Counted from the first letter of the stretch, positions 1 to 64,000 are shown. The stretch is 64,000 nucleotides of DNA from Natronococcus amylolyticus DSM 10524 (GCF_000337675.1 NZ_AOIB01000043.1:28433-92432), one strand, 5' to 3'. Numbers and translations: made by a program. The notes: generated by a model not told the origin, from the sequence alone.

Positions 1-37
1 CCTCCCTCGCGCCATCAGAGATGTGTATAAGAGACAG
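1..37 (+). other. Sequencing adapter (454 primer A + Nextera mosaic end), not genomic
   Basis: Bases 1-18 read CCTCCCTCGCGCCATCAG, the 454 primer A sequence without its first G. Bases 19-37 read AGATGTGTATAAGAGACAG, the 19-bp Tn5/Nextera mosaic end. Together they are the adapter of a transposase-made 454 library left at a contig end. Genomic sequence starts at 38. The methyltransferase reading frame beyond it is therefore cut by the contig end, not by a biological event. Confidence 0.97.
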
Positions 38-696
38 ATAATATACTTCTCGTAATTCGGTTCCTGTCCCCAGAGCAGGGGATCCTCCAGTAGTTCGTAC
101 TCGACGGTTTCGAGTCCTTGCTCTTGGAGAAACGCTTTCAACTCCTCCGGTGGTCGACCGTCGTACAGCGGCAGGTCGTTGTGGATTTCCTCGTAGCCCT
201 CGAAGGTCTCGTCAAAATCCCAGTGTCCTTCGATCAAGACGATCCGCCCGCCGGGGCGGATGACACGTCGCCACTCCTCGATCGCGCGCTCCGGAGAAGG
301 GAGCGTCCAGATGAGGTGGCGTGCTGTCACCAGATCGTAGGAGTCATCTGGTTGGGTCAGGTTCTCTGCATCGCCCCGTTGGAACGTGGCAGACAGTTCC
401 GACTGGTCGACTTTTGTTCGTGCCTGATCAAGCATCTCCGACGCGAAATCGACGCCCGTGACATCGTGACCGAGCTCCGCGAGCAGCAGCGAGATTACAC
501 CGGTGCCACAGCCGACGTCGAGGATCTGTTTTGTCGGTTCGCCCGTCCACGGTTGTAGGACCGACAGCCACGCTTCACGCTGTGCATCGCTGTGGATGCC
601 GTGCTGGCTGTCGTCTTCGAACGAGTCGGCACGGTCACCCCAGTATTCTCGGATGGCCGCTTTGATATCGTCTTCCGGTTGGTCTGAGCGCGTCAT
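38..696 (-). CDS. Class I SAM-dependent methyltransferase, 3' end cut by contig end
   Basis: The gene starts with ATG at 696 and runs off the genomic sequence at 38 without a stop. The visible product is about 219 residues. It has the Rossmann SAM-binding motif DVGCGTGVISLLLAELGHDV followed by GVDFASEMLDQA, and later motifs RHLIWTLPSPERAIEEW and RPGGRIVLIEGHWD, all typical of class I methyltransferases. The N-terminal YWGDRADSFEDDSQHGIHSD segment recalls methyltransferases that I associate with peptide/nickel ABC operons. Its ATG overlaps the TGA of the upstream binding-protein gene (ATGA), so the two are translationally coupled. Function inferred: modification of a small ligand or metallophore handled by the importer; the substrate is unknown. 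Confidence 0.85.
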
Positions 697-2231
697 GGTT
701 CCTCCACCGTAATCGACTCCAGGCCGTACCGCGATTCCGTCGGATGGGGTTCGTAGCCATTGACCTCGACTGCGGTCGCGACGACGTTCGTATAGCTCGT
801 TAGGACGGCGATTGGGGCGTCCTCGAGCACGATCGACTGAACCTCGTGGTACCGCTCACGTCGCTGCTCGCGATCCTCGACTTCCCGAGCCTCTTCGAGT
901 AAGGCGTCAACCTCCTCGTTCTCGTAGCCGTGGTGGAGATCGCCATCGGAGTGGAACATGTCGGCGAGCCTGTCAGGGTCGGGATACCACAGCGTCCCCC
1001 AGGAGGTGAGGTAGGCATCGAAGGAGCCCTGGGAAACCTTGTCGAGCATCGTGCCGTACTCGACGACGGTTATTTCGAGGTTGATGTCGACATCAGCGAG
1101 TTGGCCCTGGAGTGCCTCGGCGAGCAACGGGAGGCTCCGGTCATCGAAGGTGACGACTTCGATTTCAAACTCCTCGCCGTCGCGACTCCGGACCCCGCCG
1201 TCAGCACCGTTCGTCCAACCGGCGTCCTCGAGCAACTGGCGGGCTCGGTCGGGATCGTACAGCGTTTCCTCAAGGTCCGGATCCGCCCAGTCGGTTATTT
1301 CCGGGGAGATGGGACCGACGGCGGGAGTGTCGACGCCCTCAAGGACGGATTCAGTGAGTTGCTCCCGGTCAACAGCGTAGTTCACCGCCTGCCGAACCTG
1401 CTCGTCGTCGAACGGCTCAATGGTTGTATCGAAGGTCAGGAAGCGAATCCGGGGGATTTCGGGTGTGTAGACGTCGACCCCGTCCGTTTCTTCGAGTTCG
1501 CTTACGGTCTCCTGGGGCAGGATGCGAGCCATTTCGAGTTCGCCGTTCTCGAGGCTCATGCGACGGGTCTGGTCGTCCTCGACGACCTCGTACTGAACGG
1601 ATTCGATCGTAGGAACCTCACCGTAGTAATCGTCGTTGCGGACTGCCCGGAGTTCCGTACCTGGCTGCATCGACTCGAAGACGAACGGGCCGGTACTGAT
1701 CGGCTCGACGATCTCGCTGTCCTCGAACGATCCAGGGCTCAGGATAACCGCGTCATTACGGGAGAGGTGGGCCGGAAGCGGGGCAAAGGCGGACTCAGTC
1801 TCGACGGCGACCATCGAGTCGTCGACAGCTTCGACGGCTGTAATCGGCACGCCGGCGAACGCTTCCGATCCAACGGTCCGATCGAGAGAGTTGACAACGA
1901 TGTCAGCGGTGAGTTCCTCGCCGTCGTGGAAGACAACGTTTTCTCGTAGCGAGAACTCCCAGCGGGTGTCCTCGACGCGCTCCCAGTCGGTTGCCAGTCC
2001 AGGGGTGGGTTCGGCGTCGTAGTCGACGCTCACAAGAGCCTCGGTAATGCCGAGTCGCCTGAGCGGGGAGCCGTCCTCGAGTGGGTCTCGGCCGACGTCC
2101 CACGGCGAGCCGATACGGAACTCGTCCTCGTCGCTATCGGCGAGACAGCCCGCGAGCGCGAGCGTGCCAGCGCCGAGAGTAGTTTTCAGTGCGGTGCGTC
2201 GATCCATCGTGAAGTCTATCTCTTCTGGCAT
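693..2231 (-). CDS. ABC transporter substrate-binding lipoprotein (SBP family 5, peptide/nickel type)
   Basis: About 512 residues from ATG 2231, 13 bp after the ATPase gene. A second ATG at 2207 (MDRRTALKTT...) begins exactly at a Tat-type lipoprotein signal with twin arginines and the lipobox L-A-G-C, so either start is possible. Family 5 features follow: LATDWERVEDTRWEFSLRENVVFHDG, ISTGPFVFE, VRQAVNYAVDREQL, LLEDAGW and SWGTLWYPDPDRLADMF. The protein would sit outside the membrane on a lipid anchor and hand peptide, opine or nickel-complex ligands to the permeases. The ligand cannot be read from sequence. It sits between the fused ATPase gene and the coupled methyltransferase gene. Confidence 0.9.
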   Translation of the reverse strand: MPEEIDFTMDRRTALKTTLGAGTLALAGCLADSDEDEFRIGSPWDVGRDPLEDGSPLRRLGITEALVSVDYDAEPTPGLATDWERVEDTRWEFSLRENVVFHDGEELTADIVVNSLDRTVGSEAFAGVPITAVEAVDDSMVAVETESAFAPLPAHLSRNDAVILSPGSFEDSEIVEPISTGPFVFESMQPGTELRAVRNDDYYGEVPTIESVQYEVVEDDQTRRMSLENGELEMARILPQETVSELEETDGVDVYTPEIPRIRFLTFDTTIEPFDDEQVRQAVNYAVDREQLTESVLEGVDTPAVGPISPEITDWADPDLEETLYDPDRARQLLEDAGWTNGADGGVRSRDGEEFEIEVVTFDDRSLPLLAEALQGQLADVDINLEITVVEYGTMLDKVSQGSFDAYLTSWGTLWYPDPDRLADMFHSDGDLHHGYENEEVDALLEEAREVEDREQRRERYHEVQSIVLEDAPIAVLTSYTNVVATAVEVNGYEPHPTESRYGLESITVEEP

Positions 2232-2244
2232 GGTTGAGTATCGA

Positions 2245-4404
2245 TTATTTTTCGTCTTGATCGTCAGTAAGCTCGTTCGCGTAGTGACACCGGGAGTTGG
2301 CGTCCCCAACGGTCTCCCAGGCCGGCTCGAGTCGCTCACACTTCTCGTCAGCCATCGAACACCGGGGATGGAACGCGCAGCCCGACGGCGGATCGGTTGG
2401 GCTCGGCGGTTCGCCTGCCAGTCGAGTCTCATCGTCCATTGGCTCGCCGTCCGGGATGGCCTCGAGTAACGCCGCCGTGTAGGGGTGGGCCGGCTTCGAA
2501 AGGACCTGGCTCGCCGGACCGGCCTCGAGGAGCTGGCTTAGGTACATCGTCGCGACGCGATCCGCGACGTGACGGACGACCTCGAGGTCGTGGGAGACGA
2601 ACAGGTACGCTAGACCGAGCTGGCTCTGGAGTCGCTCGAGCAGGTTGAGAACAGTCGCTTGGACCGAGACGTCCAGGGCGGCTGTCGGCTCGTCGAGTAC
2701 CAAGACGGTAGGTTCGACGGCTAGCCCCCGGGCGATTGCCACCCGCTGGAGCTGTCCACCCGAGAGCTGGCGAGGGTACCGATCGGCGTACTCCTCTGGG
2801 AGTTCGACCAGCGAGAGCAACTCCTCGATCCGCTCCTCTCGACGGCGCTTCCCCCAGCCAGCCTCGAGAAGCGGCTCGGCGAGCGACTCCCTGACCGTTC
2901 GCTTCGGGTTGAGGCTTGTCCCCGGATTCTGGAAGACGACACCGACGTCGGCGAGCTGGCCGTCCCGCCTTGAGTCGACGTCGCCGACAGGTTCGCCGTC
3001 GAGCCTAACTGTGCCCGTGGTCGGTGATTCGAGGCCGGCGATCACGCGAGCAAGTGTCGACTTCCCACAGCCCGATTCACCGACCAGCCCGAGGGTCTCG
3101 CCAGCCCGGAGATCGAGGCAGACATCGTCGACCGCCGTCAGCCGGTCGTCCGTTCCGAGAATCCGATCGAGCACGGCATCGGTGGTCCGGAAGGTCTTGG
3201 TAACGCCCTCGAGCTCGAGGACCGGTCGGCCGACGGCGCTCCTGGACGGGCTGACTGTGGTGTCCGTCGGCGAGTCCACTTGAACACCGCCGTCGACTGC
3301 TACGGCCACGTTCTGTTCGCGATCTCCCGGATCCGGACCCGGACCGTCAATCGGGTCGGCGGCCGTAGCCTCACGCATGGCCTCGATATCGGCCTCTCGT
3401 GCCTCGGGCACGTCACAGCGGACGGTTCGCTTATCATCAAGGTCGGAGGCCGGCCGTTCGCCCTCTCGGCAGCCTTCGCGGGCGAACGGACACCGGTCGA
3501 CGAAGACACAGCCGGCCGACGGCGGGGAACCGTCGGGTGGACTCCCGCTGACGGTCGGCAGCGTCTCGCCCGGTTCGGATCGGCTAGGGAGACACCCCAG
3601 AAGCGCCTTGGTGTAGGGGTGTGCGGGCCTCGAGAGCAGTTGTTCTGTCGGCCCGGACTCGACGACGACCCCGTCGTACATGATGACGATTCGATCACAC
3701 AGCTGAGAGACGACGCCGAGGTCGTGACTGATGAGTAAGAGACCCATTTCGTACTCGTCATTGATCGTTTTGAGCCGCTCTAAGACCGCCGCTTGGGTGG
3801 TCGTATCGAGCGCCGTCGTCGGCTCGTCAGCAATCAGTAGTGAGGGGCGGCGGGCAAGCGCAATCGCGAGCATCACCCGCTGGCGCATGCCGCCGCTGAA
3901 CTGGTGGGGGTAGTCGTCGATCCGATCTTTGGGTTGCGGGATACCAACCTCGCGCAGCAACTCGAGGACTCGCTCCCGAGTCCGTTTCGAACCCACTCGG
4001 GACCGAACGCCTGCGAACAGTTCCCGGAAGAATGGCTGGTCGTCGGGATCGCGATGGACACGAATCGCCTCGGCGATCTGCTCGCCGACGGTGTAGGCCG
4101 GGTTGAGCGTCGTCTCAGGATCCTGGAATACCATCGCGAGTTCGCGCCCGCGTAGCCGCTGGAGCGTCCGGTCGTCAGCCGCGGACAGGTCCGTTCCACC
4201 GAACTCGATACTGCCGCATGTGATCTCGCCAGGGTCCTCGAGGCGGACGATCGAGCGGGCGGTAACGGACTTGCCACAACCGCTCTCGCCGACCAGTCCG
4301 ACGATTTCGCCGGTGTCGACCGAGAAAGAGGCCCCGTTGACCGCGTGGGCCGGACCGGATCGGGTGCGAAACCGGACGTGGAGGTCCGAAACGTCGAGGC
4401 GCAT
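2245..4404 (-). CDS. Peptide/nickel ABC transporter, fused double ATP-binding protein (DppD-DppF type)
   Basis: 719 residues with two complete ABC ATPase domains in one chain; these are separate genes (D and F) in most bacteria. First half: Walker [15 protein letters not shown] near residue 38, signature FSGGMRQRV, Walker [13 protein letters not shown]. Second half: Walker [15 protein letters not shown], signature LSGGQLQRV, Walker [13 protein letters not shown]. Each half ends in the oligopeptide-type C-terminal domain with a Cys motif ([28 protein letters not shown]). An acidic/Ser-rich linker joins the halves. It energises the two permeases encoded just upstream; its ATG directly follows the TGA of the DppC-type gene. 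Confidence 0.95.
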
Positions 4405-5328
4405 TCAGGATCGCCCCCGCTCGCGTTCCCCGAGGTGGTCGGGATCCAAGACGTCACGCAGGCCGTCCCCGAGGACATTGAAGCCGATAACGGTGGCCAT
4501 GATGGCGATCCCCGGCGCGGTGACGATCCATGGAGCCGAGCGCAAGTAGTCTCGTCCCCCCGCGATCATCGTTCCCCACTCAGGGGTAGGTGGCTGTGCG
4601 CCCAGTCCGAGAAAGGACAGTCCGGCAGCGGTGAGTACGATCGTCCCGAGGTTCATCGTCGCTAGAACCACAACGGGGTTTACCACGTTCGGCAACAGGT
4701 GCCGCCGGGCGATCCGCCGCTGTGGCGTGCCATAGAGACGGGCGGCCTCGACGAACGGCCGATCCTTCACTTCGAGGACGTTCCCTCGCACGACACGTGC
4801 ATAGGAGGCCCAACCGACGACCGAGAGCGCGATCATGACGTTCCGAAGGCTCGGGCCGAGCACCCCCGCGATCACGAGCGCGAGCACGAGTCCCGGAAAG
4901 GCCAGTTGAATGTCGACTAGCCGCATCAATGCGGTGTCGACGAGCCCGCCGACATAGCCTGCCAGCAGCCCGATCGTCGTCCCGATAACGACGCGGACGG
5001 CCGTCGCGGCGACTGCCAGCGCAAGTGAAACCCGTGCACCGTGGACGATCCGCGTTGCCACGTCACGCCCGAGCGCGTCGGTCCCAAGTGGGTGAGCGAG
5101 TGAGGGTCCCTCGAAGCGGGCCTCGAGTACCTGTGCCGTCGGATCGTATGGGGAGACGAGTGGGCCAAAGACGGCGACGACGGCGAGCAGGCAGACAACT
5201 GTCCCGCCGAATCGAACTCCCGGGGTCGTCCGGAGCGACCACGCGAATTGTGAGCGGGTTCGCTCACTGAGCCACTCGCGGACGGCGTCCAGGGACCGCC
5301 ACATATTTTCAGCGTGACGCTCGCTCAC
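4405..5328 (-). CDS. Peptide/nickel ABC transporter permease (DppC type)
   Basis: 307 residues. An N-terminal cytoplasmic segment and first membrane helix (VCLLAVVAVFGPLVSPYDP) are followed by LGTDALGRDVATRIVHGARVS, the hallmark of DppC/NikC permeases. Further helices and the EAA-type loop EAARLYGTPQRRIARRHLLPN contact the ATPase. It overlaps the DppB-type gene by four bases (ATGA) and abuts the ATPase gene without a gap, so the operon is tightly coupled. Confidence 0.95.
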   Translation of the reverse strand: MSERHAENMWRSLDAVREWLSERTRSQFAWSLRTTPGVRFGGTVVCLLAVVAVFGPLVSPYDPTAQVLEARFEGPSLAHPLGTDALGRDVATRIVHGARVSLALAVAATAVRVVIGTTIGLLAGYVGGLVDTALMRLVDIQLAFPGLVLALVIAGVLGPSLRNVMIALSVVGWASYARVVRGNVLEVKDRPFVEAARLYGTPQRRIARRHLLPNVVNPVVVLATMNLGTIVLTAAGLSFLGLGAQPPTPEWGTMIAGGRDYLRSAPWIVTAPGIAIMATVIGFNVLGDGLRDVLDPDHLGERERGRS

Positions 5329-6266
5329 GCGTGCTCACCCCGTTCAATCCGCGGGTCGAGGGCGACGTAGGCCAGATCGACCAGCTGGTTGGTGATCACG
5401 AACGCGACCGCCGTCACGAGCACGACTCCCTGAACGATCGGGTAGTCCCGTGCGAAGACGGCGTCAACGAGCAAGGTTCCGAGACCAGGTCGCTGAAAGA
5501 CGACTTCGACAACCACCGCACCATTAAGGACGAAACCGAACTGAAGGCCGACGATCGTCACAACCGGGATTAAGGCATTTCGCAGGGCGTGTTTGTACAC
5601 CACAAGCCGCTCGCTGACGCCTTTCGATCGGGCAGTGTCGACGTACTCTTCCTCTAAGACCTCGAGCATCGACGTCCTGACGATCCGGGTCACGATCGCC
5701 GCCAAGCCGGTCCCGAGGGTAATTGCCGGAAGTAGGAGGTGGGCGAGTGTGCCCGACCCCGATGTAGGGGTGAGCCCGAGGTGCAACGCGAAGAGAAGGA
5801 TCAACAGGTAGCCGAGCCAGAAGTTCGGCATTGAGATGCCCAGCAGGGCGGCAAACTGGCTCGTTCGGTCGATCCAGGTATCACGGTGGACGGCACTCAC
5901 GACTCCGACGGGGATCGAAAGTGCGAGTGAAACGGCCATCGCTGCGAGTGCGAGTTCCACGGTGTTTGGGAGGTACTGGAGCAAGAGCGTCGTTACTGGC
6001 TCCGAACTGGCGTAGGAGGTTCCGAGGTCTCCCCGGAAGATGCCGGTGAGCCACTCGATGTACTGGATCACAAACGGCTCGTCCAGGCCGTGTTCGGCCC
6101 GGAACATAGCGACCTCGCTTTCCGAAGGTGAACTCCCGCGTCGCTCGTGGAGGATCGTGTGGGCCGGGTCACCGGGGGTGAGATAGATCAACCCGTAGGT
6201 GATCAGGGAGACGCCCGCTATCACGACCGTCAGCGAGCCCAGCCGGGAGAGGAGCGCGCGTAACAT
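5325..6266 (-). CDS. Peptide/nickel ABC transporter permease (DppB type), first gene of operon
   Basis: 313 residues beginning with membrane helix LSRLGSLTVVIAGVSLITYGLIYLTPGDP, the standard DppB/NikB N-terminus, then MFRAEHGLDEPFVIQYIEWL and RGDLGTSYASSEPV. The EAA loop is DTARSKGVSERLVVYKHALRNALIPVVT. About six membrane segments. It is the promoter-proximal gene of a five-gene minus-strand unit (permease, permease, double ATPase, binding protein, methyltransferase). No strong TATA box is obvious in the first 60 bp upstream. Confidence 0.95.
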   Translation of the reverse strand: MLRALLSRLGSLTVVIAGVSLITYGLIYLTPGDPAHTILHERRGSSPSESEVAMFRAEHGLDEPFVIQYIEWLTGIFRGDLGTSYASSEPVTTLLLQYLPNTVELALAAMAVSLALSIPVGVVSAVHRDTWIDRTSQFAALLGISMPNFWLGYLLILLFALHLGLTPTSGSGTLAHLLLPAITLGTGLAAIVTRIVRTSMLEVLEEEYVDTARSKGVSERLVVYKHALRNALIPVVTIVGLQFGFVLNGAVVVEVVFQRPGLGTLLVDAVFARDYPIVQGVVLVTAVAFVITNQLVDLAYVALDPRIERGEHA

Positions 6267-6764
6267 GGCTACCGGATTGCTCGAGCCATCGTAGTTTTCA
6301 TCGCCGTATCTGGATCAAATGCGCTCGATGAACAGTGGTATCCGACCAGCATACGCGGTCTTTGGCCGCTCGCAACACGTATTGGCAGTACGAAGTCGAC
6401 CACATCACACAATCTAATTTGTAGATCTGAAAGTGCGCTTGTAAAGCTTCGGATATTTTGACGCCGAAGGACGGATTGGAACGAGCCCACCCGCCCAGTG
6501 TTCTTCGGATTTACGCAGCACACATTAGTAAGATTGTCGAATATATTAATAACTATTGCTATATAGATCTGTATAATTGTTAAGAAGCTTCTACGTTATA
6601 TGTGATTCATAGAAAGAATCCTGTTAGACAGAGATGTCATAAATTGGCTGACGGGTGACGCCCTGGTATAGTAAACAATAGGTTCAGATGGGATCTTCAT
6701 CCATGTCTTCGCCGACCTCCGGATTACTGCGGTCGGTCAGACATCGCCGCTTGCATCGGGACGC
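6267..6764. other. AT-rich intergenic region, no convincing gene
   Basis: About 500 bp, markedly richer in A and T than the rest of the window, especially 6530-6620 (for example ctatatagatctgtataatt). An 84-codon open frame on the minus strand (6269-6523) has Cys/Ser-rich composition and codon use unlike haloarchaeal genes, and I reject it. The region must hold the promoter of the ABC operon and the 3' end of the small wHTH gene unit. Low GC beside a tRNA is compatible with accessory DNA. Confidence 0.6.
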
Positions 6765-6980
6765 TCACGTCCGCTTGACCACCCCATTGAAGACGTAGAT
6801 CCGACCGGTGTTCTCGAGCTCGTCGAACGAAGCGAGAACCGTCTCACAACTGTAGCCTGTTTCATCGATAATCGCTTCGATCAGGAACTGCTTCGTCCAC
6901 GTGCCTCGAGAGAGCCGAGTGAGGATCTCTCCTCCCGGAGATCGAGTGTTCGCTTCCGTCGATGTGTGTTGAGAGTCCAT
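6765..6980 (-). CDS. Small winged-helix-like protein
   Basis: 71 residues. After a Ser/Thr-rich N-terminus, LTRLSRGTWTKQFLIEAI then IDETGYSCETVLASFDEL and TGRIYVFNGVVKRT look like a winged helix-turn-helix: three helices followed by a beta wing. Function inferred: a DNA-binding regulator of the accessory island. The ATG directly follows a TGAAC-AA-GTTCA palindrome (6982-6993 region), a plausible operator for this gene or its own product. No family name recognised. Confidence 0.6.
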   Translation of the reverse strand: MDSQHTSTEANTRSPGGEILTRLSRGTWTKQFLIEAIIDETGYSCETVLASFDELENTGRIYVFNGVVKRT

Positions 6981-7194
6981 TGAACTTGTTCACCACAGGC
7001 CGACGGCGGGCCGAACTCCCTCGCTCTCTCCGAGAGAGAGCCGAGAGCGAACACACCCGCCGCTAATCGTTTGATAATTAACACTACTACTGCAACGGGA
7101 TTTTAGCCGAATGAAAGGGCGGTGGGATACCTCGTTGGAAAGAACCCATCTCTACCGCCCCCCTCCCTCGGTGCTTGTGGTGAACTTGTTCACA
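6981..7194. promoter_or_regulatory. Two copies of palindrome TGAAC-TT-GTTCA, 200 bp apart
   Basis: The 13-mer TGAACTTGTTCAC occurs at 6981-6993 and again at 7181-7193. At the second site the palindrome extends to a perfect 14-bp dyad, GTGAAC-TT-GTTCAC. The first lies immediately before the ATG of the small wHTH gene, the second inside the last codons of the coiled-coil gene. Between them, 7019-7050 holds a nested CTCTCT/AGAGAG inverted repeat that could form a terminator-like hairpin. A related palindrome lies at 7925-7939. Operator function is inferred from position and symmetry. Confidence 0.45.
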
Positions 7195-7691
7195 GCCTCC
7201 GGATCGCTGTGAAGTGCTTCAAAATCGACGACGATCGCCTTCGTCTGCTTCCCGTCGTCGATCTCGACACTCCCGAACTGACGCTCTCTGGCCTCGCTTC
7301 GCGTGAGGATCCAGTGATGCTGCTCGGGAAGATCCTCGATCAGGTCGTAGGCGTAGCGCCGTGAGACGCCGGTCACCGTCACGATCTTTGCGGCGTCAAT
7401 CACGACCGCGGGCTGCTCGCCGGTACGATTGTTCTCGGCGCCGGCGACGATCTGACGGACCTTTCCATCCTTGCTGCTCGAGCCGTCCTCAAGGACCTCC
7501 ATCCGTGCCTCAAGGGCTTCGAGGCGATCGCGAAGTTCGTTGTTCTCGTCCTCGAGCTCGCTGACGCGGTCGTCGGTGTTCTCGAGCCAGCTCGAGAACG
7601 CGTCCAGTCGTGCCTCGAAGTCGTTGACACGGTCGTGAAGTGAGTCGACCAGCTCCTTCATGTCCTCGGCGCTTCGAGGAGCGACGCTCAT
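7152..7691 (-). CDS. Coiled-coil protein with putative HTH-like C-terminal domain
   Basis: 179 residues from ATG 7691; the longer open frame upstream overlaps the zinc-ribbon gene and is not needed. Residues about 8-70 form an acidic coiled coil (heptads in VDSLHDRVNDFEARLDAF and VSELEDENNELRDRLEALEA). The C-terminal half, VVIDAAKIVTVTGVSRRYAY then DLIEDLPEQHHWILTRSEA, looks like a helix-turn-helix with a following beta strand. The start overlaps the TGA of the upstream zinc-ribbon ORF (ATGA). Proteins like this occur on haloarchaeal plasmids and proviruses; I recognise the style but not the family. Confidence 0.7.
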   Translation of the reverse strand: MSVAPRSAEDMKELVDSLHDRVNDFEARLDAFSSWLENTDDRVSELEDENNELRDRLEALEARMEVLEDGSSSKDGKVRQIVAGAENNRTGEQPAVVIDAAKIVTVTGVSRRYAYDLIEDLPEQHHWILTRSEARERQFGSVEIDDGKQTKAIVVDFEALHSDPEAVNKFTTSTEGGGR

Positions 7692-7834
7692 CGAATCACC
7701 TCGTGGACGCCGAAGGTACGCCGGCAGTTGCGACACTCCCAGCGTGAGCGATCGTTCGCGAGACGCCAAGCCTCAGGCAGGATCCAGCCACACTCGGGAC
7801 AGTCGGGCTCGTACGCGCTCGTCGACGAGCTCAC
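7688..7834 (-). CDS. Small zinc-ribbon protein (48 aa, GTG start)
   Basis: 48 residues starting with GTG at 7834. A strong Shine-Dalgarno GGAGGT lies 8 bp before it, which decides the start. Two knuckles, CPEC (Cys12, Cys15) and CRNC (Cys34, Cys37), make a treble-clef/zinc-ribbon pattern around a Trp- and Arg-rich core. The GTG overlaps the stop of the preceding 17-codon ORF (GTGA) and its own TGA overlaps the next ATG (ATGA), so three ORFs are chained by coupling. Probably a nucleic-acid-binding or protein-binding mini-protein of the island. Confidence 0.7.
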   Translation of the reverse strand: MSSSTSAYEPDCPECGWILPEAWRLANDRSRWECRNCRRTFGVHEVIR

Positions 7835-7884
7835 GCACGCTCACCTCCTGATGTCTCAGCAGGGCCAGAGGTGGCCGACGTCAT
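7831..7884 (-). CDS. 17-residue ORF at head of coupled island operon
   Basis: ATG at 7884 preceded by the purine-rich SD-like stretch GGGGGGTGG with a four-base spacer. It encodes MTSATSGPAETSGGERA and stops with TGA overlapping the GTG of the zinc-ribbon gene. Its last codons contain that gene's Shine-Dalgarno sequence. It may be a true microprotein or merely a coupling leader; composition (Ser/Thr/Gly/Ala) gives no function. Confidence 0.45.
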   Translation of the reverse strand: MTSATSGPAETSGGERA

Positions 7885-7920
7885 GTTGCCACCCCCCTTA
7901 CTTCCGCTGTAACAGGTGTG

Positions 7921-8005
7921 GCTTTGAACCTGAGGTTCAGTTCTTTGCTCGAGTCGAAACCAGCGAGAAACCCGAGACTAAGGAGTAGAAGCTTTGAACC
8001 TGAGG
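7921..8005. repeat. 15-bp direct repeats and palindrome at the 3' flank of tRNA-Thr
   Basis: GCTTTGAACCTGAGG occurs at 7921-7935 and 7991-8005, exactly 70 bp apart. The first copy extends into a perfect dyad TGAACC-TGA-GGTTCA (7925-7939); the second copy ends 6 bp from the tRNA gene. The pair lies upstream of the minus-strand island operon, so they could be operators. Position next to a tRNA 3' end also fits an attachment-site remnant. The TTTGAACC core resembles the T-arm of the adjacent tRNA. Confidence 0.55.
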
Positions 8006-8010
8006 ATGCA

Positions 8011-8084
8011 AGCCGGTGGAGGGATTTGAACCCTCGACCTAATCCTTACGAAGGATTCGCTCTGCCAGTCTGAGCTACACCGGC
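8011..8084 (-). tRNA. tRNA-Thr (CGU anticodon)
   Basis: Read on the minus strand, the acceptor stem GCCGGTG pairs with CACCGGC. The D-arm is GCTC...GAGC, the anticodon arm AATCC-TTCGTAA-GGATT with anticodon CGT, and the T-arm GAGGG-TTCAAAT-CCCTC. The discriminator base is T (position 8011). No intron and no encoded CCA. It decodes ACG codons. tRNA genes are common integration targets, and the accessory island lies at its 3' side. Confidence 0.97.
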
Positions 8085-8174
8085 ACGTCGACGAGTGCAT
8101 TTATTCGTACGTCCGATACCGTCCATAAGGGTTGCGAATCGCGACGGTCGTGATATCGCGTTTCGTACGATGAC

Positions 8175-9155
<981 letters not shown>

Positions 9156-9206
9156 ACCGACACTCGCCACCGCCGGCTCCTAACGCTGACGCTTCGATCG
9201 CCGTGT

Positions 9207-9220
9207 CGAAAGCTTATAAC
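9207..9220 (+). promoter_or_regulatory. BRE/TATA promoter of dphB (near-symmetric, may also serve trm5)
   Basis: CGAAA (BRE-like) followed by CTTATAA (9213-9219). The dphB ATG at 9244 lies about 25-30 bp downstream, as expected for a leaderless haloarchaeal transcript. TTATAA is symmetric, so the element could also direct the divergent trm5 transcript. Confidence 0.7.
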
Positions 9221-9243
9221 GGCCGCTCGCGCTACCGACGGCC

Positions 9244-10017
9244 ATGCTCACCTTCATCGGGCTCGGGCTCTACGACGAGCGGTCGATCACCGTCGAGGGC
9301 CGACGAGCGCTCCGGGAGGCCGATCGGGTCTACGCCGAGTTCTACACCAGCAAGCTGCTCGGGACGACCGTCGAGGAGCTCGAGTCGGCCCACGACGTCT
9401 CGATCGAGGTTCGCGATCGGGCGGGCGTCGAGCAGGACCCCGAGGAGATGCTCGCCGCGGCCGAGGACGAGGATGTGGCCTTCCTGACGGCCGGCGATAC
9501 GATGATCTCGACGACTCACGTCGACCTCCGGCTGCGGGCCCACGAGCGCGGGATCGAGACGCGGGTGATTCACGGCGTCACCGCCCAGACGGCCGCCAGC
9601 TCCCTGACCGGGCTACAGAACTACCGGTTCGGGAAGGCGACGACGCTTCCCTTCCCCTACGCTCACGGCGCCGACGGGCTCCCCTCGAGCGTGACCGGGA
9701 CGATCGACGCGAACCGCGCGGACGGGCACCACACCGTCGTTTATCTGGATATTAAGGCCGAGCGCGGCGAGTACATGACCGCCGACGTCGGTGCCGAGCT
9801 ACTGGCCGAGGTCTACCCGGATCTCGTCGGAGTCGTCGTCGCTCGAGCCGGCAGTCCCGACCCCCTCGTCGCAGCCGGGACGATGACCGAACTCGCACAG
9901 CGGTCGTTCGGCGATCCGCTGCACCTGCTGGTCGTCCCCGGGGACTGTCACCTTCTCGAGGCCGACGCGCTCGTCGAGCTGGCTGGTGCCGATCGGTCCA
10001 CTCTGGAAATCGTCTGA
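9244..10017 (+). CDS. dphB: Diphthine synthase (DphB/Dph5)
   Basis: 257 residues, the normal length for archaeal diphthine synthase. The N-terminus MLTFIGLGLYDERSITVEGR is the family signature of this tetrapyrrole-methylase-fold enzyme. Other motifs are DRVYAEFYTSK, FLTAGDTMISTTHVDLRLRA, VIHGVTAQTAAS, YRFGKATTLPFPY and the C-terminal HLLVVPGDCHLLEADALVELAG. It trimethylates the modified histidine of elongation factor 2 during diphthamide formation. Leaderless start behind a clear TATA box. Confidence 0.96.
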   Translation: MLTFIGLGLYDERSITVEGRRALREADRVYAEFYTSKLLGTTVEELESAHDVSIEVRDRAGVEQDPEEMLAAAEDEDVAFLTAGDTMISTTHVDLRLRAHERGIETRVIHGVTAQTAASSLTGLQNYRFGKATTLPFPYAHGADGLPSSVTGTIDANRADGHHTVVYLDIKAERGEYMTADVGAELLAEVYPDLVGVVVARAGSPDPLVAAGTMTELAQRSFGDPLHLLVVPGDCHLLEADALVELAGADRSTLEIV

Positions 10018-10150
10018 AACCGCCAGCAGGCGGGGTGTTAGCTATCGGATAAGCGTCTCCGCACCGATCGGTCTCGGATACAGTCCTTTCGGGAAGAAGG
10101 TTTAGTACCTCTATTAACAAGTATACAGGTGCGGAAAGTTCAGATCACAC

Positions 10151-12055
10151 ATGGATAACGGTACTAACACTGGATTCGGGTCGTCCAGGCGGCGGCTGCT
10201 AGCCGCTGTCGGTGCAACGTCGGCGACGCTCGCCGGCTGTACGGACTTCCTGTCCGAAGACGAAAACGGCGACGACGGTGGGAACGGCGACGACGAGGGG
10301 AACGGTGACGATTCGAACGGCGGGAACGGCGACGACTCCGACGACGGTGGGGACGGCGGAGGCGAGACGCTGTGGCCCGCGATCGACGACGGCGAACTGC
10401 TGGCCGACTTCGAGGAGGAGCCGAGTCGGCGGTCGGGCGAGCTCTCGATGTCGTCCGACGAGGCGCGACGAGGATCGCAGGCCGCGGTCGTCGAGGACGA
10501 AGACGGCGAGGAGGCGGGGCTGACCGTCTACTTCTCGGACGGGATCGATCTCACCGAGCACGACGTCTCGTTTGCGGTCAAACCGGAGTCCGCAAACCGG
10601 ATCGTCGTCGAGTTTGTCGCGCCCGGCCGGGGGAGCCGGCTTACGACCGTTCGAACCGTTCCCGGTGAGTTCACGGGCTGGTTCCGGCTCGACTGCGGGT
10701 ACGAACACAAACCCGGCGACGAGCCGGACCTCTCGAACGTCACCGCGATCAACATCCTCGCGACGAACGACGGCCGACCGATCAAGATGGCCGTCGACGA
10801 CCTCCGAAAGGTCGAGTCCGTCGACAACGGGAAGGCGATCCTCCTGTTCCACGGCGGTTACGAGTCCCAGTACGAGATCGCCGCCGACATGCTCGAGGAG
10901 CGAGGCTGGGCCGCAGCCGTCCCGCTCCCGCCCGAAGCGATCGGTGAGGGCGGTCGGATGGACGCGACGCAGCTCCAGGAGCTGCAGGACCGTGGCTGGG
11001 ACATCTGTTCGAACCCGTCGACGACGACGGCGCTCTCGGACTCGCCCCAGGACCGCCAGCGAACGGTCCTCGAGAACTCGAAGAACATGCTCGAGGAACA
11101 GGGCTTCGAGGACGGCGCGCGCCACTTGCTCGTCCCTGGCGATCGGATGAGCGAGGAGACCTACGAGGTCGTCAGGGACGTTCACGAGACGGCGTTCCTG
11201 TTCGGCTCCTGTCCGAGCACGATGCCGCCGACGGAGCGTCACATGATCCCGCACATCTGGGGTCCCGCACTTCACGACGGCGTGCGCCGGCACATCAACC
11301 TCGTCGACCAGTACAACCAGCTCACCGTCCTTCGGATGCAGCGAATCGTCGACACGGACGATCCCGAAGACGGCGAGATGAGCCTCGACGACTTCGAGCA
11401 CCTGCTCAACCACCTCGAACACCGCGGACTCGACGTGATCACGCCCTCCGACCTCGTCGACGAGAGCTACGAGCGCGAGACCGACGACGACGTAGACGAC
11501 GAGCGCCCCGAAGGGACGATCCTCGAGGCGGGTCGCTCCTACGAGTTCGAGGGCGACGGATCGACGGCCGAGACTGTCGAGCTCGACGAGGGGGTCGTCG
11601 TCGCGAGTTTCTCCCACGACGGCGACGACGAGTTCGTCGTGGAGCTCGACGGCGACGTGCTCGCGACGACCGCCGGACAGACGACCGGCGAATCCATCCT
11701 TCCAGTCGACGGCGGCAGCTATCAGCTCGAGATAGCGGGCGACGGGGAGTGGCTCGTCGACCTCTCGCAGCCGGAGATCCACGGGGAGGACCTCGAGGAG
11801 CTTCCGGTCGAGCGCTCCGGTAACGGCTCCTCGTTCGTCGGCCCGCTCTGGGCGCCCGACGACGTCTCGCTCTCGCTGACCCACGACGGCGACGGCGAGT
11901 TCGTCGTCACCGGCTACGGCGCCGACGGGAGCTACGAACAGCTCGTCGATCAGACTGGATCGTTCGACAGCCCGCGGTCGTACGCGGCGGCCGGGACGGT
12001 CTGGATCGACATCGAGGCCGATGGCAACTGGACGCTCGAGGCCGAGGACGCCTGA
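10151..12055 (+). CDS. Tat lipoprotein with polysaccharide-deacetylase-like domain
   Basis: 634 residues. The signal RRRLLAAVGATSATLAGC (twin arginine plus lipobox) is followed by a long Asp/Gly/Asn linker typical of surface haloarchaeal lipoproteins. Residues about 75-225 look like a carbohydrate-binding beta-sandwich ending VTAINILATNDGRPIKMAVDDL. Residues about 233-430 resemble the NodB-like deacetylase fold (ILLFHGGYESQYEIAADMLE, then LQELQDRGWDICSNPST). The first catalytic motif (normally T-F-D-D-G) reads FHGG, so acid pairs and a metal ligand are missing. The C-terminal 200 residues are two beta-rich repeats. Likely surface glycan binding or a very divergent hydrolase. Confidence 0.8.
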   Translation: MDNGTNTGFGSSRRRLLAAVGATSATLAGCTDFLSEDENGDDGGNGDDEGNGDDSNGGNGDDSDDGGDGGGETLWPAIDDGELLADFEEEPSRRSGELSMSSDEARRGSQAAVVEDEDGEEAGLTVYFSDGIDLTEHDVSFAVKPESANRIVVEFVAPGRGSRLTTVRTVPGEFTGWFRLDCGYEHKPGDEPDLSNVTAINILATNDGRPIKMAVDDLRKVESVDNGKAILLFHGGYESQYEIAADMLEERGWAAAVPLPPEAIGEGGRMDATQLQELQDRGWDICSNPSTTTALSDSPQDRQRTVLENSKNMLEEQGFEDGARHLLVPGDRMSEETYEVVRDVHETAFLFGSCPSTMPPTERHMIPHIWGPALHDGVRRHINLVDQYNQLTVLRMQRIVDTDDPEDGEMSLDDFEHLLNHLEHRGLDVITPSDLVDESYERETDDDVDDERPEGTILEAGRSYEFEGDGSTAETVELDEGVVVASFSHDGDDEFVVELDGDVLATTAGQTTGESILPVDGGSYQLEIAGDGEWLVDLSQPEIHGEDLEELPVERSGNGSSFVGPLWAPDDVSLSLTHDGDGEFVVTGYGADGSYEQLVDQTGSFDSPRSYAAAGTVWIDIEADGNWTLEAEDA

Positions 12056-12239
12056 ACGTCGGAACCGTCGTAGCTGTAGCGTAGCTGGAAAGCGCTCGCT
12101 CGTCCCACCCATTTTTCGTCCGTTCGATTTCGCCGGCCTCGTTTCGAGCGGTACCGCCGCCCGGATGGCGAGCCGGCCTACAGAACAAGCGGGCCGAGCG
12201 CTTCGGGGTCGTCCGGAGGACTTCCTCTTCCGTGACTGA

Positions 12240-12310
12240 GCGGAGATTCGCTCCGCGCTGTCCGCGAGACCGGAGGTCTCGCTTGACGACGAGAGAGCAA
12301 CGCTCTCTCG
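12240..12310. terminator. Three tandem perfect hairpins between convergent genes
   Basis: GCGGAG-ATTCG-CTCCGC at 12240-12256, GCGAGACC-GGA-GGTCTCGC at 12264-12282, and CGAGAGAGC-AAC-GCTCTCTCG at 12290-12310. All arms are perfect. They lie between the stop of the deacetylase-like gene (12055) and the stop of leuB (12333), which converge. They may act as a bidirectional terminator or be copies of a short palindromic repeat family; no T-tract follows. Confidence 0.6.
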
Positions 12311-12332
12311 AACCACTCGACCCCGAGGCGGT

Positions 12333-13313
12333 TCACAGCCGGTCGATAATCGCGTTCGTTACGTCCTCGGTGCTGGCATCGCCGCCGAGGTCGCCCGTCC
12401 GCGGTCCCGCTTCCAGGGTCGTTTCGACCGCCGACCGGACCGCCGCGGCCTCCTCGTCGTACTCGAGGTACTCGAGGAGCATCGCCGCCGAGAGGATCGC
12501 CGCGGCGGGGTTGGCGGCGCCCTCGCCGGCGATGTCGGGGGCGGTGCCGTGGACGGGTTCGAACAGCGCCCGCTCGGGGCCGACGTTCGCGGAGGGGAGC
12601 AGGCCGAGTCCACCGACCAGCCCGGCCGCGAGATCCGAGAGGACGTCGCCCGCGAGGTTCGGACAGACGACGACGTCGAACTGCTCGGGGTCGAGACAGA
12701 CCTTCGTCGCGAAGGCGTCCATCAGCACCTCGTCGGTTTCGACGCCAGCCTCGCTGGCGACGTCGGCGACCGTCTCGCGGAAGAGCCCGTCCGTCTCGCG
12801 CATCACGTTCGCCTTGTGGGCGATCGTGAAGCCGTCGTGGTCGCCCTGCTGGACGTAGTCGCAGGCGAACTCCGCGAGCCGTCGGGAGGCCGTCTCCGTC
12901 GTCACGCGGGTCAGCGTCGCGACGTCGTCGGTGAGCCGATCCTCGTGGCCCGCGTAGACGCCCTCGGTGTTCTCCCGGAGGAAGACGAGGTCGGTCTCGG
13001 GACGGACGGCGTCGACGCCCGGATACGCGGTCGCGGGACGGACGTTGACGAACGAGCCGACGGCCTCCCGCAGCGGGAGGATGACGTCGGCCGCGGTCTC
13101 GCCGGCCGCGCCGAACAGCGTCGCGTCGGTCGACGCGGCGAGGTCGTACGTCTCCTGGGGCAGCGGGTCGCCAGTCTCCTCGGCAACCGCGTCGCCGGCC
13201 TCGGCCTCGGTGAACTCGAAGTCGATCTCGAGGGCGTTCAGTACGTCGACCGCTGCGGGCGTGACCTCCTGCCCGATTCCGTCACCGGGCACGACGGCGA
13301 TCTCGTGAGTCAT
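12333..13313 (-). CDS. leuB: 3-isopropylmalate dehydrogenase
   Basis: 326 residues from ATG 13313 ([20 protein letters not shown]). It is an isocitrate/isopropylmalate dehydrogenase family enzyme with [49 protein letters not shown] and [20 protein letters not shown]. It oxidises and decarboxylates 3-isopropylmalate in leucine synthesis. Other members of the family use isocitrate or tartrate, but position downstream of ilv-leuCD makes LeuB by far the likeliest. A protease gene separates it from leuD. Confidence 0.92.
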
Positions 13314-13390
13314 GTCGGACTCTCGCGTGCCGGGGAAAAAGAGGGTATCGAAAACCACGAGAACTGCCCGCCTGCGAGGCAGAAATCGGA

Positions 13391-15673
13391 TCAGGACCGC
13401 GCCAGCCGCGCGACGCCGACCGCGACGACCACGCCGGCCGCGGCGAGAACGATCAGGCCTGGTCCGCCCGAATCGCCCTCGGTAGGCGCGACGACGACGG
13501 TCTCGGTCGTTCCCTCCTCGACAGCCCCCGTTTCGACCGTGGTCGACTCGAGATCCGATCCCGAGGCCGTCACCGTGTACTCCTCGTCGGTTCCGGGAAC
13601 CGCAACCTCGAGCGTGCCGTCCGCAGCCGTGCGCTCGTCCGGCTCGAGCGTCTCTCCCGCCTCTGACTCGACGACGACTGAGGCGTTTTCGATCGGGTCC
13701 CCGCTCCCGGTTTCGACCGCGACCTCGAGGGTCGAATCGCCCCGCATGTCGAACGACTTCGGCCGGGTTTCCGATCCGTCGACGGCGACCGTCCGCTCGT
13801 CCGCGAGTCGTCCGGGTGCGTCTACCTCGAGGGCGTACTCCTCGTCGCCGGGAACGGCGTCGATCCGGTAGCTCCCGTCGTCCGTTCGCTCGCCCGGATA
13901 CGAACCGGTCGGTCCCGTCGCCGTGACTGTTCCATCGTCGACCGTCGTTTCGAACTGCTCGTCCGCGAGGTCGACGTCGATCGTCCCGCTACCGGCGAGC
14001 GAGAGATCGACGGTCGCCGATCCGTCGGCCGGCGGTGTCGCCGTCTCCGACGTCGGCTCGTAGCCGGAGCCCTCGGCGACGACCTCGTACTCCCGGTCGG
14101 CCTCGAGGCCCTCGAACTCGAACGTTCCCTCGGAGTCGGTCGTCGTCTCGTGGCGGTCGTCGTCGGCGGTAGCCGTAACCGTCGTCTCATCGAGGGGCGC
14201 GTCCGTGACGGTATCGGTGGCCGTCCCCTCGATCGTCGAGTACGAGCCGGCCCGCTCGATCGCCGCCGGAACGTCGATGATTCCGTGGCCGTTGCGCTGG
14301 TCGTCGGCGTCGACCGCGGTCTCGGTCAGCGCGGTCTCGAGTTCCGTCGCGTCGAGCGTCGTCGCGGTCGCCGACTGGACGAGCGCGGCCGCCCCGCCGG
14401 CCGCTGGCGCGGCCATGCTGGTGCCGCTTTTGGTCGTGTACCCGCCGCCGGGAGCCGTGCTCATAACGTCGACGCCGGGCGCGACGAGGGTCGGAACCTC
14501 GTACGAGCCGGGCCAGTGCTCCGGCGCGTCCGAACCCCACGCCTCGGCCGTCTCGATCCCCTCGCTGCTCGAGAACTCGGGGACGGTGCCCTCGTCGTCC
14601 ACCGCGCCGACGCTGGTCGTCGCGTGGAGGTTGCCCGGCGACGTCGAGGTTCCCGCACCCTGGTTGCCGGCCGAGCTGATAACTGGCGTTCCGGCGTCGT
14701 TCGCGTTCTCGATCGCCTCGAGCAGCCCCGGGTTGTACCCCTCGATCCCCAGGCTCAACACGATGACATCCGCGTCCGCCTCGACGGCCCACTCGAGACC
14801 CGCGATGATGTCGCGCTGGTAGCCGACGCAGTCCTCACCCTCGCAGTGGGTCATCACGGCGCCGTGGTAGAGTTCGGCCTCGGGAGCGACGCCGATCTGC
14901 GTGCCGCTCTCGTTGCCTCCGGTGACGACACCCGAGACGTGGGTGCCGTGATCGTCGTAGGCGATCGGCTCGTCCGAGGGGTCGTCACCGAAGTCGCGCC
15001 ACTCGGCGACGTCGAGATCGGGGTGGTCGCCGTCGACGCCCGAATCGAGGACCGCAACGGACGTTCCCTCGCCCTCCGTCCGGTAGGTATCCCACGCCTC
15101 GGGAACGTTTAGCTGCTCGAGCCCGGCCGAGGGACCGTCCGACTCGGACGCCTCTCCGTCGACGTCCGCGTCGGCGTCGTCGACCACTCGATCGGACGCG
15201 CCGGAAACCGCCTCGTCGGCGCTGACCGCGGAAACCCCATCGGCCTGGGCGAGCGTCTCGAGATCCATCCGATCGGTGTCGACCGTCGCGAGGACGGCCG
15301 CGGTGAGCCAGAATTCCCGTTCGACGGAGACGGCGTCGTTCGAGGCGACCTCCCGATCGAACCGGTCGTGGCTCGCCTCGGCTCGCGTCCGTCGGTCCGC
15401 GGGCTCCTCGCTGCCCTCAGACGGGGGCGACTCGAGGTGGACGAGGACGGTAACCTCGCCCTCGGCGTCCTCGAGTGCGGGATCGATCGGAGTCTCGGTG
15501 GCCGTTGCGTCGTCGACCCCAGCTGTCGGGTCGTCGACCCCGGCCAGCGGTCCGGCGGGGACGCCGACCGACCCGACCGCCGCTCCCGGGACCAGTCCGA
15601 CGACCAGCACGAGCGCGAGAAGGACAGCTCTCGGCCGGGTCGCGAGACGACCGACTCCCGATCCCGGAGACAT
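13391..15673 (-). CDS. Secreted subtilisin-like serine protease (S8) with Ig-like repeats and C-terminal anchor
   Basis: 760 residues from ATG 15673. A TATA element (TTTAGTATATT, 15693-15703) sits 20-30 bp upstream and overlaps the ATG at 15694, so 15673 is the start. Signal peptide [20 protein letters not shown], then an I9-like propeptide. The catalytic domain has Asp in [15 protein letters not shown], His in HGTHVSGVV, the oxyanion Asn in VISSAGNQG and Ser in [17 protein letters not shown]. Three carboxypeptidase-regulatory/Big-like repeats follow. The C-terminus [25 protein letters not shown]-type tail (hydrophobic helix plus arginines) resembles a sorting or membrane anchor. It lies between leuD and leuB without any metabolic link. 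Confidence 0.93.
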
Positions 15674-15758
15674 TAGTGTAATATAGAAATTCAATATACT
15701 AAATATGATCGGCCGTTAGCTACCGCTACTCGGTCGAGGAACCAACGGAAAAGGAGGC

Positions 15759-16400
15759 CTACTCGGCCTCGGGGATCGCTTCGGAGTCGACGTATGGCAG
15801 TTCGCGGGCGGTATCCCGAACCGCACCCGCGTTGGACTTCATCAGCGCCGTCGTGTCCCAGACCCCGTCGACCAGGGCCTTGCGCTGGGCGTCGTCGACG
15901 GTGACGTCGATCGTCTCGCTACCGTAGGAGACGGTCTCGGCCTCGACGTCGATCTCGAGTTCCTCGTCGGGATGGTCGTCGACCCAGTTCTGGAGCGCCT
16001 GAATCGTCTCGCTGTCGGCCGTCACGGTCGGAATGCCGAGTGCGAGGCAGTTGCCCGCGAAAATCTCGGCGAAGCTCTCGCCGATCACGGCGTCGATCCC
16101 CCAGCGCATCAGCGCCTGGGGGGCGTGCTCGCGCGAGGAGCCACAGCCGAAGTTCGAGTTGACCACCATCACGGACGAATCCTGGAACCGCTCCTCGTTG
16201 AACGGGTGGTCCTTCTGGTTGTCGTCCTCGTCGAACCGCAGATCGAAGAACGCGAACTCGCCCAGCCCGTCGAAGGTAACGACCTTCATAAAGCGCGCCG
16301 GGATGATCTGGTCGGTGTCGATGTCGTTGCCGCGGATCGGAACGCCGGAGCCCGAGACGTAGTCCACCTCGGGGATCTCCACGTCGTCCGTGCCGCTCAT
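15759..16400 (-). CDS. leuD: 3-isopropylmalate dehydratase small subunit
   Basis: 213 residues from ATG 16400, which overlaps the leuC stop (ATGA). [20 protein letters not shown] and the swivelling-domain motif [17 protein letters not shown] identify the small subunit of the aconitase-family isomerase. With LeuC it converts 2-isopropylmalate to 3-isopropylmalate. The longer open frame upstream of 16400 runs inside leuC and is a shadow. Confidence 0.95.
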
Positions 16401-17824
16401 TGGGCGGCCACCTCCGCTTCCGGCAGCTCGCGCACGTCGGAAACCTCTCCGGTGATCGCCGCCGCGGCGACCATCCGCGGGTTCATCAGGACGGTTCGGC
16501 CGTCCTTGCTGCCCTGGCGGCCGACGAAGTTCCGGTTCGAGGAGGAGGCACAGGCCTCGTCGCCCTCGAGCTGGTCTTCGTTCATACCCAGACACATCGA
16601 ACAGCCGGCGTTGCGCCACTCGAAGCCGGCTTCCTCGAACACGTCCTTCAGCCCTTCCTCCTCGGCGGTCTTCTGGACGCGCTGGCTACCGGGGACGACG
16701 AGCGCGCGGACGTCGTCGTGGACCTCTCGGCCCTCGACGATCCGGGCCGCCCGTCGCAGATCGGGCAGGCGGGCGTTGGTACAGGAGCCCAGGAAGGCGA
16801 CGTCGATGTCGTACCCCTCCATCGTCTCGCCGGGTTCGACGCGCATGTGCTCCTGTGCGCGTCGTGCGGTGTCCTGCTTGTCTGCGGGCAGCTCCTCGGG
16901 CTCGGGGATCGAGTCGGTGATGCCGATCCCCTGACCCGGGGTCGTGCCCCAGGTGACGACGGGCTCGAGCTCGTCGGCGTCGATCGTCACGACGTCGTCG
17001 TACTCGGCGTCGTCGTCCGAGCGAATCGACTCCCAGTACGGTTTGAGCTCGTCGAACTTCTCCGGATTCTCCTGGAAGTAGTCGGTCTCCTCGAGCCACT
17101 CGTAGGTGGTCTCGTCGGGGTTGACGTAGCCCGCGCGAGCGCCGCCCTCGATGGACATGTTACAGATCGACATCCGACCTTCCATACCTAGGTCCTCGAT
17201 CGCGGAGCCGGCGTACTCGTAGACGTAGCCGACGCCGCCCTCGGTACCCAGTCGGCGGATAATCTCGAGGATGACGTCCTTCGCCTCGACGCCGTCGCCG
17301 AGTTCACCCTCGACTTCGATCTTTCGCACCTTCTGCTTCTCGAAGGCCAGGGTGCCCGTCGCGAGCACGTCCCGGATCTGGCTGGTGCCGATACCGAAAG
17401 CGAGCGCGCCGAAGGCGCCGTGAGTCGAGGTGTGGGAGTCGCCACAGACGATCGTCTTCCCGGGCTGGGTCAGCCCCTGCTCCGGACCGACGACGTGGAC
17501 GATCCCCTGGTCCCCGCTGTTGGGGTCCGAGAACTCGATTCCCGCCTCGCGGACGTTCTCCTCGAGTTCGCTCATCATCTCCTCGGCGGCGTCCTCGTCG
17601 TAGGGACGGGACTGATCCGCCGTCGGGATGATGTGGTCGACCGTCGCGTGGGTAAGCTCGGGGTAGGCGACCTCGAGGTCCCGCTCGCGGAGCATGCCGA
17701 AGGCCTGCGGGCTGGTGACCTCGTGGATGAGGTGGAGGCCGACGAACAGCTGGTCCTGTCCGGTCGGCAGGGTGGTCACCTTGTGGCGGTCCCAGACCTT
17801 GTCGTACAGGGTGCCCTCGCTCAT
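16397..17824 (-). CDS. leuC: 3-isopropylmalate dehydratase large subunit
   Basis: 475 residues. [20 protein letters not shown] start, [21 protein letters not shown], and the three [4Fe-4S] cysteines in [10 protein letters not shown] and [37 protein letters not shown] near the C-terminus is the usual aconitase-family ending. Pairs with LeuD. Start overlaps the stop of the preceding small gene by four bases. Confidence 0.97.
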
Positions 17825-18120
17825 ACGTCGGTTGCTCCCCGCTCGTCGTCGCGGCCGTGTTCGTTGCCCCGCTCGAAGACGTCGTTCGCGTCGTCGGCGC
17901 CCTCCGGCGGCGTGTGATCGACTCGTTTCATCGTGTCGTCGGCCGACGGGTCCGTCGCGGCCGGGTTCTCGTCGTCGGCCCCGTTCCGCCGGCCGCCGTC
18001 GGCCACGACGGTCGGACCGCGGCTGAACAGCCGTCCGGCCGTCTCGCCGGTGTAGGGGTTGGTGTGGCTGACCGCACGCATCGAGTCGTCGTCCGATTCG
18101 GTGTCGTTCGTTCGTTTCAT
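17821..18120 (-). CDS. Small conserved protein of the ilv-leu operon with internal repeats
   Basis: 99 residues encoded between ilvC (one base gap) and leuC (ATGA overlap), so it is co-translated with the pathway enzymes. Very acidic and apparently disordered. It holds two matching blocks, [22 protein letters not shown] and [22 protein letters not shown], sharing M-[KR]-x-V-x-H-T-x-P and A-x2-[LV]-F-x-R-G, plus a shorter MKRTNDT at the N-terminus. Haloarchaeal ilv-leu operons usually carry such a small ORF here. Function unknown; a scaffold or regulatory peptide for the operon enzymes is a guess. Confidence 0.8.
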
Positions 18121-18121
18121 T

Positions 18122-19166
<1,045 letters not shown>

Positions 19167-19174
<8 letters not shown>

Positions 19175-19835
19175 CGTCTGCTGGTTGGGTGTAGGGGGTG
19201 TTGTTCGCCTCGTTGGCGGTCGATTCTGCCGGAGCGGGTGCCGCGGTGTCGTCGGTACCGCGCGCGAGCGCCGTCGTCCCGGTTCGGGCGATCTCGCGGA
19301 TGCCGAACTGGGAGAACGTCTCGATCGCGGCTTCGATCTTCTGGCGGGCGCCCGTGATCTCGAACGTCGCCGTTTCGGGGCTCGAGTCGACGGTCTTGGC
19401 GTCGTACATGTCCGCGACGGCGGCGACCTGGTCGGGTCGCTCGGCGTTGACCTTCACCAGGGCGAGTTCGCGGCGCATCGCGTCGGGCTCGAGTTCGCGC
19501 ACGGCGATCACCGGAATCAGCTTCCGGAGCTGTTTTTTGATCTGGTCGATGCCGGGGTCAGGCTCCTCGACGACGAGCGTGATCCGCGCGCGCTCGTCGT
19601 CGTCGGTCGGGCCCACGGTGAGGCTCTCGATGTTGAACTGCCGCCTCGAGAACAGTCCCGAGGCTTCGGCGAGCACGCCGGGTTCGTGTTCGACCAGTGC
19701 CGAGATGACGGTCCGTCGGGGATCGTGTTTCGCCTCGACCTCGGGGTCGATACGGATCCCTTGTTTGTTGCGTCGACCCGCAGGAGACGGTCGCTCCTCG
19801 GGAGCGGGTCCGTCGAGGCCCTGCTCTCGTGTCAT
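19167..19835 (-). CDS. ilvN: Acetolactate synthase regulatory (small) subunit
   Basis: 222 residues. ACT domain [20 protein letters not shown] then [14 protein letters not shown] and the second domain typical of IlvN/IlvH ([25 protein letters not shown]-like region [13 protein letters not shown]). It binds branched-chain amino acids and adjusts IlvB activity. Overlaps ilvB by four bases. Confidence 0.95.
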
Positions 19836-21646
19836 AGCTGGTCCTCCGTCAGTGCGAACTGACCGTTGTCGCCGCCGCTTGGCACCATCGGGTAGACGTT
19901 CGCCTGCGGATCGATGTGGACGTCGATCACGGAGGGACCGTCGTAGACGAGCGCGGCCTCGATCGTGTCGGCGACCTCGTCATAGTCGTCGATCCGAAAC
20001 CCTTCCGCGCCGAACGCCTCGGCGAGCGTGTCGAACTCGGGCATCCAGCCGTAGTCCGAAGCCGAGTGGCGTCCGTCGAAGAACGCGTCCTGCCACTGTC
20101 GGACCATCCCGATATACTCGTTGTTGAGCACGGCAACCGTGATATCCAGCTTCTCGCGGACAGCGACCGACAGTCCCTGCAGCGTCATCAGGAACGAGCC
20201 GTCGCCGTCGACGCAGACGACCTCCTGGTCGTCGTCGGCCGCGAAGCGAGCGCCGATCGCCGCCGGCAGACCGTACCCCATCGCGCCCAGCCCGTGACTC
20301 GAGACCCAGGTGCGGGGCTCGGTGTAGGTCCAGTACTGCCAGGCCCACATCTGATGTTGGCCAACGCCGGTCGTAACGACCGCACGGTCGCTCGTGGCCT
20401 CGTCCAGGGCCTCGACGACGAACTGCGGTTTGACCGGTTCGTCCTCGGGCGTGTCGTAGGCCATCGAGTAGTCGGACTTCCACTGCTGGCACTGTGCGCG
20501 CCACTTCGTCGCCTTTGGCGACTCGTCGACGGCCTCGGTCAGCTGGGAAACGACGGTGCCGGCGTCGCCGATCAACGGGTAGTCCGCGTGGATGTTCTTC
20601 GAGATCTCCGCGGGATCGATGTCGACGTGGATGATCTCGGCGTCGGGTGCGAACGTATCGATACCGCCCGTCAGGCGGTCGTCGAACCGGGTGCCGACGG
20701 CGACCATCGTATCGCAGTGGGTGATCGCCATGTTGGCGTAGCCGGTACCGTGCATCCCCGCACCCTCGAGTGCGAGCTCGTGGTCCTCGGGGAAGGCACC
20801 GGTTCCGGGCATCGTCGTGACGACCGGGATCTCGTGTTCGATCGCGAACTCGCGACAGACCTCTGCGGCGTCGCCCTTGATCACGCCCCCGCCCAGCAGC
20901 ATGATCGGACGGCTGGCGTTCTCGACGCGTTCGGCCGCGGCCGCGACGATCTCGGGGTCCGCTCGCTCCTGGACCTCGTAAGTGTCGGGCGTCCGCGGCT
21001 CGTCAGGTTCGCGGTCGGTTTCGGCGTTCGTGACGTCCTTGGGCAGATCGACCAGCGTCGGCCCCGGTCGCCCCTCGCTCGCGAGCGCGAACGCCTCGCT
21101 AACGTCCGTACCGACCCGATCGGGCTCGCTCGAGAAGGTGTTGGTCTTCGTGACCGGCATCGTGACGCCGGTGGTGTCGGTCTCCTGGAAGGCGTCGTTG
21201 CCGACGAACTCCGTCGGCACCTGGCCGGTCAGTGCGACGACCGGATCCGAATCCATGTCGGCGTCGGCCAGCCCGGTGACGAGATTCGTCGCGCCCGGTC
21301 CCGACGTCGCCAGGCAGATGCCCGGCTCCCCGGAGACGATGCCGTAGGCGTCGGCCGCGTGAGAGGCCCCCTGCTCGTGGGCCATCGTCACGTGGTGAAT
21401 CTCGGAGTCGTACAGCGCGTCGTAGACGGGCATGATCGCGCCGCCCTGCACGCCGAAGGCGTGCTCGACGCCCGCGTTCTCGAGTGCGCGAACGACGGAT
21501 TCGGCGCCCGTCGTGACGGGGGTCGGCTGGGCGTCGGTCGCCGGCTCGACGTCTTTGGTCGGGGCCGTCTCCGCCGACTCCTCCTGCGTCTCCTGGTCGT
21601 CGTGCTGTTCCTCGGTCGCGGTAACCGGTGGTGCGCGTTCGCTCAT
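19832..21646 (-). CDS. ilvB: Acetolactate synthase large subunit
   Basis: 604 residues with an extra acidic N-terminal tail of about 45 residues. Thiamine-diphosphate enzyme motifs: FGVQGGAIMPVYDALY, HEQGASHAADAYG, ATSGPGATNLVTG, GDGSFLMTLQGLSVAVREKL and VLNNEYIGMVRQWQ. It condenses pyruvate with pyruvate or 2-oxobutyrate, the entry step to valine, leucine and isoleucine. A strong SD (AGGAGGT) precedes the ATG, and a 17-codon ORF ends on it (ATGA). The promoter lies 240 bp upstream behind a leader with small ORFs. Confidence 0.97.
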   Translation of the reverse strand: MSERAPPVTATEEQHDDQETQEESAETAPTKDVEPATDAQPTPVTTGAESVVRALENAGVEHAFGVQGGAIMPVYDALYDSEIHHVTMAHEQGASHAADAYGIVSGEPGICLATSGPGATNLVTGLADADMDSDPVVALTGQVPTEFVGNDAFQETDTTGVTMPVTKTNTFSSEPDRVGTDVSEAFALASEGRPGPTLVDLPKDVTNAETDREPDEPRTPDTYEVQERADPEIVAAAAERVENASRPIMLLGGGVIKGDAAEVCREFAIEHEIPVVTTMPGTGAFPEDHELALEGAGMHGTGYANMAITHCDTMVAVGTRFDDRLTGGIDTFAPDAEIIHVDIDPAEISKNIHADYPLIGDAGTVVSQLTEAVDESPKATKWRAQCQQWKSDYSMAYDTPEDEPVKPQFVVEALDEATSDRAVVTTGVGQHQMWAWQYWTYTEPRTWVSSHGLGAMGYGLPAAIGARFAADDDQEVVCVDGDGSFLMTLQGLSVAVREKLDITVAVLNNEYIGMVRQWQDAFFDGRHSASDYGWMPEFDTLAEAFGAEGFRIDDYDEVADTIEAALVYDGPSVIDVHIDPQANVYPMVPSGGDNGQFALTEDQL

Positions 21647-21696
21647 CGATTACCTCCTGTCGCCTCTCGGCGGTCCGGTGCGCTTGCTGGTGTCAT
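21643..21696 (-). CDS. 17-residue upstream ORF coupled to ilvB
   Basis: ATG 21696 encodes MTPASAPDRREATGGNR and its TGA overlaps the ilvB ATG (ATGA). The ilvB Shine-Dalgarno lies inside its last codons, so its translation should influence initiation at ilvB. No similarity recognised. It could be an incidental ORF, but the exact overlap is the same coupling arrangement used by real genes in this operon. Confidence 0.4.
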   Translation of the reverse strand: MTPASAPDRREATGGNR

Positions 21697-21765
21697 CTGG
21701 TAGGTTGCTGGTCGCTCGGTGGTCGGTGCGACGGATACGGGCCGGGGTCGAGGAAGGAGTTGGTG

Positions 21766-21783
21766 AGGGGCTAGTCGGCCCCT
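21766..21783 (-). promoter_or_regulatory. Hairpin overlapping leader-ORF stop in ilvB 5' leader
   Basis: A perfect 6-bp stem AGGGGC / GCCCCT with a six-base loop. The stop codon of the 28-codon leader ORF (21771-21773) is in it. A ribosome finishing the leader would melt it. There is no following T-tract, so a classic intrinsic attenuator is not shown. Confidence 0.4.
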
Positions 21784-21857
21784 ACAATACGAATGCGAGC
21801 GAGCGCGCTGCCGCCGGTGTCGCGAGTGCGAACCGATGGTCGAGCGCGATCCGTCAT
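21771..21857 (-). CDS. Candidate leader peptide of the ilv operon (28 aa)
   Basis: ATG 21857 lies about 30 bp downstream of the strongest promoter in the ilvB upstream region, so it would be the first (leaderless) ORF on the ilv transcript. It encodes 28 residues, Arg/Thr-rich at first and ending ALARIRIVGAD, with Leu, Ile, Ile and Val clustered before the stop. The stop lies inside a hairpin. The layout recalls bacterial ilv attenuation leaders. This is inference from position, not homology. Confidence 0.4.
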   Translation of the reverse strand: MTDRARPSVRTRDTGGSALARIRIVGAD

Positions 21858-21883
21858 TACTCCACTGGTAGGCGGGGCAACCA

Positions 21884-21897
21884 GTATAATAGTTTCG
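21884..21897 (-). promoter_or_regulatory. BRE/TATA promoter of the ilvB operon
   Basis: On the minus strand CGAAACTATTATACT is a near-ideal haloarchaeal BRE plus TATA box. It lies 240 bp before ilvB and about 30 bp before the leader ORF ATG, predicting a 5' leader of about 215 nt. Confidence 0.65.
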
Positions 21898-21972
21898 TCC
21901 CGGGCAACGCTGGCGGGAACGACGGCGCGATAGCCGGGGCTCCCGGCCGGTGGCAAACGAGGGAGCCATCCC

Positions 21973-23200
21973 TCAGATCTGCACCTCCTCTCGCTGGCGC
22001 TCGACGCCAGCCTCCTTGGCGAACCGCTCTAAGTCCTCGACCGTGATGCGGCGCTTCTCGGCGCCATAGTCCTTGACACGGCGCGTTACCGTTCGCACCT
22101 CGTCGTCGGTGGGCACGTACCCGCGCTCCTCGAGGCGTTCGCGGACCGAGTGGGTCCCGGTGTGTTTCCCCATGACCAGTCGGCGCGTCGCGCCGACCAT
22201 TTCGGGGGTCATGACGCCGGGTTCGAAGGTGTCCGAGTTCTCGATGACGCCCGCGGCGTGGATGCCGCTCTCGTGGGAGAAGGCGTTGTCGCCGACGACG
22301 GGCTTGTTCCCCGGCGTTTCGATCGAACTCTTCTCCTCGACGAGCTCCGAGAGCTCCATGATGCGGGTCGTGTCGATACCCGTATCGCACTGGTAGACCG
22401 ATTCGACGGCCATCACGAACTCCTCGTAGGCGGCGTTGCCGGCCCGCTCGCCGATCGAGTTGACCGAGACCTGTGCCTGGTCGGCACCTGCCTCGATCCC
22501 CGACAGGGCGTTGGCGGTCGCCAGTCCGAAGTCGTCGTGGGTGTGGACGTCGACCCGCGCGTCCGTGTGGGCACAGACCTTCTCGATCATCATCCGGAAC
22601 CGGTTCGGCGTGGCGACGCCGCAGGTGTCCGGGATGTTGATCCAGTCCGTTCCCGCCTCCGAGACGGCTTCGATCACGTCGATCAGGAACGCCTCGTCCG
22701 TCCGGGTCGCATCCATCGGTGAGAACATGCAGGTCGCTCCTGCCTCCGTGATCCGTTCGACCGACTCGACGGCGCGCTGTACCACGTCTTCGCGGGTCGC
22801 GTGCATCGAGTCCTCGATCTGGACGTCGCTGGTGCTGACGAACGTGTGCACCATCTCGACGCCGGAATCAAGTGCGGCTTCGATGTCGTCGTCGACGACG
22901 CGGGCCAGCCCGCAGGTGGTCGTCGACGTCGAGGACGCGATATCCCTGACCGCCTCGAACTCGGCCTCGGAGTTGACGGGGAACCCAGCCTCGATGACGT
23001 GGGTACCCATCTCGTCCAGAACGGCGGCGATCTCGCGTTTGTCGTCGTAGGAAAACGACGTGCCGGGCGACTGTTCGCCGTCCCGCAGCGTCGTATCGAA
23101 GACACGTGCTGACTCGATTTCGTCAGTGGAATCTAACGTGCCCTGGAAGAACTCGACCCCCCTGACTGGTGTCAGAGGTCGGGTTGCCTTGTGAAGACAT
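21973..23200 (-). CDS. leuA: 2-isopropylmalate synthase / (R)-citramalate synthase family, one apparent frameshift
   Basis: About 408 residues if one base is removed. The body is canonical: FDTTLRDGEQSPGTSFSYDD, HVIEAGFPVNSEAEFEAV, VDVHTHDDFGLATANALSG, SVNSIGERAGNAAYEE and ESGIHAAGVIE. Upstream of Val-Phe-Asp the frame stays open but has no start codon. The only ATG with a matching promoter is 23200 (TATATAAA at 23227-23234), one frame off. The frames meet in a run of six C (23157-23162); with five, the protein would begin MSSQGNPTSDTSQGVEFFQG and read through. It catalyses acetyl-CoA condensation with 2-oxoisovalerate; citramalate or homocitrate synthase activity is an alternative. Confidence 0.9.
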
Positions 23201-23640
23201 TGTATCCGATCCGAGGATCGACGACGTATATAAACCTGACGCTGCCCGCGTGATGGGACGACGTGTCAACCTTCGCAAAGCTCCGCTGAGAGGAGAAAAC
23301 CGCAAGACATCAACGACCTATTATCCAACAGATAGCCTATTATCATACTACTCGATCCGGGAGTCGACTCCGAAATCCCTCGCCCGATCCGCTACAATCC
23401 ACCCAAATATGCTCGAAAAGAATTCGGTTCGGCTGGCGCGCGCTTCCCGGTGGACGGTCGGTCAGTAAGAAACCACCACGCGGAACGGATTTAGACTATC
23501 GTCCAGTTGTTCGTATATTTCGAGACATAAGTCGAGAGAAGAACAGTCTCCCGGGACGAACCGACCCGTTACCGACGGGGATTCGTACGTGTTGCAGCTT
23601 CGCCCGGTCCAGGAGACCCCCTCGCTCGGAGTCAGAGCGG
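23201..23640. promoter_or_regulatory. leuA promoter and upstream control region
   Basis: Contains the minus-strand TATA box TATATAAA (23227-23234) giving a leaderless leuA start at 23200. Further upstream, CCTATTATC is repeated at 23317-23325 and 23336-23344 (19-bp offset), with TATC-CAACA-GATA symmetry between them. These could be operator sites for an Lrp-type regulator such as the one encoded next door. I see no gene in the remaining AT-richer sequence up to 23640. Confidence 0.5.
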
Positions 23641-24234
23641 TCACTCGAGGGCATCCCGGTGAGACTCGTACCGACTCAGGTATCGATCCTCGCAGGAAGA
23701 ACAGCAGAACGTCTTGATCTCGCCGTCGACCGTCGCCGTCACGCCGTCGCCGGTGACCTGCTTTCCGCAGACGACACACTCGAGGGCGAACCCGGTTGCC
23801 GAGAGCGCAGCGATGCGGGCCGACCGGTTGAGCAGTGTGACATCGTAGCCCGACAGCGAGGCAAGGTCGATCTCCCGGGCGAGCCACGAGCGGATGTCGC
23901 CGTCGGCGATCGTCGCGTGGACGAGGACGCGGCCGTCCACCCCCTCGAGGACGCGCTCGACGCCCTCGAGTTCGCCCGCGGCTGTGTAGACCTCGTCGAC
24001 CGCCTCGGGAGCGGGCTCGAGGTCGACCAGTACCGAGACCTCGCCGTGGAGTCGCTCGCGGTCGACGTCGATCGTAAACCCTTGGATGATCCCCTGGCTC
24101 TCGAGCCGGGCGATCCGATCCGAGACCGCCGGCGGCGTCAGGTCGACCCGGTCGGCGATCTCCTTGTACGGCCGCCGGGCGTCGGTCGCCAGCAACTCGA
24201 GGATCTCGAGGTCCGTCTCGTCGAGCTCACGCAT
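23641..24234 (-). CDS. Lrp/AsnC-family regulator with C-terminal TRASH metal-binding domain
   Basis: 197 residues. The N-terminal HTH (LDETDLEILELLATDARRPY and KEIADRVDLTPPAVSDRIARLE) is AsnC type. A ligand/oligomerisation region follows. The C-terminus has C-V-V-C-G ... F-C-C-S-S-C-E-D-R, the TRASH zinc-ribbon-like domain that binds copper or other heavy metals. In haloarchaea such proteins control copper export or metal homeostasis. Here the nearest gene is leuA downstream on the same strand; the copper genes of this window are far away (58445-61723). Confidence 0.92.
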   Translation of the reverse strand: MRELDETDLEILELLATDARRPYKEIADRVDLTPPAVSDRIARLESQGIIQGFTIDVDRERLHGEVSVLVDLEPAPEAVDEVYTAAGELEGVERVLEGVDGRVLVHATIADGDIRSWLAREIDLASLSGYDVTLLNRSARIAALSATGFALECVVCGKQVTGDGVTATVDGEIKTFCCSSCEDRYLSRYESHRDALE

Positions 24235-24313
24235 GAGCGTAGCTTAGGAGGCCTGCGTCAAGAGTGTACCGCGGAAGCGAACGTTTTTCTCGTCGCGCTT
24301 CGAGGGGGTCGGT

Positions 24314-24604
24314 ATGAGCGATTTCGACCTCGACCTGCGGACCGTCGAGGAACACATCGACGAGGAGTTCGAACTCGACGGTGAAATCGTCCTCGGCGTC
24401 CTCGACGGAACGACGCCGTCCTCGGAGTGGCTCGAGGCGGTTTCGACGGGGAACGTCCTCGTTCTCTGTGTCGACGGCGAGGTCAACGAACTCGCCTCCG
24501 GCTTCGCCCGCGACGTCAAGGAGTCGGGCGGGAACCTCATCCACTTCCGCGGTTTTCTGGTCGTCACGCCGCCGGGAATCGACGTCAACACCGATCGACT
24601 GTAA
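24314..24604 (+). CDS. Conserved haloarchaeal protein (DUF5779-like)
   Basis: 96 residues, a single small acidic domain: MSDFDLDLRTVEEHIDEEFE, then LDGEIVLGVLDGTTPSSEWL and VLVLCVDGEVNELASGFARD with HFRGFLVVTPPGI at the end. Alternating strands and helices suggest a compact alpha/beta fold. I believe it matches the haloarchaeal family DUF5779; no function is known. Divergent from the Lrp/TRASH regulator. Confidence 0.8.
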   Translation: MSDFDLDLRTVEEHIDEEFELDGEIVLGVLDGTTPSSEWLEAVSTGNVLVLCVDGEVNELASGFARDVKESGGNLIHFRGFLVVTPPGIDVNTDRL

Positions 24605-24703
24605 CGCTCCGGATCGGAGTCGAGATCCGAGTTTCCGATCGGATTCGAATCGTACGAAAACAGTGGGTTTCGGCATCGAGTCAGCTGACAGCGTTCGAGG
24701 GAG

Positions 24704-25195
24704 TCAGGCCTCGAGCTCGTCGTAGTCGAACTGCTCACCGTACTCCGAGAGGGTGTCGAGTTCGTCCTGTTCCTCGCGCAGCGTCTCCTCGAGCGTGTCG
24801 GCGGCGTCATCCATCCCGAGCTGGTCGGCCATCGGAATGAGGTTGCCGTAGACGGCAATCTCGTAGTGTTCGCTCTTCTGTCCGGCGGCGATGTTGAACC
24901 GGTCGGTGGCCTCCTCGCTCGGGTCCTTGCTCATGAACTCCTCGTGAGCTTCGATCATCCCCTCGACGACAGGGTCCTCCTCTGCCTCGGCCTCGGCGTC
25001 GAGCTGGTCGAACACCTGTTCGATGCGATCGACGTGTGTCTGGGTCTCCTCGCGATGTTCGGCGAATCCGCTCTCGAGCTCCTCGTTCGAGGACGTCTCC
25101 TCGAGTTCATCGAGGGCGTCGACGAGGCGCTGTTCGGTGTAGTAGGCGTGTTTCAGTCCTTCGACGAAGAGATCCTCTGTTGTGTCGATGGTCAT
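24704..25195 (-). CDS. Ferritin-like DUF892 (YciE/YciF) protein
   Basis: 163 residues from ATG 25195; the longer frame upstream is a shadow. Begins TTEDLFVEGLKHAYYTEQRL and continues as a four-helix bundle with ferritin-like acidic/His positions (FAEHREETQTHVDRIEQVF; SEHYEIAVYGNLIPMADQLG; EETLREEQDELDTL). The DUF892 family is linked to stress responses. Metal binding is inferred from the E-x6-Y and E-x2-H pattern. Stands alone. Confidence 0.9.
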   Translation of the reverse strand: MTIDTTEDLFVEGLKHAYYTEQRLVDALDELEETSSNEELESGFAEHREETQTHVDRIEQVFDQLDAEAEAEEDPVVEGMIEAHEEFMSKDPSEEATDRFNIAAGQKSEHYEIAVYGNLIPMADQLGMDDAADTLEETLREEQDELDTLSEYGEQFDYDELEA

Positions 25196-25330
25196 GGGTT
25201 CTCCGTCGGGACGGAGTCCGCTGGGGCGAATAAGCCCCGTGCCTGCGTGTTGCAGGCTCCGTCGCGAGGGGCCGTTCGCGGCCACTCTTGGCGCGCAGGC
25301 GTGCGAGTGCGAGACGAGAAGAGCGGGGTA

Positions 25331-25621
25331 CTACTCGCGGCCCCCCTGCTTTCTGAAGACGGCGCTTCCGTCCTGCTCGACGGTGATTCGGTACCCCTCG
25401 TAGGAGAAGGTGATCTCGGCCTCCGCGGCGGGAACGGGCGGATCCGAAAAGATGTGCTCGAGGACGTGGTCGATACAGCCGTACAACGGCGTCAGTTCCT
25501 CGGTCTCGACGTCCTCGAGTTCGGCGACGGTTCGGGCGACGCTCACGTTTGGGTCGGCTTCGTCGACGTCGAAGGTCCGGTAGACGGCGCTTTCGTCGTC
25601 GCTTTGTGATTGATCTGGCAC
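25331..25621 (-). CDS. Stand-alone HalOD1 output-domain protein
   Basis: 96 residues. VSVARTVAELEDVETEELTP then LYGCIDHVLEHIF and AEITFSYEGYRITVEQDGSAVF match the halobacterial output domain 1, usually found at the end of haloarchaeal two-component response proteins. Here it is alone without a receiver. Function unknown, signalling presumed from the family. Confidence 0.85.
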   Translation of the reverse strand: MPDQSQSDDESAVYRTFDVDEADPNVSVARTVAELEDVETEELTPLYGCIDHVLEHIFSDPPVPAAEAEITFSYEGYRITVEQDGSAVFRKQGGRE

Positions 25622-25663
25622 ATTCGAACTCTCGTGCCGACTGGGCTGAAGGAACTTCGCCGT

Positions 25664-26362
25664 TCAGTTGCAGGCACTGCCCGATCGAAACGTCAGCCAG
25701 TGACCGTCCGAATCGCGGACGACGACCTCCTCGTCCGTCTCCCGTTCGACTCGAGCGACGCGATCCTCGATCGCCGCGAGCGCCGCGTTCGGATCGTCGG
25801 TCTCGAACCCGAGATCGACGTGGACGCCGCCGCGGCCGTCGGCGATCCCGAGGTGGGGCTCCCAGAGCTCGAGGGCCATCGGGCCGTTCAGCCGTACCCG
25901 TTTTCGGTCGTCGCCAACGTCGACGGTCCGAAAACCAAGCGCCTCGTAGAACTCGCGGGCCCGCTCGAGGGACTCGACCTCGAGGACGACCTCGAACAGG
26001 CCGTCGATCCCCGGCCCCGCGACGTCGCGCTGGCCGAGTTCGACGCAGTTTCCGTCGGGGTCGTACAGATACAGCGATCGCGAGGATCCAAACTGCGCCT
26101 CCTCGAGGTCGTACTCGGCGCTCAGACGGTCCCACCACTCGTCATACTCCGCGGCGGGAATCGAGAGGGCGTAGTGGGTGTGGAGCCCGCCTCGCGGAAC
26201 CGCCTCGGGTCGCCGGAGGACGAGGTCGGTCTCGCCCGCAGCCAAGACGACCTCGTTCTCGCCGTCCGCGCGGACGGGCAGGGACAGCGTCTCCGCGTAG
26301 AACCGCCGTGCCGGCTCGAGATACTTGACCTCGAGGGCGAGCCAGGAGAGCCCGGTGAGCAT
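25664..26362 (-). CDS. VOC-family protein with two glyoxalase/extradiol-dioxygenase-like modules
   Basis: 232 residues from ATG 26362. Each half has the beta-alpha-beta-beta-beta VOC module: LTGLSWLALEVKYLEPARRF with LYLYDPDGNCVELGQRD, and GLFEVVLEVESLERAREFYE with VRDSDGHWLTFRSGS. His in LHTHYALSIP, Glu in NCVELGQ and His in GGVHVDLGFE could be metal ligands, as in catechol 2,3-dioxygenase-like enzymes. The substrate is not evident from context. Confidence 0.85.
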   Translation of the reverse strand: MLTGLSWLALEVKYLEPARRFYAETLSLPVRADGENEVVLAAGETDLVLRRPEAVPRGGLHTHYALSIPAAEYDEWWDRLSAEYDLEEAQFGSSRSLYLYDPDGNCVELGQRDVAGPGIDGLFEVVLEVESLERAREFYEALGFRTVDVGDDRKRVRLNGPMALELWEPHLGIADGRGGVHVDLGFETDDPNAALAAIEDRVARVERETDEEVVVRDSDGHWLTFRSGSACN

Positions 26363-26523
26363 GGGCACACCTACTCGGGGCGGGGGCATAGAAGCGTCGC
26401 CGCGGCGAGTTCGGCGGTGTCTGGAACGGTGCGGAGGCGGCTCGGCACGGAGCGGTCGGCGTCGAACCGGCGGAATCGACGGCTTCGTCCAGGTTTATGA
26501 CGCGAGCGAGCGTACCGCCGTCC

Positions 26524-27207
26524 ATGCCATTTCGCGTCGACGAGCGCTCGACCGAGTTCGCGGAGATCGATCGGTTCGACGGCGGCGTCGGCTGGATCGC
26601 CCACCCCGACGAGGAGATGCAGCGGGCCAGCCACGCCCTCGAGCACGAGGGCGAGGTATGGGTGATCGACCCCGTCGACGCCGAGGGGGTCGACGCCCTT
26701 CTCGCGGAGTTCGGCGAGGTCCGCGGCGTCGTCGTCACGCTGGATCGACACGCGCGCGACGCGGCCGACGTCGCGAACCGCCACGACGTCCCGGTGTACC
26801 TCCCGGCGTTCTTCGAGGGCGTCTCCGAGGAGCTCGAGGCGCCCGTCGTTCGCTTCGGCGACGAACTCGCCGACACGGGGTTCAAGGCTCGGACGGTCGT
26901 CGACAGCCGGTTCTGGCAGGAGGTCGCCCTCTACGATCCCGACCGGCGAACGCTGGTCGTTTCGGAGTCGGTCGGCACCGCGGACTACTTCCTCGCCATG
27001 GGGGAACGTCTCGGGGTCCACCCGATGCGGCGGGCGATCCCGCCGCGGGACGCTCTCGGCGACCTCGCCCCCGACCGCGTGCTCGTCGGCCACGGCGCTG
27101 GCGTGTTGACCGACGCGACGACGGCCCTCGAGACCGCCCTCTCTCAGTCCCGAACGCGGGCCCCGCTGCTGTACGCCAAGACGGGACGAAAGCTGTTGCC
27201 GTTCTGA
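26524..27207 (+). CDS. MBL-fold-like protein without the canonical metal motif
   Basis: 227 residues from ATG 26524. Topology resembles metallo-beta-lactamase-fold proteins: GEVWVIDPVDAEGVDALLAE, GVVVTLDRHARDAADVANRH, and RVLVGHGAGVLTDATTALE near the end. The metal motif H-x-H-x-D-H is replaced by D-R-H-A-R-D-A-A-D, retaining one His and two Asp. It may bind metal differently or have lost activity. Followed 40 bp later by a JAMM-like gene on the same strand. Confidence 0.7.
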   Translation: MPFRVDERSTEFAEIDRFDGGVGWIAHPDEEMQRASHALEHEGEVWVIDPVDAEGVDALLAEFGEVRGVVVTLDRHARDAADVANRHDVPVYLPAFFEGVSEELEAPVVRFGDELADTGFKARTVVDSRFWQEVALYDPDRRTLVVSESVGTADYFLAMGERLGVHPMRRAIPPRDALGDLAPDRVLVGHGAGVLTDATTALETALSQSRTRAPLLYAKTGRKLLPF

Positions 27208-27247
27208 TGGGATACAGCTAACTGTCGCGGGCCCGTACGAGTACGGC

Positions 27248-27670
27248 GTGGTCTACGTCACCCGCGCCCTGGTCGAGGTGTTGCTCGAGCTGGCCGAGGA
27301 CGCCGATCCGGACCGGGTCCGGACCGGGGTCTCGATGACGCCAGCCGGCGAGCTCGAGGGAGCCGAGGGGCTTCCACCCGAGACGCCGGTCTTTACTGAC
27401 TTCTTCCTGCCCGACCCCGGGAACGCGGTCAACGCGGTGTTCGGCGTCGACCTCTCGACGCCGGCCCGACAGGCCCAGGGCCAGTTCGTCTCCCATCCCG
27501 TGCGGGAACTCGAGGTGACGAAACGCGACGACCTCGCACAGGTGGTCTTCGTCGCCGTTCCGCCCTGGGAGATCGACGAGGCGTCGTTCGGCGCCTTCGA
27601 TCGGTTCGGCGAGCGCCAGCCACTCGAGATCCTCGACGCTCGGGCGCCCGAGCGAGAACTCCGGGACTGA
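27248..27670 (+). CDS. JAMM/MPN-like small protein with incomplete metal motif
   Basis: 140 residues. VTRALVEVLLELAEDADPDRV at the N-terminus and FVSHPVRELEVTKRDDLAQV then VVFVAVPPWEI resemble the MPN/JAMM core, H-x-H-P-x(6-7)-[ST]-x2-D. The first His of the motif is Val here, leaving His-Pro and Thr-x2-Asp. A non-catalytic MPN-fold protein is the best reading, from pattern only. It follows the MBL-like gene and may be co-transcribed. Confidence 0.6.
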   Translation: MVYVTRALVEVLLELAEDADPDRVRTGVSMTPAGELEGAEGLPPETPVFTDFFLPDPGNAVNAVFGVDLSTPARQAQGQFVSHPVRELEVTKRDDLAQVVFVAVPPWEIDEASFGAFDRFGERQPLEILDARAPERELRD

Positions 27671-27722
27671 ACATTCAGGACTGAGCACCGGCGGATCGAG
27701 CCCGCTCCGACGAGGTGCGGCG

Positions 27723-27932
27723 CTACTCGAGGTAGCCCAGTCCGCGGAGCTGTTCGGTGATCTCCTCGAACTCGGCCTCGGTCAGCTCGCCCTGTCGCTG
27801 GTGCTGGATGACGATGCTTCGGAGCAGAAACCGGACCAGGTCGCTGGTGCTCTGGAAACTCGTCCCCTCGATCGTTTCGTCAACGCGATCTGCCAGATCC
27901 TTCGGGATCGAAACCGTGGTGTACTCGACCAT
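27723..27932 (-). CDS. Ribbon-helix-helix (CopG-type) regulator
   Basis: 69 residues. Starts with the strand VEYTTVSIPKDLADRVDETI, then STSDLVRFLLRSIVIQHQRQ, the classic ribbon-helix-helix fold, and a short acidic helical tail. It probably binds DNA as a dimer; target unknown. It converges with the JAMM-like gene. Confidence 0.9.
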   Translation of the reverse strand: MVEYTTVSIPKDLADRVDETIEGTSFQSTSDLVRFLLRSIVIQHQRQGELTEAEFEEITEQLRGLGYLE

Positions 27933-28139
27933 ACGAGATACTCCGCCGCGGTCCCCAAAGACGTGTCGCCGCTCGACGGCTCGTTTCTCGGAGACGGGCA
28001 GACGACGGCTCGCCTCTTACGGCCCGCCACGGCTCGATGGCGCGGGGTGTGGAGGCGAGCCACACACGTCGTTCGGAAACTACCGGATCGCCGACCGTCT
28101 CCGTAGCGGTTTTGATATGTGGCGTTCTACTGGCAACGT

Positions 28140-28469
28140 ATGGGAGTCAGGCCACCATCGAACGACGACGACGACGAGCCGGAGAGCGTCGATTTCGGAA
28201 TCGCCGCCGTCGACGCGCGCCTCAGGCGCTCGGAGCTAACGTTTCCGGCGACCAAAGACGACGTCGACGCCGAACTCGGTCACGAGCGGATCTCGTACGA
28301 CGTTCACGGGAACGACGTTCCGCTCGGCGAGATGCTCGCAGAGGCCGACCAGCAGCGGTTCGACTCGCGTCAACAGCTGTTGAACGCGCTGCACGAACCG
28401 TTCGAGGAACACCGCCGACAGAACTCTAACGGCGTCGTCCAGCAGTTTCGGTCGATGCTGCCGTTCTAG
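28140..28469 (+). CDS. Conserved haloarchaeal protein (DUF5789-like)
   Basis: 109 residues from ATG 28140 with a TATA-like TTTTGATAT about 25 bp upstream. Pattern LTFPATKDDVDAELGHERIS then VPLGEMLAEADQQRFDSRQQ matches small haloarchaeal DUF5789-type proteins, which show a 'FPA-T...' start and a 'L-G-E-x-L' centre. Function unknown. Converges with aglJ. Confidence 0.75.
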   Translation: MGVRPPSNDDDDEPESVDFGIAAVDARLRRSELTFPATKDDVDAELGHERISYDVHGNDVPLGEMLAEADQQRFDSRQQLLNALHEPFEEHRRQNSNGVVQQFRSMLPF

Positions 28470-28481
28470 CCGTTCCGGTCG

Positions 28482-29495
28482 CTACTCGTCGTCTCGGTCC
28501 CGCTCGCGTTCGGCCCGCGTAATCTGCTCGAGCCGGCGGCGCTGTTCGCGGTGCAGCGTTACGAGCATGTCCGAGAGCACGCCGAACATGAGCAACTGCA
28601 CGCCGAGCAGAATCGCGGCCGCCGAGACGACCGCCAGAATCTCGTGGCCCTGCTGGTACTGGATCCACTGCCAGAGGACGTACATCGCCACGACACCGCC
28701 GGAGGCGATGCTCGCCGCGCCGAGGCTTCCGAAGTAAAACAGCGGGTTGTTCGTCTTCGCCAGCGAGTACAGTGCCAGCACGATCGTCCCGCCGTCCCTG
28801 AGCGGGTGGAGGTTCGTCTCCGAGGCCTCCGGCCGAGCGCTGTAACTGACCGGGACGACCGTCGTATCGACCCCGTGTTTGACGCACTCGACGGCGAGTT
28901 CGGTCTCGATCGTGAACCCGTCCGAGTCGAGCGCGAGGCGTTCGAACGAGTCGGTCGTAAACGCCCGGTATCCCGAGAGGATATCCTCGTACTCGGCGCC
29001 GTGAATCAGCCGAAACGAGCGGTTGATCAGTCTGTTTCCGAACCCGTTCAGCGCCTTCATCGCGTCGTCGTCCATGTCTGCAAACCGGTTTCCGATGACG
29101 TGTTCGTACCCCCGCGAGAGCGGCTCGAGCATCCGTTCGGCGTCGGCCGGATCGTAGGTGCCGTCGCCGTCGACCATCAGTACGTACGGGACGGTGACGT
29201 ACTCGAGGGTCTCTCTGACGGCCTGGCCCTTCCCGTTGCCGGCCTGGGTGAACACCTGGGCGCCTCGCTCGCGCGCGATAGTGCGCGTCTCGTCGTCGGA
29301 GTCGCCGTCGACGACGACGACGTTCGAGTACCCCTGTTCGCGGAAGCCGTCGATCACGCCGCCGATCGTCGCCGCCTCGTTCAGCGTCGGGATGAGGATA
29401 CAGACCTCGTCGGTCGAAATATCGCGCGTCCGTTCGCTCATCGACAGGAACGCCTCCCGCTCGAGCGTCGACGCGCGGACCCCGTCATGCTCCAT
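28482..29495 (-). CDS. aglJ: Dolichol-phosphate hexosyltransferase AglJ (GT2)
   Basis: 337 residues. GT2 catalytic domain: VCILIPTLNEAATIGGVIDG, VVVVDGDSDDETRTIARERG, the DxD-type motif MVDGDGTYDPADAERML, and EDILSGYRAF. The C-terminus has two membrane helices (SLGAASIASGGVVAMYVLWQ; LAVVSAAAILLGVQLLMFG). This matches AglJ, which adds the first hexose to dolichol phosphate in archaeal N-glycosylation. A TATA element (AATATATTTTT, about 30 bp before 29495) supports the long start; a second ATG at 29441 precedes the domain directly. Confidence 0.85.
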   Translation of the reverse strand: MEHDGVRASTLEREAFLSMSERTRDISTDEVCILIPTLNEAATIGGVIDGFREQGYSNVVVVDGDSDDETRTIARERGAQVFTQAGNGKGQAVRETLEYVTVPYVLMVDGDGTYDPADAERMLEPLSRGYEHVIGNRFADMDDDAMKALNGFGNRLINRSFRLIHGAEYEDILSGYRAFTTDSFERLALDSDGFTIETELAVECVKHGVDTTVVPVSYSARPEASETNLHPLRDGGTIVLALYSLAKTNNPLFYFGSLGAASIASGGVVAMYVLWQWIQYQQGHEILAVVSAAAILLGVQLLMFGVLSDMLVTLHREQRRRLEQITRAERERDRDDE

Positions 29496-29564
29496 TGCTC
29501 GTGAATTTCGTGCCGTAGATGAAAAATATATTGGTCATTGATAGTACAAAATAGTCGGTCGGCG

Positions 29565-30944
29565 CTACGATCCCACTATGGAGACGATGTGCTGGCGCAT
29601 CCGCCCGTCGATCGGGATCTTCGCACACCGCTCGTCGAGACCGATCGTCTGGAGCAGGAGACTCGAGTCGTCGAGCAGGGAGAGCTGGAGGTAGGTGCCC
29701 TCGCGGTAGCCGTCGCTGGTCCTGGTCATGTTGATGATCTTCAGCGTCTCGTACTCCCGGAGCTGGTCGGTGATGCGTTTCTTGCCGAGGACGTTGGCGT
29801 CGATCGCCTCGGCGAACGCGCGGTAGACGCGGTACATCTCGGTGGCCTTGAACGCCGAGCGCTCGGAGAACTCGTCCATCGTCGCAAGCGCTGCGATCGC
29901 GATCTTCGCCTGCGTGGGACACCCTCTGATAAGATCCTGGATCCGGGTCACCTCGGCGTCGTCGTTTGCGACTCGGACGTGGCTCTCCGTGACCTGGGCG
30001 GCGTCGTTGTCCCTGGCGACCTCGCCCGCGAGCCGGAAGAGATCGATCGCCCGACGTGCGTCGCCGTGTTCCTGAGCCGAGAAGGCCGAACACAGCGGGA
30101 TGACGTCGTCGGTCAGCACGTTCTCGCGGTAGGCGTCGCGCCGGCGCTCGAGGATATCCCCGAGCTGGTTTGCGTCGTAGGCCGGGAAGACGATCTCGTC
30201 AGGCGAGAAGGAGCTCTCGACGCGAGTGTCGAGTCGGTCGCCGTACTTCAGGTCGTTGCTGATCCCGATCACCGTAATACTCGCGTCGACGTCGTTCTCC
30301 TCGCCCGCTCGCGAGAGCTGCATGAGGAGTTTGCTGTCGTCGGCCTCCTCGGGCGGGACGTTCTCGACGTCATCGGGCGGGGCGAGCCGGTCGATCTCGT
30401 CCAGGACCACGATGATCGCGTCGTACAGTTCGTCGATGACCGACCAGAGCCGATCGTAGTACGCCCCCGTCGCGATCCCCGAGTGCGGGATCGTGATCCC
30501 CGTCTTCTCGGGTTCGTTCAGGCTCTTCGCGAGGTGGATGACCGTCTGGACCTCCGAACGGCGCTGGGCGCAGTCGATGACCGCTCGGCCGATCCGGACG
30601 TCGTTCTCGAGGCCGCGGCCGACGACCTCGCGGCTGACGTAGCGGGTGACCAGCGTCTTCCCGGAGCCCGACTTTCCGAGCAGGAGCGTTCCCTTGCCCG
30701 TTCCGCCGGTGATCGTCGGCTTGAGCCGTCGGGCGACGGTCTCGATCTGGTTGTTCCGACCGACGATCTTGTTCTGGTCGGGGACGTGGTCGATCCGGAG
30801 CAGATCCTCGTTCGCGAAGATCCGATCTTCCTCGTCTAACACCGAGAGCGGATCGTCGCGAGACTTGGAGCGGGAGTGGGCGACCGCGCCGTGCTCGGCG
30901 GCGTACTCGCCGAGCGTCCCCGTCCCCTCCGCGTGCAAAGGCAT
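29565..30944 (-). CDS. Orc1/Cdc6 replication initiator
   Basis: 459 residues from ATG 30944; the longer open frame crosses origin repeats and is not used. AAA+ domain with Walker A LLLGKSGSGKTLVTRYV, Walker B AIIVVLDEIDRLAPP and sensor 1 ITVIGISNDLKYGDRLDTRV. The C-terminal winged helix (FSERSAFKATEMYRVYRAFA and DQLREYETLKIINMTRTSDG) binds origin boxes. It directly abuts a set of ORB-like repeats, one of them overlapping its own start region. The product should bind these repeats, load MCM and repress itself. Confidence 0.96.
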   Translation of the reverse strand: MPLHAEGTGTLGEYAAEHGAVAHSRSKSRDDPLSVLDEEDRIFANEDLLRIDHVPDQNKIVGRNNQIETVARRLKPTITGGTGKGTLLLGKSGSGKTLVTRYVSREVVGRGLENDVRIGRAVIDCAQRRSEVQTVIHLAKSLNEPEKTGITIPHSGIATGAYYDRLWSVIDELYDAIIVVLDEIDRLAPPDDVENVPPEEADDSKLLMQLSRAGEENDVDASITVIGISNDLKYGDRLDTRVESSFSPDEIVFPAYDANQLGDILERRRDAYRENVLTDDVIPLCSAFSAQEHGDARRAIDLFRLAGEVARDNDAAQVTESHVRVANDDAEVTRIQDLIRGCPTQAKIAIAALATMDEFSERSAFKATEMYRVYRAFAEAIDANVLGKKRITDQLREYETLKIINMTRTSDGYREGTYLQLSLLDDSSLLLQTIGLDERCAKIPIDGRMRQHIVSIVGS

Positions 30945-30963
30945 ACACCGTCTTTCAGATGAA
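30945..30963 (-). repeat. ORB-like element 0 (partial, at orc1/cdc6 start)
   Basis: ACACCG-TC-TTTCAGATGAA on the plus strand differs from the consensus at two central bases and lacks the G-tract. It occupies the bases immediately before the initiator ATG (30944), overlapping the promoter, where binding would shut off transcription. Confidence 0.7.
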
Positions 30964-31053
30964 TTTTCCTTAGCTCTTTCCCTCCGCGAGCGGGGGTCAC
31001 TCGCGTCGAGTTCGCGTCGGAATCGAAGCCGCCCGAACACTGGTCGCGAGTCA

Positions 31054-31073
31054 CACACCGGATTTCAGATGAA
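31054..31073 (-). repeat. ORB-like element 1
   Basis: CACACCGGATTTCAGATGAA; core intact, no long G-tract. Spaced about 54 bp from element 2. Confidence 0.85.
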
Positions 31074-31099
31074 TCGCCGGCAAGGGGAGGGTCAGTGCT

Positions 31100-31128
31100 C
31101 CCCCACCCACACCGGATTTCAGATGAAA
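31100..31128 (-). repeat. ORB element 2 (full, with G-tract)
   Basis: Core CACCGGATTTCAGATGAAA preceded on the plus strand by CCCCCACCCA, i.e. palindrome plus G-tract on the minus strand. Identical in core to element 3. Confidence 0.9.
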
Positions 31129-31161
31129 TGCTGCGAAGCCGGGACCGATCTCGGACGAGTA

Positions 31162-31190
31162 CCCCCACCCACACCGGATTTCAGATGAAA
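31162..31190 (-). repeat. ORB element 3 (full, with G-tract)
   Basis: Same sequence as element 2 over the whole CCCCCACCCACACCGGATTT...GATGAAATG unit, 62 bp further on. Confidence 0.9.
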
Positions 31191-31343
31191 TGCCGCGAGG
31201 AAGGGGGTGGTGGGGGAGGGCTCGTGACGGTCGATCGACGGCTCGGCGTGGGGTGGATCTCCGGGAGACGACCGCGACCTGCGCTCGTCTCGAGTGCTTC
31301 TATGCCTCTGCTCGCGGACGATACAGTCCGTGAATCGGCGATA

Positions 31344-31365
31344 TCATCTGAAATCCGGTGTCGGG
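31344..31365 (+). repeat. ORB-like element 4 (inverted)
   Basis: TCATCTGAAATCCGGTGT followed by CGGG; opposite orientation to elements 0-3, reduced G-tract, first T bases of the palindrome not conserved. Confidence 0.85.
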
Positions 31366-31721
31366 TCGAAGAACGAACTCGAGACGCGAACACCCCGTGA
31401 CACCGACGAGAGCAATGCCTCGAGTCCCTCGATCCGGGTCCGTTTCTGGACGTAGAGGCGTAAGGTATAAACAGCAGAGAAGGATCGTCGTTCGATTTCA
31501 GAAACTCGACATAGAACGGTTGGTTCGGGATTGTCCCACTACACTACTACTACTAGATTACCACTAGAGTAAAGTATATAATAGAAGTCAGCGATCGTTT
31601 TAGACGAAACTCTCGTAGAGATCCGTAGGTCGTGTCTAGCACTCTCTGCACTCCTTAGCGCTCCTCGAGTTCGCTCGAGCCGGAGCCGTCGCCACCCCAC
31701 CCCCTCCCCACCTCCGACCGA

Positions 31722-31748
31722 TTTCATCTGAAATCCGGTGTGGGGGTG
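31722..31748 (+). repeat. ORB element 5 (inverted, full)
   Basis: TTTCATCTGAAATCCGGTGT followed by GGGGGTG, complete palindrome and G-tract in the inverted orientation, on the far side of the AT-rich stretch. Confidence 0.9.
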
Positions 31749-31867
31749 TCCGTCCCCGGAACCGACCCTGATCGCGTTCCGACTGTCGTCCGAACCCCGC
31801 TGATCCGTCCGATCTGCGAGCGATAGTCGTCGCTCCCTTGAGGACCTACTCGAGAACGGGTCGACGG

Positions 31868-32599
31868 CTACTCCGGAATCGGTGCCTCGGCTTCCCGCAC
31901 GCGCCGTTCCGCTTCCTCCCGATCGTCCGGGTAGCCGACGTCGATCCGCCAGCCGTCCATGCGAATGGCGTCGATCGTCCGTCCCGACTGAATGAGGAGA
32001 TCGATCGCGTCGGGCAGTTCGTACTCGCCGCGATCGGAGGGCTGGACGAGGTGACAGGCGTGGAAGATCGCGGGCGTAAACGTGTAGAAACCGGTCATCA
32101 CGAGGTTCGACGGCGGCTCGTCGGGTTTCTCGACGACCTCGACGATCTCGCCGTACTCGTTGGTGTCCAGCACGCCGTACCGGGAAGCCTCCTCGTAGGG
32201 AACCTCCTCAACGAGGAAGGCGGCGTCCGCACGCTCCTCGTGCTGGCGCTTGATCACGTCCCCGAGGTTCCCCCGGAAGACGTTGTCGCCGAGCATGAGC
32301 ACGAAGTCGTCGTCGACGTGAGGCTCGGCCTGCAGGATCGCGTGAGCGAGCCCGAGCTGCTCGCGCTGGTGGGCGTAGGTGATCGGCACGCCCTCGTAGG
32401 CGTCGCCGTAGCGCTCGATGAGTTGCTCCTTCTGGTAGCCGACGACGACAACGAGTTCGGTGACGCCGATCTCGAGCAAGTTGTCGAAGACGTCCTCGAC
32501 GAGCGGCTTCCCGTCGACCTCGACGAGCGCCTTGGGTTTGTCCTCGGTGAGCGGCCGGAGGCGAGTCCCCTCTCCAGCGGCCAGTACGACTGCTTGCAT
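31868..32599 (-). CDS. aglF: Glucose-1-phosphate nucleotidyltransferase AglF
   Basis: 243 residues from ATG 32599 with a TATA-like element about 26 bp upstream. Nucleotidyltransferase start MQAVVLAAGEGTRLRPLTED then KPKALVEVDGKPLVEDVF, with YAHQREQLGLAHAILQAEP, VLMLGDNVFRGNLGDVI, VEKPDEPPSNLVMTGFY and WRIDVGYPDD. It makes UDP- or dTDP-glucose for the glycan precursor. Its place in an agl cluster favours AglF, but substrate is not certain from sequence. Confidence 0.87.
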   Translation of the reverse strand: MQAVVLAAGEGTRLRPLTEDKPKALVEVDGKPLVEDVFDNLLEIGVTELVVVVGYQKEQLIERYGDAYEGVPITYAHQREQLGLAHAILQAEPHVDDDFVLMLGDNVFRGNLGDVIKRQHEERADAAFLVEEVPYEEASRYGVLDTNEYGEIVEVVEKPDEPPSNLVMTGFYTFTPAIFHACHLVQPSDRGEYELPDAIDLLIQSGRTIDAIRMDGWRIDVGYPDDREEAERRVREAEAPIPE

Positions 32600-32710
32600 G
32601 TCCGAACAGTCTCCGCGAATTACCAAATAGTTTGTGTACGTGTGACGCGGCGCGGAAAGATGGCTGTCGCAACGAACCCGTGGCAACTCGAGACGCGTCC
32701 GATCCGCGTG

Positions 32711-33601
32711 CTACTCCGACACTCGAGGGCGAATGTCACCCGCGACCACGCGGAGATCGGGGTGGTTCGCGAACTCGCGATACTCCGCCGGAAGCGCCTC
32801 GAGGGAGTCCGCCGCCGCGAAGCGCTCGCGGATCGTCGCCCAGCGTTCGTGGCGAACGACGACGATGACGGGCACCGTCTCGAGGCCGAGCAGCTTCGCG
32901 ATCGACAGCCGGTGTTTCCCGGCGCTGAACCGAATTATCTCGCCGTTCCGGCCGATTCCGACGCGCATCTCGTGGGGGAACTCGGTCTCCAGGATCGACT
33001 TCGTCGCGGCGTTTCCGGTCTCCATCCCGTCGTCCCCGTGCTCGAGCAGTTCGGTCTGGGAGACGTACCCCTCCTCGGCCATCGAGTCGTAGAGAGTGTC
33101 GAGGTCGGCACACCGACGCTCGAGTTCATCGATCGTCGACGACCGCCAGTCCTCGAGGCCGTTCTCGACCTTGCAGGCGGCGTACCGGTACTTGACCGTC
33201 CGCTCCCAGGACTCGCCCTCGAGGAACCGGGCTTCGAGCGAGCGGTGGATCCGCGTCTCGGTCCACTCGGTTCGAAACCGATCCCAGCGGCCGCCGACGA
33301 CCCCGACGATCAGCTCGTCGTGTATCGGCGAGCGTTCGGTATCGCTGTCCTTCGTCGGGAAGTGTGCCTTTCCGAACCGCGACTGGTACCGAAGATCGGC
33401 GGGATCGATCTCGACGGTCGCCGGGAGATCCGACGCCGTCGGCTCGCCGGCTGCGCTCCGGTGACGGATCGCCCACCAGTAGCCGAACGCGCTCTCGTAT
33501 AGGTACTCGAGGGATCGGCCGAGCGCCCTGGAAACTCCCCCGAGCCGGTAGAAGGCCAGAAACTTCCGCCACGACGTGGCCAGTGCAGCGAGAAAGAGCA
33601 T
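32711..33601 (-). CDS. ParB/Srx-like domain protein, paralogue 1 of 3
   Basis: 296 residues from ATG 33601 (a TTG farther upstream is possible). N-terminal helices (FLAFYRLGGVSRALGRSLEY) precede a domain shared with the next two genes: VEIDPADLRYQ, GRWDRFR, HRSLEARFLEGESWERTVKY, LDTLYDSMAEEGYVSQTEL, and MRVGIGRNGEIIRFSAGKHR followed by LSIAKLLGLETVPVIVVVRH. The last block resembles the ParB/sulfiredoxin-type nucleotide-binding fold (G-x-H-R). Within the glycosylation cluster it may modify glycans or lipids. No catalytic activity is demonstrated for this family as far as I know. Confidence 0.75.
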   Translation of the reverse strand: MLFLAALATSWRKFLAFYRLGGVSRALGRSLEYLYESAFGYWWAIRHRSAAGEPTASDLPATVEIDPADLRYQSRFGKAHFPTKDSDTERSPIHDELIVGVVGGRWDRFRTEWTETRIHRSLEARFLEGESWERTVKYRYAACKVENGLEDWRSSTIDELERRCADLDTLYDSMAEEGYVSQTELLEHGDDGMETGNAATKSILETEFPHEMRVGIGRNGEIIRFSAGKHRLSIAKLLGLETVPVIVVVRHERWATIRERFAAADSLEALPAEYREFANHPDLRVVAGDIRPRVSE

Positions 33602-33764
33602 CTGGTAGTCGGCCTCGGAACCGCCGAGGTTCCCGGCGACTCCCGTTTCCTGTACGTCGAGCGCGATCGATCCGGGCAAAAAACTTCGGCGAGGACGGCG
33701 TTCACGTTGGATCCGGTGATTTAACTGAAGGACTCACTTACTAATACGTGAGGAAATCGGTAGA

Positions 33765-34700
33765 GTGAGCCTCGTACACAGATCGGGTCGAATACTCCGC
33801 GAGGACGGCGTTCTATCCCTGCTGTGGCGTTCCGTACGGTTCGTCTGGACGACGACCGTCTGGCGGCAGGAACTCGTTCAGCGGCTCCCAGTGTGGGCAC
33901 TCGAGTTCGCGTTCGATGTCCGCAGCCGGCTGCTGTTCAGCATGAGTGACGCGAACCCGGCCCGACCGATCATGATCGATCCCGACGAGATCGAGTACTA
34001 CCACGGGAGCGACGACCCGTGGCGGCTTGGACGCGTTCTCGACGGCGACTGGGACGAGCCCGAGGGACGGTTCGAGGAGACGGCCGTCTACCGGTCGCTC
34101 GAGGCCCGGTTCCTCGAAGGCGTCGACTGGGCGGAGACGGAGCTCTACACCGAGTACCGCGACCGCCTCGAGGCCGGCGATCCGTACTGGCGATGTACGA
34201 CGGAGGCGGAACTCGAGGCCTACTTCGAGCGGATCGACGACCTCTACGAGTCGATGGCCGAGGAGGGGTACCGCTCACAGCGGGAGCTGCTGGCCGACGA
34301 CGACGCCGACCCCCGCGGGGAGAACACCGACGCGGTCCACCCGGTCGTCCAGGAGATCGGCGTCAACGTCTACCGCGACGGCGAACTGGTCAAAAAGGGT
34401 GCGGGCTTCCACCGACTCGCGATCGCGAAGCTGCTCGACCTCGAGGAGATCCCGGTGACGGTGCGGGTCAGACACGCCGACTGGCAGGCGGTCAGAGACG
34501 AGATCCGCGCGGCCTCGTCACCCGAGGAGTTGGGCGACCGGGCGAGAGCCCACCTCGAGCATCCGGATCTCCAGGACGTCGTCCCCGAACACTGGCGGGC
34601 GTCGACGATCGAACCGACGGATCGTCCGGATCGTCCGGATCGCGAGGCGCCGCGGACGGACGATTCTGAGGACGACGACGTCCCGGTACCCCGCCGGTAG
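33765..34700 (+). CDS. ParB/Srx-like domain protein, paralogue 2 of 3
   Basis: 311 residues with GTG start 33765; TATA-like TTACTAATA lies 20-27 bp upstream, supporting it. N-terminus RSGRILREDGVLSLLWRSVR parallels the other paralogues. Core blocks: MIDPDEIEYYHG, GDWDEPEGRF, YRSLEARFLEGVDWAETELY, IDDLYESMAEEGYRSQRELL, and GVNVYRDGELVKKGAGFHRL followed by AIAKLLDLEEIPVTVRVRHA. The C-terminus is a short acidic, Pro/Arg-rich tail. Divergent from paralogue 1 and followed 54 bp later by paralogue 3. Confidence 0.75.
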   Translation: MSLVHRSGRILREDGVLSLLWRSVRFVWTTTVWRQELVQRLPVWALEFAFDVRSRLLFSMSDANPARPIMIDPDEIEYYHGSDDPWRLGRVLDGDWDEPEGRFEETAVYRSLEARFLEGVDWAETELYTEYRDRLEAGDPYWRCTTEAELEAYFERIDDLYESMAEEGYRSQRELLADDDADPRGENTDAVHPVVQEIGVNVYRDGELVKKGAGFHRLAIAKLLDLEEIPVTVRVRHADWQAVRDEIRAASSPEELGDRARAHLEHPDLQDVVPEHWRASTIEPTDRPDRPDREAPRTDDSEDDDVPVPRR

Positions 34701-34754
34701 CCGACACGCACCGAGCCAGCACGGTTAACTACCGCTGTCCGGAATCTCTCGGAC

Positions 34755-35471
34755 GTGTCCCATCTCCTCGCGCGGGTGAAAGAGATCTGGCGGCGAGACG
34801 GCGCTCTCGCGGTCGCCGACGAGACGGTCGCCCACCTCCGGTGGCGTCTCGAGCGCTCCGCGGCGTACGGAGCCGTCAAAACCCGCGAACTCGAGCTTCG
34901 GAACCGATACGTCGACGCCGATCCACTCGAGCTGACCTGGGTCGATCCCGCCGAGATAGAGTACGTCGTCGGCGAACTCGTCCCCGACGAGACCGACGAC
35001 TCGCACTTCGAACGGCCGAACGTCCCGGCCCAGGGGCGGGACGGGATCGGTGCCGTCCGCGGGGGCGAGTGGGACCGACCGACGGTTCCGTTCACCGACC
35101 TCTCGGAGTACCGGCTCTTCGAGGAGCGCTTTCTCGAGGGCGTCCCCTGGACCGAGACCGAGTTCGTCGACCGTCACCGCCGGTCTGCGGACTCAAACTG
35201 GTGCGAACGGAAGCTGGTGCACAAGCTCGAGCGCTTCGACGACCTCTACGAGACGATCGCGACGGCGGGGTACTCGAGCCAGCGCGAACTCGGCGGCCAC
35301 CCGCTGAACGAGATCATCGTCTACCTTGGCCGGAACGGCGAACTCCGGTGGCACGAGAACGGCCGCCACCGGCTCGCGATCGCGAAGCTGCTCGACCTCG
35401 AGTCGGTACCCGTACTGATCACGGTTCGCCACCGAAAGCTGCTCTTTCCGGGCGAACAACCCCCTCGTTAA
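34755..35471 (+). CDS. ParB/Srx-like domain protein, paralogue 3 of 3
   Basis: 238 residues, GTG start 34755. Blocks: RVKEIWRRDGALAVADETVA, WVDPAEIEYVVGELV, GGEWDRPTVPF, FEERFLEGVPWTETEFVDRH, FDDLYETIATAGYSSQRELG, IIVYLGRNGELRWHENGRHR followed by LAIAKLLDLESVPVLITVRH. It is the shortest paralogue and ends soon after the RH motif. Its stop overlaps the convergent GT2 stop in TTAA. Same expected role as its two neighbours; function unknown. Confidence 0.75.
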   Translation: MSHLLARVKEIWRRDGALAVADETVAHLRWRLERSAAYGAVKTRELELRNRYVDADPLELTWVDPAEIEYVVGELVPDETDDSHFERPNVPAQGRDGIGAVRGGEWDRPTVPFTDLSEYRLFEERFLEGVPWTETEFVDRHRRSADSNWCERKLVHKLERFDDLYETIATAGYSSQRELGGHPLNEIIVYLGRNGELRWHENGRHRLAIAKLLDLESVPVLITVRHRKLLFPGEQPPR

Positions 35472-36403
35472 CTCCCGGAGCGGTAGCTCTCGAGTCGGCT
35501 CGCGAACACCGCGAGCCGGCTCTTCACCTCGAGCACGCCCAGTAACGCCCTGCAGCCGACGCTGGCCGCCCAGTAGTAGAGGGTATATCGCACGTTTCCG
35601 GGATCGATCGCCAGCGCGTGCCTGAGATAGGCGGCCGCCGACTCCCGTCGTCCGCTCTCGGCGTAGATGATTGCGACGTTCGCCGCGAGCTCGGCCCGCC
35701 GTCGTCGGCCGACGTGTTCGCCATGTCGCTCGAGGACTCGTCTGTATCCCTCGAGCTTGCGCTCGGGATCCGTTCCGATCCGCTCGCCGTCGGTGTGGCG
35801 GTCCAGGAGTAGCTCGGGGATGCCCCTGATCTCGGCGCCCTCGTCGGCCGCCAGCAGGCGCAGGTAGAACTCGTAGTCCTGGACGGCGGGCAGCTCCTCG
35901 TCGAGGGGGCCGACGTCGTCGAACGCCGACGCGCGAAACGTCGTCGCCGAGAAGCTTCCGACCGGGTTGCCCCGCCCGAGGTCCTCGAGTGTGACCCGTT
36001 CCTGTGCGCGGATAACGTCGTAGACCGCGCCGTCCCGGTGTTTCCGATAGGAGGTGTAGACGCCGCGGACTTGCTCGGGAGCCTCCTGAAAGGTCTCGAG
36101 AACGCGGGCGACGTGGGTCGACGCCAGTTCGTCGTCGGAGTCGAGAAAGGAGACGAACTCGCCGGTCGCCCGTTCGATCCCGCGGTTCCGTGCCGCGTTC
36201 GCCCCGCCGTTCGATCCGGTCTCGAGGACCTCCAGCCGATCGTCGTCGCACGAATCGAGGACCGCGTCGGTCCCGTCGGTCGAGCCGTCGTCGACGACGA
36301 TCACCTCGAGGTCGTCGGCCGTCTGTGCGAGCGCGCTGTCGATCGCCCGACCGACGACCGACGCGCGGTTGTACGTCGGGATCACGATGCTGACCGCGGG
36401 CAT
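35468..36403 (-). CDS. Family 2 glycosyltransferase
   Basis: 311 residues from ATG 36403; a much longer open frame upstream on this strand is a shadow of the plus-strand gene. PAVSIVIPTYNRASVVGRAI, VIVVDDGSTDGTDAVLDSC, ARNRGIERATGEFVSFLDSD (DxD) and LPAVQDYEFYLRLLA are GT2 motifs. A helical C-terminal region (ESAAAYLRHALAIDPGNVRY) looks TPR-like. Probably adds a sugar to the dolichol-linked or S-layer glycan. Confidence 0.9.
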   Translation of the reverse strand: MPAVSIVIPTYNRASVVGRAIDSALAQTADDLEVIVVDDGSTDGTDAVLDSCDDDRLEVLETGSNGGANAARNRGIERATGEFVSFLDSDDELASTHVARVLETFQEAPEQVRGVYTSYRKHRDGAVYDVIRAQERVTLEDLGRGNPVGSFSATTFRASAFDDVGPLDEELPAVQDYEFYLRLLAADEGAEIRGIPELLLDRHTDGERIGTDPERKLEGYRRVLERHGEHVGRRRRAELAANVAIIYAESGRRESAAAYLRHALAIDPGNVRYTLYYWAASVGCRALLGVLEVKSRLAVFASRLESYRSGS

Positions 36404-36475
36404 TTCGTTGTCCGTCCTCTCGCCGCCGAAATCAAAGTCCTTTTGCTCGAGAGACCGTACCGCTAAACGAATCCG

Positions 36476-37369
36476 ATGACGACCGTTTCGATCATCACGC
36501 CCGTCTACAACGACTTCCCGGGACTCCGCGAGACGGTCGACTCGCTTGCGGCTCTCTCGACGGAGATTGACTGGGAGCACGTCGTCGTCGACAACGGTTC
36601 GACCGACGGCACCCGTGAGCGCGCCGAGCGCTACGTCGCGGATCAGCTCGGGGGCACCGTCCTGCTCGAAGACGAGATCCAGTCCTCCTACGCGGCCCGC
36701 AACGCAGGCGTTCGACACAGCGGCGGCGACGTTCTCGCGTTCGTCGACGCCGATATGACCGTTCCCGAGGGGTGGCTCGAAGACGCCCTCGACGCCTTCC
36801 GGGCCGCGGACGCCGACTACATGGGTTGTAACGTCGAACTCGAGGTTCCCGACGGCCCCTCGCTCGCCGCCCGCTACGACCACCACTCCGGCTTTCCGGT
36901 CGGCCACTACCTCGAGCACCAGCGCTTCGCGCCGACGTGCTGTCTGTTTGTCCGTCGCGAGGTCTTCGCCGACGTCGGCCTCTTCGATCACCGGCTCACC
37001 TCGGGCGGCGACAAGGAGTTCGGCAACCGGGTCGACGAGGCGGGGTACGACCTCCACTTCGCCGACGACGTCACCATGCACCATCCCGTCCGGGATTCGA
37101 TTCGTGCGCTCGTCCGGAAGGATCTCCGCGTCGGCCGGGGGCTCTGCCAGCTCCAGCGCTACCACCCGGATCGGTACGGGACGCCCGGAATCCCGCCCCG
37201 TCCCTCGGGCGTCAAACAGCCCGACCCCGGCCTCGAGCGGCGGGAACGGCTGGCCTTCGGCGCGCTCGAGACTGCGCTGACGGGCGTTCGCGGGATCGGC
37301 TACTACCGCGAGTACCTCGCCAGGAAACGAGGACGCGAGCTGGGCGGGATCCCCTCGCTCGCCGAGTAG
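36476..37369 (+). CDS. Family 2 glycosyltransferase
   Basis: 297 residues. TTVSIITPVYNDFPGLRETV, VVVDNGSTDGTRERAERYV, ARNAGVRHSGGDVLAFVDAD (DxD), LFVRREVFADVGLFD and SGGDKEFGNRVDEAGYDLHF identify GT2. C-terminal region is basic and probably membrane-associated. Divergent from the preceding GT2; part of the same glycan cluster. Acceptor and donor unknown. Confidence 0.9.
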   Translation: MTTVSIITPVYNDFPGLRETVDSLAALSTEIDWEHVVVDNGSTDGTRERAERYVADQLGGTVLLEDEIQSSYAARNAGVRHSGGDVLAFVDADMTVPEGWLEDALDAFRAADADYMGCNVELEVPDGPSLAARYDHHSGFPVGHYLEHQRFAPTCCLFVRREVFADVGLFDHRLTSGGDKEFGNRVDEAGYDLHFADDVTMHHPVRDSIRALVRKDLRVGRGLCQLQRYHPDRYGTPGIPPRPSGVKQPDPGLERRERLAFGALETALTGVRGIGYYREYLARKRGRELGGIPSLAE

Positions 37370-37374
37370 CGTCT

Positions 37375-38532
37375 CTATCCCGGCAGTCGGCCCGTTCGTT
37401 CGACGAGGACGAGGACGACGACCATCGCGCCGAGGACGACCGCGGCGCTCGCGAACACGGTGTCGTAGGCGTACCCTCGCTCGACGAGCGAGCCGACGGC
37501 CGACGAGCCGAGCGCCTGCATCAGCATCCACGTGGAGCTGAACACGGCGTAGGCACTGCCTCGCGTCGAGTCCGGCAGCGTGTCGAGAAGGTAGGTGTCG
37601 ATCGCGGGAAAGAGAGCGTGGATGATGAAGCCGACCACCGTCGAGAGGACGATCAGTCCGATCAGCCCCTCCACCTGCGTCAACACGAGGAGGCTCGTCG
37701 CGAACGCGCCGACGATTCCGAGCAGGTACGGGACATGGGGGAACCTGTCGGCCAGATCGCCTCCGAAGAAGAAGGCGGGGACGCCGGCGGCGAAGATGAT
37801 CGTCAACATCATCCCCGCCGCCCAGTCCGAGAGCCCCTTCGACTGCATGTACAGCTCGTAGAAGTTGAACAGTCCCTGCCAGACGAACGACGCCGCGCCG
37901 ACGATCGCCAGCGCGGTCACGATCAGCTTCCACTCCGAGAGCGCGCCGGCGACGAAGTCGCGGTCGGCGTCCCCCGCAGTCGGTAACTCGGCGTCTCTCG
38001 CCGCGACCCACGTGTAGGCCGTCGTCAGTGCTGCGCCGACGGCGATCGCCCACAGCGAGAGTCGCCAGTCGACGAGCAGCGTGAGCGCGACGAACGGCGC
38101 GGCGATCACCGCGGCGATCTGGCTGGCGGCGCCGTGGATGCCGATGATCCGACCGATGCGTGTCGGATACAGTTCGCTCAACAGCGGGTTCGCCGAGACG
38201 AAGTAGATCCCGGAGGCGATCCCCATGAGGAAGGCGCCAACCATGAGGTGTTCGACCGTCGTCGCGGTCGCGGCGAGCGCCGAGGAGCCCGCGAGGACGA
38301 GCCCCGACACGAGGACGACGTGGTGGCGGGGGACCTTCGTGAGGATCCACCCGGTCGGCAACCGCGGCGAGGCGCTGCCGACCCAGGCGAGGGTCACGAT
38401 GAGGCCGGCGGTCGCCTCGCCGATCCCGAACTCGGCGATAAAGACGTCCAGCAGCGGCGCGAAGACGATCCTGGCGAGATTTACCAGAAAGACGAGTCCG
38501 CAGAGAGAGGCGAACAGTCGGGCGCGAGTCAC
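37375..38532 (-). CDS. MFS transporter
   Basis: 385 residues with about twelve hydrophobic helices. Starts LFASLCGLVFLVNLARIVFA and has the MFS loop motif in the first half (LPTGWILTKVPRHHVVLVSG, a G-x3-D/N-R-x-G-R variant) and GGDLADRFPHVPYLLGI in the second. Substrate unknown. Its position among glycosyltransferases may mean sugar-related or be accidental; it stops five bases from the convergent GT2. Confidence 0.88.
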   Translation of the reverse strand: MTRARLFASLCGLVFLVNLARIVFAPLLDVFIAEFGIGEATAGLIVTLAWVGSASPRLPTGWILTKVPRHHVVLVSGLVLAGSSALAATATTVEHLMVGAFLMGIASGIYFVSANPLLSELYPTRIGRIIGIHGAASQIAAVIAAPFVALTLLVDWRLSLWAIAVGAALTTAYTWVAARDAELPTAGDADRDFVAGALSEWKLIVTALAIVGAASFVWQGLFNFYELYMQSKGLSDWAAGMMLTIIFAAGVPAFFFGGDLADRFPHVPYLLGIVGAFATSLLVLTQVEGLIGLIVLSTVVGFIIHALFPAIDTYLLDTLPDSTRGSAYAVFSSTWMLMQALGSSAVGSLVERGYAYDTVFASAAVVLGAMVVVLVLVERTGRLPG

Positions 38533-38684
38533 GGTCGGTGTTTCTAACGGGTCGTCTCAAGCGTTCCGAAGTCGGCGCGAGATCGGCTGAGGGGGTGAAG
38601 ACTCGAGGAGCCTCCGAAGGCGCTCGAGCGGACACGACGAAAACGACCCGAGGCGTTTTGCTCGACGAACCCCTATCCAGGTCG

Positions 38685-38990
38685 ATGCCGACGACGTGTG
38701 CGCTCTGTCGACGAGTCGTCCCCGACGAGCGGATCGACGATCCTCAGGTCGTCCAGGAACACCACCTCCGCCCCGAGGAACGGGCCACGAGCCCGACGGT
38801 GATGCTCTGCCGGCCCTGTCACAAACAGATTCACGCCCTGTTCACGAACGAGGAGCTCCGCGAGTCGTACGATACGATCGAGGCCCTGCGATCCGCGGAC
38901 CGCCTGCAGGGGTACGTCGACTGGATCAGGGGGACGAACAAATTCGAGATCCAGGTCAGAACGAGCGGTCGGGTGCGCGACGGCAGATGA
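38685..38990 (+). CDS. HNH-endonuclease-like zinc protein
   Basis: 101 residues from ATG 38685. C-A-L-C near the N-terminus and C-R-P-C further on frame a finger with QEHHLRPEERATSPTVMLC and HKQIHALFTNEELRESY, the ββα-metal (HNH) pattern with the last His in KQIH. A helical tail follows. Could be a nuclease or a structural variant; no partner is evident. Confidence 0.8.
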   Translation: MPTTCALCRRVVPDERIDDPQVVQEHHLRPEERATSPTVMLCRPCHKQIHALFTNEELRESYDTIEALRSADRLQGYVDWIRGTNKFEIQVRTSGRVRDGR

Positions 38991-39035
38991 CGGCAGACGA
39001 CGGCGACAGCGGCGAGCGGTCTCTCTCCTGTGAGG

Positions 39036-39515
39036 TCAGGTCGCGAACTCGCACGCGTGATCGGGATCCCCGTCGTCGCAAGATCCCTCGAGGCGGATCC
39101 AGGTCGACGAATCGTACGTTGCGTCGACGAGGACGCAGTCGTCGTCCAGCTCACTCGCTTCGACCAGCTCCGGAACGGACTCCATCTCCCAGTCGCCGCC
39201 GTCCACCCGGACGCGTACCGCGTAGTTGCCTCGCGAACTCCCCCATTCACAGTCCACGAGCGCCCCGTAGTTGCGCTGACCGCCGCCGTCGAGTTCGCGC
39301 GCGGCCCGGATCTCGTGCGTGGAGGCGTGGACGACGTCCCCGTCCCGCAACACCTCGGCGTCGAACCGGTGTGATGACTCCGTATCCGCGCTGTGTAGCG
39401 AGACCCCGCCGAGCCGAACCGGGTCGGGATCGTTCCACTCGGCCAACGACGAACAGCCCGCACCGAGCGCGACGACGGCGACACCACCGGAACCAAGGAA
39501 CGTACGACGATCCAT
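39036..39515 (-). CDS. Tat lipoprotein, unknown
   Basis: 159 residues from ATG 39515. Signal DRRTFLGSGGVAVVALGAGC contains the twin arginines and lipobox. The mature part is a beta-rich domain (VRLGGVSLHSADTESSHRFD; NYGALVDCEWGSSRGNYAVR) with three further Cys, likely a small extracellular Ig-like domain. Family not recognised. Confidence 0.8.
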   Translation of the reverse strand: MDRRTFLGSGGVAVVALGAGCSSLAEWNDPDPVRLGGVSLHSADTESSHRFDAEVLRDGDVVHASTHEIRAARELDGGGQRNYGALVDCEWGSSRGNYAVRVRVDGGDWEMESVPELVEASELDDDCVLVDATYDSSTWIRLEGSCDDGDPDHACEFAT

Positions 39516-39625
39516 CGGGCGTCGTTTCCCGTTTTCCCGCAAGTGCTTTCGGGTGTTTCTCGGTCCGTTCGACCGCGGATTCCCGTGGCTTCGCACTTCT
39601 CTCGATCGACGTGGCTCGAGCCCGC

Positions 39626-40585
39626 TCAGGCGGCCGACGCGTCCTCGAGCTCCTCCCGAACGAGCGCGTCGTCGGACTGCACAAGTCCGTACAGGTAGCC
39701 GAAACCGACCGCTGCGGTGAACACGAAGATTGCGACCAGCTGTTTAACCTTCGAGCTCGAGGGTTCACGTCCAAGGTCCCGGAGCCGTGAGGGAACGAAC
39801 TCGAGCATGAGCCGTCGGAGATACTCGTTCTTGTCGCCCGCGGCTTCGGGCAACAGGAGGTCCATGATCCGCTTGGAGTACCCTTGCCAGAACGAGCGAA
39901 AGACGAGCCACCGGAACTCGCCGCGGTAGTCGAACAGTTTGTGGTTCACGACGGCGTCCGTGTTGTAGATCACACCCTTGCCGTACCGGTTCGCCATCCG
40001 GATACAGACCGGGGCCTCGTGGGCCTGGATGTGGCGGTCGCCCTTCCGCCCCGTGTTCTCGTCGTAGCCGCCGACATCGAGGAAGACGTCGCGACGAAAG
40101 GAGATGTTCGAGCCGTAGGTGTTGCGCAGCTCTTCCATATGCTCGCCCATCCCGCGCTCGTCGCAGCCGACGAGCCAGTAGAACTCTTCGGGGAAGAAGT
40201 CAGGCTTCTCGGTGACCCAGTCGGGTTTCGCGTGCCCTCCGACCGCGATCGCGTCGGTCTCCTCGTAGACTCGGGCGAGCTCCGCGATCCAGTCGGGTTC
40301 GGCAACTGCGTCGTCGTCGATAAAGGCGACGACCTCGCCGCTTGCGATCTCGGCCCCTCGAGTGCGACTGTAGGAGATCCCCCGATTCTCGTCGTTGCAG
40401 CGGAGGACGATCTCCTCGCGGTCCCCGTACTCCTCGCGGACGCGCTCGTAGACGGCCTCGTTGCCGTCGACGACGATCACGACCTCGAGGTCGTCGTACG
40501 TCTGTGCGAGCACGCTGTCGACACACTCCGAGAAGACGTCGTAGCGCTCTATCGCGTACGTACAGACGACGGCGGAGACCTTCAT
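39626..40585 (-). CDS. aglG: GT2 glycosyltransferase, AglG-like (glucuronosyltransferase)
   Basis: 319 residues from ATG 40585. VSAVVCTYAIERYDVFSECV, VIVVDGNEAVYERVREEYG, ISYSRTRGAEIASGEVVAFI then DDDAVAEPDWIAELARVYEE and YGSNISFRRDVFLDVGGYDE; C-terminal membrane helix LVAIFVFTAAVGFGYLYG. The sequence recalls AglG, which adds glucuronic acid to the lipid-linked glycan; close relatives (AglE, AglI) cannot be excluded. Divergent from aglB and probably co-regulated. Confidence 0.8.
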   Translation of the reverse strand: MKVSAVVCTYAIERYDVFSECVDSVLAQTYDDLEVVIVVDGNEAVYERVREEYGDREEIVLRCNDENRGISYSRTRGAEIASGEVVAFIDDDAVAEPDWIAELARVYEETDAIAVGGHAKPDWVTEKPDFFPEEFYWLVGCDERGMGEHMEELRNTYGSNISFRRDVFLDVGGYDENTGRKGDRHIQAHEAPVCIRMANRYGKGVIYNTDAVVNHKLFDYRGEFRWLVFRSFWQGYSKRIMDLLLPEAAGDKNEYLRRLMLEFVPSRLRDLGREPSSSKVKQLVAIFVFTAAVGFGYLYGLVQSDDALVREELEDASAA

Positions 40586-40730
40586 CGGGAGACCCGTTTC
40601 GATGAGGGGAGAATAAACTTTGTCGTCGGTCTCGGATCCCGACCGAGTAGAACTATCCACTGACTATGAAAGTAAAATAATCTGGGTGGTATGAGAAAGC
40701 TTATTCGTGGCTTCCCTCTCGTGAAACCTA

Positions 40731-43694
40731 ATGAGTACGGAGACCGAACGAGCCGAGGAGCGGACGGAATCGTCCGTCCTCGGCTCGTGGGCGGAGTGGT
40801 ACCACGTCCCGGTCGTCGGGGCCGTGATGCTGTTTATGTTTTGGGTCAGGACGCAGTCGTACGAGGCCTTCGTCACCGAGGACGGCACCCCCGCGCTCGC
40901 GGGCGTCGACTCCTGGTATCACTGGCGGACGATCCAGTGGACCGCCGAGAACTACCCTCGGACGATGCCGTACGAGGTCTGGACCGGCTTCCCGACGGGC
41001 AACTACGTCGGTCAGTTCGGAACTCTCTTCGACCAGCTGATCGTCACCGCCGCGATGATCGTCGGTCTCGGGGATCCATCCTCGAGCACGCTCTACACCG
41101 TCTCGCTGCTCGCGGTGCCGGCGATGGCGGCGCTGGTCGCGATCCCCGTCTTCTATCTCGGCCGACGGCTGGGCGGGACCGTCGGCGGACTCGTCGCCGT
41201 CGTCCTGCTGGCGCTCGCGCCCGGCCAGTTCCTCACGCGAACCACCGCGGGTCAGCTTCAACACCACGTCGCAGAGGTGCTGTTCATGGCGATCGCCGTC
41301 CTCGCGATGATGGCCGCACTGCGGGTCGCCGAGCGCGAGCAGCCGATCTACGAACTCGTCGCCGACAAGAACTGGGACGCGCTCCGACAACCGACGATCT
41401 ACGCCGCGCTGGCGGGGGTCGCGCTCGCGCTGTACATCTGGGTCTGGCCCCCCGGCGTCGTCCTGATTGGGATCTTCGGCGTCTTCTTCGCGGTTCAGCT
41501 CTGTCTCGACTACGTCCGGGGGATCTCTCCGGACCACGTCGCGTTCGTCGGCGCCGTCTCGCTGGGCGTGACCGCGGTCGCGACCGCCCTCCTGATCGAG
41601 GAGCCCGGCACGAGCGTCACGAGCTTCGGCTACCTCCAGCCGGGCACCGCGGCGCTGGTCGCCGTCGGCTGTCTGTTTATGGCCTGGTTCGCCCGCCAGT
41701 GGAACGCCCGCGGGATCGATCGCCGCATCTACCCGGGCGCGATCGCCGCGCTGATCGTCGGCGCGTTCGCGGTCATGTGGCTCGTCCTGCCTGACTTCTA
41801 CGACACGCTTGTCGGAAACCTCACGGGACGACTCATCCCGCTCGACCCCGACGCGGGAACGCTGACGATTCAGGAGGCCCAGCCACCCGATGACTTCACG
41901 GCCCACGTCTTCGGCGAGTTCGGGACCGCGTTCTACACGATGCTCGCCGGACTCGCGCTGCTGGTCGTCCGACCGCTGTTCGGCCGCGAGTACCGCGCGG
42001 AGTACACGCTGATCCTCGTCTGGTCGCTGTTCCTGATCAGCATGTCCGCAACCCAGATCCGCTTCTCGTACTACCTCGTGCTCGCGGTCGCCGTGGTCAA
42101 CGCCGTCTTCGTCGCCGACGTCCTGCGGCTGTTCGACCTCGACCTCCAGCGCGGCGCGCGCTCGCTCGAGGGAGTCGAAACTTACCAGCTCATCATCCTG
42201 CTCGTGGTCGTTCTGCTCCTGTTCGCGCCACTGCTGCCCGTTGTCGCCGCCGACGGCGACACCGCGATCGACCGCGGCGAGGCGACGGGGCCACACCCCG
42301 ACGCGATGGTCTGGGAGGAGTCGACCCACTGGCTCGAGTCGAGCACACCCGAGCCGGGTAACTACGGCGACGCCGACTACGCCGACGAACTCGAGTACTA
42401 CGGCAGCTACGACTACCCCGACGGCGGGGACTTCGACTATCCCGACGGCGCCTACGGCGTGATGTCCTGGTGGGACTACGGCCACCTGATCACGACCCAG
42501 GCCGAGCGGATCCCCCACTCCAACCCGTTCCAGCAGAACGCCGAGACCGCCTCGGCGTTCCTGACCGCCGAATCCGAGCGGGAGGCCGAACTGATCCTCG
42601 AGGCGATCGCGACCGGCGAGGACCCGCTCGACGGTGACGACGACGTGCGTCCGCTCGAGGAGCTCGAGGCGACGGTCGACGACGACGCCGACGAGCAGAT
42701 GCGGTACGTGATGATCGACGACCAGATGGCGGGCGGGAAGTTCAGCGCGATGACCGCCTGGTCGGGTCCCGACTACGACCACTACGTCACGCCCGACGTC
42801 GAGCCCGGCGAGGAGATCGACCGCGAGGACGTCGACGAGCGCCTTGAGGTTCCCTACGAGGACACGATGGTCGCGGGTCTCTACTTCGACGACGCTGCGG
42901 GGATGGAGAACTACCGGCTCGTCCACGAGAACGACCAGCGCCAGGCCGGCTTCGTCAGCTACGCGCTGATCGACCCCGAGACCGATCAGGTGCTCACCGA
43001 CGAGACCGGCCAGCATCAGGTCGCGATCAACCAGCCCCTCGACCAGCAGACGGAGGTCCAGCTCTCGCAGTTCGAGCAGAGCCCCGACGTCGACGTCGAG
43101 TACGTCGACGAGCGCGAGGGTGCCGGCGTCAAGACCTACGAACGCGTCGATGGCGCGACGATCGTCGGCACCGCCGACGCCGACGAGGGGACGGCGGTGA
43201 CCGCCGAACTCGAGCTCGACTCCGGCGTCGACCGCGGCACGTTCACCTACGAGCAGGACGCTGAAGTCGACGAGGACGGCGAGTTCGAGCTGACGGTACC
43301 GTACGCGACCGACGACGAACTCGACGTCGAGGACGGCTACACCGAAAGCGCCGTCGAGGCCGTCGACGACTACACCGTGACCGTCGAGGGCGAGACACCC
43401 CAGCAGGGCGACCTCGAGGTTCCCGAGAGCGCGGTCATCGAGGGCGACACTATGGAGGTCGACCTCGAGGAGACGGAACTCGAGGACGCCGACGATACCG
43501 AGAACGGCGCCGACGATGCGGGCGCTGGCGAGGACGATGACGTCGACACCGCCGACGATGGTGAGGATGCCAACACCGCTGACGTCGACGAGAATGATGA
43601 CGCCGGCACCGCTGACGCCGACGATAACGACGAGGACGCCGACGACGATACCGCCGGCTCGCTCGTTCCGACTGCGGCCGGACTCGCGGACTGA
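40731..43694 (+). CDS. aglB: Oligosaccharyltransferase AglB (STT3)
   Basis: 987 residues. Twelve or so N-terminal membrane helices, with the first external loop D-x-D-like EDGTPALAGVDSWYHWRTIQ. The catalytic hallmark WWDYG sits in GAYGVMSWWDYGHLITTQAE. Soluble C-terminal domain ends in a long Asp/Glu/Ala tail (43470-43690) with repeated D-A-N-T-A-D/D-A-G-T-A-D units and PTAAG. It transfers lipid-linked glycans to Asn-X-Ser/Thr of S-layer glycoprotein and archaellins. TATA-like AGCTTATTC 24-33 bp upstream supports the ATG. Confidence 0.97.
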   Translation: MSTETERAEERTESSVLGSWAEWYHVPVVGAVMLFMFWVRTQSYEAFVTEDGTPALAGVDSWYHWRTIQWTAENYPRTMPYEVWTGFPTGNYVGQFGTLFDQLIVTAAMIVGLGDPSSSTLYTVSLLAVPAMAALVAIPVFYLGRRLGGTVGGLVAVVLLALAPGQFLTRTTAGQLQHHVAEVLFMAIAVLAMMAALRVAEREQPIYELVADKNWDALRQPTIYAALAGVALALYIWVWPPGVVLIGIFGVFFAVQLCLDYVRGISPDHVAFVGAVSLGVTAVATALLIEEPGTSVTSFGYLQPGTAALVAVGCLFMAWFARQWNARGIDRRIYPGAIAALIVGAFAVMWLVLPDFYDTLVGNLTGRLIPLDPDAGTLTIQEAQPPDDFTAHVFGEFGTAFYTMLAGLALLVVRPLFGREYRAEYTLILVWSLFLISMSATQIRFSYYLVLAVAVVNAVFVADVLRLFDLDLQRGARSLEGVETYQLIILLVVVLLLFAPLLPVVAADGDTAIDRGEATGPHPDAMVWEESTHWLESSTPEPGNYGDADYADELEYYGSYDYPDGGDFDYPDGAYGVMSWWDYGHLITTQAERIPHSNPFQQNAETASAFLTAESEREAELILEAIATGEDPLDGDDDVRPLEELEATVDDDADEQMRYVMIDDQMAGGKFSAMTAWSGPDYDHYVTPDVEPGEEIDREDVDERLEVPYEDTMVAGLYFDDAAGMENYRLVHENDQRQAGFVSYALIDPETDQVLTDETGQHQVAINQPLDQQTEVQLSQFEQSPDVDVEYVDEREGAGVKTYERVDGATIVGTADADEGTAVTAELELDSGVDRGTFTYEQDAEVDEDGEFELTVPYATDDELDVEDGYTESAVEAVDDYTVTVEGETPQQGDLEVPESAVIEGDTMEVDLEETELEDADDTENGADDAGAGEDDDVDTADDGEDANTADVDENDDAGTADADDNDEDADDDTAGSLVPTAAGLAD

Positions 43695-43802
43695 CTTCGC
43701 CCCTTTTCCGTTGGCTCGAGTGAGAAGCTCCTACTACGTGTTCGCCATCGACGCGATCGTCGGACGGTGTCTCGTCGCGACCCCGCTATCCGACGGAGTT
43801 GC

Positions 43803-44963
43803 TCACGACGACTCGCCGTCGGTCGCGGCCAGCGCTCGGAACGCGATCGTCGGAAACCGGGGAACAACCGTGCTCGGACGGCGCCCGCTCCCGGTCGTCG
43901 GCAACGGCACCCGCTCGATGACGCCCCGATCGGCGAGTTCGTACAGGAATCGCTTGACCGTTCCGGCGGTCAGCCCCGATCGATCCGCGATTTCGGTCGC
44001 AACCTCGCGAATGGATCGGTCGGCCGCGTCGACGGCGATCAGGTCACACAGTACCCGCTGGCGCGTCTCCGACAGCGAGAGCGCCCGGTCGACGTGGACG
44101 CCGTCGTCGGGAACGTCGTTCATCGCCCGCTCGAGGTGAGAGTGTTCGATCCGATCCGCATCGTCCTCGCCGGCCAGCACCGCGGCGCCGAACAGCGCCG
44201 CGAGGGCGTCGTGGGCGTTGCCGTCGGCCCAGACTGCGATCTCGCGGACGGTCTCGTGATCGAGCGCGCCCGCCGTCAGCCCCGTCGACGTCCGATCGGT
44301 GAGGACGTCGACGAGTTCGTGGTGACGGTAGGCCGATGCCGTCACCGTCGTCCCGCGCCAGCCGTCGGGTTCGTGCTGGCCAACGGCGAGCGTCGCGACG
44401 TTCTCGCTTACCGGTTCGACGAGTTCGCGAACGCGATCGTACGAGAGCGTCTCGGGCTCGTCGTGGTGATCGACGGCAACGACGGCTCCCCGGTCCGGTC
44501 GCGAGAGTTGGCTACGGAGTCGGTCCCGCAGGTCGTCGGTCCCGACGCCGCTCTCGGGGACCGAGTTCGGGGAGATCATCGAGAGCACGGACCGGTAGAA
44601 CGCGAAGGGGCTTCCGACGCGGCGGGCGTCGACGTAGACGAACCACGTCACCGTTCCGGAGCTGCCGGCCCGGGTCGTCGTGCCGATCGTTCGGGTCGGC
44701 TCGCCGAACCGTTCGTTCAGCGCGTCGAACAGCGCCGTCACGATCGCGGACGTGCCGGCTCCCGCCGGCCCGACGAGCGCGGCCGACTCGGGTAGCTCGT
44801 CGTCGAACACCGGCTCGAGCGCGTCGAGCAACTGCTCGAGGACGGGGCCTCGTCCCACCGGTTCCGCGCGATGGACGACCGGACTGAGGTGGTTACGGTT
44901 GACGACGATCCCGCTCGTTCGGTGCGCGGATCGTCGTCTGGCGATGCGCTCCTCGAGGTTCAT
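43803..44963 (-). CDS. Orc1/Cdc6-like AAA protein with degenerate Walker A
   Basis: 386 residues from ATG 44963, overlapping the glpC stop (TGATG). Organisation matches Orc1/Cdc6: VLEQLLDALEPVFDDELPES, P-loop SAALVGPAGAGTSAIV, then a lid and a C-terminal winged helix (LSETRQRVLCDLIAVD ... IREVATEIADRSGLTAGTVK). The P-loop lacks its lysine (G-x4-G-T-S), and Walker B reads AVVAVDHHDEP. So ATP hydrolysis is doubtful. It probably acts as a DNA-binding regulator rather than an initiator; no ORB repeats lie nearby. Confidence 0.8.
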   Translation of the reverse strand: MNLEERIARRRSAHRTSGIVVNRNHLSPVVHRAEPVGRGPVLEQLLDALEPVFDDELPESAALVGPAGAGTSAIVTALFDALNERFGEPTRTIGTTTRAGSSGTVTWFVYVDARRVGSPFAFYRSVLSMISPNSVPESGVGTDDLRDRLRSQLSRPDRGAVVAVDHHDEPETLSYDRVRELVEPVSENVATLAVGQHEPDGWRGTTVTASAYRHHELVDVLTDRTSTGLTAGALDHETVREIAVWADGNAHDALAALFGAAVLAGEDDADRIEHSHLERAMNDVPDDGVHVDRALSLSETRQRVLCDLIAVDAADRSIREVATEIADRSGLTAGTVKRFLYELADRGVIERVPLPTTGSGRRPSTVVPRFPTIAFRALAATDGESS

Positions 44964-46315
44964 CAGTCGACGAGCGCAGCCTCGAGGACCTCGAGGGTGT
45001 GGGTGATCTCGTAGCCGGTGCCGTGGCCCATCTGCATCGAACAGGTCGGACACTCCGTGAGTCCGGTCGTCGCTTCCGCGTCTTCCATGTGCTCGAACAT
45101 CTCCTCGCCGATCTTCATGGAGGTTTCGTAGTTCTCCTCCTTCCAGCCGTACGTTCCGGAGATGCCCGAACAGGAGTCGCCGACGTCCTCGACGTCGATC
45201 CCGTCGATCGCGCTCAGTACCTCGACGGTCTGGCCGTCCAGTCCCTGGTTGCGGGCGTGACACGGCGCGTGGTAGGCGAACTCCGCGTCGACGGCGGTGC
45301 CCTCGAGTTCGCCTTTCAGGTCCTCGTGGACCCGGAGGTACTCGACGGCGTCCCAGGTGTTCGCCGCGACGTCCTCGGTGCCCTCGAAGTCGAACAGCTC
45401 GGGGTACTCCTGGCGGATCGACATCGAACACGAGCTACAGGAGGCGACGATATCGGCGCCGTTCTCGATCGCGTCGGCGAGTTCGCGGACGTTGGTCTCG
45501 GCCGCTCGGCGGGCGTCCTCGAGCATCCCGTTGGCGAACATCGGCGTCCCGGAACAGGACTGCTCGGGGACCATCACCTCGTAGCCGAGGTGTTCGTAGA
45601 CCCGAACGAGTGCCTTCGCGACCTCCGGCGTGTTGTAGTTCGAGTAGCAGCCGTGGAAGTACGCGATTCGCTTGTGGGGGTTTTCGAGGTCCTCGCCGCG
45701 TCTCGCTCGCGCCGCCCGCGCTTGCTCTCTCGAGGTGTCGTTGCCGCCGCGTTCGGTCCACCAGCCGCGGAACGTCTGGGTCGCGAACTCGGGGAACTCC
45801 CGGTCGCCGGCGATTCCCATCACTTTCTCGCCCATCCACTGGGTGGCCGAGAGCCCCATTACGAAGTTGGCGGTCCGCGGGAACGTCGCCGCCAGCGGCG
45901 CGAGCTTCCGGTAGTTCGAGAGCATCCGGTTGCGCCAGTACTCCCGGGAGAGCTTGCTCATGTTCTCCTCGACGTACTCGGCGCGAGCCGTGTTGTGCAT
46001 CTGGGAGAGGGGCACCTCGGAGGGACAGGCGCTGTCACAGCGCATGCAGTTCGAGCACTTCATCACCGAGTCGTCGATGTCGTGGTCCTCCTGGCGTTTG
46101 AGCCGCCACTGCTCGGGGCCCTGGAACTTCGGTCCGGGGAACTCGTCGTCGACCTCGGCGACGGGACAGTTCGTGTCGCAGGTCGAACACTTGTAACAGT
46201 TGTCAGCGCCCGGCCGGAGGTCCATATCCTCGGCCTCGGGGAACACCTCGATCGGCTCGAACCCCTCTTCCTCGCCCGGTACGTGATCGTCCATCGGCTG
46301 TTCTGCGTCACTCAT
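44963..46315 (-). CDS. glpC: Anaerobic glycerol-3-phosphate dehydrogenase subunit C
   Basis: 450 residues. Two [4Fe-4S] clusters in CYKCSTCDTNCPVAE and CSNCMRCDSACPSEVP, then two CCG domains ending AYHAPCHARNQG, GDSCSGISGTYG and GLTECPTCSMQMGHGTG. It is the membrane-associated Fe-S subunit that passes electrons from GlpAB to the quinone pool. Third gene of the glpABC unit, 82 bp after glpB. Confidence 0.96.
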   Translation of the reverse strand: MSDAEQPMDDHVPGEEEGFEPIEVFPEAEDMDLRPGADNCYKCSTCDTNCPVAEVDDEFPGPKFQGPEQWRLKRQEDHDIDDSVMKCSNCMRCDSACPSEVPLSQMHNTARAEYVEENMSKLSREYWRNRMLSNYRKLAPLAATFPRTANFVMGLSATQWMGEKVMGIAGDREFPEFATQTFRGWWTERGGNDTSREQARAARARRGEDLENPHKRIAYFHGCYSNYNTPEVAKALVRVYEHLGYEVMVPEQSCSGTPMFANGMLEDARRAAETNVRELADAIENGADIVASCSSCSMSIRQEYPELFDFEGTEDVAANTWDAVEYLRVHEDLKGELEGTAVDAEFAYHAPCHARNQGLDGQTVEVLSAIDGIDVEDVGDSCSGISGTYGWKEENYETSMKIGEEMFEHMEDAEATTGLTECPTCSMQMGHGTGYEITHTLEVLEAALVD

Positions 46316-46397
46316 CGAATCACCTGAATAGATCGCGCTCGCTCGTTCGGTCCGCTCGAGTCCGCGTCAGTCGCTCTCGTCGATACCGTCCTTACAG

Positions 46398-47684
46398 TCA
46401 TCTGTTCGCCTCCGTCCCGGCCCGACCGCCAGCGACGTACCCCGTGGCCAGCGAGACGCCGGCGCCCGACTTCTCGGCCGCGTAGTCGTACCCGCCGAGC
46501 ACCGCTCCAGCCGCCCGTAGATTGGAAAATTCGGGCTCCTCGTCGGCGCCGAGGGGCCGCAGCTCCCGATCCGGAACCAGCCCGAAGCGGGCGTACGGTT
46601 GCTCGCCGAAGACGTCGTCGACGAACCAGTCGTAGCGGTCGTCGGCGTGTGGCACGTAACAGTCGAAGATCGGCTCGAACACCCGGTCGCGCTCGCTGCG
46701 GACGCCCTTGCCGACGAGCCCGCCCGTCGCGAGCACGTACTGGCTCGCCTCGTGGGGGATCTCCTGGCCGTGGCGGTCGACGAGTACGTGGTCGATCGCT
46801 CCGGCTTCGTCGGTCTCGTAGTCGACCACCGGCACGCCCGAGGTTACGCGAACGCCGGCGTCCTCGAGCGCGTCGTACAGCAGATCCTCGAGGCGCATCC
46901 CCGGCAAACTCGGCGGTCCCATCGGTACTTCGAAGACGCCGGCGCCCAGCGACTCGGCGAGATCGGCCCGGACCTCCGCGGCGTGTTCGTCACCCAGGAG
47001 GGCAGGGAGACCGACGCGGGACTCGCCCTCGAGGTGCGGTTTCACGATTGAGGCGAGGGCCTCGCGGGCGGATCGGTCGCCCGACCCCGTCGAGACGGAC
47101 TCCTCGTGATCGAGCAGGTGGGCGTACCGCGTGAGCTTCGCGTCGTCACGGACGATCCCGGGGAACTGCAGGGTGACGCCGCGGGCCGAAAACGGCGCGC
47201 CCGCGGCCTCGAGGTGGGAGGCCGCGAGCGGGGCGTCGAAATCGGTCAGCGTCTCGAAGCCGACCAGCAGCGTGTCCTGTGAGTCGCTCGCCAGCCCGGC
47301 GGCCGTCGAAACCGGGTATCGGGCCGTCGGTTTGACCGTTCCGCCGTGGGTCGGCACCAGCGCGTTCGAGTCGGTGTGGCTGCCCGCGTAGGCGTCGCCG
47401 GCGACCGCGTCGAAAAACGAAAGCGCGTCGCGGACCGCCTCGGTGCCGACCCGCTCGTAGGGGTGGCCCTTCGGGAGCTCCTCGAGTCGCTCGAACGGGT
47501 CGACGATCGGGCCCTCGCCCTCGTGGGTGTAGCCCAGCACGTCGATCAGCCCGCTGGCGTTTCGCAGCGTGCTCTGCTTGTGGGTGACGAGTCGGACGTC
47601 GACGCCCTCCTCGGCCGCGGCGAGGGCTGTCGTCGCGCCCGCGATCCCGCCGCCGATCACGAGGACGTCGTCTGTAATCGCCAT
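46398..47684 (-). CDS. glpB: Anaerobic glycerol-3-phosphate dehydrogenase subunit B
   Basis: 428 residues from ATG 47684, one base after glpA stops. FAD-binding DVLVIGGGIAGATTALAAAE and the GlpB-typical TLRNASGLIDVLGYTHEGEG, YVLATGGLVGKGVRSE and FSNLRAAGAVLGGYDYAAEK. It carries FAD/FMN and links GlpA to GlpC. The open frame continues upstream through glpA and is not used. Confidence 0.95.
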   Translation of the reverse strand: MAITDDVLVIGGGIAGATTALAAAEEGVDVRLVTHKQSTLRNASGLIDVLGYTHEGEGPIVDPFERLEELPKGHPYERVGTEAVRDALSFFDAVAGDAYAGSHTDSNALVPTHGGTVKPTARYPVSTAAGLASDSQDTLLVGFETLTDFDAPLAASHLEAAGAPFSARGVTLQFPGIVRDDAKLTRYAHLLDHEESVSTGSGDRSAREALASIVKPHLEGESRVGLPALLGDEHAAEVRADLAESLGAGVFEVPMGPPSLPGMRLEDLLYDALEDAGVRVTSGVPVVDYETDEAGAIDHVLVDRHGQEIPHEASQYVLATGGLVGKGVRSERDRVFEPIFDCYVPHADDRYDWFVDDVFGEQPYARFGLVPDRELRPLGADEEPEFSNLRAAGAVLGGYDYAAEKSGAGVSLATGYVAGGRAGTEANR

Positions 47685-47685
47685 C

Positions 47686-49446
47686 TCAGCGCTCACCTCC
47701 GTCAGATCGAAGATCTGACGAGGATCGCGAACCGTCGGTTCGCTTCCCGCCGTCGGAGCGTGCTGGCGAGGCGGTCTGTGCGCCCGAATCGAACGCACCG
47801 TAGTCGACTCCCTCCGTGCGGTTCGCGGGGTCGTTGTCCCGGTTCATCGTCGTCGCGTGCAGGGCGTAGTTGAGCATCGCCTGGGAGAGCTGTTCCCCCC
47901 AGAGGGCGTGGCGCTCGCCCTTCCAGCGCTCCTGAAACAGTTCGTCGAGCGCTTCCCGGGTCGTCTCCTCGTCGTACTCCGGATGGAGCTCGTTGGCCAT
48001 GTTCGCACAGCAGAAGCCGCCCTGACAGTTGCCCATCGACGCGCGGGTCCGGATGCGGACCGCGTTGAGGTCCGAGCCGGACTGCGAGATCGCGTCCTGC
48101 ACTTCGGCTCGCGTGACGCCCTCGCACTGGCAGACCACTGGATTGGGGTCGTCGGTCTCGAGCACCTCCTGCGACCGGCTTCCGAGTCGCTGCTTGCTCC
48201 GGCGGGCAATCGGCGAGCGCAGGCCGAAGTCGTCCATCCCTTCCTCGAGGACGGCGAGGTTCTCGCTGCCCGGCAGGGCCTCCTTGGCGGTCGCACACGA
48301 GGCGCGAACGCCGAGCTGGTCACAGACGTGATTCGAGATCTCCTCGGCCATCGCCCGGTAGGTCGTGAACTTCCCGCCGACGATACTGGACATCCCGGAG
48401 ACGCCGTCGCGCTCTGCGTGATCGAGCAGGAAAAAATCACGCGTGATGTCGGTGGGATCCTTCGTCCCCCGTCCTGGAGGCTCGTACAGGGGCCGGACGC
48501 CCCAGAACGAGCGGATCGTTCGGGCCTCCTCGAGGATCGGCACGAGCTCGGAGAGCGTGTCGATCATCATGTCGACCTCCCACTTCTCCTCGGGGTAGTC
48601 GTCGGGATCGGAGACCTCCTCGTCCGTGGTGCCCAGAATCGCCGTCGTCTCGTGGGGAACGATGATGTCGGCGTCGCCCTTCGGCCGGCAGCGGTTGATG
48701 ACCGTGTCGACCTGTCGGACGTTCATGATCGTCATCACGCCCTTCGAGGGGCGGACCTCGACGTCTAAGTCGGCCATCGCGCCGATCTGGCCGGCCCAGG
48801 CGCCGGTGGCGTTGACGACGTAGTCGGCCGTGATATCCTCGGTCGTCCCGGGCGTCTTGTGCGTTCGCTTGCCCGGCCCGGAGTCGTGGCGCACCGTCAC
48901 GCCGTAGATGTCGTCGCCGTCCCGAAGCAGGTCGATCACTTCGGCGTGGGTCTCGACCCGGGCACCGTAGTTCTCGGCGTCGATCGCGTTCGCGACACAC
49001 AGGCGGAACGGATCGATCGCTCCGTCCGGGACCTGAATGGCGCGCTTGACGTCTTTCGCGAGATATGGTTCGACCTCGCGGGCCTCTCGGCCCGAGAGAA
49101 CTCTCGCGGGAATGTCGCAGTCGCGACAGCCCTCGAGTTTCTCCCGAAAGTAGTCGTCGGGGTCCTCGGGGCGCTGGACGAACAGCCCGCCGGTCAGCTC
49201 GACGCAGTGGCCGGCGATCTCCCGAAGGATCTCGTTTTCTTCGATACACTCGACCGCGCTGGCCTGATCCGAGACCGCGTATCGTCCCCCGCTGTGTAGC
49301 AGGCCGTGCATCCGGCCCGTCGTCCCGTCGGTCAGATTGCCTCGCTCGACGAGCGTGACCTCGAGGCCGCGCATCGCCAGGTCCCTGGCGATGCCACAGC
49401 CGGTCGAGCCGCCCCCGAGTACGAGAACCTCGGTGTCGTGTGCCAT
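47686..49446 (-). CDS. glpA: Glycerol-3-phosphate dehydrogenase subunit A
   Basis: 586 residues. FAD motif [51 protein letters not shown] and HITGGK-like [20 protein letters not shown]. The C-terminal extension contains C-Q-C-E-G ... NCQGGFCC, the [2Fe-2S]/BFD-like domain of anaerobic GlpA. Oxidises glycerol-3-phosphate to dihydroxyacetone phosphate. Promoter on the minus strand: GATAAAATAAA about 35 bp upstream. Confidence 0.97.
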
Positions 49447-49755
49447 CCCTTCGTCCGTACATCGCTTTCGTCCGTCTTTATTTTATCGACGGGAGAGAAC
49501 CGCCAGTAACGTTCGGCTAGCCGGCTGATGAGTTCGGAACGGAACACTCTCGCTTTTCGAATAATACCCCCCGGACGATCGACGCTCGGGCACCTAAAGC
49601 GAAATATTTCGACCGGTTCGAACACGACCCGCACCCGTCCTAGTAACAGCTATCCTACTGTTTCGGTAACGTTTATAATGATCGTAGGAAATGTTTACCA
49701 GTAGGATGCGATCGTCAGTAAAGACATCGCTCGGGACGATCCGGGGTGACCACGA
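49447..49755. promoter_or_regulatory. Divergent glpA/glpK control region
   Basis: 309 bp with two promoters: an A/T-rich TATA for glpA near 49478-49488 and TTTATAAT (49672-49679) for glpK. The glpK leader is about 50 nt and ends with SD GGGGTGA seven bases from the ATG. No other gene is visible. Confidence 0.7.
49652..49707. promoter_or_regulatory. 9-bp inverted repeat flanking the glpK TATA box
   Basis: ATCCTACTG at 49652-49660 is the exact reverse complement of CAGTAGGAT at 49699-49707. The 38-bp spacer holds the glpK TATA box, and the right arm covers the predicted transcription start. A dimeric repressor such as a DeoR-type GlpR binding both arms would block glpK; none is encoded in the window. 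Confidence 0.5.
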
Positions 49756-51294
49756 ATGACAGCACAGACGTACGTCGGCGCGGTTGATCAGGGGACGACC
49801 GGAACGCGGTTTATGGTGTTCGACCACGGCGGGCAGGTCGTCGCCAACGCCTACGAGAAACACGAACAGATCTATCCGGAGCCGGGATGGGTCGAACACG
49901 ACCCGATGGAGATCTGGGAGAACACGAAGAGCGTGATGACGACGGCGCTCGGTAAGGCGGGGATCAGCCCCGACCAGCTCGAGGCCATCGGCGTCACGAA
50001 CCAGCGCGAGACGACGCTGCTGTGGGACGCCGAATCGGGACGGCCGGTCCACAACGCGATCGTCTGGCAGGACCGACGAACGACCGATCGGGTCGAGCAG
50101 CTCGAGGAAGACGGCCTCGTCGACACCGTTCGCGAGAAGACCGGGCTCGAGGCCGACGCCTACTTCTCGGCGACGAAAGCCGAGTGGCTCCTCGAGAACG
50201 CCGATCCGATCAAGATGGAGCGGGCCCGTCCCGCGGACATCCAGGATCGGGCGGCCGAGGGCGACGTCCTGTTCGGAACGATCGACAGCTGGCTGATCTA
50301 CAACCTCACCGGCGAGCACATTACCGAGGTCACGAACGCCTCGCGGACGATGCTGTACAACATCCACGACCTCGAGTGGGACGACGAACTCCTCGAGGAG
50401 TTCGACATTCCGGAGGCGATGCTTCCGGAGGTTCGACCCTCGAGCGACGACGCGACCTACGGCTCGACCGACCCCGAGGGGTTCCTCGAGGCCGAGGTCC
50501 CCGTCGCCGGGGCGCTGGGTGACCAGCAGGCCGCGCTGTTCGGTCAGACCTGTTTCGACGCCGGCGAGGCCAAGAACACCTACGGAACGGGCTCGTTCTT
50601 CCTGATGAACACCGGCGACGAGGCCGTCGAGAGCGACCACGGACTGCTGACGACGATCGGCTTCCAGCGCTCGGGTGAGTCGGTCCAGTACGCCCTCGAG
50701 GGATCGATCTTCGTCACCGGGGCGGCCATCGAGTGGCTCGAGGACCTCACGCTGATCGACAACCCGGCCCAGACCGCCGAGCTGGCCCGCAGCGTCGACT
50801 CGACCGACGGCGTCTACGTCGTCCCCGCCTTCACGGGCCTCGGTGCACCGCACTGGGACCAGCGCGCCCGCGGCACTATCGTCGGGATGACGCGGGGTAC
50901 CCGCAAGGAGCACGTCGTCCGGGCGACCCTCGAGTCGATCGCCTACCAGACCCGCGACGTCGCCGAGGCGATGGAGGCCGACTCGGGCATCGAGATGACG
51001 AGCCTCCGGGTCGACGGCGGCGCGGTCAAGAACAACTACCTCTGTCAGCTCCAGTCCGACATCATCGGCTCGAAGATCGTCCGCCCGCAGGTCGACGAGA
51101 CGACGGCGCTGGGGTCGGCCTACGCCGCCGGACTGGCCGTCGGGTACTGGGAGGATATCGAAGGGCTGCGCGACAACTGGCAGATCGACCGCGAGTTCGA
51201 CCCCGAGATGGACCGCGGCGAGGCCAACCGGAAGTACGACCGCTGGGGCGACGCGCTCGATAGATCGCGGGACTGGGCCCGGGACGGTGACTGA
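49756..51294 (+). CDS. glpK: Glycerol kinase
   Basis: 512 residues. FGGY-family motifs GAVDQGTTGTRFMVFDHGGQ, TNQRETTLLWDAESGRPVHN, GTIDSWLIYNLTGEHITEVT and the FGGY signatures GLGAPHWDQRARGTIVGMTR and LRVDGGAVKNNYLCQLQSDI. ATP-dependent phosphorylation of glycerol, the main carbon source released by Dunaliella in hypersaline waters. Followed two bases later by a membrane-protein gene. Confidence 0.97.
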   Translation: MTAQTYVGAVDQGTTGTRFMVFDHGGQVVANAYEKHEQIYPEPGWVEHDPMEIWENTKSVMTTALGKAGISPDQLEAIGVTNQRETTLLWDAESGRPVHNAIVWQDRRTTDRVEQLEEDGLVDTVREKTGLEADAYFSATKAEWLLENADPIKMERARPADIQDRAAEGDVLFGTIDSWLIYNLTGEHITEVTNASRTMLYNIHDLEWDDELLEEFDIPEAMLPEVRPSSDDATYGSTDPEGFLEAEVPVAGALGDQQAALFGQTCFDAGEAKNTYGTGSFFLMNTGDEAVESDHGLLTTIGFQRSGESVQYALEGSIFVTGAAIEWLEDLTLIDNPAQTAELARSVDSTDGVYVVPAFTGLGAPHWDQRARGTIVGMTRGTRKEHVVRATLESIAYQTRDVAEAMEADSGIEMTSLRVDGGAVKNNYLCQLQSDIIGSKIVRPQVDETTALGSAYAAGLAVGYWEDIEGLRDNWQIDREFDPEMDRGEANRKYDRWGDALDRSRDWARDGD

Positions 51295-51296
51295 GC

Positions 51297-52415
51297 ATGC
51301 TTGACGCGCTTCTCGATCTCGCCGAGATCATCGCCGCGTTCGGCGGGGGCGCTTTCGGCGCCGCGCTCGGCCCGCTGCCAGCGTTTATTTTCACGGGCTT
51401 CATGGTGATCGCGGGCGAGGCCGCGACGCTCGTCGATCCCGAGGCGGCCGCGATCACCGATCAGGTCGCGTTCGGCCCACCGTTCTCGCCGGCGATTAGC
51501 TTCGCCGGTGGGGTGGCGGCAACGGCGTACGCCGCCAGGCGGGGGTATATGGACACTGGTTTCGACTACCACGAGGCCAAGAACATCGCCTACGCGCTCG
51601 GGACGAAACCCGACGTGCTGGCGGTCGGCGGCGCGTTCGGTATCCTCGGCTACTGGCTCGTTACGCTCTCGGCCGAACTCGGCATGCCCTACGACCCCAT
51701 TGCGATGGGGGTCGTCCTTTCGGCCTTTGCTCACCGGCTGATTCTGGGCTACAGCATCATCGGCAAGGTCCGGGGCGCGAACATCCTCGACATGGGCCCC
51801 TTCGAGCGCGAGGAGATGCGCGTCATCGGCGACTCTGCGACCGACGGCGGCGAGGCGACCGACCGCGCGGAGGGGAAGCCGACGGCTGCCGCAGCGCCAC
51901 AGAAGGAGCGCCTGAAGGTAGAACCGTGGCTCCCCCACCAGTACAAGTGGGATCACGTTGCGATGCTCGGGCTCGCGGCCGGGATCCTCGGCGCCTACGT
52001 CGGGATCGTGACCGGCAGCGCGTTCCTCGGGTTCGGAATCAGCGCGGCGTCGCTGGTCTTCCTCAACTGCGGCGTCGAGAAGATCCCGGTGACCCACCAC
52101 ATCACGCTGCCGGCAGCGACCGCCGCGCTGGCGGTGTACGTCCCCGCCGACGGCGGGATCGCGGAGGGCGCACCGGTCGCCTACGACAGCGGCGCGTTGC
52201 TCGCGGGAACCGGGACCGAGGTCGCCCTGATCGTTGGGCTCGTCGTTGGCGTGATCGCCGCGCTGTTCGGCGAGCTCTTCCAGCGGGTGTTCTTCGCCCA
52301 CGGCGACACCCACGTCGACCCGCCCGCCGCGGCGATCGTCTTCGGGACCTTCCTCGTCGCACTCCTGTACGTCCTGGGGGTCTTCCCGACGACGGTCTGG
52401 GTCCCGTGGTTCTGA
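51297..52415 (+). CDS. Membrane protein coupled to glpK, candidate glycerol facilitator
   Basis: 372 residues with about nine hydrophobic segments (for example IFTGFMVIAGEAATLVDPEA, SPAISFAGGVAATAYAARRG, AMGVVLSAFAHRLILGYSII, AAALAVYVPADGG and FGTFLVALLYVLGVFPTTVW) and a hydrophilic central loop near residues 180-210. It is not an aquaporin-type GlpF (no NPA motifs). Haloarchaeal glp loci carry a membrane protein after glpK that is thought to serve glycerol uptake. Gene is separated from glpK by two bases. Confidence 0.75.
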   Translation: MLDALLDLAEIIAAFGGGAFGAALGPLPAFIFTGFMVIAGEAATLVDPEAAAITDQVAFGPPFSPAISFAGGVAATAYAARRGYMDTGFDYHEAKNIAYALGTKPDVLAVGGAFGILGYWLVTLSAELGMPYDPIAMGVVLSAFAHRLILGYSIIGKVRGANILDMGPFEREEMRVIGDSATDGGEATDRAEGKPTAAAAPQKERLKVEPWLPHQYKWDHVAMLGLAAGILGAYVGIVTGSAFLGFGISAASLVFLNCGVEKIPVTHHITLPAATAALAVYVPADGGIAEGAPVAYDSGALLAGTGTEVALIVGLVVGVIAALFGELFQRVFFAHGDTHVDPPAAAIVFGTFLVALLYVLGVFPTTVWVPWF

Positions 52416-52530
52416 TCGCTCGCTAACCCTTCTTTCGGTTTTATCGCCGCGTTCGACACGCTCTCGAGCGACCCTACTCGCGTTCGTCCGGATCCGTTCG
52501 CTTTAGGCGACCGCGGCCCGACGTCCCGTC

Positions 52531-53214
52531 ATGACCGCCGACCCGCCGCTGGTTCTCGACATCGACGGCACCCTGACCCGCCCCGATCGGTGGGGGATCG
52601 ACCCGCGCGTCTTCGACCCGATCCGCGACTGGGAGGCACCGGTCGTGATCGCCACCGGGAAGGCCTTCCCCTACCCCGTCGCCCTCTGTCACTTCGTCGG
52701 CGTGCCCGAACTCGTCGTCGCCGAGAACGGCGGCGTCGTCTACACCGGCGACGACGTCTTCTTCACCGCCGACCGGGAGGCCGCCCAGGCCGTCGCCGAA
52801 CGGTATCGGGGCGCGGGCTACGAGCTGGGGTGGGGCGAGGAGGACACCGTCAACCGCTGGCGGGAGACCGAGGTCGCGATCAACCTCGAGCAACCGATCG
52901 AACCGCTCCGGGAGATCGCCGCCGAGTACGGCCTCGAGGTCGTCGACACCGGCTACGCCTACCACGTCAAGGACACGAATCCGAACAAAGGCGACGGCGT
53001 CGAGACGATCGCCGACCACGTCGGCTTCGACCTCGAGGGGGCCGTCGCCGTCGGCGACTCGGTCAACGACGTCTCGACGTTCGAGGCCGTCGGCCGGAGC
53101 TTCGCGGTGGCCAACGCCGACGCGGCCGCGACCGAGGCGGCAGACGAGGTGCTCGAGGAGGTCCACGCCGACGGAACGCTGTCGGTACTCGAGCGCGTTC
53201 GGGAGAGCCGATAA
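52531..53214 (+). CDS. pgp: Phosphoglycolate phosphatase (archaeal HAD family)
   Basis: 227 residues. HAD motif I LVLDIDGTLTRPDRWGIDP, motif II in VIATGKAFPYPV, Lys in HVKDTNPNKGDGVETIADHV and motif IV GAVAVGDSVNDVSTFEAVG with C2-type cap. The family dephosphorylates 2-phosphoglycolate, but related sugar-phosphate phosphatases look alike. Confidence 0.9.
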   Translation: MTADPPLVLDIDGTLTRPDRWGIDPRVFDPIRDWEAPVVIATGKAFPYPVALCHFVGVPELVVAENGGVVYTGDDVFFTADREAAQAVAERYRGAGYELGWGEEDTVNRWRETEVAINLEQPIEPLREIAAEYGLEVVDTGYAYHVKDTNPNKGDGVETIADHVGFDLEGAVAVGDSVNDVSTFEAVGRSFAVANADAAATEAADEVLEEVHADGTLSVLERVRESR

Positions 53215-53448
53215 CGCTCGGACCCGCCTCAACGACGGTGCTTCCAGTGTCTCGTCGGAGACGGGACCGCTTCGAACCGATCGACGATCGGTGCGGTGGC
53301 GCGCGCTGTCGCCAGGATTTCGCTGTCGCTCGATCCTGGCTGACGCTATCGTACGAGTTGACCAGGGAGAGCGTGGGGATTCTCCGTTTCTGCGACCGGC
53401 AACTGGGTAGTAATTCAGCTATCTGTCCATATAGGACGACTATCCACT

Positions 53449-53661
53449 ATGGTTCGAGCACGGATCGTCGGACTGGGATTGGTCCTCGCGACCGGACTCC
53501 ACCTCTGGACGACGACTCGAGTCAGCGGCTACGAGCTACAGGTCCTCTTTGCACTGCTGACGATGAGCGTTGCGCTCGCCGCCGTCGTCGTCCTCTTTCG
53601 CTCGAGCGCGTCGATGCGTCCGAGTAACTCGCTCGGGGATACGGCCTCCCTCGAGACGTGA
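53449..53661 (+). CDS. Small two-helix membrane protein
   Basis: 70 residues, MVRARIVGLGLVLATGLHLW then GYELQVLFALLTMSVALAAV with a short positively charged linker; the C-terminus is Ser-rich. TATA-like CATATA lies about 20 bp upstream. No family recognised. Confidence 0.6.
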   Translation: MVRARIVGLGLVLATGLHLWTTTRVSGYELQVLFALLTMSVALAAVVVLFRSSASMRPSNSLGDTASLET

Positions 53662-53724
53662 CTGCGCCTGGTCTCGCGTCGCTCGAGGACTCGCGAAAGA
53701 AACGGAACCGAAGTCTGGACTGCG

Positions 53725-54066
53725 TTAGGCCTCGTCCTCGTCGGTGAGATCCTCGATCCAGCTGATCGCGGCCATCGCCTGCGGGAATCCGAGCGTCGGG
53801 ATCGAGAGCGCGGCGACCTGTTTGAGCGCTTCGGGATCGACGTCCTCGTCGAGCCCGCGCCGGACGTGGGAGTGGACGGCACCCTCGGACCCGGCGCCGA
53901 TCGCGAGCGCGAGTTTGACGAGCCGCTTCGTCTCGTCGTCGATCGGACCGGCCTCTGAGCACGCCTCGCCGAGGTCGGAGTACGCCTCCCAGACCTCGGG
54001 GTAGTCGTCTGCGAACTCGCCCGCCGTCGACGGCAGTTCGTCGGGATCGTCTATCTGATCGGCCAT
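53725..54066 (-). CDS. Carboxymuconolactone decarboxylase/AhpD-family protein lacking CxxC
   Basis: 113 residues. VWEAYSDLGEACSEAGPIDD, ETKRLVKLALAIGAGSEGAV then HSHVRRGLDEDVDPEALKQV matches the CMD/AhpD helical fold. The catalytic C-x2-C-x3-H of AhpD is here G-S-E-G-A-V-H-S-H, so both cysteines are gone while His remains. Peroxidase function is therefore unlikely. Confidence 0.85.
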   Translation of the reverse strand: MADQIDDPDELPSTAGEFADDYPEVWEAYSDLGEACSEAGPIDDETKRLVKLALAIGAGSEGAVHSHVRRGLDEDVDPEALKQVAALSIPTLGFPQAMAAISWIEDLTDEDEA

Positions 54067-54206
54067 CTGTGTGCGAGGCGTCAGTCCGAACCGACAAGAT
54101 AGTTCTGCCGGAGCCCGGTCCGTGGGAATCAGCTCGCACGGCCGGGCGATCCGCTCGAGCGAGCGGTCGCAGAACGCTTTTCTATCGACCGCCCCGACTC
54201 TCGGGT

Positions 54207-54512
54207 ATGGACGGATTCGACGTCGCAGTCGGGGCCTTCGGTCTCAGCGCGACGGCCGCGATCTTCGCGCTCGTTCACCGGGACGCGATCGGCCAGGAGA
54301 TCTCCCGGCCGCGGCTGTGGGCCGCGATCGCGGCGGTCCCGTTCCTGCTCGGGGTGGGACTGTACCTGTTCGCCCCGGCGCCGATGACGGGCGTGATCAT
54401 GACCGCTAACACCGGAATCGTACTCTACACGTTCGAACGAGAGATCGTCAACGAGGACGACGAGGGCGACGACGAACCGGTCGAACCCGGGACGTTGCCA
54501 CACCAGAAGTAG
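54207..54512 (+). CDS. Conserved small membrane protein
   Basis: 101 residues from ATG 54207. Three hydrophobic helices (VAVGAFGLSATAAIFALVH; LWAAIAAVPFLLGVGLYLFA; MTGVIMTANTGIVLYTFERE) and an acidic C-terminal tail. TATA-like CTTTTCTAT near 54178. Unknown function. Confidence 0.75.
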   Translation: MDGFDVAVGAFGLSATAAIFALVHRDAIGQEISRPRLWAAIAAVPFLLGVGLYLFAPAPMTGVIMTANTGIVLYTFEREIVNEDDEGDDEPVEPGTLPHQK

Positions 54513-54619
54513 CGTTACTCGCCGCCTCGCTCGTCGAGTCGGCGACGGCGCGCCGGGCCTCGAGCGAGCGAACCGACACCACACGGCTTTTGCCCGCGCC
54601 CGAGCAAGGAGGGATCAAC

Positions 54620-55651
54620 ATGAGCGACTCCGCGGATCCCGCAACCGGGTCGGGGACGCCCGAGGCTGACGACGGAGGAGCCGACGACACTCCCGCCCAG
54701 ATCTCGAGCCCGAACTACCACAGCGAGAACCACACCGCGGCCCAGACCTGCGGCTGGACGGCGAACGCCCTCCGGGGCGAGGGACGGTGTTACAAGAACG
54801 TCTTCTACGGCATCCAGTCCCACCGTTGCATTCAGATGACGCCGGTCGTCAAGTGCAACGAGCGCTGCGTCTTCTGCTGGCGCGACCACCGGGGTCACGC
54901 CTACGAGCTGGGCGACGTCGAGTGGGACGACCCCGAGGCGGTCGTCGACGCCTCGATCCGCCTCCAGAAGAAGCTGCTGTCGGGTTTCGGCGGCAACGAC
55001 GACGTCCCCCGCGAAGTGTTCGAGGAGGCGATGGAGCCCCGCCACGTCGCCATCTCGCTGGACGGCGAGCCGACGCTGTACCCCTACCTGCCGGAACTGC
55101 TCGAGGCCTTTCACGACCGGGATATCACCACGTTCCTCGTCTCTAACGGCACCCGACCCGAGGTGCTCCGGGAGTGTGATCCCACACAGCTGTACGTCAG
55201 CGTCGACGCCGCCGAGCGCCACACCTTCGACCAGGTGGTCAAGGCCGTCGAGGACGACGCCTGGGATCGGCTGCTCGAGACGATGGACGTCCTCCGCGAG
55301 AAGGACGAAACGCGGACCGTGCTGCGGACGACGCTCGTCAAGGGCGAGAACATGCACCACCCCGACTGGTACGCCGGCTTCTACCAGCAGGCCGATCCGG
55401 ACTTCCTCGAGCTGAAGGCGTACATGCACGTCGGCCACTCCCAGGGACGACTCGACCGCTCGTCGATGCCCGACCACGAGGAGGTCGTCGACTTCACCGA
55501 ACAGGTACAGGAGTACATGCCCGAGTTCACCGAACTCCGTGGCGTTCCACCGTCGCGCGTGGCGCTGCTCGCGAAGGACGAGGAAACGTGGGTACCCAAA
55601 CTCGAGCAGGGAAGCGAGTTCTGGGAGCGGGACCCGGTGACTGGCGACTGA
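54620..55651 (+). CDS. taw1: tRNA 4-demethylwyosine synthase Taw1
   Basis: 343 residues from ATG 54620 with SD AAGGAGGG upstream deciding against the earlier start. Radical SAM motif C-x3-C-x2-C in [20 protein letters not shown], preceded by [23 protein letters not shown]-type upstream region with further cysteines for the second Fe-S cluster. [20 protein letters not shown] and [20 protein letters not shown] match TYW1/Taw1. It uses pyruvate and SAM to form the tricyclic base from m1G37, after Trm5 (8175-9155). Confidence 0.95.
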
Positions 55652-55839
55652 GCCGACCGTCGTCCCGTACCGTCGGTTCGTTAGCGTCCCCGGGGGGCGA
55701 AGGTGTTAGCCGGAGGCCTTTTATCGACGTCGGGCTGACGTTCAGTACGAACCGAATAAACGGCCGCCAACTGCATCACAGTTCTGTTACGCATTCCACA
55801 TCCGATACGCTTTTGAGTGCCCCCGCGAACCTTCTAGGT

Positions 55840-56547
55840 ATGTCAGTGTCAGCCGAGTCCGCCGTCGGCCACGACGAACTCGCCGTTCTCAAGCTGCTCG
55901 CGCTCGAGGGCGGGCTCGAGGGTGACGTCAAGATCTCCTGTTCCCGCCTCGCGGAGCGCCTCGAGGCGTCGAACCAGACGGCCTCGCGCCGGCTCCAGCG
56001 CCTCGAGGCGTCCGACCTGCTCGAGCGCGATACCGTCAGCGACGGGCAGTGGGTCGCGGTGACCGACGCGGGCGAACGAGCGCTCCACGCCGAGTACGAG
56101 GACTACCGACGCATCTTCGAGAGCGACCCGGAGGTCGAACTCGAGGGGACCGTCACCAGCGGGATGGGCGAGGGCCGCCACTACATCTCGCTGTCGGGGT
56201 ACAAACGCCAGTTCGCCGACCGACTCGGCTACGAGCCGTTTCCCGGAACGCTGAACGTCGACCTCCGAGAGGACAGCGTTCGCCGCCGGAGCGCGATGGC
56301 CTCCCTCGAGCCGGTGCCGATCGACGGCTGGGAGGACGAGGACCGGACCTACGGTCCCGCGGTCTGTCACCCCGCGACCGTCGAGACCGCCGACGGCGGG
56401 CGTTACGAGGAGGCCCACATCATCGCGCCCGAACGAACCCACCACGACGAGGACCAACTCGAGGTCATCGCCCCCGAGAAGCTCCGCGAAACGCTGGAAC
56501 TCGAGGACGGGAATCGCGTGACGGTCACCGTGGGTGATCGTCGATGA
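55840..56547 (+). CDS. ribK: CTP-dependent riboflavin kinase (archaeal RibK) with N-terminal wHTH
   Basis: 235 residues from ATG 55840. Residues about 10-80 are a winged helix ([20 protein letters not shown]-type). The kinase domain starts [20 protein letters not shown] and has [20 protein letters not shown]. It phosphorylates riboflavin with CTP to FMN. The HTH may let it regulate its own pathway genes. Overlaps ribB by four bases. Confidence 0.95.
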
Positions 56548-57236
56548 CCGGGCGCCACGCCAGCGCGAACGCCGGCGCGGGCGAGCAGGCGCCGGCGGCG
56601 TTCGAGCGCGCCCTCGAGTCGCTGCGGGCGGGCGAGCCGGTACTGGTCCACGACGCGGCCGACCGCGAGGGAGAGACGGACATCATCTACCACGCCGACG
56701 CGGTCACGTCCGACGCCGTCGCCCACATGCGAAACGACGCCGGCGGGCTGGTCTGTGTCGCCCTCGCCCACGAGGTCGCGGAGGCGTTCGACCTTCCCTT
56801 CTACACCGAGGAGATCGATCACCCTGCCGCAGCCGACCACGAACTCGGCTACGACGAGCGCTCGTCGTTCTCGCTAACGGTCAACCACCGTGATACCTAC
56901 ACCGGGATCACCGACGCCGACCGCTCGCTGACGATCCGAACCCTGGGCGAGGCCGCGGCCGAACCGTCTGCGACGGAGTTCGCAACCGAGTTCCGCGTCC
57001 CTGGTCACGTCCACCTGCTGAAAGCGGCTCCCGACCTGCTCGCCCAGCGAGAGGGTCACACCGAACTCGGCCTCGCCCTCGCCGGCGCCGCCGACCTCCC
57101 GCCCGCGGTCGTCGTCTGCGAGATGTTAGACGACCAGACCGGCGAGGCGCTCACCCCCGCCGACGCCCGCGCCTACGCCGACCGCCACGACTACGTCTAC
57201 CTCGAGGGCCGGGACGTTCTCGAGCGACTGGCCTGA
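56544..57236 (+). CDS. ribB: 3,4-dihydroxy-2-butanone 4-phosphate synthase
   Basis: 230 residues, coupled to ribK (ATGA). [20 protein letters not shown] then [55 protein letters not shown] and [12 protein letters not shown] with [16 protein letters not shown] follow the family. Converts ribulose 5-phosphate to the four-carbon riboflavin precursor. Confidence 0.96.
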
Positions 57237-57245
57237 TCGGGATCG

Positions 57246-57596
57246 TCAGTCGCCGTCGGTTTCGAACCGGGATTGGTCGGTTCCGGGACCGCTTCGGTAC
57301 ACCGCGTAGAGGATGAGCACGGCGATCGAGACGTCGACGCCGTGTTCGACCAGGTGGTGGACCGTCATCGGAACCAGCCCGAAGACGGTTCCCAGTCCGA
57401 CGAGCGAGCGGGTGACGAGCAATCCGAGTGCGATCGTTACCAGCAGATACCGCGTCGACCGCCGCCGGGAGTAGGCGACGACCCCGATACAGAACAGTAC
57501 CGTCGTTCCGGCGACCGCGAGCACGATAACGGCGAGCAGGACGGGCGTCAGCTGGGGGTCCACCCACCCGACGTCGAACGGGTTCGTGTGCTGCAT
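57246..57596 (-). CDS. Membrane protein (DUF7471-like)
   Basis: 116 residues with four hydrophobic helices (LLAVIVLAVAGTTVLFCIGV; RYLLVTIALGLLVTRSLVG; FGLVPMTVHHLVEHGVDVSI; LILYAVYRSG). Divergent from a two-wHTH regulator 177 bp away, a pairing that recurs in haloarchaea. Unknown function. Confidence 0.75.
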   Translation of the reverse strand: MQHTNPFDVGWVDPQLTPVLLAVIVLAVAGTTVLFCIGVVAYSRRRSTRYLLVTIALGLLVTRSLVGLGTVFGLVPMTVHHLVEHGVDVSIAVLILYAVYRSGPGTDQSRFETDGD

Positions 57597-57772
57597 CTCC
57601 GTTGGTAGACGTCGAGCGGAGAGTTACCTATGTGCTTCGATCGTAAAAACAGGGTTATAGTCGTCCGGAACGGAACGCCGGTACGAACCGCGGGTGGTGA
57701 CTCGGTCGGCGCCCGACCCGGGAGCGAAACGAAAGCCGATGCCGACGCCGTCCGCCGACGGAACCAATCGCA

Positions 57773-58285
57773 ATGACAGAGACGAGACGACAGATCAGAA
57801 CGCACGTCTACGCCAACGCCGGCATCCACTTCAACGAACTCGTGAGGGAGTCGTCGTTCGCACCGGGACAGATTCAGTACCACGTTCGCCGACTGATCGA
57901 CGACGGCGAACTCGTTCGGGGGGAGTTCTACGGCCGAACTCACTACTACGCGCCCGGGTACGACGAACACGAACGGGCGATGCTGGCACTGTTCCGGCGC
58001 GAAACCGCCCGTGAGATCGTCGTCCACCTGATCGAACACGAGCCCACGGGGCCAGGCGGGGTCGCCAATGCGGTCGGGATCGCCCGGAGCACGCTCGAGT
58101 ACCACCTCGACCGGCTGGTCGAACAGAAGGTCGTCGAGAAGACCTACGACGAGCGCGGTCGAGTCGTTCTCCGACTGGCGAACCCCGAACGGACCGGCGA
58201 ACTGCTGTCGGCGGTCGAACCGACCGTTCCCGACCGGTTGCTCGACCGGTTTACCCGCCTCGTCGACGACCTGCTCGGGGGGTAA
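57773..58285 (+). CDS. Transcriptional regulator with two winged helices
   Basis: 170 residues. First HTH: IRTHVYANAGIHFNELVRES then FAPGQIQYHVRRLIDDGELV; second: EIVVHLIEHEPTGPGGVANA then VGIARSTLEYHLDRLVEQKV. A haloarchaeal ArsR-like double wHTH. GTTATAG at 57655 is a candidate TATA. Likely controls the divergent membrane protein. Confidence 0.88.
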   Translation: MTETRRQIRTHVYANAGIHFNELVRESSFAPGQIQYHVRRLIDDGELVRGEFYGRTHYYAPGYDEHERAMLALFRRETAREIVVHLIEHEPTGPGGVANAVGIARSTLEYHLDRLVEQKVVEKTYDERGRVVLRLANPERTGELLSAVEPTVPDRLLDRFTRLVDDLLGG

Positions 58286-58444
58286 CCGAGCTCACGGTGA
58301 CGACGGGAGTCGACCGTTCCGTACGACGCCCGGAAGCCGACAGCTGCGTACCCGTTGGGCGACTCGCGTTTCCGTTCGCTTATCGAACCAGAGTTTCGAC
58401 AACCGCACCAGAACGAACGTGGTCGACCGGGAATAGAGTCGAGT

Positions 58445-59707
58445 ATGGACCAATCGGTCAAGCGACGACGTTTCGTACAGGTAGCTGGAAGCGGACTCGT
58501 CGTCGGTATTGCGGGCTGTGCCGGTGACGATGGCGACGATGGTGACGATAGCGACGAAGCAGGTGACGATCACGACGATCATGACGACCATAACGGTGAC
58601 GACGAAGAGTCGGAGACCGAGAACGGCGACAGCGAGGGACTGATCTACGCCTTCGCGCCGAACACGATCGCGATTATCGACCCCGAAGACGGCGAGGTAG
58701 TCGACGAGATCACCGACGACCTCGACGACGAAGGGTGGGGCGATCCGCGGATCACGACCGATTACAGCGAGATCTACGTGATCAGGGAGTCGCCCTCGCA
58801 GGTGCTCGTCATCGACACCGAGGCACGCGAGATCGTCGATGAGGTCGATATCGGACCGGACGCGACCCACATGTACCACCCCAACGACGACGAGATGTGG
58901 GCCCACAGCGACGACGAAGGAACCTTCTACGTCATCGATACCGACTCCCACGAGGTCACCGAAATCGTCGAGTCGGGGCTCGAGGAGGAAGGCCACGGGA
59001 AGCTGCTCTACCACGAGGATATGGGCTCGGTTGGCTACGCGACGAACGTCAACGACCCCGGATCGCCGGTGATCGACCTCGAGAACTACGAACGAAGCGA
59101 CTTTATCGAGTTCGAGAACGACGAGGAGGGCACCCACTACAAGGCCTATGCGCCCGAAACGGGGCTGGCGTACTTCGAGTTCGGGGACGAGACCGTCGTC
59201 GTCGACACCGAGGACGACGAGGTCGTCGACACCCTCGACTTCGCGGGCGGGATGTACCTCACCCCCGATGAGGAGGTTCTCGGCGTACTCGACGGCGACG
59301 ACGTCCGATTCCTCGACGCGACGAGCGAGGATAGCGAGGAGCTCGGCGTCGTCGAGGTCGGGGACGATCCGGACGCGCTCCGGTATCACGAGGCCGACGA
59401 CGCGGTCTACGCGTTCACGGCGAACACACAGACCGACGAGGCGTCGATCATCGACGTTGAGGCGGCCGAGGTCGTCGAGACCGTCGACATCGGCGATATC
59501 GAGCGCCCCGAGGACGCCGACCACCTCCACCGAACCGGCGTCGCCGGCGGCGACTACTTCGTCAGCCCAGCCGACGCCGACGGAATCGTCGCGATCGTCG
59601 ACATGGACGCACAGGAGCTCGTTGAGCAGGTCGAGGTCGAGGAGGGCGTCGACACCGTCCAGTACGTCGGCCATTCCGGCGTCGGCTACACCGGCACACT
59701 CAGGTAA
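58445..59707 (+). CDS. Tat lipoprotein beta-propeller with His/Asp metal-binding N-terminus
   Basis: 420 residues from ATG 58445. Signal RRRFVQVAGSGLVVGIAGC, then DDHDDHDDHNGDDEESE. The body has repeated strands of the YncE/propeller kind (IIDPEDGEVVDEITDDL; VLVIDTEAREIVDEVDIGP; YVIDTDSHEVTEIVESGL; VIDLENYERSDFIEFEN; VVDTEDDEVVDTLDFAG; IIDVEAAEVVETVDIGD; VDMDAQELVEQVEVEEG), about seven blades. Internal His in ATHMYHPNDDEMWAHSDDE may bind metal. Architecture recalls the AztD-type zinc metallochaperones. Followed three bases later by CopC-CopD. Confidence 0.82.
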   Translation: MDQSVKRRRFVQVAGSGLVVGIAGCAGDDGDDGDDSDEAGDDHDDHDDHNGDDEESETENGDSEGLIYAFAPNTIAIIDPEDGEVVDEITDDLDDEGWGDPRITTDYSEIYVIRESPSQVLVIDTEAREIVDEVDIGPDATHMYHPNDDEMWAHSDDEGTFYVIDTDSHEVTEIVESGLEEEGHGKLLYHEDMGSVGYATNVNDPGSPVIDLENYERSDFIEFENDEEGTHYKAYAPETGLAYFEFGDETVVVDTEDDEVVDTLDFAGGMYLTPDEEVLGVLDGDDVRFLDATSEDSEELGVVEVGDDPDALRYHEADDAVYAFTANTQTDEASIIDVEAAEVVETVDIGDIERPEDADHLHRTGVAGGDYFVSPADADGIVAIVDMDAQELVEQVEVEEGVDTVQYVGHSGVGYTGTLR

Positions 59708-59710
59708 GCG

Positions 59711-61723
59711 ATGCGCTCGAAATCGGCGTCTCGTGGACGTGGTTCGCTCCTCGCGGCGCTACTCGCCTGTCTCGTCGTCGCCGGACTCGCCCTGGGTCTC
59801 GTAGCGACCCCGGTTGCGGCCCACGCCTACCTCAGCGAGACGGACCCCGCGAACGGCGAGCAGGTCGACGGGGTGCCCGACGAGATCACGCTGACCTTCT
59901 CCGGTGACGGTGTCGTCAACGCCGATATTACCGTCGAGGGGCCGGACGGCGAGGTCGTCAGCGGTGAGTCCGAGATCGATCCCGACGACACGCAACTCGT
60001 CGACGTGCCGATCGAGGACGCAGCCGACGAGGAGGGGATGTACACCGTCGAGTGGGAGGTCCTCGCTGACGACGGCCACACCACGTCGGGCTCGTTCTTC
60101 TTCGCCGTCGGTGACGAACCGCTCGACCGCGACGCGGTGCTCGAGTCCCACGAGGACGACGAAACCGACGAGTCCATCTCGCCGATCGAGGCGGGCGCGA
60201 AGGGCCTGTTGCTCGTCGGAATCATTGGACTGGTCGGGATCCCGGCGACCGCAGCCGTCGCCGCCGGACCCGTTTTCGCTCGAGCCGGTGGCTCGCGACG
60301 AGCCGCCCTCGACGGACGTGTCGGTCGGCTGCTCGTCGGCGCTGCGGTCCTCACCCTCGCGAGCGCGCTCGCCCTCGGGCTCGTCCGGAGCACGAGCCTG
60401 GGTCCGCTCTCGGTCGACACCGTCTCGCAGTTCCTCGAGACGCCGCTCGGGCAGGCCTGGCTCGTACAGCTCGTCGTGGCGGCGCTCGTCACCGCGGTCG
60501 TCGTCTGGCACCTTCGAGGCGGTGCCCGTCGATCCGCGCTCGCCGGCACGTTCGGCGGAGCCCTCGCCCTGGCGGGAACGGTCGCCTGGACGAGCCACTC
60601 GGCGACGGCGATCGATCGCCTCCAGGGGACGGTCGTCGACTTCGTCCACATCGTCGGTGCCGGGCTCTGGATCGGCGGGCTGGCGGTGCTCGCGCTCGCC
60701 GTCGTCCCCGCGGCCCGTACTGGCGCGCCTGCCGATCGAACCGCACTCGTTACCGGAGCGATCCGGCGATTCTCGGTGCTCGCGCTGGGCGGCGTCACCC
60801 TCGTCGTGGCGACGGGGTTCGTCCTCGCCTCCTGGCACGTTCCCGAAGCGGACGGCCTCGTCGACACCGTGTACGGACTGACGCTCGTCGCGAAACTCGC
60901 GCTGATCGCGATCGCACTCGGGCTTGGAGGTGTGACACGGTTCGTCCTGCTGCGTCGGCTCGAGCCGTCGAGAGCCACCGATTCGGCGGGCCCCTCGCGG
61001 CCGGCGAGTGCGGACGGCGGTGCTGCTCCCGAAGACGGCCAACTCCGGACGATCGTCCGATCGATCCGCCTCGAGTTGGCCCTCCTCGTCGCTGTCCTCC
61101 TGCTGTCGGGACTGCTCACGTCGGCGCCGACGGCCGCCGTCACCGAGGGAGACGAGCTCGTCGAATCGACGATCGAGCGCGAGTACGACGACGGCATCCT
61201 CGAGGTCAGCGCGTTCCCGGCCGCGGAGGAGGCCGACGGGGACGACTACTTCGTCCTCGAGGCCGACGAGCCGATCGTCTTCGAGGTCGCGTTCCTCGAC
61301 GACGACGGCGAGCCGATGAGTTCGGACCAGGCCGTTCGGTTGCTCGCGAGCAGCGAGGACGGAACCGAAACCGAGGTCGAACTCGAGGAGACCGACGACG
61401 GCGCGTACGCCACGGTCCAGCCCCTCGCCGCCGACGGCCGCTGGGAGCTGCGGGTGACCGGCGCGCCCGAGGGCTCGTACGTCAGCGAGTGGATCGACGT
61501 GATCGCCGTCTCACCCGACGGCCACGAAGACCACGACCACGGAGACGACGACAGTCACGATCACGGTGACGATGCTCACGACCACGAGGATGCCCACGAT
61601 CACGACGGCGAGAGCGACGACTCGGCGTTCGCCGTCTTCCTCCAGTTCGGCGCCGTCGCGGTCGCCGTCGTCGGAACCGTCGCGGTCACCGTCGAAACCC
61701 TTCGGGTTCGAAACCGCGACTAA
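59711..61723 (+). CDS. CopC-CopD fusion, copper uptake/resistance membrane protein
   Basis: 670 residues. Signal peptide then CopC domain starting with mature His (AHAYLSETDPANGEQVDGVP and LTFSGDGVVNADITVEGPDG, DDGHTTSGSFFFAVGD). A membrane block of about eight helices matching CopD follows (residues about 155-460, for example VDFVHIVGAGLWIGGLAVLA). Then an extracellular beta domain, a run HEDHDHGDDDSHDHGDDAHD and HEDAHDHDGESDD rich in His, and a last helix. Copper import or homeostasis is indicated. Same operon as the propeller lipoprotein. Confidence 0.92.
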   Translation: MRSKSASRGRGSLLAALLACLVVAGLALGLVATPVAAHAYLSETDPANGEQVDGVPDEITLTFSGDGVVNADITVEGPDGEVVSGESEIDPDDTQLVDVPIEDAADEEGMYTVEWEVLADDGHTTSGSFFFAVGDEPLDRDAVLESHEDDETDESISPIEAGAKGLLLVGIIGLVGIPATAAVAAGPVFARAGGSRRAALDGRVGRLLVGAAVLTLASALALGLVRSTSLGPLSVDTVSQFLETPLGQAWLVQLVVAALVTAVVVWHLRGGARRSALAGTFGGALALAGTVAWTSHSATAIDRLQGTVVDFVHIVGAGLWIGGLAVLALAVVPAARTGAPADRTALVTGAIRRFSVLALGGVTLVVATGFVLASWHVPEADGLVDTVYGLTLVAKLALIAIALGLGGVTRFVLLRRLEPSRATDSAGPSRPASADGGAAPEDGQLRTIVRSIRLELALLVAVLLLSGLLTSAPTAAVTEGDELVESTIEREYDDGILEVSAFPAAEEADGDDYFVLEADEPIVFEVAFLDDDGEPMSSDQAVRLLASSEDGTETEVELEETDDGAYATVQPLAADGRWELRVTGAPEGSYVSEWIDVIAVSPDGHEDHDHGDDDSHDHGDDAHDHEDAHDHDGESDDSAFAVFLQFGAVAVAVVGTVAVTVETLRVRNRD

Positions 61724-61776
61724 TCGCCCGAGGGCACCCCTCCCTCGCTTCCCGAATAGCGAACACTTAGTACCGT

Positions 61777-61789
61777 GGTGTTCAACACC
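61777..61789. promoter_or_regulatory. Perfect 13-bp palindrome between TATA and ATG of ilvE
   Basis: GGTGTT-C-AACACC. A TATA-like CTTAGTA lies at 61765-61771 and the ATG at 61797, so the dyad covers the expected transcription start. A dimeric repressor, perhaps Lrp/AsnC type, is inferred. Confidence 0.5.
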
Positions 61790-61796
61790 TACGATC

Positions 61797-62726
61797 ATGG
61801 GATTCGACGAGATGGACGTCGACACGATCTGGATGGACGGAGAGTTCGTCGACTGGGACGACGCGCAGATTCACGTCCTGACACACGGACTTCACTACGG
61901 CACGGGGATCTTCGAGGGGGCGCGCTGTTACGACACCGAGGAGGGGCCTGCCATCTTCCGCTGGGAGGAACACATCGAGCGCCTCTACCAGTCCGCCAAA
62001 CCCTACGAGATGGAGATCGACCACGATATCGAGGAGCTGACCGAGGCGACCCTCGAGCTCATTCAACGCCAGGAGCTCGCCTCCTGTTACATCCGCCCGA
62101 TCGCCTTCTACGGCTACGACACCCTCGGCGTGGGTCCCGGTGACTGCCCGACGCGGATCGCGATCGCCGCCTGGCCGTGGGGGGCCTACCTCGGCGAGGA
62201 CGCCCTCGAGAACGGGATCGAGGTGATGGTCTCCTCCTGGCGGAAACACGCCTCGAGTCAGATCCCGACGAACGCGAAGACGACGGGACTGTACGTCAAC
62301 AGCCTGCTGGCCGGCGAGGAGGCCCGTCGGAACGGGTACGCAGAGGCGATCGTGCTGAACAAGGAGGGCGACGTCGCCGAGGGCCCCGGCGAGAACATCT
62401 TCATGGTCCGAGACGGCGAGATCTACACGCCCGGGCTCTCGGAGTCGATCCTCGACGGCATCACCCGCCGAACCGTGATCACGCTCGCGGAGGATCTGGG
62501 GTACACCGTCCACGACAGAGCCTCGATCTCGCGGGGCGAGCTCAACACCGCCGACGAGCTGTTCTTCACTGGCTCGGCAGCCGAGGTCACGCCTATCCGG
62601 AAGGTCGACAACGTCGTCATCGGCGACGGCGACCGCGGACCCGTTACCGAGGATATCCAGTCAAAGTTCTTCGAGGTCGTCGAGCGTCGCACCGACGAGT
62701 ACGACGACTGGTTCACCTACGTCTGA
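61797..62726 (+). CDS. ilvE: Branched-chain amino acid aminotransferase
   Basis: 309 residues from ATG 61797. VDTIWMDGEFVDWDDAQIHV, THGLHYGTGIFEGARCYDTE, YIRPIAFYGYDTLGVGP, NAKTTGLYVNSLLAGEEARR (catalytic Lys), GDVAEGPGENIFMVRDGEIY and ELFFTGSAAEVTPIRKVDNV are class IV aminotransferase motifs. Last step of Ile/Val/Leu synthesis and first of their degradation. It is away from the ilv-leu operon, with its own promoter and palindrome. Confidence 0.96.
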   Translation: MGFDEMDVDTIWMDGEFVDWDDAQIHVLTHGLHYGTGIFEGARCYDTEEGPAIFRWEEHIERLYQSAKPYEMEIDHDIEELTEATLELIQRQELASCYIRPIAFYGYDTLGVGPGDCPTRIAIAAWPWGAYLGEDALENGIEVMVSSWRKHASSQIPTNAKTTGLYVNSLLAGEEARRNGYAEAIVLNKEGDVAEGPGENIFMVRDGEIYTPGLSESILDGITRRTVITLAEDLGYTVHDRASISRGELNTADELFFTGSAAEVTPIRKVDNVVIGDGDRGPVTEDIQSKFFEVVERRTDEYDDWFTYV

Positions 62727-62882
62727 GGATCCGGCGTTTCCTTCTGCGATTTTCGCACCCTACCGCGGGCACGACGTCGGTTCCGGACTTCATCGGCTGC
62801 TCGAGCAAGCGCTCGACGAAGACGAACTGGACGCGAGCGGCTTCCGGCCGACGATCACCATCCCCGAACCCGTTCCCCGTGT
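62727..62882 (+). pseudogene. Possible C-terminal remnant of a coding gene
   Basis: One plus-strand frame stays open with G/C-biased third positions and reads PAFPSAIFAPYRGHDVG, GLHRLLEQALDEDELDASG and FRPTITIPEPVPRV, unlike a shadow frame. It has no start and sits directly after ilvE and before the convergent acyltransferase. It may be the tail of a decayed gene; I do not recognise it. Confidence 0.25.
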
Positions 62883-63362
62883 TCACCGATCCAGCCACTC
62901 GTCCAGCGGAACGATCCGCCGTGTCGGCGGCGATCCGAGGACGATCCGCTCCGGACCGACGTCGTCGGTGACGGTTGCGCCCGCGGCCACAACTGTCCCC
63001 TCGCCGATCTCGAGTCCGGGACCGACGACGCTGCCGGCGCCGACGAACGCTCCCGCGCCGAGTACGATCCGCTCGAGGACGTCGTTGCGAAACGCCATCC
63101 CGTCCTCGCGTAGCTCGTGGGTGACGCCGACGACGCTACAGTTCGGGCCGATCTGTACGTCGGGTCCGATCTCGGCGTTCTCGACGTACGTCCCTGCGTT
63201 GACGTCGACGTCGCCCTCGAGCCGGGATTTCTTGATCGATGTTCGCTCGTAGAGCCGACAGCCGTCGCCGATCTCGGCGTCGTGGATCGTCACGAACTCC
63301 CGGATCTCGGCCCGGCCGACGTCGGAATCGACCACTCTCGCCGTGTCGTCGATAGTTGGCAT
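62883..63362 (-). CDS. Hexapeptide-repeat acyltransferase
   Basis: 159 residues of left-handed beta-helix repeats: AEIGDGCRLYERTSIKKSRL, GPDVQIGPNCSVVGVTHEL, VLGAGAFVGAGSVVGPGLEI and GEGTVVAAGATVTDDVG, then IVLGSPPTRRIVPLD. Close to WbbJ-type sugar O-acetyltransferases (His in GVTHELRED the likely catalytic base). Probably acetylates a surface sugar. Confidence 0.88.
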   Translation of the reverse strand: MPTIDDTARVVDSDVGRAEIREFVTIHDAEIGDGCRLYERTSIKKSRLEGDVDVNAGTYVENAEIGPDVQIGPNCSVVGVTHELREDGMAFRNDVLERIVLGAGAFVGAGSVVGPGLEIGEGTVVAAGATVTDDVGPERIVLGSPPTRRIVPLDEWLDR

Positions 63363-63430
63363 GCCCGTACTCGAGTCCGACCCATCATCAACCCGGGCGA
63401 ACGGCTCTCGGACCGATTGTCGGGTCGCTC

Positions 63431-63868
63431 TTATCCGCTGGTCGACACCTCGAGGACCATCTCCTCGCCGTCCTCGAGCGTGTGTTCCGTCGGGTCGACG
63501 GACTCACCGTCGACCAGGAACGTCATCTCGGTGTCAACGTCGGCCTCGTCGTAGGTGTCGCCGTCGTGCTCGAGGACGTGGTCGCCGTCGTCCGTTTCGA
63601 ACGAGAAGTACGGCAGGAGATCGATCCCCTCGGCGAACGTGACCTGCTCCTCGCCCTCCATGTACCACTGGTCGCTGCCCTCGTGGAGGTGGAAGTCGAT
63701 CGAGTGGTTTTCGGCGTGTTCGGCCTGGTACCGATCCTCGGAGAGGTTCACCGGTTCGTCGTCGATCAGGATCTCGATCTCGCCCCGTTCGTCGATCTCG
63801 TCGTCGGAGAGACAGCCGGCGAGGGCGACGAGACCCGAGACGCTGGCGAGAACTGCACGTCGTTGCAT
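63431..63868 (-). CDS. Small lipoprotein, unknown
   Basis: 145 residues from ATG 63868. Signal MQRRAVLASVSGLVALAGC with lipobox, then an acidic beta-rich domain (EIEILIDDEPVNLSEDRYQA, IDFHLHEGSDQWYMEGEEQV). Several His and Asp could bind metal. Family not recognised. Confidence 0.8.
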   Translation of the reverse strand: MQRRAVLASVSGLVALAGCLSDDEIDERGEIEILIDDEPVNLSEDRYQAEHAENHSIDFHLHEGSDQWYMEGEEQVTFAEGIDLLPYFSFETDDGDHVLEHDGDTYDEADVDTEMTFLVDGESVDPTEHTLEDGEEMVLEVSTSG

Positions 63869-63957
63869 GGCCGATCGGAGCGGACCGTCGATACAAAAGG
63901 TTCTGGTTTCCCCGTCGAAAGCGCGGCGAGTAGGGGGATTTCGACTACCGCTCGGGG

Positions 63958-64000
63958 TCAGTCCTCGAGCCGCATCCGGTCGTGGTCGGATTCGCTCTCG
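63958..64000 (-). CDS. C-terminal end of a gene cut by the window edge
   Basis: A frame entering from the right ends with ESDHDRMRLED and TGA at 63960-63958. Codon use is normal for this genome. Too short to identify. Confidence 0.35.
   Translation of the reverse strand, partial: ESESDHDRMRLED

Follow-up and report, generated by a model that had tools for sequence, protein, structure and literature searches.

What are three adjacent genes for ParB/sulfiredoxin (Srx)-like proteins doing among the glycosylation genes of Natronococcus amylolyticus DSM 10524? The genes, here called A, B and C, lie within a 64,000-nt stretch of DNA (the window), and the original prediction, made from the sequence alone, was that their products modify glycans or lipid carriers, for example by phosphorylation, and do not partition chromosomes. 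The fold is known, whereas we found no earlier description of the family, of its cap or of the pathway context; open-licence papers, searched for ParB-fold proteins encoded among glycan genes, yielded none. The analysis presented below leads us to conclude that the family probably has a role in cell-surface construction, not in chromosome sorting, and what we observed supports a protein that binds nucleotide at the membrane surface and assists in assembling glycans and polar lipids.

Gene A, on the minus strand, is oriented away from B and C, which both lie on the plus strand (Table 1). Its open reading frame extends to 33679 with a TTG start, and the ATG at 33610 is the likelier start, which leaves a gap of approximately 150 bp between A and B. 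A promoter and terminator scan, run with a bacterial consensus ill-suited to archaea, found nothing. By BLASTP, A and B were 43% identical over 187 aa (E = 2e-39), B and C 41% (E = 7e-32), and A and C 33% (E = 3e-22), similarities far above chance, and the three proteins are homologues. The ordered blocks that had been proposed as common to them were present in each, with deviations that were greater in C, and were also found across 75 family members of <80% identity. In the order A, B, C, the first block reads IDPADLRY, IDPDEIEY and VDPAEIEY; the second GRWDR, GDWDE and GEWDR; the third RSLEARFLEGESW, RSLEARFLEGVDW and RLFEERFLEGVPW; the fourth LYDSMAEEGYVSQTEL, LYESMAEEGYRSQREL and LYETIATAGYSSQREL; the GxHR block GKHRLSIAKLL, GFHRLAIAKLL and GRHRLAIAKLL; and the last VPVIV, IPVTV and VPVLI, each followed by VRH.

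Table 1. Features of the window and, under locus identifiers, the overlapping operon found in at least four genomes.
Feature	Position	Strand	Description
AglJ-like GT2 glycosyltransferase	28482..29495	-	PF00535
AglF-like nucleotidyltransferase	31868..32686	-	Adjoins gene A; PF00483; AglF named in a relative's plasmid
Gene A	32711..33610	-	Predicted ParB/Srx-fold protein, 299 aa counted from ATG; orthologues in L008, L009
Gene B	33765..34700	+	Predicted ParB/Srx-fold protein, 311 aa; domain at residues 62-276 (AlphaFold2 models)
B residues 1-58	33765..33938	+	Basic amphipathic helices, predicted at 3-14, 16-38, 43-56
B residues ~81-146	34005..34202	+	Family-specific helical insertion, strand 1 to helix 1; GxWD 94-97, WxET 122-125
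B residues 153-173	34221..34283	+	Helix and loop at the place of ParB Box I (C motif), ...IDDLYESMAEEGYRSQR (hhalign, VIA alignments)
B residues 214-217, GFHR	34404..34415	+	ParB Box II (P motif, GxxR)
Gene C	34755..35471	+	Predicted shorter ParB/Srx-fold protein, 238 aa; without C-terminal HPDL tail
GT2 glycosyltransferase	35468..36400	-	Convergent with gene C; PF00535
GT2 glycosyltransferase	36476..37369	+	PF00535
GT2 glycosyltransferase	39626..40660	-	PF00535
AglB oligosaccharyltransferase	40731..43694	+	PF02516, PF22627, PF18079
Overlapping operon: DUF7475, family member, CDP-alcohol phosphatidyltransferase	L050:4865-6829, L058:4861-6765, L153:4222-6189, L154:4583-6490	both orientations	

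The resemblance to the ParB/Srx fold, which had been read from the GxHR block, held up both in predicted structures and in profile comparison. AlphaFold2 modeled whole B with a pLDDT of 78.5 and the B domain with a pLDDT of 87.1 and a pTM of 0.85, and the top PDB matches of both models (Foldseek and VIA) were ParB, Noc, KorB, Srx, SerK and SbnI. The Foldseek lists for whole B and for the domain were uniform (Noc, ParB, KorB, PadC, Srx and SbnI), at weak E-values (best 0.05–0.06) that we think reflect the long insertion in the domain. With VIA-align, the first 32 rows for the B domain were all ParB, Noc, KorB, PadC, Srx, SerK, SbnI or ParB-like (Z = 3.0–5.4), and included the unnamed chain Atu1540. 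Independently of the models, comparison of the family profile with ParB_N domains using hhalign gave a probability of 94.8% (E = 5.2e-8, 100 columns), versus ≤0.27% for seven controls, namely the profiles of four unrelated glycan enzymes and three ParB profiles with shuffled columns; the alignment placed LYESMAEEGYxSQREL at the helix and loop of ParB Box I, as defined in PMC12704722, and GxHRLAIAKLL at Box II. On this profile comparison and the predicted structure, we take homology of the family to the ParB/Srx superfamily as shown.

Among the 75 members of <80% identity, R217 (the phosphate-binding arginine of Box II) and G206 were invariant (75/75 each), G214 was present in 73, and W96, D97, W122, T125, R204 and H237 were conserved at 91–99%. 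The tryptophans, the aspartate and the threonine fall in the helical insertion of roughly 65 residues (GxWD...WxET) that separates strand 1 from the Box I helix and looks like a ligand, acceptor-binding or active-site cap. In the ParB-fold binders tested, changing the arginine that corresponds to R217 to alanine abolished nucleotide binding (PMC12704722). The domain might instead have kept its fold and bind no nucleotide, the protein then being an adaptor, and the 2025 screen did detect no binding, in its conditions, for 17 of the 28 purified ParB-fold proteins (PMC12704722); but a disused pocket would scarcely have retained the Box II arginine and G206 in all 75 members of <80% identity, and we regard a dead domain as quite improbable.

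With the N-terminal CTPase domain of ParB and Noc (PF02195), the family shares the fold, the Box I helix and loop and the Box II GxxR arginine. Unlike ParB and Noc, it carries the insertion, has GxHR where ParB has GExR, sits in a glycan context and is missed by PF02195, which matched none of 41 members even at E = 1 and nothing in the N. amylolyticus genome itself. Box III (ENxxR), sought within 60 aa after Box II, was absent from all 70 members searched, whereas it was present in the four reference ParBs covering the place, including those of L083 and L112; its absence is usual in orphan ParB folds (PMC12704722). Neither a helix-turn-helix (HTH) nor a C-terminal dimerization domain gave a Pfam match in the 41 members, whose sequences end soon after the ParB-like domain. 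The proteins thus lack the architecture of partition proteins, as had been anticipated. A ParB-kind DNA partition or transcription protein could appeal to the fold and to a replication-origin-like array about 1 kb from A; set against the missing HTH, ENxxR box and PF02195 match, the lack of any ParA gene noticed in the neighborhoods read and the glycan genes near most member loci, this explanation seems extremely unlikely.

The glycan association was tested against control regions taken at arbitrary positions in the same genomes, with genes called by an amino-acid composition score. Counting flippase, epimerase, GT2, GT4, GT61, MocA-type and STT3 genes, we found glycan genes within 5 kb in 24 of 33 member loci and in 1 of 20 control regions (Fisher p = 9e-7). 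A second locus set, which contributed no seed to the model, gave 11/14 on its own (p = 1.3e-5), and Pfam tallies agreed with this enrichment; the counts support the proposed link to glycan genes. Some members (L147, L136 and L139) fall outside recognized glycan loci. The L147 copy (L147:4992-5825), on contig C39 of the N. amylolyticus genome, adjoins genes that read as GHMP-kinase-like and PhoU-like.

Lipid-phosphate genes formed a second recurrent group of neighbors. In a clade of six members, a gene for DUF7475, a domain of unknown function, was nearby in all six and a CDP-alcohol phosphatidyltransferase gene, with a complete D..DG..AR..G...D...D motif, in five, the reading frames overlapping in four (Table 1). 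PAP2 phosphatase genes adjoin or lie near relatives of B in Natronorubrum and Natrononativus. None of these lipid-phosphate genes, CDP-alcohol transferase or PAP2, occurred in the 20 control regions, and within the window no CDP-alcohol transferase or PAP2 gene adjoins A, B or C. Elsewhere in the phylum, one member has a CDP-glycerol glycerophosphotransferase-like gene (Glyphos_transf) on one side and, on the other, genes reading as a nonulosonic-acid-type pathway that includes a cytidylyltransferase, while another member adjoins AglB.

The family resembles SerK and SbnI in fold, its GxHR block is similar to the DGHHR block found in archaeal CBS-ParB relatives, and on our favored reading it would also share with them a small-molecule chemistry that involves no DNA: SerK is an ADP-dependent free serine kinase (PMC5120207), and SbnI, for which we rely on its citation in PMC12704722, is a kinase acting on free serine. 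Unlike SerK, the family has a membrane-type N-terminal extension and a glycan context, and no residue could be aligned with SerK Glu30, since the PDB alignments begin after it and the insertion replaces that stretch. The SerK model NF053625 reached one of the 41 members at E = 0.069 and none significantly, and we rejected SerK orthology, as 59 haloarchaeal genomes held no SerK-family match over the cut-off.

Sulfiredoxin, which activates a sulfinate by phosphorylation, shares the fold and the G-x-H-R block. Its catalytic cysteine position was Arg, Lys, Gln, Asn or another residue in 69 of 70 members, on which ground sulfiredoxin activity was rejected; the one exception among those checked, a member from elsewhere in the phylum (L133:2574-3404), reads GGCHR with an Srx-type cysteine. 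The same residues bear on a non-kinase ParB/Srx-fold enzyme that would, for example, transfer CMP or AMP to an alcohol or carboxylate, or activate a carboxylate or sulfinate. Neighbors that use CDP- or CMP-linked substrates, the Srx fold matches and the GGCHR member suit such an enzyme, but with cysteine found at that place only once in 70, and with no nucleotidyltransferase of the ParB/Srx fold known to us, we consider it unlikely.

The N-terminal helices had been described as membrane-associated, and this stood in a weaker form, namely as basic helices in 65/70 members and not as transmembrane helices. Residues 1–58 of B have a net charge of +4, against −35 for the rest of the protein, and a maximum KD19 of 0.80, so that this part of B contains no transmembrane helix. 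Across the family, the extension carried on average +11 net charges per 100 residues, whereas the first 60 residues of other proteins from the same genomes carried −9.8 per 100 and were positive in only 2/51; a segment with the hydrophobicity of a transmembrane helix occurred in only 2/70 members. Given this basic charge and the few hydrophobic stretches, the N-terminus is better termed a basic amphipathic surface anchor, and we infer that it binds the membrane.

An N-terminal membrane helix is also known from Noc, a CTP switch whose amphipathic helix targets it to the membrane (PMC8429893), and the basic helices of the family may act likewise. The main rival to the reading that we favor is a Noc-like, nucleotide-controlled membrane switch or scaffold, in which nucleotide binding would release or present the N-terminal helices and so recruit or regulate glycosyltransferases, a flippase or phosphotransferases, with no glycan chemistry of its own. 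Noc is among the best fold matches, the extension is basic in nearly all members, and several paralogues beside different enzymes would suit regulators or scaffolds, as would a fusion of the family domain to Methyltransf_24 (PF13578) on a phage-like contig of a virus collection (L083:7890-9293), which suits a control module; a canonical ParB gene lies about 5 kb from this fusion. A switch fits less well with the absence of Box III from all 70 members searched, with the lack of a recognized dimerization domain or HTH, and with the large conserved insertion and its near-invariant W, D and T residues, which resembles a ligand or active-site cap. We hold the switch to be plausible but on the unlikely side; if correct, it would be the first nucleotide switch known to us that is tied to archaeal glycan assembly.

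Resemblance at the GxHR block alone does not separate a kinase from a switch or a nucleotide-binding scaffold. Our favored reading, which we put forward tentatively as one that may be right, is that the proteins are phosphotransferases which depend on a nucleotide and would act, at the membrane surface, on a sugar, alcohol or lipid-phosphate intermediate. Three points lead us to favor phosphoryl transfer. Sulfiredoxin aside, the small-molecule reactions known for this fold are those of two kinases, SerK and SbnI; the conserved insertion resembles a cap for binding an acceptor; and the products of the partner genes work on phospho-alcohols. The protein would take part in building surface glycans and polar lipids at the cytoplasmic face of the membrane, docking on anionic lipid through its N-terminal helices. 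It would bind nucleotide at GxHR, hold a sugar, an alcohol or a lipid-linked intermediate with the insertion and its WD and WxET residues, and phosphorylate a hydroxyl of this acceptor from the nucleotide, much as SerK and SbnI act on free serine. The product might then feed a CDP-alcohol or glycerophosphate-type transferase or a phosphate-bearing glycan, a neighboring PAP2 enzyme could reverse the step, and several paralogues per genome would correspond to several acceptors. Counting against this reading are the unmatched SerK Glu30, the absence of adjacent lipid-phosphate genes in the window, the weak Foldseek E-values and the members outside recognized glycan loci. The ParB/Srx fold also serves non-kinases, such as CTP switches, as often, and three paralogues in a locus, with up to 12 in a genome, are many for one enzyme activity.

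The fuller form of the proposal we offer as a possibility, somewhat more doubtfully: the family would be a new class of membrane-surface ParB/Srx-fold kinases with a family-specific cap, diversified into several substrate-specific paralogues, and would phosphorylate the sugars, alcohols or lipid carriers that archaea use in assembling glycans and polar lipids. If the family does have kinase activity, glycan or lipid intermediates would join serine and sulfinate, the only targets known for the chemistry of this fold. More broadly, the family suggests that the assembly of surface glycans and lipids in archaea includes a nucleotide-dependent step still missing from the known pathway. The ParB fold has come to be regarded as a general NTP-binding module. 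In their survey of the ParB-CTPase fold, Kaljevic et al. (2025; PMC12704722) showed for a wide range of settings that orphan ParB folds bind CTP, ATP or GTP. That survey used PF02195 at its gathering cut-off, and since all 41 members miss even E = 1 with this model, the family lay beyond its reach.

The family is widespread among haloarchaea. A profile built from A, B and C found it in 73/125 genomes of the same taxonomic family, and a 41-sequence profile found it in 110/292 genomes and 43/77 genera of the class; beyond the class, it occurred in three of the other genomes drawn from the phylum (L133, L134-135 and L136). Annotated copies were called "hypothetical protein" wherever annotation was seen, and plasmid copies likewise or not annotated at all. 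No Pfam or NCBIfam model recognized the family, whether searched with single proteins or with the 41 members, and no PDB entry matched by sequence or profile. The TIGR03667 match of B (E = 0.008) was dismissed as chance, as it covered mostly the N-terminal helices and occurred in one member only. Several ParB-like PHROG families gave weak, repeated matches to the GxHR block, each in at most 8 of the 41 members. A phage origin was rejected, with no match among 50,697 phage records, as was a plasmid origin, the plasmid matches being confined to haloarchaeal plasmids.

Within N. amylolyticus we counted seven matches, namely A, B and C, one on contig C39, two on C31 and one on C36. One of the two on C31, a short fragment of about 48 aa around GKHR (G000:C31:242861-243004, L007), is perhaps a remnant. 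The suggestion that A, B and C arose by local triplication failed, as a tree placing them in one clade was rejected (AU p = 2.5e-9). In a quick tree of 88 members, each grouped with its own Natronococcus orthologues and then with a different lineage, and on these sequences we read the locus as three old lineages brought together. The three genes are adjacent in the close relatives L008, L009 and L010 as well; in the last of these, Natronococcus sp. A-GB1, gene A is split by a frameshift (L010:7947-9053) and B and C are intact.

The glycan locus starts directly beside the origin-like array mentioned above (window positions 31054-31742), which itself lies next to an Orc1/Cdc6 gene (29565-31058, minus strand). 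The array contains CACACCGGATTTCAGATGAA three times in direct orientation (31054, 31108 and 31170), together with an exact inverted copy at 31723 and another, with two mismatches, at 31343, where none would be expected by chance.
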